DNA from: a virus
IMG/VR virus record: IMGVR_UViG_3300047362_000789
Location: 1-24,517 of that record
Reading direction: 5' to 3' (one strand)
DNA length: 24,517 nucleotides
Of the stretch, positions 1-24,517 are shown one piece after another. The number at the start of each line of letters is the position of its first letter. Position 1 is the first letter of the stretch. The notes below the pieces were generated by a model that was given only the letters and a program-made list of their open reading frames with translations, made no database searches and was not told the origin of the DNA. Both the position numbers and the translations under genes were made by a program.

Positions 1-654
1 AATGTAAAACTACAACATATTTCTTATCCTCCAATTTCTAATGCTGTATTTGAGAGTAACACGCAACCCCTAGCCTTACGTCACTATAGCCAAGAAAGCG
101 GTAAATCTGAGCTTTATATTATAAGCAATACTCAAGTTTCTTATGCCACTACGGGTAATGTACAAGGAGCATTATCTGGTTATGACTTTATAGAAGTTAA
201 AGCTTTAAGTAAGTGGGATCCTTTAGTAAACACTTTTGTAGGAATTAGCACTTTCGATCCTTTTAATACTCCTAAAGAAAAAGACTTATGGGCCCTTGGA
301 GAAATAGATCCTAATAACTACTACTCTACTAACGCTGCAAAATTATTTAGGATAGATTCTATATCTATGCCCTCTGGTGCAGAAACTAGTATTTCTGCTA
401 GTGAATATGTACCAAAAGTGTATATAGATAGTGAAAATATTATAAACTTTGAGCCTATACCTATTAAAACAATAGCTAACCCTCTTATAAAACCTGCCCC
501 TCCTATATTTTCTATTAGCCCTGTGTACACCAATACAGGTGCTGGTAATCCAATTTTAAACTTTTTATTTAACGTACAAAGCAGTTCTAATATTCAAATA
601 GCTCAAGCTTTTATACCTAGCTCAAGCTTTGTACCTGTACTGGGGGCTATATAA
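1..654 (+). CDS. Tail-tip J-like protein, N-terminal part (5' end outside window)
   Basis: The reading frame is open from base 1 to the TAA at 652-654, so this is the last 217 residues of a gene that begins upstream. The segment around KLFRIDSISMPSGAETSISA followed by SEYVPKVY resembles the place in lambda J-type tail-tip proteins where a 'rV..i.e.....I.A.eY' strand pattern precedes the fibronectin-like part. The tail is rich in Ser, Asn, Pro and Ile, as in extracellular phage fibres. The stop overlaps the next start (TAATG), so the two ORFs are translationally coupled and probably act together at the tail tip in host recognition and DNA ejection. The J assignment rests on pattern recognition only; a generic baseplate or tail protein is the alternative. 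Confidence 0.55.
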   Translation, partial: NVKLQHISYPPISNAVFESNTQPLALRHYSQESGKSELYIISNTQVSYATTGNVQGALSGYDFIEVKALSKWDPLVNTFVGISTFDPFNTPKEKDLWALGEIDPNNYYSTNAAKLFRIDSISMPSGAETSISASEYVPKVYIDSENIINFEPIPIKTIANPLIKPAPPIFSISPVYTNTGAGNPILNFLFNVQSSSNIQIAQAFIPSSSFVPVLGAI

Positions 655-3600
655 TGGCTAATTTAAATTTCTTAGTATCTAACACTACACCTTTTGTGGG
701 TCAGCCTTCTGCAGCCTTATTTGGGAAGAACGGAGCTAAGTCATCTTTAGGTACTGTAAAACCTTTAGTTTTAAACACTGAATTACTTGATACTAGTATT
801 ACTTTTTCTGTGTCTAATTTACACTTAATGTATGATGATAATTTTGACTCTCACTTATTAGAGGCTAGAAATAATACACAGTTGGTAACTCTTAAAGGTC
901 AAGCACCAGATAACCTACTTAGATACAATTTAAATATAAAATCAGCATCTAATACTGCTGGAGCTGCAGAAAATACTGTAGGTCATGACTCTACTTTAGT
1001 AGCACTAAGCTCTAATATAACTTCTTTTAATATAAGTGCTAATACCTTAACTATAGATTATAATACTGCAGAAGTAGCAGCAGTAGTTAAAAATGCTTTA
1101 TTGCCTTCTCCTTTTTATGTAGAACTTCAGCAAATAATAGAGCCTACAATATCTACTTCTAATACTTTTTTTGTGTCGGGGGCTCTTAGTATACTGTCTA
1201 ATACTCATAATGTTGCTGAGCAGGCAGGCGTTTTATCCTTACCTTTAGGAGTAGTGCCTCCTGCTAAAGGATTAATAAGCACTTTTGTAAACGGTAGCTT
1301 AATTGAAGAAGAAGCCACTGAGTTTTCTTGGTCTACAGGAGACGACTATATAGAGCATAATATTGCTTCAAGTGACTTACAGATAATTACTTCAGTAGAA
1401 AACTATTCTTCTCCTGCATTTGAAAGTAAAGACAGCATATTTATAGTTGATAACGAACAATTAAATACAATAAATTCAGTATCGTATATAGCTTCTTCTC
1501 CTACTTATAATTCTGCTCTAACTTCTTCCGACTTTTTTAAGGTAAAACTTACAGATAATATTGCTTCTTCTGTAGGTAAGACTGCTATAATGAATACGTC
1601 AGAAGACTTAATTGCAGATATTACTTCTATTGATAATATAAATAATAAAATAACTATTACTTATGACGATCTTAAATATGATAAAGGATATGAACTAGCA
1701 AATAATGGTATTTATATACTGGCTCCTTTTAGTTATAATGATTTTAACTCTGTAACTTTGGTAGATAGTAAGATACAAACTCCAGCTACAGCAGGTGTAT
1801 TTGTATTTCAGGTATCTGCTATAAATGAGTTTAATAGATCTAGTGTTCCTATTACTCAAAGTGTGGCTACATCTTATCCTCCATTAGGACAAGTACCTGA
1901 AGACCAAGTAGTCTTATCTGAAAATTTATTTAGAGATAGAACTAAAGGTATTATGTCAAGAGTAATAGGTCAGTTTCCTCATATTATAAATAGAAATGTA
2001 AAAACTTATGATATTAGCTACAAGATAGTACAGTTATCAGGATCAGATCCTCATCCTAGTGGAATGACTAATTTTACTAGTTTTATAGTAGATGCCAATG
2101 AAGCTGGTGAAGATGGTAATATTCATTTTAATATAAACAACTTAGATTTAGGACAGGCAGGAAATGTTTACTCTCTTCAAGTAAAAATTCTTCCTATAAA
2201 CGGATTAATATCTGGTATTCCTGTATATAAGTCAATTACTTTATCTGGTAAATCTGCTAGACCCTTACCATTAAATAGTTTTAATCTTAATCAGACTAAC
2301 GACTCTATAGTTTTTGATATTGAATATCCCGTTGATTCACAAAATAATTTAGATGAATTAGATATTTTACATACAGAAATTAGATCTTTAAAACCAGTAG
2401 TAAGTGTTAATTCTCAAAATAGTATTAATGATGCTTTCTTAAGGGGCGATAAAGTAATGCTTTTACCTCATCCTCTAAGTAGAGCAGAAATATCTTTAGA
2501 TAGGTTTGTTTCTGGCTCTTATACTTTCTCAGCAAAAACTGTAGATACTAGTGGTAATTATTCTTTAAACGCTTTGGCTAGAAATTTACAAGTAGAAATA
2601 TCTACACAAACAGATACTCTAGCTATATGGAATGAAGCGGCTCCTAATACTAATATATCCTCTTCAGTAGGTAATTACAATTATGGGGATAATGTATTTG
2701 TAGGGGCTACAGAAGTAGATAATGGAGGTTTTGTTTATCACGTAGACCCTGTAACTTCTGTAGTGCTAGGAGTAGATACTCCTTCTAGTTTAGCAGAAGA
2801 TGCAAACGCATCCTCTAATGGTTTTTCATGGGCGCAAGGTCAATATCAAGGAGTAGATAAAACAGACTTGCTTATTACTTCTGCTAACTCTGTATATATA
2901 AGCCCTGTTAGAGATTTAGGTTCTGTAGTACGAGGAAACATTGTTATTTCTAGCCTAGTAAACTCTTCTTTATTAGAAAAGTTTTTAGATGTGTCTCAAG
3001 ACTTAATAGTAGGAGTAGCTGAGGGGCACACATCAGAGGCTAATGTTTTATTTGACTCAGACTTTGCTATAGGAACAGTAGTAGGATATAATAATGCAGA
3101 ATCTTCTTTTTCTTTCAGTAATACTCATAATACTATAACTGATGGTTCTGCTAATAATAAGGTGTTTGTAGTTGTAAACCCTGGACAAGAAGTTGTAGGC
3201 TCTATGGATGCTGCCGATGACGTTTCTAATATACATAGTTATGCTCTTATCGCAGGCGCTATAAATACTAATGCTATAGAATTAAGTGCTGTATACTACG
3301 CTAATGGAAAACCTGTACCTACAGGAAATGCTACAAATAGTACTGCTCTTTCCAATATAACTCAGTCTGGAAGCAGCTATAAATTAGTAGATATGAATCA
3401 GTTTATAGACGCCTTCGGAACTAGAGATTTTTCTCCTGATGTAGAAGTATCTAAGAATGTTTATGTAAGATTCTCATCTTCGAATGTTTTTGAGGCTTCT
3501 GATAATGTTTCTTCTAAACCTCATGGAAATGTGAATGTTTCTCTATTTGATGAGGGGGATGATGAAGAAAACTGGCAATCAAACTATTTTGGTTTAAGAC

Positions 3601-3953
3601 GTTTTAGGTATTTTCAAGTTAAAACGGAGTTTGATATAAATGATTATGGAGACTCAGCAAATACTTTTATAGACGAATTAAACTATGAAGTCAGGGGCAT
3701 AAAAAAAGAATTTACAACAGTTGTAAGCTCTACTAACAAAATTCAAGGAAACTTAGTAGTGGACTATAGCAGTGCAGAATTTTTTAGAATACCTACAGTA
3801 TTTACTCAAGTACTATCTGCTAATACCAGCCTTATATCTAGAACTAGCGATTTGACAAATGAAAGTTGCAATGTTACTATATTTAATACCCAAAACGGGA
3901 ATATTGTTGACGATCCCAATATTGAAATAACAATTTCTGCTACAGGAGCATAA
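654..3953 (+). CDS. Large tail-tip / host-specificity protein (J-like, C-terminal part)
   Basis: This is a 1099-residue Ser/Asn/Thr-rich protein with almost no Cys, typical of an extracellular tail protein. It seems to be built of beta-sandwich repeats. Around residue 390 the stretch VFQVSAINEFNRSS followed by VATSYPPLG looks like the end of a fibronectin III domain and the next linker, and another similar unit follows. The last ~170 residues, from about FGLRRFRYFQVKTEFD through the IDELNYEV segment to the end, resemble the conserved C-terminal region of J-type central tail fibres. The start ATG overlaps the previous stop (TAATG) and a GGGGG Shine-Dalgarno lies just upstream. Inferred role: tail tip or central fibre that contacts the host receptor. 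It is probably structural and late expressed. Confidence 0.6.
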   Translation: MANLNFLVSNTTPFVGQPSAALFGKNGAKSSLGTVKPLVLNTELLDTSITFSVSNLHLMYDDNFDSHLLEARNNTQLVTLKGQAPDNLLRYNLNIKSASNTAGAAENTVGHDSTLVALSSNITSFNISANTLTIDYNTAEVAAVVKNALLPSPFYVELQQIIEPTISTSNTFFVSGALSILSNTHNVAEQAGVLSLPLGVVPPAKGLISTFVNGSLIEEEATEFSWSTGDDYIEHNIASSDLQIITSVENYSSPAFESKDSIFIVDNEQLNTINSVSYIASSPTYNSALTSSDFFKVKLTDNIASSVGKTAIMNTSEDLIADITSIDNINNKITITYDDLKYDKGYELANNGIYILAPFSYNDFNSVTLVDSKIQTPATAGVFVFQVSAINEFNRSSVPITQSVATSYPPLGQVPEDQVVLSENLFRDRTKGIMSRVIGQFPHIINRNVKTYDISYKIVQLSGSDPHPSGMTNFTSFIVDANEAGEDGNIHFNINNLDLGQAGNVYSLQVKILPINGLISGIPVYKSITLSGKSARPLPLNSFNLNQTNDSIVFDIEYPVDSQNNLDELDILHTEIRSLKPVVSVNSQNSINDAFLRGDKVMLLPHPLSRAEISLDRFVSGSYTFSAKTVDTSGNYSLNALARNLQVEISTQTDTLAIWNEAAPNTNISSSVGNYNYGDNVFVGATEVDNGGFVYHVDPVTSVVLGVDTPSSLAEDANASSNGFSWAQGQYQGVDKTDLLITSANSVYISPVRDLGSVVRGNIVISSLVNSSLLEKFLDVSQDLIVGVAEGHTSEANVLFDSDFAIGTVVGYNNAESSFSFSNTHNTITDGSANNKVFVVVNPGQEVVGSMDAADDVSNIHSYALIAGAINTNAIELSAVYYANGKPVPTGNATNSTALSNITQSGSSYKLVDMNQFIDAFGTRDFSPDVEVSKNVYVRFSSSNVFEASDNVSSKPHGNVNVSLFDEGDDEENWQSNYFGLRRFRYFQVKTEFDINDYGDSANTFIDELNYEVRGIKKEFTTVVSSTNKIQGNLVVDYSSAEFFRIPTVFTQVLSANTSLISRTSDLTNESCNVTIFNTQNGNIVDDPNIEITISATGA

Positions 3954-3954
3954 A

Positions 3955-4581
3955 ATGGCCATAACTACTTCAAATACTTTTCATACAGCTGCTATCTCTG
4001 ACACTATATCGAGTGCTAGAGGTTACTGGAATTCCAGTTTTCAAGCTCTGTTAAGAAATTTTAATAGCGCCAATGCTACTCCTAATGCTAATAACTTAAA
4101 CTTTGAAGGGGCACTTACTACTGAGCCTGAGGGTATGTTATATTATAACAATACTACGGGAGGTATGTACTTACACACTACTAAGTTTGGTCAAGGTCCT
4201 TATGGAAATTTTAGAAGAGCAGGACTAGGTACTAGACCTTATGCTACTGTAGCTGCCGCTGTTTTAGATAGTGCGGTGTTAGATCCAGGAGAGTTAATAG
4301 TAGTAATTAATGATACAGGAGGTACTGCTGCAAATAACAGAGTTTACTTAGTATCTGATGATAACAAACATTTAATAGATGTAGGAATACCTACAACTGA
4401 TGGGGTTATATCTAATAATACTATAGTTTCTAAAAGTATTACTGGAAACGAAATAGCTGATAATGCTATCACATCTGATCATATAGCTCCTGGAACGGTA
4501 ATAGAAACAGATTTTGCAGATGAATCAGTTACCGACAGTAAATTAGATTCTTCCTTAGTTATGCTAAGCATGGTGTTGTAA
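3955..4581 (+). CDS. Tail-fibre-like protein
   Basis: This 208-residue protein follows the J-like gene by one base and has AGGAG six bases before the ATG, inside the previous gene. The N-terminal half includes EGMLYYNNTTGGMYLHT, a pattern common in phage fibre and particle-decorating proteins ('G.lYYNt..g.ly...'). The C-terminal ~60 residues hold short imperfect repeats such as SITGNEIADNAITSDHIA followed by DESVTDSKLD. These resemble the 'I..N.I.d.aIts..Ia' repeats of phage tail fibres that fold as intertwined beta structure. It ends with a hydrophobic LVMLSMVL and has no separate receptor domain, so a further fibre or adhesin may attach to it. Inferred role: tail-tip-associated fibre. Confidence 0.6.
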   Translation: MAITTSNTFHTAAISDTISSARGYWNSSFQALLRNFNSANATPNANNLNFEGALTTEPEGMLYYNNTTGGMYLHTTKFGQGPYGNFRRAGLGTRPYATVAAAVLDSAVLDPGELIVVINDTGGTAANNRVYLVSDDNKHLIDVGIPTTDGVISNNTIVSKSITGNEIADNAITSDHIAPGTVIETDFADESVTDSKLDSSLVMLSMVL

Positions 4582-4934
4582 TGTTTTCAAAAGTTTTATT
4601 TGGATTTTTGTTAGCTAGTCTTAGTGCTTCAGGTTTTTTATTTTGGCAAAATAACGTCTTAAAAGAGAATCTAGTGAAGATAGAAGCAGTTTATGAACGT
4701 CAAAAAACGACCATATTAGAAATGGAAAAAAGTTTTTCAACTTCTGTGGAAGAAAATTCAAAGTTACAAAAAGCTTTAACAGCACAAGAAACTGCTATAG
4801 ATAGTTTACGAAAGACACTTACTAAACATGATCTTACTAAGATAGCAAAGTCTAAACCAGAAATATTAGAAAAGAAGATAAATGATGCGACTAATGAATT
4901 GCTCAATGATATTACCTCTTTTACTAGTGACTAG
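4581..4934 (+). CDS. Rz-like inner-membrane spanin (i-spanin) candidate
   Basis: This 117-residue protein has one N-terminal membrane helix (about residues 4-22, FGFLLASLSASGFLFW) followed by a long charged heptad-like region (about 27-85) likely to form a coiled coil. That is the architecture of Rz-type i-spanins, which span the periplasm and complete lysis by fusing inner and outer membranes. The strongest support is context: the next gene starts inside it in another frame and encodes a short lipoprotein, the typical Rz/Rz1 layout. Its ATG overlaps the previous stop (TAATG). No sequence motif is specific for Rz, so the call rests on topology and gene arrangement. Confidence 0.65.
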   Translation: MFSKVLFGFLLASLSASGFLFWQNNVLKENLVKIEAVYERQKTTILEMEKSFSTSVEENSKLQKALTAQETAIDSLRKTLTKHDLTKIAKSKPEILEKKINDATNELLNDITSFTSD

Positions 4935-5232
4935 TTGTGGTATAATACCTAGAGAAATAGAAGTAATTGAGACAGAGATAAAAACTCCAATTATTTTTCA
5001 AGAGGCTCCTAAAGCAGTGGAGACCTATCCTATAAACTTTAGAGTTATAAATGAAAATAATTTAGAACAGTTTTTAGCAGAAATGAGATCTTTAGAGGGA
5101 GAAGTAGTTTTTATAGCTCTAGATGTTAGAGATTATGAAAAGTTAGCTCTGAATACTCAAGATCTTGTTAGATATATAAAACAACAAAAAGAAATAATAA
5201 TTTATTATGAAACACTATTAGAAGGGGATTAA
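4882..5232 (+). CDS. Rz1-like outer-membrane lipoprotein spanin (o-spanin) candidate
   Basis: This 116-residue protein begins 53 bases inside the preceding i-spanin candidate, in a different frame. The N-terminus carries a short hydrophobic stretch and a lipobox Val-Thr-Ser-Cys (residues 16-19, LLLVTSC), so it should be processed by signal peptidase II and anchored by Cys19. The rest is acidic, with an early Pro-containing segment (TPIIFQEAPKAVETYP), but it lacks the very high proline content of lambda Rz1. Several in-frame ATG codons (4882, 4885, 4894, 4906) make the exact start uncertain. It would pair with the upstream protein as an outer-membrane spanin. An unrelated phage lipoprotein is the alternative. 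Confidence 0.6.
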   Translation: MMRLMNCSMILPLLLVTSCGIIPREIEVIETEIKTPIIFQEAPKAVETYPINFRVINENNLEQFLAEMRSLEGEVVFIALDVRDYEKLALNTQDLVRYIKQQKEIIIYYETLLEGD

Positions 5233-5251
5233 GGTGTTAATTTAATATACT

Positions 5252-5278
5252 ACTTTAAATAATATCTATTATTTAAGT
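5252..5278 (+). repeat. AT-rich inverted repeat in the leader of the next gene
   Basis: ACTTTAAATAA and TTATTTAAGT are complementary apart from one bulged T and enclose the loop TATCTA. The repeat ends six bases before the GGAGG Shine-Dalgarno (5284-5288) of the gene at 5297. There is no T-run after it, so it does not look like an intrinsic terminator. It could be an operator, or a weak leader hairpin affecting translation. In such AT-rich DNA chance is a real possibility. Confidence 0.35.
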
Positions 5279-5296
5279 AATACGGAGGCAGTTTAA

Positions 5297-5779
5297 ATGA
5301 TAGATCCAATAACGGCTATTACTGCGGCTACGGCTGCATTTAATGGGGTAAAAAAACTCGTAGCTGCTGGTCGAGATATAGAAGATGTAGTAGGTCAGCT
5401 TGGTAAATGGTATGGAGCTGCTGCAGACTTAAATCGAGCAGAAGCCCAACGAAAAAATCCACCAATGTTTAGTAAACTATTCAATAGTGGGTCAATAGAA
5501 GAAGAAGCTTTAGGAATAATAGTACAAAAGAAAAAACTAGAAGAGCAAGAGAAACAACTTCAAGACTTGTTAAATATACGATTTGGTTTTGGTACTTGGA
5601 AAGAGATGGTAGAGCTTCGTAGAAAAATTAAAAAGGAAAGAGAAGAAACTCTTTATAAGCAGCAAGAAAGAAAAGCTGCTTTTTTTGAAGGGCTTCTTTT
5701 AATAGGGTTAATAGCTCTAGGAGCGGGTATAGTAGGTATAACTACTTTTTTAGTGGGTACTGGCGCTGGTTGGTGGTAA
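5297..5779 (+). CDS. Unknown protein with C-terminal membrane anchor
   Basis: This is a 160-residue protein I do not recognise. The N-terminal ~50 residues are Ala-rich (ITAITAATAAFNGVKKLVAA). The middle (about 70-125) is strongly charged and helical, rich in Lys, Glu and Gln, and probably a coiled coil. The last ~30 residues form a hydrophobic segment (FFEGLLLIGLIALGAGIVGI) ending GAGWW. The layout suggests a protein held in the inner membrane by its C-terminus with a cytoplasmic helical body. It has a clear GGAGG eight bases before the ATG and follows the inverted repeat at 5252-5278. Its place among spanin and holin-like genes suggests a role in lysis or the membrane, but a late structural role cannot be excluded. 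Confidence 0.6.
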   Translation: MIDPITAITAATAAFNGVKKLVAAGRDIEDVVGQLGKWYGAAADLNRAEAQRKNPPMFSKLFNSGSIEEEALGIIVQKKKLEEQEKQLQDLLNIRFGFGTWKEMVELRRKIKKEREETLYKQQERKAAFFEGLLLIGLIALGAGIVGITTFLVGTGAGWW

Positions 5780-5808
5780 TATGGCCACTGGTCTACACTA
5801 CTCTAACT

Positions 5809-5949
5809 ATGATTTTTATAGATAATCAACCCCCTTCAACCTTAGTAAGAGTATGTAGATATCAACATCCAGAATTAGTATGGAACACAAGACAATACTG
5901 GATATGGGAGTGGCAAACTTGTCCTCTCGGAATTATTAGAAATAAATAA
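5809..5949 (+). CDS. Tryptophan-rich micro-ORF (46 aa)
   Basis: A short open frame runs from ATG 5809 to TAA 5947-5949 between two genes that otherwise leave 189 bases unexplained. The product is MIFIDNQPPSTLVRVCRYQH, then PELVWNTRQYWIWEWQTCPL and GIIRNK. It has four Trp and two Cys, unusual for random AT-rich sequence. The frame stays open further upstream, with GTG at 5773 giving 58 residues and a hydrophobic start, so the true start is uncertain. No convincing Shine-Dalgarno lies before ATG 5809. Function is unknown. Confidence 0.4.
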   Translation: MIFIDNQPPSTLVRVCRYQHPELVWNTRQYWIWEWQTCPLGIIRNK

Positions 5950-5968
5950 TTTCAAAGGAGAACTACAT

Positions 5969-6337
5969 ATGGCAGCTGCAAAAACACTGCAACCTGATTC
6001 TATTTTTGCGGAACTAGACGCAGATGGAGATGGTATAATCACAGACGAAGAAATGTCTCGTGCAAAAGAAATAGCAGAATTTGAACATAAACGTAATATG
6101 CAAGAAAACGAAGATAAAAAAGAAGATCAAATAAGGGCTATGGCATGGTTTGCTCTTTGGGGTATGTTACTGTATCCTATTTTAATATTAGCTACTTCTT
6201 TTTTAGGAGTAAAGGATGCCGCACAGTTAATAGGAGATATAGCTCCTACTTATTTTGTAGCTATTGCCGGACTAGTTGCTGCATTCTTTGGTGCTCAGGC
6301 ATACTCAAAATCAAAAACTAGTACAGATAAAAAATAA
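5969..6337 (+). CDS. EF-hand protein with two membrane helices
   Basis: This 122-residue protein starts at an ATG with AAAGGAG eight bases upstream. Residues 17-28 (DADGDGIITDEE) form a textbook 12-residue EF-hand loop, with Asp at positions 1, 3 and 5, Thr at 9 and Glu at 12, so calcium binding is likely. A charged helix follows (about 30-55), then two hydrophobic segments (about 56-78 and 85-105) separated by a short acidic loop. One EF-hand in front of two membrane helices is compatible with a small membrane channel or holin-like protein gated by calcium, but that is inference. It lies between the spanin candidates and another short membrane protein, which supports a lysis or envelope role. 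Confidence 0.7.
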   Translation: MAAAKTLQPDSIFAELDADGDGIITDEEMSRAKEIAEFEHKRNMQENEDKKEDQIRAMAWFALWGMLLYPILILATSFLGVKDAAQLIGDIAPTYFVAIAGLVAAFFGAQAYSKSKTSTDKK

Positions 6338-6351
6338 AAAGGAGACAACAA

Positions 6352-6579
6352 TTGGAAAATAAATATCAAAAATGGATAGATATGGCTACTGCTGTAGATT
6401 CTTGGAGAATATTTCCTAGACTATTTATTACTACTTATATTTACTTATTATATAAAGTGGTTGTATGGTACATGGGAATAGAAGATCCTACTATGGAGCA
6501 ATCAGGTTTAGTAAGTATAGTAGTAGGTGCGGGTGCTGCATGGTTTGGCCTATATACCGGATCGGGAAAAAGTAAATAA
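6352..6579 (+). CDS. Short two-helix membrane protein (holin-like), TTG start
   Basis: This 75-residue protein has two hydrophobic segments (about 23-43, FPRLFITTYIYLLYKVVVWY, and about 53-69, LVSIVVGAGAAWFGLYTG) and a short basic C-terminal tail (SGKSK). Size, topology and charged tail resemble phage holins and similar phage membrane proteins. The start is TTG at 6352, chosen because AAGGAG lies eight bases upstream and the first in-frame ATG is only at residue 11. The gene follows the EF-hand protein by 14 bases. Its C-terminal segment resembles that of the EF-hand protein (VAAFFGAQAYSKSK versus AAWFGLYTGSGKSK), so the two may be related by duplication. Holin function is inferred, not shown. 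Confidence 0.6.
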   Translation: MENKYQKWIDMATAVDSWRIFPRLFITTYIYLLYKVVVWYMGIEDPTMEQSGLVSIVVGAGAAWFGLYTGSGKSK

Positions 6580-6617
6580 AAAAAGTAAATATTACTGTAG
6601 CAGACTTAGTATTGTTT

Positions 6618-6740
6618 ATGGTAATTTTTATTGTATGGTTAGATACTTCTTGGTTAGATATAACCTACTCAAAGTATGTGCTTAAAATACAAGACTTTGT
6701 TGAAAGTATTTTTCCTTTTCTATCATTTTTATTATATTAA
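6618..6740 (+). CDS. Short hydrophobic ORF (40 aa), start uncertain
   Basis: A frame open from 6576 to TAA 6738-6740 fills the gap between the holin-like gene and the terminator. From ATG 6618 it reads MVIFIVWLDTSWLDITYSKY, then VLKIQDFVESIFPFLSFLLY, with hydrophobic ends and a more polar middle. TTG 6612 is an alternative start, and the frame upstream reads ITVADLVLF, which also looks coding. No clear Shine-Dalgarno fits either start. Position at the end of the plus-strand block suggests a last small membrane gene of the lysis cluster. It could equally be non-coding. Confidence 0.4.
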   Translation: MVIFIVWLDTSWLDITYSKYVLKIQDFVESIFPFLSFLLY

Positions 6741-6743
6741 ACT

Positions 6744-6769
6744 AAAAAGAGGGCATAAGCCCTCTTTTT
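6744..6769. terminator. Bidirectional intrinsic terminator between convergent blocks
   Basis: AAAAAGAGGGC and GCCCTCTTTTT form an 11-bp perfect stem around the loop ATAA. On the plus strand the T-run continues to 6772; on the minus strand the A-run gives a matching T-run. It sits between the end of the plus-strand genes (6740) and the stop of the minus-strand glutaredoxin-like gene (6771), and would stop transcription from both sides. Confidence 0.85.
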
Positions 6770-6770
6770 T

Positions 6771-7154
6771 TTATACTGCTTCTCGTATCATTGAGAAATA
6801 GTTTCGTGAGTAATAACCTTCTAACTCTTTATAACTTCCTAATAGTTTTCCATTCATATAAATACAAGGAGAATAATTCAACCCTTTTGATATAGCTTCT
6901 TGAGCAGTAGACTCACTATGAGTTTGATGGTGTATATGCTCTTCTCCATGTTCTTTTAGCAATTGTAGTGCTTTTTGTGACCAATCACAGTTAGGTATAG
7001 ATACCATACTCCAAACTACTTTTTTTGAGTTATCTTTCAGCCAGCTTGCTGGCTTAGGCGGAGACGGGATAGTCTCTTCTTTTTTTACAGGTATAGGCTT
7101 CTTAACGGGGTTAGGTTTATTAGTAGCTTTAGCTGTAGTAGATTTTTCTGTCAT
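6771..7154 (-). CDS. Glutaredoxin-like protein, CxxS active site, extended N-terminus
   Basis: This 127-residue protein's C-terminal ~80 residues fit the glutaredoxin fold: a strand KVVWSMVSIPN, the active site Cys56-Asp-Trp-Ser59, and the TVP-like cis-proline segment YSPCIYMNGKLLGSYKEL (Pro96). The second Cys of the usual CPxC is Ser, so it resembles monothiol glutaredoxins, though an extra Cys97 follows the cis-proline. The first ~40 residues are a low-complexity linker rich in Pro, Lys and Thr (NPVKKPIPVKK). With NrdA/NrdB in the same genome a role in reducing ribonucleotide reductase is plausible, but monothiol chemistry would be unusual for that. AAAGGAG precedes the ATG. It is the last gene of the minus-strand block. 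Confidence 0.7.
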   Translation of the reverse strand: MTEKSTTAKATNKPNPVKKPIPVKKEETIPSPPKPASWLKDNSKKVVWSMVSIPNCDWSQKALQLLKEHGEEHIHHQTHSESTAQEAISKGLNYSPCIYMNGKLLGSYKELEGYYSRNYFSMIREAV

Positions 7155-7165
7155 AATTAACTCCT

Positions 7166-7453
7166 TTAATGTAATATACCTAGAATATCAGACTCTTTTA
7201 CTATTAGAAGATCTTCTCCATCAATAGTTACTTCTGTGCCTGACCACTTACCAAACAAAATAGTATCTCCCGTAGATACAGATAAGGGTACTAATTCCCC
7301 ATTATCTTTTCTTATTCCTTTGCCACAAGCTACTACTGAACCTTCTGCAGGTTTTTCTTTAGCACTTTCAGGAATTATAATACCTCCTGAAGTAGTTTCT
7401 TCTGTTTCTGTTCGTCTAACAAGCACCCGATCTTGAAGAGGTGTTAATGCCAT
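7166..7453 (-). CDS. groS: Co-chaperonin GroES (Cpn10)
   Basis: This 95-residue protein has the full length and features of GroES: N-terminal [12 protein letters not shown], a mobile loop with the conserved [16 protein letters not shown] (GroEL-binding hydrophobic triplet III), the roof loop around [14 protein letters not shown], and the C-terminal strand ILGIL. It caps the GroEL chamber. No groEL is seen here, so it would work with the host GroEL, as gp31 of T4 does when capsid protein is folded. It lies between thyX and the glutaredoxin-like gene, 12 bases downstream of thyX. AAGGAG is well placed before the ATG. Confidence 0.93.
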
Positions 7454-7465
7454 AATATTTTCTCC

Positions 7466-8131
7466 TTATGTTAATTTATTTACTATAGGGAATATAGATG
7501 CAATAACATCAGCGCATGCATGTGCTATATCCATGTGTTCTTTTTGTGTGCCGTTAGCACTTCTTAGCTCAATATAGTGTACCCAGCTACGTATAGACCC
7601 ATTCATATATAGCTTAGTTTTAGTATTACCCTCTGGCAGTACCGCTCGTGCTTGTTCTTTTGCTATACCATTATCTATAGCCCACTCATAAGCCGTAATA
7701 GCAGAATGCCAAACATTACGCTGATGTTGTTCCCATACTGTGTGTAAATTTACATCATCAGTAATAACGCTATTCTGTCTATTTTTAGTATCCTGTAGTC
7801 TAGCTTTTCTAGGAACAAAAACATCTCCCATTTCTGAAGGATTTGCGTACCTCTGAGAAAACTCTTGAAAAGCAAAAGACCTGTGCCTAACTATTTGATG
7901 AGCAATATCTCTAGTAGTTTCGATCTCCATTACTACATTTGCCATCTCTAAAGGCGACCAATGTTGATGTTTAATTAAATACTTAATAAGTCTTTCACTT
8001 GTTTCTGTGTTTATCTGTGCCGCAGGGTTTGATACTTTTGCACAAAAAGCAATTAGCTCTTGTAAGTCAGTTAACCCTTCTTCTTCAAATACTTCTGTAG
8101 CTTTACTATAGCTTACTAATTTTACTTTCAT
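7466..8131 (-). CDS. thyX: FAD-dependent thymidylate synthase ThyX
   Basis: This 221-residue protein carries the ThyX signature RHRx7SxR at residues 82-94 (RHRSFAFQEFSQR), flanked by the family's usual HWSPLEM segment and the later EQARAVLP and SIRSWVHYIELR segments, which include substrate and FAD contacts. It converts dUMP to dTMP using methylene-tetrahydrofolate and reduced FAD, so it adds to the nucleotide supply made by NrdAB. Length is normal for the family. It follows the exonuclease stop by two bases, with AAAGGT as Shine-Dalgarno inside the end of that gene, indicating one transcript. Confidence 0.95.
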   Translation of the reverse strand: MKVKLVSYSKATEVFEEEGLTDLQELIAFCAKVSNPAAQINTETSERLIKYLIKHQHWSPLEMANVVMEIETTRDIAHQIVRHRSFAFQEFSQRYANPSEMGDVFVPRKARLQDTKNRQNSVITDDVNLHTVWEQHQRNVWHSAITAYEWAIDNGIAKEQARAVLPEGNTKTKLYMNGSIRSWVHYIELRSANGTQKEHMDIAHACADVIASIFPIVNKLT

Positions 8132-8133
8132 TA

Positions 8134-8985
8134 TTATACCTTTGTTAGGGCTTCACCCATAATTGTTTTTATAACTTCAGGATTTTCTGACATATTAATA
8201 GCTTCTTCTAAATAAGTATTTAGATCCATTAGTTGTTTATTAAGTAATAGTATTTCTTTACCACTATTTAAGTTTTGTATGTATTTAGCCTTACCTGCTA
8301 TAGGTAGATTGTTAATCAGATTATCTAAATTTTTGTATTCTTTTACTAAAGATTGACTACGTTTTTTACCTATACCATCAATACCCATAATCCCATCACT
8401 TTTATCTCCTTCAATAATTCTAGAGAATAAAAACTCTTGAGGAGTAAACTGCCAATCTTCATGTAAAGAGTCTAGAGTTATTTCTTTTCTAGAGAATAGA
8501 TTGAATATATTAACATTATGATCTAGTAGTTGATATAAATCTCTATCGCTAGATACAATCCATACATTGTCATACTGTTCTTTTAGATTATTTGCTAGGT
8601 ACGTTATTAGATCATCAGCTTCAATACCTTTAAATTTGTAATGTTCAAAAGGTAATAACTCTGTGGTATCTTTTAAACAGTTGAAAAAACCTGTGAATCT
8701 AATTTTTTCTTCTTCTGTTCTCTCTACTTTTCTATTTTGTTTATACCCAGGATAAATAGCTTTTCTATAAGAAGAAGCGCCTACATCAAAGCAACAAACT
8801 ATTCGTTTCGCAGAATAGCTTTTTCCTAGACTACTAATAGTTTTAATGTACTCTTGAGAGTAATCATCAAAGTTAGGTCTATGTAAGTATCTAAAAGCTA
8901 CATTATTCGCATCAATCAAAAGAAGGTTGTTTTCTTCATATTTATCTTGTTCTAGCTCGGCTAGATCATTCCAACTTGCACTCAT
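8134..8985 (-). CDS. 5'-3' exonuclease / flap endonuclease (T4 RNase H-like)
   Basis: This 283-residue protein has the FEN/PIN-type nuclease motifs in order: LLLIDANNVAFR (Asp25), CCFDVGASSYRKAIYPGYK (Asp67 and the basic gateway residues), KGIEADDLITYLA (Glu122, Asp124, Asp125), VSSDRDLYQLL (Asp147, Asp149) and GDKSDGIMGIDGIGKKRS (Asp194, Asp197, then a helix-hairpin-helix). All metal-binding acids are present. It would remove RNA primers and flaps during lagging-strand synthesis. Since the polymerase in this window has 3'-5' but no 5'-3' nuclease domain, this gene supplies that activity in trans. GGAG precedes the ATG and a promoter-like sequence lies at 9011-9039. Confidence 0.9.
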   Translation of the reverse strand: MSASWNDLAELEQDKYEENNLLLIDANNVAFRYLHRPNFDDYSQEYIKTISSLGKSYSAKRIVCCFDVGASSYRKAIYPGYKQNRKVERTEEEKIRFTGFFNCLKDTTELLPFEHYKFKGIEADDLITYLANNLKEQYDNVWIVSSDRDLYQLLDHNVNIFNLFSRKEITLDSLHEDWQFTPQEFLFSRIIEGDKSDGIMGIDGIGKKRSQSLVKEYKNLDNLINNLPIAGKAKYIQNLNSGKEILLLNKQLMDLNTYLEEAINMSENPEVIKTIMGEALTKV

Positions 8986-9010
8986 TAAATTTTCTCCATA
9001 TTTATACTTT

Positions 9011-9039
9011 ATAATATAATATATTTAATCACTAAGCAA
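9011..9039 (-). promoter_or_regulatory. Candidate sigma70-type promoter upstream of the exonuclease gene
   Basis: Read on the minus strand, TTGCTT (9039-9034) lies 17 bases before TATTAT (9016-9011), which matches the -10 consensus at five of six positions. The -35 match is weak (three of six). It lies in the 66-base gap between the nuclease and the exonuclease, the only sizeable gap in this block, and would drive the exonuclease-thyX-groES-glutaredoxin genes. AT-rich sequence makes chance matches common. Confidence 0.35.
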
Positions 9040-9051
9040 GTTAAATCTAAC

Positions 9052-9498
9052 TTAAGTAGGTTCTAATTTTACAGCCTCTAACACCCACTCATCAAATAAA
9101 CCCATTTTAAAGTATAAGTCATCTACTCTAACAGTTATTTGATTAGACACCTCAACTTCATTAGCCCAACAACAGTATACTTTACCTCTATCCCACTTAT
9201 ATATTAATAGTGGTTCTTTTTTCATAGTATCTGCTTCTCTTATAGTTTGTTTCCAAAAGTCTAATAGTAAAGCAGATTTTTTAGCTGTTAATAAATTATT
9301 CCAATTTATTTCTTTGTGATGTTTAGCCTCTATACAATATGTAAAATTTGGAAGCCAAGGACAGTATACGTCTCCTTTGAGATACTCTAATGCGCCTGAT
9401 AAGGGCACTCTTTCAAACTTATTATTAAAATGTTTAGAAAAAAGATCTCTAACTACGTACTCAAAACTTCTTCCTTTAGTTTTACTTTTACTACTCAT
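9052..9498 (-). CDS. PD-(D/E)XK nuclease, Hjc-like Holliday-junction resolvase candidate
   Basis: This 148-residue protein shows a PD-(D/E)XK pattern: Gly9-Arg-Ser-Phe-Glu13 in the first helix, Arg30 with VPLSG after it, Gly42-Asp43, and Glu57-Ala-Lys59 on the following strand (YCIEAKHH). The order and the R..xSG spacing resemble the archaeal-type Holliday-junction resolvase Hjc and small phage resolvases. It would cleave branched DNA made by recombination-dependent replication, matching the gp46/gp47-like and UvsW-like proteins elsewhere in the window. The start is the ATG at 9498, with AAAGGAG six bases upstream; an upstream in-frame TTG (9516) overlaps that Shine-Dalgarno and is unlikely. 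A related structure-specific or homing-type nuclease is the alternative. Confidence 0.62.
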   Translation of the reverse strand: MSSKSKTKGRSFEYVVRDLFSKHFNNKFERVPLSGALEYLKGDVYCPWLPNFTYCIEAKHHKEINWNNLLTAKKSALLLDFWKQTIREADTMKKEPLLIYKWDRGKVYCCWANEVEVSNQITVRVDDLYFKMGLFDEWVLEAVKLEPT

Positions 9499-9556
9499 AA
9501 TATCTCCTTTGTACAATACTAATATAAAAAAGAACCATAAGTCTAATATAATATAA

Positions 9557-9583
9557 AAAAAGAGCCCTTATTGGACTCTTTTT
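9557..9583 (-). terminator. Intrinsic terminator after the auxiliary cassette
   Basis: On the minus-strand RNA AAAAAGAG-U-CC pairs with GG-G-CUCUUUUU, an 11-bp stem with one U-G wobble and an AAUAA loop, followed by a further U-rich stretch. It lies 10 bases past the stop of the last cassette gene at 9593. On the plus strand the wobble becomes a C-A mismatch, so it should act mainly on minus-strand transcripts. Confidence 0.75.
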
Positions 9584-9592
9584 ACTTTTATA

Positions 9593-9766
9593 CTACAAGT
9601 ATTTACCATCAGGAGTATGAGTACTTGAGTTATACCAAGCCCATATAATACAATTAAACTTACTGTAACGACTATACCAAGGGCCTATATCCGTTACACC
9701 AAGACACCAACCTTGATGTCTTAAGTGATAATACCAGTCAACAATTCTTTTATATCGTTGGATCAT
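9593..9766 (-). CDS. Aromatic-rich small protein of unknown function
   Basis: This 57-residue protein reads MIQRYKRIVDWYYHLRHQGW, then CLGVTDIGPWYSRYSKFNCI and IWAWYNSSTHTPDGKYL. It is very rich in Trp and Tyr and has two Cys. The start at 9766 is chosen because GGAG lies six bases before it; ATG 9778 is an alternative. It overlaps the end of the lipoprotein-like gene by 17 bases, which indicates coupled translation. It is the last gene of the cassette before the terminator at 9557-9583. I do not recognise the family. It has no long membrane segment, although the C-terminal FNCIIWAWY is hydrophobic. Confidence 0.5.
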   Translation of the reverse strand: MIQRYKRIVDWYYHLRHQGWCLGVTDIGPWYSRYSKFNCIIWAWYNSSTHTPDGKYL

Positions 9767-9938
9767 ACTGCTCTCCATTATAGCCTGGATATGTATCTTT
9801 ATCTTGAACACCAGAGTTGCAGCCCACAACTACGATTAATAAAAATACTATAGACCATAAGGTTACTCTTTTACTCCACATAATAAACAAGTTAAAAGTT
9901 TTCTCTGCTTCTATTTGTGCTTGCTCTCTTGGTGTCAT
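9750..9938 (-). CDS. Small lipoprotein-like membrane protein
   Basis: This 62-residue protein has a hydrophilic first 24 residues, one hydrophobic segment (VTLWSIVFLLIVVVG, about 25-39) and Cys40 in a Val-Val-Gly-Cys context that fits a lipobox. The remaining 22 residues (CNSGVQDKDTYPGYNGEQYD) are polar and could face the periplasm. The n-region is long for a signal peptide. An internal ATG at residue 20 (9881) would give a classical lipoprotein signal, but no Shine-Dalgarno precedes it, whereas AAAGGT precedes the ATG at 9938. That ATG overlaps the DoxX-like stop (ATGA). Function unknown; its position suggests it serves with the pseudoazurin and DoxX-like proteins at the inner membrane. Confidence 0.6.
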   Translation of the reverse strand: MTPREQAQIEAEKTFNLFIMWSKRVTLWSIVFLLIVVVGCNSGVQDKDTYPGYNGEQYDPTI

Positions 9939-10336
9939 ATTCTATTACCTTTTAGTGCAAAATACATTCCACCTACCCATAGTAAGACATGGAAATGATC
10001 ATACAATATTACGTCCCAAAAACTTTCTGGTTGGCTTGTCCATATAACTCCAGTCAATATACTTGCAATAGTAATACCTGAGAAACGTGTAATTAGATCG
10101 CCTATCTCTTTAAAATACTTTTGATGGATGATCAAACCTCCTACTAACAATCCTAACCCTGCTCCTAGTTCACCTAGTACAACAAAAGCCCAGACAAGTA
10201 ATGTTAGTTCTACAGGGGAGTCTTCTACATTAATTGGCCACTTGTCAAGACCTTGCTGTAGAAAAACTACAACAAGGGGGATTCTTAACAACCAATGAGT
10301 CATACAAAACTCTGGAATACGGCTTACCCAACTCAT
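9935..10336 (-). CDS. DoxX-like four-helix membrane protein
   Basis: This 133-residue protein has about four hydrophobic helices. The first reads HWLLRIPLVVVFLQQGLDKW, a pattern of Arg, hydrophobic face, then 'GldK' typical of the DoxX family. Later helices are LLVWAFVVLGELGAGLGLL, a segment near ITIASILTGVIW, and FHVLLWVGGMYFAL. DoxX and DoxD relatives include the membrane part of archaeal thiosulfate:quinone oxidoreductase and proteins of oxidative-stress and membrane redox systems; most bacterial members have no proven reaction. The ATG overlaps the pseudoazurin stop (ATGA) and its stop overlaps the next ATG, so production is tied to the copper protein. A link to quinone-level electron flow is inferred from family and neighbour only. 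Confidence 0.6.
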   Translation of the reverse strand: MSWVSRIPEFCMTHWLLRIPLVVVFLQQGLDKWPINVEDSPVELTLLVWAFVVLGELGAGLGLLVGGLIIHQKYFKEIGDLITRFSGITIASILTGVIWTSQPESFWDVILYDHFHVLLWVGGMYFALKGNRI

Positions 10337-10752
10337 AGCTCAGCCAATAGTTCTTTTAGTTTCTTCTTTGACTTGCCACGAACTTTGGCACCTGAGATAT
10401 CATTGTCTCCGTCACCTACAACAACAATAGCAATCATGCCCATTGTTTTGTGTGGAGTACACTGATACAAATACACACCCGGTGTATCAAATGTAATAGA
10501 AACTTCTTTGCTAAGTTTTGATTTTTTTGGCGCTTTCCATCCATCTGGGCCCGCAATAAATTCTACATTGTGACCTTTTTGTGTTGGTAGCCAAGTAATT
10601 GTATCGCCTACATCAATACGTGCGATATCTTCACTGTACACCATTTTAGCGCCATCATCACGCTTGTTTAACATTTCGATAGTCATGTCTTCTGCAAATG
10701 CTGGTGTCGCTAATGATGCCATTATAGCAACTGTATATAGTAATTTTTTCAT
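10333..10752 (-). CDS. Pseudoazurin-like periplasmic blue copper protein
   Basis: This is a 139-residue protein with a Sec signal peptide MKKLLYTVAIMASLATPAFA and likely cleavage after Ala20. The mature part is a single cupredoxin domain. All four type-1 copper ligands of pseudoazurin can be placed: His61 in QKGHNVEF, then Cys98, His101 and Met106 in YQCTPHKTMGM, with the C+3/C+8 spacing of the family. A C-terminal Lys-rich helix (GKSKKKLKELL) is also pseudoazurin-like. Pseudoazurins carry electrons in the periplasm, classically to nitrite and nitrous oxide reductases. The start is chosen for the signal peptide and the AAGGAA seven bases upstream; the frame is open further upstream without such support. 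Local GC is well above the phage average, suggesting acquisition from a bacterial host. Confidence 0.88.
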   Translation of the reverse strand: MKKLLYTVAIMASLATPAFAEDMTIEMLNKRDDGAKMVYSEDIARIDVGDTITWLPTQKGHNVEFIAGPDGWKAPKKSKLSKEVSITFDTPGVYLYQCTPHKTMGMIAIVVVGDGDNDISGAKVRGKSKKKLKELLAEL

Positions 10753-10753
10753 T

Positions 10754-10936
10754 TTATTTCCTTTTGTTATGCATTTCTTGAATCTGCAATATACAACGTT
10801 TGGCTTCCTCGTGGTAACCCATTCTTGCGAGCTCCGCTGCTGCTCTGGAGTACCCAATCGTCTGTGTAAACCGATCTAAGGAAGACCACAAACCCGACAA
10901 GGGTGAGAAGATATAGTTTGTTACTAAAGCTGTCAT
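10754..10936 (-). CDS. DUF1127-like micro-protein
   Basis: This 60-residue protein has a hydrophobic start (MTALVTNYIFSPLSGLW) and then the stretch SRAAAELARMGYHEEAKRCI. That stretch is typical of small alphaproteobacterial proteins related to DUF1127, which often come as several short genes near one another. Its ATG overlaps the stop of the upstream DUF1127 gene (TAATG), and AGGGGG lies eight bases before it. GC is high here: the 60 bases 10801-10860 are 58% GC by hand count against about 17% for a replication-gene line such as 15841-15900. That suggests recent host origin. In some bacteria DUF1127 proteins affect RNA turnover and phosphate or carbon metabolism, but a role here is unknown. 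Confidence 0.6.
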   Translation of the reverse strand: MTALVTNYIFSPLSGLWSSLDRFTQTIGYSRAAAELARMGYHEEAKRCILQIQEMHNKRK

Positions 10937-11169
10937 TATAGCCACCCCCTATTTTCAATTTTAGAGCCTGAACGAGCTACATGGTAAATGTCGCCTCGGG
11001 TAAGACCTATATCTTCTAAGTCATAGTCTGATAATCTAGATAGCTCTTTTATAGTTTGTTTAGTTATGCGCTTTTGTTTATAATACTGTGCAAAAGTTCG
11101 TAAAGAATCTATTAAGTTTTCAATTATTTTAGTAGAGAAATTATGTGCTATTAATATATGCTGTGTCAT
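10936..11169 (-). CDS. DUF1127 (YjiS-like) small basic protein
   Basis: This is a 77-residue protein whose segment LSRLSDYDLEDIGLTRGDI is a close match to the DUF1127 core 'L..L.d..L.DiGl.R.di'. The N-terminal half holds a basic helix (YYKQKRITKQTIKEL). Start at 11169: GAGG lies about nine bases upstream, and the alternative ATG at 11178 would abut the Shine-Dalgarno directly. The ATG overlaps the stop of the upstream micro-gene (TAATG). DUF1127 is widespread in Alpha- and Gammaproteobacteria and short members have been linked to regulation through RNA binding. In a phage it could adjust host transcripts or metabolism, but that is inference. Confidence 0.8.
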   Translation of the reverse strand: MTQHILIAHNFSTKIIENLIDSLRTFAQYYKQKRITKQTIKELSRLSDYDLEDIGLTRGDIYHVARSGSKIENRGWL

Positions 11170-11330
11170 TATACCCATCCTCTTAAGTTAGGATTCATGT
11201 TCCCGTATATTAATTTCTTTTGTCTTCTCTCTAGGTCTACTAGGTCAGTAGATTGAGCTAGGTACTCATTAATTCTTTCTTGCTCTGTTTTTGGTTTTAA
11301 TTTACTAAATAGTCTTTTTAAAAGTTTCAT
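11169..11330 (-). CDS. DUF3563-like micro-protein, first gene of the cassette
   Basis: This 53-residue ORF begins at ATG 11330 with GGAG about seven bases upstream and ends at TAA 11171-11169. It starts with a basic amphipathic helix (MKLLKRLFSKLKPK) and then has INEYLAQSTDLVDLERRQKK. That resembles the 'YL..s.DhaDLErR...l' core of small proteobacterial proteins grouped as DUF3563. It lies directly after the promoter-like sequence at 11353-11381, and its stop overlaps the start of the DUF1127 gene. Function is unknown. It is below common gene-calling length limits and easy to miss, but Shine-Dalgarno, coupling and family match all support it. Confidence 0.7.
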   Translation of the reverse strand: MKLLKRLFSKLKPKTEQERINEYLAQSTDLVDLERRQKKLIYGNMNPNLRGWV

Positions 11331-11352
11331 GTTTTTCTCCTTCTATACTTAT

Positions 11353-11381
11353 AGTATATAATAAAAAGGCTCAAAAAACAA
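11353..11381 (-). promoter_or_regulatory. Candidate sigma70-type promoter for the auxiliary cassette
   Basis: On the minus strand TTGTTT (11381-11376) is followed after 17 bases by TATACT (11358-11353), which matches the -10 consensus at five of six positions. Transcription would start about 15 bases before the Shine-Dalgarno of the 53-residue ORF. It lies downstream of the terminator at 11448-11473, so the cassette needs its own promoter, which supports the call. Confidence 0.5.
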
Positions 11382-11402
11382 CTATAATTATGTCAAACCC
11401 GG

Positions 11403-11419
11403 TATGCACAGTTTGCATA
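11403..11419. promoter_or_regulatory. Small inverted repeat, possible operator
   Basis: TATGCA and TGCATA form a six-base perfect inverted repeat around CAGTT. It lies about 22 bases upstream of the candidate -35 element of the cassette promoter, where an activator site would fit. The surrounding 60 bases have more G and C than usual and no ORF. No known regulator is recognised. Confidence 0.25.
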
Positions 11420-11447
11420 GCTTAGAGGTACAAAATGCTAAAATAAA

Positions 11448-11473
11448 ATAACCAGAGATTGCTCTCTGGTTAT
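11448..11473 (-). terminator. Intrinsic terminator after nrdB and tRNA-Thr
   Basis: On the minus strand ATAACCAGAGA and TCTCTGGTTAT form an 11-bp perfect stem around the GNRA-type loop GCAA, followed by TTTATTTT. It lies six bases past the CCA end of the tRNA and would end the long replication operon. The plus-strand side has a less clear T-run. Confidence 0.85.
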
Positions 11474-11479
11474 AATTAA

Positions 11480-11555
11480 TGGTGCTCCCACACGGACTCG
11501 AACCGCGGACCTATTGATTACAAATCAATTGCTCTACCAGCTGAGCTATAGGAGC
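11480..11555 (-). tRNA. tRNA-Thr (anticodon UGU), CCA encoded
   Basis: The minus strand folds as a full cloverleaf. The acceptor GCTCCTA pairs with TGGGAGC (one T-G wobble); the D-arm is GCTC..GAGC; the anticodon stem ATTGA/TCAAT encloses loop TTTGTAA, giving anticodon TGT; and the T-arm has TTCGAGT. Discriminator A and CCA are encoded in DNA. It reads ACA codons, frequent in this AT-rich genome. The 5' end lies one base after the nrdB stop, so it must be cut out of the operon transcript by host RNase P. Confidence 0.97.
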
Positions 11556-11556
11556 T

Positions 11557-12687
11557 TTATAAACTAAATCCTTCGAATGATTTATCACTAACATCTTTTT
11601 TTGTGCCACCGATAACATAACTAGAAATTTCAGTTTCTTGAGGGGCTACTTGTACTTCTGCCCCACTTATCCATTTTTGAGTCCAAGGAAGAGGGTTAGC
11701 TCTAGGAACACTAAAATCAGGCTTTACTCCTGCAGCTACTAGTCTTTTATGAGTTATCCACTCTACGTAGTCACTTAGTAATTGAGCATTCAAACCAATC
11801 ATTGAACCATCTTTAAATAAGTATTCTGCCCATTGTTTTTCCTGCTCCATAGCTTCTGTAAACATACTTCTAACAGTATCCTCACACTCAGGAATAATAG
11901 TAGCATAATCAGGATCATCTTTAGGTAATAATTTAATCATTTGCTGTGTGGAGGCAAGATGTAAGTTTTCATCGCGGGCAATTAATTTAATAATCTTAGC
12001 GTTGCCTTCCATCTTCTTTAGTTCGGCAAATGCCCAACTACATGCAAAGCTTACATAGAAACGAACACCTTCTAAGATATTAACACTAGCTATGCAAAGA
12101 TACAATAATTTTTTAAGCTCATACATATCAACTACGTACTTTTCACCATTAATTGTGTGGGTTCCCTCACCAAATAATTGATATAGTTTGCTTAATCTTA
12201 GAAGCTCATCATAGTACTTAGTAATATCAGAGGCGCAGTCTGTGATCTCAGTAACATTCATCATCTCATCAAATATAATACTAGGATTAGTATAAATATT
12301 TCTAATAATATGAGTGTAGCTACGAGAGTGAATAGATTCACTAAAAGTCCAAGTTAAAATCCAATTTTCTAACTCTGGAAGACCTACTATTCCTCCAAAA
12401 GCTTCTACAGGAGCTCTTCCTTGAACAGAATCTAGTAAGATTTGCCGTTTTAAGTTTGCAGTAAAAATATGCTGCTCATGCTCTGTTAAACCTCTAAAAT
12501 CTTTACTATCTTTAGTTACATCTATCTCTTCTGGGCGCCAAAAGAAACCTAACTGCTTATCTGTAAGTTTATCAAATTGTTTATACTTTAAAGTATCATA
12601 CCTCTGAATGTCTACTCCTCCTTCGGGATCTAAAAACATTAGGGAGGTTAAGTGTTTATTTCTGCTGTTTTCATTTAATACTGACAT
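11557..12687 (-). CDS. nrdB: Ribonucleotide reductase class Ia beta subunit NrdB
   Basis: This 376-residue protein is close in length to E. coli NrdB. The diiron ligands and radical tyrosine are all visible: Asp86 (ILLDSVQGR), Glu117, His120 and Tyr124 (SESIHSRSY), then Glu in NILEGVRFY, and Glu and His in ARDENLHLA. The first four are each two positions from their E. coli numbers. The C-terminus ends SDKSFEGFSL, the flexible tail that docks on NrdA. It generates the tyrosyl radical used by NrdA to reduce ribonucleotides. Start at 12687, where AAAGGA precedes the ATG; the frame also runs back to a TTG at 12711 overlapping the nrdA stop, which is less likely. It lies 11 bases downstream of nrdA. 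Confidence 0.95.
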   Translation of the reverse strand: MSVLNENSRNKHLTSLMFLDPEGGVDIQRYDTLKYKQFDKLTDKQLGFFWRPEEIDVTKDSKDFRGLTEHEQHIFTANLKRQILLDSVQGRAPVEAFGGIVGLPELENWILTWTFSESIHSRSYTHIIRNIYTNPSIIFDEMMNVTEITDCASDITKYYDELLRLSKLYQLFGEGTHTINGEKYVVDMYELKKLLYLCIASVNILEGVRFYVSFACSWAFAELKKMEGNAKIIKLIARDENLHLASTQQMIKLLPKDDPDYATIIPECEDTVRSMFTEAMEQEKQWAEYLFKDGSMIGLNAQLLSDYVEWITHKRLVAAGVKPDFSVPRANPLPWTQKWISGAEVQVAPQETEISSYVIGGTKKDVSDKSFEGFSL

Positions 12688-12698
12688 AATTTTTTCCT

Positions 12699-15014
12699 TT
12701 ATAATACACAACTTTCACAATAGTCATCATACTCTTCGTCTGAGTCAAAACTATCTCTGTCTAATTCTTCTTTATCTTCTAAGCTACTTAAGTCTAATTC
12801 CCCTTGTCCATCATAGGTATTAAAGTAGTATAGTTGTTTACCGCCATACTTATAAAACATTAATAGATGCTGTAACATTAAACTCATAGGTATTTTTTCT
12901 TCTTCAAAGTATTGAGGATTGTAACTTGTATTAACACTAATTCCTTGATCAATATACTTCTGCAGTACGGCCATAATCTTAATATACCCTTCTGGAGAAC
13001 GTTGATCCCATAATAAATCATATTTATTCTTTAGTTTATGTATACCAGGAACTACTTGTTTTAATACTCCATGTTTAGACTGTTTAATACTTACTAAACT
13101 TCTGGGAGGTTCAATACCGTTAGTACTATTACTTATCTGTGCGCTAGTTTCTGCAGGCATAAGAGCCATTAGTGTTGAATTACGAATACCTGTTGTTTTT
13201 AACTGCTCACGTAGCCCTTCCCAATCCATACGCTCTACATGAGGAACTAGTTCATCTACGTCTTTCTTATATGTTTGATTAGGTGTAAGGCCGTGTCCAT
13301 ATTTTGTTTCCATAACTCCTGGGCAGGCACCCTTATCAACAGCTAAATCTGCGCTTGCTTTAATTAAGTAATAACTCCATGCTTCTGCCCATTCATCTAT
13401 CAGAGACAATCCTTGCTCATCTATATCTTGATAATTAAGATTATTTTTAGCTAACCAGTATGCAAAATTAATAATACCAACGCCTAAAGGCCTTCTTTTT
13501 TCTGTAGATAGCTGTGCTGCACGTAAAGGATAATCTTGATAACTTAATAGAGCATCTAGTCCTCTTACGGCTAAAGCCCCTACTCTCTCAAAATCCTCTT
13601 TACATTTTACATTGCCCCAATTAACAGCGCTCAAAGTACATAGACTTATTTCACCTTCTTCATCAAATATGTCTTTTAAAGGCTTAGTAGGTAAGTCTAT
13701 CTCTGCACATAGATTAGACTGATGAATAGGAGCTATCTTTTCATCAAAACTAGAATGTGTATTAGCATGATCTACATTTTGTAAATAGATACGTCCTGTA
13801 TTTTTACGTTCTTCCATAAAGGAAGAAAATAGATCAATAGCACTTACAGTTTTCTTTCTTAGCTTTGTGTTTTTTTCTGCGCCCTCGTACATAATTTTAA
13901 AAGTATCAGGGTCATTAAAGAATGAATCGTACAATCCTGGAACATCACTAGGAGAGAATAAGGTTATATCTCCTCCAGTAATTAAGCGCTCATAAAATAA
14001 CTTATTGAATTGTACTCCATAGTCCATATGTCTTACACGGTTTTCTTCTGTGCCTTTATTATTCTTTAATACTAATAAGTCTTCTACTTCAAGATGCCAT
14101 ATAGGGTAATATAAAGTAGCCGCCCCGTTTCTAACACCTCCTTGAGAGCAACTTCTTGTAGCTGCTTGAAACATCTTATAAAAAGGGATTACCCCTGTAT
14201 GATAGGCGTCTCCTTTACGTATGGGAGAACCGATAGACCTAATTCTTCCTGCTCCAATACCAATACCGGCTTTTTGACTGACGTATTTAACGATACTAGA
14301 ACTAGTAGCATTAATACTGTCAAGACTGTCATCAGCTTCAATAAGTACGCAAGAAGAGAATTGTCGTTGTGGCGTACGCAGACCCGCCATGATAGGAGTA
14401 GGCAGGCTAAGCTCATGCAAACTAATAGCGTCATAATAATCTTTTACCCATTTTAATCTAGTTTCTTTAGGATAGTTAGCGAACAGTGTCATAGATATTA
14501 ACATATAGGCTACTTGAGGTGTTTCGTATATAATCTCTTCAACTCTATTTTGTACTAAATATTTACCTCTAAATTGCTCCATAGCAACATAAGTTAATTT
14601 ATCATCTCGTACATGCTTTATATACTTATTAATAGTTGAAAATTCTTTTCTAGAGTAGTTTTCTATAAGTTCAGGATCATAAAATCCTAATTTTACATTT
14701 TTATCTACTATAGAATAAAGATCAGGAGGGTCAAATTGACCGTATACTTCTTTACGAAGATTATAGTTTATTAGTCTTCCTGCTACCCATTGATAATTAG
14801 GAGTTTGCTCGGATATTAAATCTGCGGCACTTTTTATAAGTGTTTCTTGTACGTCTGAAGTTTTAATACCGTCAAAAAACTGTATTTGACTTTTAATCTC
14901 TACTTCACTAGGACTTACTCCTGCTATACCCTCACAAGCTAAAAAAACTACCTTATGTAGTTTTTCAATGTTTAGATCTTCTTTTTTACCTGTTCTCTTT
15001 ATAACCTGTATCAT
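12699..15014 (-). CDS. nrdA: Ribonucleotide reductase class Ia alpha subunit NrdA
   Basis: This 771-residue protein has an N-terminal ATP cone (about residues 1-90, beginning MIQVIKRTGKKEDL), so it probably keeps allosteric activity control. Catalytic residues are present: Cys222 (RQFSSCVL), Asn434, Cys436 and Glu438 (SNLCAEIDLP), Cys459 (SLCTLSAVN), and the paired Tyr of QLYYFNTYDG that relay the radical. The C-terminus ends in Cys-Glu-Ser-Cys-Val-Leu, a CxxC that exchanges thiols with glutaredoxin or thioredoxin. It reduces NDPs to dNDPs with NrdB, supplying dNTPs for phage replication. AAGGAG precedes the ATG, and the gene follows the gp46-like gene by nine bases. Confidence 0.96.
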   Translation of the reverse strand: MIQVIKRTGKKEDLNIEKLHKVVFLACEGIAGVSPSEVEIKSQIQFFDGIKTSDVQETLIKSAADLISEQTPNYQWVAGRLINYNLRKEVYGQFDPPDLYSIVDKNVKLGFYDPELIENYSRKEFSTINKYIKHVRDDKLTYVAMEQFRGKYLVQNRVEEIIYETPQVAYMLISMTLFANYPKETRLKWVKDYYDAISLHELSLPTPIMAGLRTPQRQFSSCVLIEADDSLDSINATSSSIVKYVSQKAGIGIGAGRIRSIGSPIRKGDAYHTGVIPFYKMFQAATRSCSQGGVRNGAATLYYPIWHLEVEDLLVLKNNKGTEENRVRHMDYGVQFNKLFYERLITGGDITLFSPSDVPGLYDSFFNDPDTFKIMYEGAEKNTKLRKKTVSAIDLFSSFMEERKNTGRIYLQNVDHANTHSSFDEKIAPIHQSNLCAEIDLPTKPLKDIFDEEGEISLCTLSAVNWGNVKCKEDFERVGALAVRGLDALLSYQDYPLRAAQLSTEKRRPLGVGIINFAYWLAKNNLNYQDIDEQGLSLIDEWAEAWSYYLIKASADLAVDKGACPGVMETKYGHGLTPNQTYKKDVDELVPHVERMDWEGLREQLKTTGIRNSTLMALMPAETSAQISNSTNGIEPPRSLVSIKQSKHGVLKQVVPGIHKLKNKYDLLWDQRSPEGYIKIMAVLQKYIDQGISVNTSYNPQYFEEEKIPMSLMLQHLLMFYKYGGKQLYYFNTYDGQGELDLSSLEDKEELDRDSFDSDEEYDDYCESCVL

Positions 15015-15023
15015 GGCACTCCT

Positions 15024-16847
15024 TTATACTATCCTACTCATATTATTTTCTTTTACTATCTCTATCTTAGGTATTAGAGGGTGATTATAGTCGTGACTAA
15101 TAAGAAAAACATTCAATCCTTCTTCTACAGATAGAACTTCAAATAGCTTTTCTTTTCCTGCCTCATCTAATACCCCTGTTATCTCATCTAAAAATAATAG
15201 ATTTAAACTATTGCCGCCTATTTTAGAAAGAGTAGACCTTACTGCAAGTAATACGCTTGTTTGTACTCTACTAAACTCTCCGCCTGATAAAGACTCAATA
15301 GTTACTTCTTTACCTTCATTAATAACAATTACATTTAGTTTTTCTCCTGTTAACCTAAATAATACTGAAAATTGACCATCAGATAGTATAGATAGATATT
15401 TATTAATAGTTTGTTCTAAATCTTTTGCTACATTTTCTAGTTTAAAGGCTACAATACCTGATGAAGAAAATGCTTTTTTAAGTATTTGAATATTGTTAAC
15501 CTTATCTTGAAGATTTAGTATATCATTTCTTAATACTAGCTGTCTAGATAAAAATTTTTCCTTTTCCTCTGAAAATAGATCTACTTTTGTGTTATGCACC
15601 CTAATATCTTCGTTTATTTTTTCTGTATAATTTTTTTCTGTTCTTTGATTTTTTAAGGTCTTTTTTAAACTACTTAATTCTGTTTGTATTTCTCTTTTAT
15701 CAGGAACGTCAGTAGGAAGAGTCTTATCAATTAAGTTAGAAATAGTCTCAAATTTTTCTATGTTTTTTTGATTTATCTCATATTTTCTAAGTAAAGATTT
15801 ATACATATCATTTTTAGCCGTTAAAGAAATAAACTTATCTTTATAGTTATTATAAATAGTCTTACTATCTTCTATTTGTTGTTCAAATTTATTTTTTTGT
15901 ATTATAGATTGAGATATGTCTAACTCTTGCCCACAGGCATAACATTTATCTTCTAAATCTAGTCCTTTTAACTTTTTACTAGTATCTTCAACAACTCTTT
16001 TAGCATTATTAGCCGTTTCTCTAGCTTCTTGTATTTCTTTATCTAAGTTTGGATCTTCTGGTTTTTCTAAAGACACATCAAAAGAAATAGCTTCTAACTC
16101 TTTAATATTTATATTATTCTTATCTATCTGTCTAGTATCTTTTTCTAGGTTAGCCAGAGAAGCTTCTAGTTTAATAATTTCTTCCTCTAAGGACGGGTCT
16201 ATATCTATTATCTCTACAAACTCTTTTTTACTTCCTATATTTATATTTGAGATACTAGTTTCTATTGCTTTCTGTTCGCCTTTCAAAGAAACTAATTTAC
16301 GTTCTTCTTCTGTGCCTGTTTTTTTTATCTCTTCTCCAATAGTTAAATATTTTTCTAAACTAAATAGGTTTATTAAGAATTTTTTTCTATTAGAGTCTGT
16401 AGCTTTTAAAAAGTCTAGTAAATCTGTCGAGCTTTGATAGGATAATTGAGAAAACACTTCAAAAGTCATGCCAAACAGAGAGTGTAATTTTTTATAAGTA
16501 TCTAGAACTTTATGTTCTGATATATCTTCTTTTCCTTTATATAAAACTACTTTAGTTTGTGCTCCTGATCTTTTAACGTCTAAGGTGTATTCTATAGAGT
16601 CTACAGAAAAAATTAAATTAGCAGACCAGTTTTTTGAGTTGGAGTATTTGTTTAGTATGTCTCCCTTTTTAATTCCTTTAATATTTTTATTAAATAGTAT
16701 TTCTTGTAGTATAAAAGCAATAGAGCTTTTACCGCTACCATTAGGAGCAGATAACTGAGTTATCTTTTCTTTATCTAGTTGTATAGATATATTTTCTCCA
16801 TAACTATACATATTACTAAATTTTAAAGTTTTTAGAATAATAGACAT
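15024..16847 (-). CDS. SbcC/Rad50-like recombination ATPase (T4 gp46-like)
   Basis: This 607-residue SMC-type protein has Walker A APNGSGKSS (residues 34-42), two long coiled-coil arms, and a zinc-hook Cys302-Tyr-Ala-Cys305 at their centre. The ABC signature LSGGE is at 520-524, Walker B NLLFLDE ends near 555, and the switch His is at 585 (ISHDY). With the following gene product it would form the Mre11-Rad50 type complex that resects double-strand ends and starts recombination-dependent replication, as gp46/gp47 do in T4. The stop of the partner gene lies three bases upstream. Length is slightly above that of T4 gp46. Confidence 0.92.
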   Translation of the reverse strand: MSIILKTLKFSNMYSYGENISIQLDKEKITQLSAPNGSGKSSIAFILQEILFNKNIKGIKKGDILNKYSNSKNWSANLIFSVDSIEYTLDVKRSGAQTKVVLYKGKEDISEHKVLDTYKKLHSLFGMTFEVFSQLSYQSSTDLLDFLKATDSNRKKFLINLFSLEKYLTIGEEIKKTGTEEERKLVSLKGEQKAIETSISNINIGSKKEFVEIIDIDPSLEEEIIKLEASLANLEKDTRQIDKNNINIKELEAISFDVSLEKPEDPNLDKEIQEARETANNAKRVVEDTSKKLKGLDLEDKCYACGQELDISQSIIQKNKFEQQIEDSKTIYNNYKDKFISLTAKNDMYKSLLRKYEINQKNIEKFETISNLIDKTLPTDVPDKREIQTELSSLKKTLKNQRTEKNYTEKINEDIRVHNTKVDLFSEEKEKFLSRQLVLRNDILNLQDKVNNIQILKKAFSSSGIVAFKLENVAKDLEQTINKYLSILSDGQFSVLFRLTGEKLNVIVINEGKEVTIESLSGGEFSRVQTSVLLAVRSTLSKIGGNSLNLLFLDEITGVLDEAGKEKLFEVLSVEEGLNVFLISHDYNHPLIPKIEIVKENNMSRIV

Positions 16848-16850
16848 AAT

Positions 16851-17816
16851 TTATTTTATACCTAACTCTTTAAATTGATTTATAATAGGTTGTTTATCTT
16901 CTATTTTTATATAAGATAAGTACTCTTCTAATTCCTCTACTAAGCTTTTATTTCTAAGATCCAGTTTAGAATCTTCTGTGGGTTGTATAGCTATTTTTTT
17001 ATCTATTAAGTCTGAGTTCTCTATTTTAGATACTTCATCTATAGACCCTGTAATTTCATATATTACATGGTCATACTCATGAGGAATTATGTCTTTTTGT
17101 TTAGATACTGTTTTTCTAATTAATTTAGGAAGCTTTAAATCTACAAACTCTCGTGAATAGTTTTGAGAGTCTATACAGTTAAATATATCTATACCATACT
17201 GTCGTTTAAAATCTCTATCGAAGTGAGTATTTAAAGGGCTGCCAGGATAGTAAGCACTATAATCTTTGTACTTATGATTAAAATGCAAGTCTCCTAGTAG
17301 TATTAAAGGCCATTCTCTTAATTGTTCAAAATCAAACTCTTCACTTACATGAGGAGGGACTTCTCCTCTTATATGTGTTACTAAAATATCATCCTTTACA
17401 TACTTAGGTATATTACCTATTTGCATCTCCCCGTAAGGAAAAAACTGAAACCATTTGTTATGGGAAGAGTATCTAGCATTTTTTGTTACTATTTTTACTT
17501 TGGTGTTAGTTATAGCATTATCTTGATTAAAGTACTCTAAAAAGGTCTCTCCTTTTTTAGTGGCTTCATGGTTTCCAGGTATTATAAAAGTATCTATAGT
17601 TACTGAGTTAATATAACTAAGAAATAAACAAATCTCATCAGGTTCCGGTTTTTTATCAAAAACATCTCCTGCTATAATATGAACGTCACAAGAAGATTCA
17701 AGCTCACGTAACTTTTGAAACATGAGCTTAAATCTATTTTCTTGCCAAGCATATGGCACTTTCTTTTTTCTTAATAGTATATGCCAGTCTGCGCTGGAAA
17801 GAATTTTAACCGCCAT
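16851..17816 (-). CDS. SbcD/Mre11-like nuclease subunit (T4 gp47-like)
   Basis: This 321-residue calcineurin-type phosphoesterase has all the metal motifs: Asp10-x-His12 (SSADWHIL), Gly50-Asp51 (IIAGDVFD), Gly-Asn82-His83-Glu (IPGNHEA), His148 (LVTHIRGE) and Gly-Asp-x-His178-x-x-His181. It is the nuclease partner of the SMC-like protein encoded next. Its start overlaps the glycosyltransferase gene by 11 bases, so translation is coupled. Family and context agree, and nothing appears truncated. Confidence 0.92.
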   Translation of the reverse strand: MAVKILSSADWHILLRKKKVPYAWQENRFKLMFQKLRELESSCDVHIIAGDVFDKKPEPDEICLFLSYINSVTIDTFIIPGNHEATKKGETFLEYFNQDNAITNTKVKIVTKNARYSSHNKWFQFFPYGEMQIGNIPKYVKDDILVTHIRGEVPPHVSEEFDFEQLREWPLILLGDLHFNHKYKDYSAYYPGSPLNTHFDRDFKRQYGIDIFNCIDSQNYSREFVDLKLPKLIRKTVSKQKDIIPHEYDHVIYEITGSIDEVSKIENSDLIDKKIAIQPTEDSKLDLRNKSLVEELEEYLSYIKIEDKQPIINQFKELGIK

Positions 17817-18819
17817 AATTAAATATTTTGTTTAAGTTTCCTTGAAAAGTAAAAGAACCAACATGATTAAGCTTAGTATTGGGGTCTACCCATATCTTAC
17901 CCCCTAAAGCTTGCCATCTCCTACAAAAAGTATAGTCCTCAGATAAATACCTATTATCTTTAGGATCATGTATTGTATCAAATAGAGAATAACAGTACTT
18001 ATTAAACTTTGGATCTATAGAGCTATCGTTCTTATAAAATAAATCTGGATAGGCTTCAAACATAGCTTTAACTACTTCTTTTTTTATAATAAAAAATCCT
18101 GTAGAAGCATCTAACACTTCTACGGCGCCATCTGAACTAGCTACTTTTTTAGTTTCTCTGTTTTCAAACTTTAAATTTATAGCATACTCAGCCCCAAAAG
18201 TTGCAGGATCTTCTTCTTTTCTTTCTACTGCTCTACTAACTCCTGCCCAGTCTACTGTTTTCTTTGGGTAAGCTGCAGCAGTTATATTCTTATTCATAGC
18301 TAACATTCTTAATACTGAATCCGCCTCGAATTCTATATCAGCATCAATAAACATTAAATGAGTAGCTGACTCATCTGCCATAAACATAGCTGTTAATATA
18401 TTTCTAGCTCTAGTTACTAAGCTTTCATTTCTTAAGGTTGTAATTCTAAAATTAATACCGTTTTGAATCATAGCTTGAGACAGCTTAAACATACTTAAAA
18501 AATATTGATCTGTAACCATTCCTCCATAACAAGGGGTAGCAAAGAATATATTCATTTTTTTAAGCTCTTCAGAGTCTAACTTTACTTGTTGAGGCCCTAC
18601 CTGATTAAAATATGCTTTTCCGTCTTCAGGTATTTTTACCCCTTCTAAAGAGGGATTACCTATTCCCTTAGGAGTAGATAGCTCTTTAAAAGCTTTAGCA
18701 TCGATAGATGTTTCTGATTGAGATTCTTTAGGTTTGTTATTAGCCTCAGAAGAAGTTTTAGGGGAGCTGGAAGGCTCCCCTTTACTACCTGAGTACTCAG
18801 ATAATTTTCTTTTAGTCAT
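17806..18819 (-). CDS. GT-A-type glycosyltransferase with disordered N-terminus
   Basis: This protein of about 337 residues has two parts. Residues 1 to ~88 are low-complexity, rich in Ser, Lys, Pro and Glu, and likely disordered. From about 89 a GT-A fold begins: NIFFATPCYGGMVTDQYF, a TRARN segment, and the DxD motif Asp159-Ala-Asp161 (MFIDADIEF) that binds metal and nucleotide sugar. STGFFIIKKEV and SEDYTFCRRW follow, the latter with the acidic pair typical of catalytic acids or bases. The acceptor is unknown: virion glycan, a host surface polymer or modified DNA are all possible. It sits between the SSB and gp47-like genes and overlaps both, with its ATG on the SSB stop (TAATG), so it is co-expressed with replication genes rather than tail genes. 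Confidence 0.78.
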   Translation of the reverse strand: MTKRKLSEYSGSKGEPSSSPKTSSEANNKPKESQSETSIDAKAFKELSTPKGIGNPSLEGVKIPEDGKAYFNQVGPQQVKLDSEELKKMNIFFATPCYGGMVTDQYFLSMFKLSQAMIQNGINFRITTLRNESLVTRARNILTAMFMADESATHLMFIDADIEFEADSVLRMLAMNKNITAAAYPKKTVDWAGVSRAVERKEEDPATFGAEYAINLKFENRETKKVASSDGAVEVLDASTGFFIIKKEVVKAMFEAYPDLFYKNDSSIDPKFNKYCYSLFDTIHDPKDNRYLSEDYTFCRRWQALGGKIWVDPNTKLNHVGSFTFQGNLNKIFNYGG

Positions 18820-19487
18820 TAAATATCTTCCATTCTTTCATCATCGTCTACTCTTAAATCAGCAGCTACTGCTTCTGAAAAATAGGCGGTATTACGAAGT
18901 AAAAATTCTTTTTGAGCTTCATAGGTTGGACGTTTGAAGATTTTCTCTAGCTCAAAAAGTTCAGCATTTTTTTCTTCTTCTGTAAGAGGTACAGTTCTTC
19001 TAGAAGGGATACAAGTATATTTTACATTCATAACTTGTGGTCCAGTTTTTTCTTTCTTGATAGTAATGTCATATCCTTCTTCTGTGTCTGAAGGATTACC
19101 GTACTCTGGGTTCATAGCATAATCTAAGATTTGTCTATAAATAGTAGGTTTAAGATCGAATAGCTTAATAGTACCATCTTTTCTATCTACTGCATTACAT
19201 ACATAAGAGAATACAGGTTTATCTTGATAAATATCAGGATCAATTTCTTTTACAGGATCAATGCCTTCCTGCTCTTGAAAGGTTTCATTTTCTCTTACGA
19301 AACTTAGACACTCGATAGGAGTTCTTTTACCTTCGTTATTGGTTACCCAATAAACAAAACGAGGCATCACGTCTCCAATTAATCTAAGTTTATTTTCTCC
19401 TTCTGTGAGCTTAATACGCTCAATATTTCTATTCCCCCCGCTATTATTTGCAGGTTGTACTTTTAAGTTTGTCCATTGTAAGGCCAT
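18819..19487 (-). CDS. Single-stranded DNA-binding protein (T4 gp32-like)
   Basis: This 222-residue protein has a core pattern IERIKLTEGENKLRLIGDVM followed by FVYWVTNNEGK and a Cys-containing strand, as in the OB-fold region of T4 gp32-type binding proteins of marine phages. The C-terminus is acidic and ends DLRVDDDERMEDI. That is the kind of tail by which SSBs recruit replication partners and regulate DNA affinity. The first ~20 residues are flexible and Asn/Gly-rich. It would coat ssDNA at the fork and in recombination. TTGGAG precedes the ATG, and the upstream gene's stop lies one base before it. The family call is by pattern; zinc ligands of gp32 are not evident. Confidence 0.72.
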   Translation of the reverse strand: MALQWTNLKVQPANNSGGNRNIERIKLTEGENKLRLIGDVMPRFVYWVTNNEGKRTPIECLSFVRENETFQEQEGIDPVKEIDPDIYQDKPVFSYVCNAVDRKDGTIKLFDLKPTIYRQILDYAMNPEYGNPSDTEEGYDITIKKEKTGPQVMNVKYTCIPSRRTVPLTEEEKNAELFELEKIFKRPTYEAQKEFLLRNTAYFSEAVAADLRVDDDERMEDI

Positions 19488-19488
19488 A

Positions 19489-19926
19489 TTATTTCTCCAA
19501 TATAAGTTTTATTTTCCGATCAGAATGGTTTATAAGAGGATTTTTATGATATTTTGTATCTACAAAATAATCAGGCAAAAATCTATTTTTATTATCTAAA
19601 CTTCTCTGACCAAGGATATGTAGGTAATCGCTTTTGATATTACTAGGAAGAGAATAGTGTAACCATGAACCGTTTGTCATATAACACTGAGGCTCTTCTA
19701 TTGTAAATCTAGAGACGATTTTATCAGGATATTTATCAAAATATCCTTTAGTAATAAGAAATTGTGGAAAGTTATCTATTTTTAACTTTTCTTTTAAGTT
19801 ATAAAAGTTATTAGATATTATTTTATTAGGTCCTATAGCTACGGCAAAGGTTAATAAAACTTCTGCATCTTTAATATTTTTAGCAGCTTTTTTTATTTCT
19901 AATATATTTAATAGTATACGCTTCAT
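19489..19926 (-). CDS. Unknown protein (145 aa) in the replication operon
   Basis: I do not recognise this protein. It is basic, rich in Lys, Ile, Asn and Tyr, and has no membrane segment or obvious catalytic motif. Features include MKRILLNILEIKKAAKNIKD at the start, the middle segment RFTIEEPQCYMTNGSWLHYS, and a basic C-terminus (HSDRKIKLILEK). Start at 19926, where GCAGG precedes the ATG; the frame reaches TTG 19941 without a better signal. It is 17 bases downstream of the helicase gene and directly upstream of SSB. That position suggests a DNA-related role such as a helicase loader or accessory factor, but this is only position-based. Confidence 0.55.
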   Translation of the reverse strand: MKRILLNILEIKKAAKNIKDAEVLLTFAVAIGPNKIISNNFYNLKEKLKIDNFPQFLITKGYFDKYPDKIVSRFTIEEPQCYMTNGSWLHYSLPSNIKSDYLHILGQRSLDNKNRFLPDYFVDTKYHKNPLINHSDRKIKLILEK

Positions 19927-19943
19927 GAGACCTGCTGTCAATA

Positions 19944-21251
19944 TTAATTTGAATTTATATGAAATTGTTGCTTATCATACCATTGTAATCTTTTTTCTTG
20001 CATGTTTTTTACTATAGGTCCTCGTAGCCAAAAGTCTACAATGAGAGGAAATTTCTTTTCCTCGTGTTCTCTTACTATCCTACCTATTCTCTGTTCTAGT
20101 TTAGCATAGTTATTTTGAGGACAGGTAAAGAATATAGTATCTAATCTATGACAAGATATTCCTTCATCAAATATTTTTGTACTTAGTATAGCATTAATAG
20201 ACTTACCAGCATTTTCTAATATATATTCTCTATCCGAATTTTTAGTTGCGCCTACTAAAAGCCTAGACCCTTCTAACTTTTCGTGTATACCGTTGAGCAT
20301 ATCAATTCGTTCACTTACTATTAATATACATCTACCTAGTGCTATTTTTCTTCTAGCTGTATCGCATATTAAATCTATATAGTTGTCGTTTCTTGCTAAA
20401 GTATTTAGAGCTAATGCCCAGTCTCTAGCAGGATTTCTTATTCTAAAATTAATATCTGTACGTACAACCTCTACGGAGGGGGTAAGACGTGCTTTATCTA
20501 TTGCAGTTATTCTGTTAGGACCAAAGTAGTCAGATAATACTATATGCATACCATCTTTTCTAGTTGGGGTAGCAGATAAGGCTATTTTAGTTCTGGCACT
20601 TAACCCGTTGACTACTTTGCTAAACATTTCAGCAGGGCATAAATGTGCTTCATCTACTAACACTACTTCAAAATTATTTTTTAGCGTGTCTAGATGATTT
20701 ATAAGAGTTTTATATATAGCTACTGTAATATCTTTTACCTGTAGTTTACCATCGCCAATAAACCCTATATCTTCTCCAGGTATTAATTCTTTTAAAGAGT
20801 CATACCACTGATATGCTAATAGTTTAGTATGTACTATAATAACGGTAGGTTTAGAATTATTAGCTATCAAATAACAACCAAGAAAAGTTTTACCCCAACC
20901 ACAAGGAGCTTTTATAAGACCGTTATACAGTCTTTCATTTTTATATATTTTATTAGCTACTTGTTGCTGTTCTGTTTTTAGCCTGCCTTTAAATTTCCAG
21001 TTTCTTCTATTAAAAAGAGGTCTATTATCTACCACATTTTTAAAGTCTATTTTATAAAAAGACCCTGAAGGTATAGAATGAGTATATTCTCCTTCTTCAG
21101 GAAATTGAAAAGTAGTAGCAAATTCATCACCTATTTTATAGTGAAAATGATCATAAAATATATCATCTACTTCTTGTTCTAAATCTTCTTTTTTGAAATA
21201 GATTTTATCTGAGATTGTAGCATTTTTTAAAACAAATTTAGTATAGCTCAT
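19944..21251 (-). CDS. SF2 DNA helicase, UvsW-like
   Basis: This 435-residue protein has superfamily 2 motifs in order: Walker A IKAPCGWGKTF (about 113-123), Asp-Glu-Ala-His (200-203, VLVDEAHL), Ser-Ala-Thr (226-228, IALSATPTRKDGM) and motif VI QRIGRIVRE near 395. The N-terminal ~100 residues before LKTEQQQVANKI form an accessory domain, as in T4 UvsW and related phage helicases. It would remodel branched DNA and R-loops and help the switch to recombination-driven replication. The ATG overlaps the previous stop (ATGA), so it is co-translated with its upstream neighbour. Confidence 0.88.
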   Translation of the reverse strand: MSYTKFVLKNATISDKIYFKKEDLEQEVDDIFYDHFHYKIGDEFATTFQFPEEGEYTHSIPSGSFYKIDFKNVVDNRPLFNRRNWKFKGRLKTEQQQVANKIYKNERLYNGLIKAPCGWGKTFLGCYLIANNSKPTVIIVHTKLLAYQWYDSLKELIPGEDIGFIGDGKLQVKDITVAIYKTLINHLDTLKNNFEVVLVDEAHLCPAEMFSKVVNGLSARTKIALSATPTRKDGMHIVLSDYFGPNRITAIDKARLTPSVEVVRTDINFRIRNPARDWALALNTLARNDNYIDLICDTARRKIALGRCILIVSERIDMLNGIHEKLEGSRLLVGATKNSDREYILENAGKSINAILSTKIFDEGISCHRLDTIFFTCPQNNYAKLEQRIGRIVREHEEKKFPLIVDFWLRGPIVKNMQEKRLQWYDKQQFHINSN

Positions 21252-21772
21252 AATCTTATTCTATCCTTTTTATTATAGAAAGCGCTAAATTCATAAATAT
21301 GCCAACAAAAATCTATGTAGACTAATCCTGCCCATAAGTTTTTTAAATTTTCAATATTAAGTAAAAATTTAGGTAGCTCAAAAGGGTGACTTATATCTTC
21401 TACCCAAAAAGCAGTTTCTTTTACTTTTATTATTTTTCTATAACTCATTTTATAGTGCTTATAGTAGTTATCGAAGTAGTGGGTATTTAAATTACTATCA
21501 TAACACCATTTACTTTTACTAAGAAGTAGCGCACTTAAATTTGTACAAGTATAATCGTATTTTATAGTATAGTTATTAATACTATTTAAGTACTCTAACC
21601 TCTTTAAGTAGTTATTATCAGACATATTATCCCAGCTATCTACTAATAGTAAACTATCAGAAGAGATAAAATCCTTTTTAATAAATAACTTTTTATCTCT
21701 AAATATCTCATCTACAGGAGAATTTTTTAAAGTAAATATAGGATATTTTATATTATAAAACTTACTTCTCAT
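21248..21772 (-). CDS. Unknown protein (174 aa) between helicase and sulfotransferase-like genes
   Basis: I do not recognise this protein. It is rich in Tyr, Lys, Asn and Ser (for example YYKHYKMSYRKIIKV), and ends in a hydrophobic aromatic stretch (AGLVYIDFCWHIYEFSAF) with a short basic tail. No nucleotide-binding or nuclease motif is seen. Its start overlaps the sulfotransferase-like gene by 11 bases and its stop overlaps the helicase start (ATGA), so it is made with both. A partner or substrate-binding subunit for the sulfotransferase-like protein is one possibility based on the coupling. Another is a replication accessory factor. Confidence 0.55.
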   Translation of the reverse strand: MRSKFYNIKYPIFTLKNSPVDEIFRDKKLFIKKDFISSDSLLLVDSWDNMSDNNYLKRLEYLNSINNYTIKYDYTCTNLSALLLSKSKWCYDSNLNTHYFDNYYKHYKMSYRKIIKVKETAFWVEDISHPFELPKFLLNIENLKNLWAGLVYIDFCWHIYEFSAFYNKKDRIRL

Positions 21773-22403
21773 AGCCTCTTAGTCTTAACCAATTATTTAG
21801 TCTGCTGTTATGCTTATAGTTTTTTTCAGATATATAGTTTTTAAAGTTTGTGTGCTCTAGATTAATATGATTATGATGATACATAGTAATAGGATCTTGC
21901 TCACCGATAGTTAACTTATTTGATATTAGTATATTCTTTTGTATACTATTACTATCAGATAGCTCATCTAATATATACTTAGGCAGTAGTAAATTTAAAT
22001 ATCTAACTATTTTGTAAATCGCTCTATCTATATTTAATATATCATACTCATACCTAAGACTGAGTACTTTTAAATCTTCTTTTATAGCTTTATCAAATAC
22101 TAAGTGATCATAGTCTAGTAAAAAGTCAAACCAATCTTTAAAGGTATTTACATTAAATTGCTTATAGGACCACTCGCAGAATTCTTCTTCCGTTAAGTTT
22201 CTTTTTCTCATAATAGAAGCAGTTATAGATCTTAAATCTCTATAGGAATATATATTAAAGTCTGTAGAGCATACAGGATATGTTATCCATTTCTCATGAC
22301 ACTTTTTTACATTTGTAACTATAAATCTCTTATTGATTAACTGTTTACAGATATTAAAAGAAACAGTAGTGCCGCTTCTATAAAGCCCGTTTACATATAT
22401 CAT
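21762..22403 (-). CDS. Sulfotransferase-like P-loop protein
   Basis: This 213-residue protein has an N-terminal strand and loop MIYVNGLYRSGTTVSFNICK. The Gly6-x-x-Arg9-Ser-Gly-Thr-Thr13 motif is the 5'-phosphosulfate-binding loop of PAPS-dependent sulfotransferases. A second motif, Tyr-Arg55-Asp-Leu-Arg-Ser59 (IYSYRDLRSITAS), fits the 3'-phosphate-binding segment. Near the C-terminus INLEHTNFKNYISEKNYK resembles the substrate-domain end of the family. It could transfer sulfate to a sugar, protein or small molecule; the target is unknown. Its ATG overlaps the polymerase stop (ATGA). Length is on the short side for sulfotransferases. The alternative is a related P-loop kinase, but the 'YRSGTT' form argues for the first. 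Confidence 0.65.
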   Translation of the reverse strand: MIYVNGLYRSGTTVSFNICKQLINKRFIVTNVKKCHEKWITYPVCSTDFNIYSYRDLRSITASIMRKRNLTEEEFCEWSYKQFNVNTFKDWFDFLLDYDHLVFDKAIKEDLKVLSLRYEYDILNIDRAIYKIVRYLNLLLPKYILDELSDSNSIQKNILISNKLTIGEQDPITMYHHNHINLEHTNFKNYISEKNYKHNSRLNNWLRLRGYEK

Positions 22404-24517
22404 CGATAGTCTTTAAGCTCCCCCCAACTAGGACCTACTTCAATATCTACTTTAATAGGCTTGCCCTCAATAAACACGCCTCTATCTTTTTGTAAGTTCA
22501 AAGCTAAGTTATCTGCGTAAATATCTATATAGTCTTCTCTAACCTCTGCGATAGTAGAATCATGTACTGTAGCAAAAATTCTAATATTATCTTGGTGCTG
22601 ATTATCTTGTACCCATTTAACAGTGTCTACAATACCCAGTAAGTTAATATCTGACGCAACACTTTGAATTAAAAAGTTCAGGCCGGACCGCTCTGCATGA
22701 GCAGCTACCCCTCTAGAATCAGCTCCTGCTTCTGGAAGACGTCTTTTACGTCCGAATGCACTATAAGTAAAATGATTTTCTTTAATAAAAGAAATATTAC
22801 CATCAATCCATCTTTTTAAATCTTTTGCTTGAGTAAAATACAACTTGATAAAGCGCTTAGCTTCTTCAATAGATACATTAGCAGTTTCTGCAATTTTAGA
22901 AGGGCCAGCACCATATAAAATACCAAAGGTAATAGCTTTTGCATTTTGTCTTTCAGCAGCATATAAATTTTTTACTTCGTCAATCTCACAAGGAAGTTTA
23001 AACATGCTGTGAGCTACGTAAGAGTGAAAATCTAATTCTTCTACAAAAGCTCGCTGTAAAAAAGAGTCTTCAGCTAGCGCAGCAGCTACATATACTTCTG
23101 CTGTTCCTAAATCCGCTTGTACTATTTTAAATCCTGGAGAGGCTTTAAAAAACTTTTTAATACCTGAGTCTTTATCTCTAGGAAGATTTTGGTAATTAAG
23201 AACTCCAGAAGACGATAGACGCCCTGCAGCAGTTCCAATAATGTTAAAGCTAGAACGAAGTCTATTATCTGCGTCTACTCCGTTCTTAATATTTTTAATA
23301 TAAGTTGTAGAAAGTTTTACTTTCTTACGGAGATCAAGGATAGCATCTGCAAGAGGATTATTCATTTCAGAAAGTACTTCTGCATCTGTAGATTTAGCAC
23401 CTGTTGCAGTCTTCTTAGTAGAAGGAAGCTTTAATATGTTAAATAGCACCTCTCGTAGATGAAAAGTACTGTTAGGATTAAAAGTCTTTTTTTCTTGTTC
23501 CTCAAAAATTTTAATAGCAGGGTGCATAGATATTTCAGCCATACACTCTTCAATATCAATTTTAAAATCTTCTTCAATATCAGTTAGTACTTGAAGCTCA
23601 ATAGGGCCTCCAGTATCTTCTAAATACATAAGAGCCTCAGTAGCAGGTTTTAATAATTCTTTGTATACATAAGAAAATTTAGAGTTCTTATCTATTAAAG
23701 GTTTAAACTTATCATAAAGCTGAAAAGTAGCATCAGCGTCTTTACAAGCATAAGGAGATAAAATATCTAAAGGTAGCATACCATAATTAAAATCTGCCAG
23801 TAAGATTTTATTTTTTCTACAAAACTCTTTCTTATAGTCATGTAAATCTTTGTCATAATCTCCTAAGTCAGTGAATTTCATAGCTAGTTGTTTTAGACCA
23901 TGAGAGCCTACCGTTTCATCTAAACAATAGTGCATAAGAATAGTATCTTCAAACTTTGGAAACTCAAACTTTAATGCTTGATACATAAATTGTACATCAA
24001 ACTTAGCATTATGTAGTACAATAGTTTTATCTATAAACATTTGTTTTACTTCGTCATAGAACTCTTCTACCACATCACAAGCTACAAAAATACCTTGATG
24101 AGAACGGGCAGACATAGCTATACCAATAATAGAACCTTTTCTAGCAGATAGCGCAGTAGTTTCAATATCTACAACTAAAGTATCGGCTTTTTTAAACTGC
24201 TCTAGGTAAGGCAAAAACTCTTCTGAAGTACTAATATAAGCGTAGTCTTTTTCGTATACTAAAGGCTGCTCTCCTGCTAGAACACTTCTTACTTTGTCAA
24301 AACATTTTTGCAGCTCTAATCTGTACTGAGGTTTAATAGATAGCATATTAGGATCAATAATAGGTATATACTTCTCTTCTACTATCTGACCTGCATACTT
24401 AAGTATGCCTGTAAGTCCTGAAGTATATTTTAAAGATTCTGCACCTACAGGACAGATAATATCATACTCATCTAGCGTAGTTAAATCTAGATCTACATTT
24501 TTCTTTAGAATTTTTTC
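22400..24517 (-). CDS. Family A DNA polymerase with UDG-like N-terminal segment (5' end outside window)
   Basis: The frame is open from the window edge, giving 705 residues; the Met at 24346 has no Shine-Dalgarno and is internal. Residues 1-78 contain DIICPVGAESLKYTSG and later YIPIIDPNML, which match the C-terminal half of the uracil-DNA glycosylase superfamily, with Asp where the usual His-Pro motif has His. Then follows a 3'-5' exonuclease domain (VVDIETTA, LHNAKFDVQF, YACKDAD). The family A polymerase motifs are A (QADLGTAEVYV), B (RQNAKAITFGILYG, with Phe at the position of E. coli Phe762) and C (TVHDSTIAEV, Ser after His-Asp). There is no 5'-3' nuclease domain; that activity is encoded at 8134-8985. 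It replicates phage DNA and heads the replication operon within the window. Confidence 0.95.
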   Translation of the reverse strand, partial: EKILKKNVDLDLTTLDEYDIICPVGAESLKYTSGLTGILKYAGQIVEEKYIPIIDPNMLSIKPQYRLELQKCFDKVRSVLAGEQPLVYEKDYAYISTSEEFLPYLEQFKKADTLVVDIETTALSARKGSIIGIAMSARSHQGIFVACDVVEEFYDEVKQMFIDKTIVLHNAKFDVQFMYQALKFEFPKFEDTILMHYCLDETVGSHGLKQLAMKFTDLGDYDKDLHDYKKEFCRKNKILLADFNYGMLPLDILSPYACKDADATFQLYDKFKPLIDKNSKFSYVYKELLKPATEALMYLEDTGGPIELQVLTDIEEDFKIDIEECMAEISMHPAIKIFEEQEKKTFNPNSTFHLREVLFNILKLPSTKKTATGAKSTDAEVLSEMNNPLADAILDLRKKVKLSTTYIKNIKNGVDADNRLRSSFNIIGTAAGRLSSSGVLNYQNLPRDKDSGIKKFFKASPGFKIVQADLGTAEVYVAAALAEDSFLQRAFVEELDFHSYVAHSMFKLPCEIDEVKNLYAAERQNAKAITFGILYGAGPSKIAETANVSIEEAKRFIKLYFTQAKDLKRWIDGNISFIKENHFTYSAFGRKRRLPEAGADSRGVAAHAERSGLNFLIQSVASDINLLGIVDTVKWVQDNQHQDNIRIFATVHDSTIAEVREDYIDIYADNLALNLQKDRGVFIEGKPIKVDIEVGPSWGELKDYR

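Follow-up and report, generated by a model that had tools for sequence, protein, structure and literature searches.

A pseudoazurin cassette of marine phages in which copper and heme electron carriers exchange places

Introduction

Cyanophages carry a plastocyanin gene as part of a mobile cassette that also includes PTOX (Sullivan et al. 2010, PMC3037559). A sequence-only reading of the DNA studied here had named this as the known parallel to a gene for a different copper protein, pseudoazurin (Paz), and the parallel is a sound one. It raises the question of which host pathway a phage pseudoazurin would serve, and between which partners it would carry electrons. The earlier proposal was that the protein supports periplasmic electron flow in the host, possibly to a nitrite or nitrous oxide reductase or to another acceptor. 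In the open literature, a body outside which preprints and most subscription papers lie, we found no report of a phage pseudoazurin or cupredoxin as an auxiliary gene, and none of DoxX, a family related to one of the neighbouring genes, in a phage. The DNA analysed, referred to below as the window, is the whole of a virus record of 24,517 bases, and the features discussed are collected in Table 1.

Table 1. Coordinates of the cassette and of selected neighbouring features in the window
Feature	Position	Strand	Remarks
Small ORF	9593..9829	-	78 aa; overlaps COX4-like gene; resembles an 80-aa ORF at 18 Paz loci (by eye only)
COX4-like small protein	9750..9938	-	62 aa; one TM segment, V-V-G-C, Tyr-rich tail; overlaps DoxX-like gene by 4 bp
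DoxX-like four-helix membrane protein	9935..10336	-	133 aa; start overlaps pseudoazurin stop by 4 bp
Pseudoazurin (Paz)	10333..10752	-	139 aa; signal peptide and type-1 Cu site; Pfam, PDB and fold matches
o63	10754..10945	-	63-aa conserved cassette protein; GTG start
DUF1127 protein	10936..11178	-	80 aa; Pfam DUF1127 1.3e-11
DUF3563 protein	11169..11330	-	53 aa; Pfam 5.8e-9; overlaps DUF1127 gene
tRNA-Thr(TGT)	11480..11555	-	ARAGORN; upstream of cassette
Ribonucleotide reductase small subunit	11557..12711	-	PHROG 3e-138
Phage family-A DNA polymerase	22400..24517	-	Nearest T5-like phages, 40% identity; marks backbone

Results and Discussion

Identity of the copper protein

The coding sequence begins with an ATG at 10752, with AAAGGA a few bases 5′ of the start, and by inspection its product opens with a Sec-type signal peptide, MKKLLYTVAIMASLATPAFA; export to the periplasm is predicted. 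The copper ligands are His61, Cys98, His101 and Met106 (precursor numbering) with the spacing of a pseudoazurin (C-x2-H-x4-M), and all four are invariant in an alignment of 21 viral members (alignment A1). The motifs GHNV and C[ST]PHxxMGM are found in 89/89 distinct complete viral pseudoazurins. The signal peptide and ligands are those listed in the sequence-only reading, and the lysine-rich C-terminal helix listed with them is likewise present, as one helix with lysines at residues 127–138 of an AlphaFold model with a pLDDT of 76. Solved pseudoazurins have a C-terminal extension of two helices.

In both sequence and fold the protein is a pseudoazurin, closer to that family than to amicyanin, plastocyanin or azurin. 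It matches Pfam Copper-bind with an E-value of 7e-16, and among solved structures the best matches are pseudoazurins at 8e-25, about twelve orders of magnitude better than amicyanin (about 1e-12), with plastocyanin at 4e-8. The first 27 Foldseek matches of the model in the PDB are all pseudoazurins, with a TM-score of about 0.8 by target, and no other cupredoxin takes the lead. The identity given earlier therefore stands on sequence and fold, with the qualification that the score against the NCBIfam pseudoazurin model TIGR02375, 102.5 bits, is just below the curated cut-off of 109.85 bits; a viral relative (L042) scores 113.6 bits and a bacterial one (L083) 100.1 bits.

Pairwise dN/dS among the 89 distinct viral proteins has a median of 0.16 and a 95th percentile of 0.32, which supports the view that the viral gene is kept under purifying selection. 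A chance match is excluded because of the E-values together with a dN/dS of about 0.16. The copper site is intact, the protein looks functional, as had been proposed, and it is predicted to transfer electrons. Its fold, four copper ligands, secretion and C-terminal helix are common to the bacterial proteins of the TIGR02375 family, such as those of Achromobacter, Paracoccus and Sinorhizobium. It differs from them in being carried by a phage, within a conserved cassette.

The gene belongs to phages

The entire window is contained in a second IMG/VR contig of 75.8 kb (L002). At least one residue differs between the two (D/N in the ORF at 21248–21772), so L002 is a separate assembly, and because the whole window recurs within it there is no chimera at the pseudoazurin gene, the doubt that had been raised about the contig. 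The genes around the cassette are those of a phage and include a UvsW-like helicase, gp46/gp47-like nucleases, ribonucleotide reductase (RNR), ThyX, a 5′-3′ exonuclease, a RusA-like resolvase, a tail fibre and a spanin. Some further copies of the cassette likewise have RNR genes at their flanks. Near thyX, adjacent genes at 6771–7453 encode a glutaredoxin-like protein (sub-threshold) and GroES, while the ORF at 5969–6337 in the lysis region encodes an EF-hand-like motif and, after it, two membrane segments, with a similar protein at L289:8468-8791.

A scan of IMG/VR identified 285 viral stretches that encode relatives of the pseudoazurin, and the gene is common among marine phages. The T4 major capsid gene is present on 4 of 28 contigs tested and in one of these (L053) this gene, gp23, lies about 650 bp from Paz. 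On the basis of the capsid and polymerase matches, both T4-like backbones and a backbone with a T5-like polymerase, that of the window, carry Paz. Among cultured phages neither the window pseudoazurin (at 1e-5) nor the DoxX-like protein has a match, and a search with L042 returned only cyanophage plastocyanins, with about 32% identity and E-values of 5e-4 or worse.

It is extremely improbable that the locus is an artefact, whether a gene of the host brought in by chimeric assembly or wrong binning or a functionless gene carried only transiently. Misassignment does occur, since phage contigs with Paz are contained in public bacterial bins (L082, L089 and L097 in genome_contigs, labelled Muricauda, Rhodobacteraceae Water_Bin34 and Neomarinimicrobiota). 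Against an artefact are the repetition of the region in the longer contig, the capsid gene beside Paz in L053, the low dN/dS across 89 distinct versions and the presence of the cassette in phages with unrelated backbones.

Composition of the cassette

The pseudoazurin gene belongs to a recurrent cassette that is common to the phage of the window and to T4-like phages, a setting that the sequence-only reading had not recognised. In the window the genes for o63, DUF1127 and DUF3563 are upstream of Paz on the same strand. Across the first 81 Paz loci examined, the COX4-like gene is present at 75 and the DoxX-like gene at 65, with o63 and DUF1127 each near 34; two further families with no copy in the window, s57 and m119, are found at 63 and 55 loci respectively. 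When the DoxX-like protein was used as the query, 71 additional loci were retrieved and 61 of them contain Paz.

Pfam DoxX is matched by 12 of 13 members of the DoxX-like family at E-values up to 0.01 (best 1e-7). At 18.3 bits the copy in the window is below the gathering score of 23.6 and is therefore named DoxX-like; a chromosomal homologue scores 26.9 bits, above the cut-off. A structure search with a model of the DoxX-like protein (pLDDT 72) gave no PDB match below an E-value of 0.3.

For the COX4-like family the sole Pfam match is COX4_pro_2 (PF07835, subunit IV of the aa3 oxidase in alphaproteobacteria), found for 10 of 12 members at E-values up to 0.01 (best 1.1e-5), with the window copy at 21.9 bits for a gathering score of 22. 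The N-terminal segment F..F..W.K and the single transmembrane helix of COX4_pro_2 align with the phage version, and by eye the COX4 of marine Rhodobacteraceae resembles this part of it. After the helix the phage proteins add a conserved Cys-Asn and a Tyr-rich tail of about 20 residues, with the motifs CN.GV and Y.G..Y.P, which host versions lack, and for this reason we call them COX4-like and do not file them as members of COX4_pro_2. The cysteine after the helix fits a lipobox (V-V-G-C), and processing to a lipopeptide is therefore an alternative for this protein.

The m119 protein (L014:5285-5644) is a two-helix membrane protein with a GGEHE end, encoded in at least 569 viral stretches in marine phages. 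A distant relative is found in the isolated Methylophilales phage Melnitz, with no carrier or DoxX-like gene near it, and the idea that m119 is specific to electron transfer was rejected on these grounds. Genes for porin-like outer-membrane proteins are seen near many cassettes (L014:7405-8211, L124:3721-4482) and elsewhere in the 75.8-kb contig, and a porin is also annotated in Pelagibacter phage HTVC008M.

Pseudoazurin and cytochrome c exchange places

In several cassettes that lack Paz a cytochrome c is encoded beside the usual partners, either as a protein with a signal peptide and CxxCH motif adjoining m119 (L233, L237 and L247) or adjoining the DoxX-like gene (L184-L186). A scan with this cytochrome c returned 51 viral loci and pseudoazurin is present in none of them (0/51). 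The partners at these 51 loci are DUF1127 (33), o63 (32), the DoxX-like gene (23), m119 (14) and the COX4-like gene (7). The DoxX-like gene abuts Paz within 60 bp at 112 loci and cytochrome c at 26. The clearest case is L289, where the order is DUF1127, o63, DoxX-like, cytochrome c, m119, s57 and COX4-like, and where the COX4-like protein is nearly identical to that of the window. The closest solved relatives of the phage protein, a class-I cytochrome c, are mitochondrial-type cytochromes c (E 7e-24).

The 281 viral loci were collapsed into 124 contig clusters, of which 75 contain Paz, 23 contain cytochrome c, none contains both and 26 contain neither. The DoxX scan, which is blind to the carrier, gave 36 clusters with Paz, one with cytochrome c, none with both and five with neither. 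Clusters with neither carrier within reach make up about half of those from the m119 scan and 5/42 of those from the DoxX scan. Given the 86% share of Paz among DoxX clusters in the carrier-blind scan, the probability that 0/10 clusters with DoxX and cytochrome c would also contain Paz is about 4e-9 under independence, a value that is an order of magnitude at best, since relatedness below 97% identity leaves the clusters only partly independent. Two carriers unrelated to each other, pseudoazurin and cytochrome c, whose sole common property is periplasmic one-electron transfer, thus interchange beside the same partners. A comparable exchange is familiar from algae, where plastocyanin and cytochrome c6 replace each other.

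The exchange bears on a role for pseudoazurin in copper or redox stress, in which the protein would buffer periplasmic copper, supply the CuA/CuB sites of the oxidase or feed a cytochrome c peroxidase. A copper protein adjoining an oxidase-subunit-like protein would fit such a role, and DoxX-family proteins are present in some stress operons. We nevertheless consider it quite unlikely, as the protein that replaces Paz in otherwise similar cassettes is a cytochrome c and no carrier of copper, and the property that the two share is one-electron transfer.

Secreted cytochrome c genes are found in the marine phages L184, L237, L247 and L289 and at other loci (L275-L325), where they often abut a DoxX-like gene. 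A literature search by phrase for phage cytochrome c yielded only the reported reads of viral cbb3 oxidase (PMC3474794). An ORF that by eye resembles 5-aminolevulinate synthase lies a few kb from the cassette in a 201-kb T4-like contig (L266:2267-3466), and phage genes for heme synthesis of this kind have been reported (PMC11480375).

Bacterial relatives and the choice of acceptor

The nearest bacterial pseudoazurins are those of marine alphaproteobacteria. The core viral group is placed with Rhodobacteraceae sequences in the tree (SH-aLRT 87, not starred). Records labelled Pelagibacterales, Rhodospirillaceae, Rickettsiales and others come next, but the alignment has only 143 columns, which makes such details weak. 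For the core viral sequences, 62 rows in all, the AU test does not reject a single clade (p 0.46). A deep lineage (L266, L229, L236 and L269) and a copy from a large phage (L097) lie outside the core clade; we therefore set aside one common origin for every viral copy, more than one acquisition being likely. The tree supports acquisition of pseudoazurin by phages from marine alphaproteobacteria, and the dN/dS values support its retention, both in line with the earlier reading. Some sequences labelled as bacterial fall within the viral clade; L089, when inspected, has the look of a phage contig, and L083/L326 (Rhodobacteraceae MED-G08) that of a genuine chromosome.

The respiratory genes of these relatives are informative about the acceptor. 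Across 20 bacterial genomes with the nearest pseudoazurins, CtaD of the aa3 oxidase is encoded in 16 and COX4 scores over its cut-off in 14, the host COX4 gene being about 1.2–1.3 kb from ctaD in G009, G010, G011 and G046, whereas NirK is above cut-off in none (0/20). It is unlikely that the phage protein feeds a periplasmic NirK or NosZ of the host and so supports anaerobic or microaerobic respiration during infection. Characterised pseudoazurins do pass electrons to the reductases of nitrite, NO and N2O (PMC12848317), and in low-oxygen SAR11 an island holds genes for NirK, pseudoazurin, a 2OG-Fe(II) oxygenase, RNR R2 and cbb3 oxidase together (PMC12816887). Against this, besides the result of the search for NirK, the cassette neighbourhoods that were inspected showed no reductase gene, and Paz is exchanged for a mitochondrial-type cytochrome c and accompanied by an oxidase-subunit-like partner. 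The part of the sequence-only reading that placed the protein in host periplasmic electron flow thus remains plausible, but the nitrite or nitrous oxide reductase it had named first is not supported. Its other branch, another acceptor, is the better one and most likely a cytochrome c oxidase, because of the distribution of NirK and CtaD, the COX4-like and DoxX-like neighbours and the cytochrome c exchange.

Bacteria seldom encode a DoxX-like protein of this family: it is found in 4 of 289 alphaproteobacteria, and three of the four also have pseudoazurin (hypergeometric about 0.003, by hand calculation). Paz and DoxX-like genes share no operon in their bacterial context, save that in two genomes the DoxX-like homologue adjoins a gene for an NDH-2-like quinone reductase. 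This neighbour would suit a bypass of the bc1 complex, in which the DoxX-like protein itself oxidises quinol and reduces the carrier, the phage bringing both reductase and shuttle. The DoxX-like gene is also the partner that abuts both carriers, and DoxD, a relative of DoxX, is a subunit of thiosulfate:quinone oxidoreductase. We regard a bypass as rather unlikely, since an Fe-S or heme partner is usually needed for one-electron oxidation of quinol, no cofactor site has been demonstrated in this 133-aa protein and the fold search with its moderate-confidence model was empty.

A proposed shuttle to cytochrome c oxidase

The reading we prefer, with a probability of roughly 60%, is that the carrier shuttles electrons through the periplasm from the quinol end of the chain to the cytochrome c oxidase of the host, with which the COX4-like protein would be associated. 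We infer these redox partners because the copper and heme carriers exchange, because a neighbour resembles an oxidase subunit, and because the bacteria with related pseudoazurins mostly possess aa3 oxidase and lack NirK above cut-off. Once expressed during infection, the carrier would accept electrons from the quinol side (bc1 complex), possibly with the help of the DoxX-like protein, and pass them to the oxidase. The COX4-like protein would bind the oxidase and may, through its tail, assist in docking the carrier. The benefit to the phage would be that respiration with oxygen, the proton-motive force and the supply of ATP continue during the shutdown of host gene expression. As other phages have cytochrome c in the same slot, the phages probably sustain oxygen respiration of the host.

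Several observations count against the shuttle. The COX4_pro_2 and DoxX scores of the window are below the curated cut-offs, some clusters contain neither carrier, and the COX4-like protein has a cysteine that fits a lipobox. Most characterised pseudoazurins serve denitrification enzymes, the one from Paracoccus being expressed anaerobically (PMC12848317), and in low-oxygen SAR11 strains pseudoazurin is located between the nirK and cbb3 oxidase genes (PMC12816887).

A broader form of the shuttle reading is more tentative, with odds somewhat short of even: that the cassette is a widespread phage module for rebuilding the aerobic chain, composed of a copper or heme carrier, a modified small subunit of the oxidase that docks the carrier and a DoxX-like partner on the quinone side. 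The exchange of copper for heme may track the supply of iron and copper in the sea.

Comparison with known systems

The cassette resembles that of cyanophage plastocyanin (PetE, PHROG 515) in that a secreted one-electron cupredoxin is encoded by phages, in a mobile cassette in T4-like marine phages, and in that both consist of auxiliary genes for electron transport. As there, it is carried by bona fide phages, under selection, and derived from hosts. PetE belongs to another cupredoxin family, the window protein matching it only at an E-value of 4e-8, and serves cyanobacterial photosynthesis with no oxidase-subunit-like or DoxX-like partner. To our knowledge no exchange of cytochrome for copper protein has been reported for the petE cassette. 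The cassette described here can be seen as a respiratory counterpart of the cyanophage one, with exchangeable carriers, and phages of what are probably heterotrophic marine alphaproteobacteria appear to do for oxygen respiration what cyanophages do for photosynthesis. If so, control of respiration by viruses in abundant marine bacteria would be directly testable, the carrier gene would serve as a marker for how phages economise on metals, and the exchange would be a natural experiment on the carriers that a cytochrome oxidase accepts. The small phage proteins m119, s57 and o63 also gain a first functional setting.

The SAR11 island is similar to the phage cassette in that a marine alphaproteobacterial pseudoazurin gene is close to genes for an oxidase and for the RNR small subunit, with pseudoazurin, the 2OG-Fe(II) oxygenase and RNR R2 side by side (PMC12816887). 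The island is chromosomal and has nirK and cbb3 operons, whereas the phage cassette has neither and has the DoxX-like and COX4-like genes. As pseudoazurin near NrdB is also the arrangement in the phage, part of the SAR11 island could be phage-derived.
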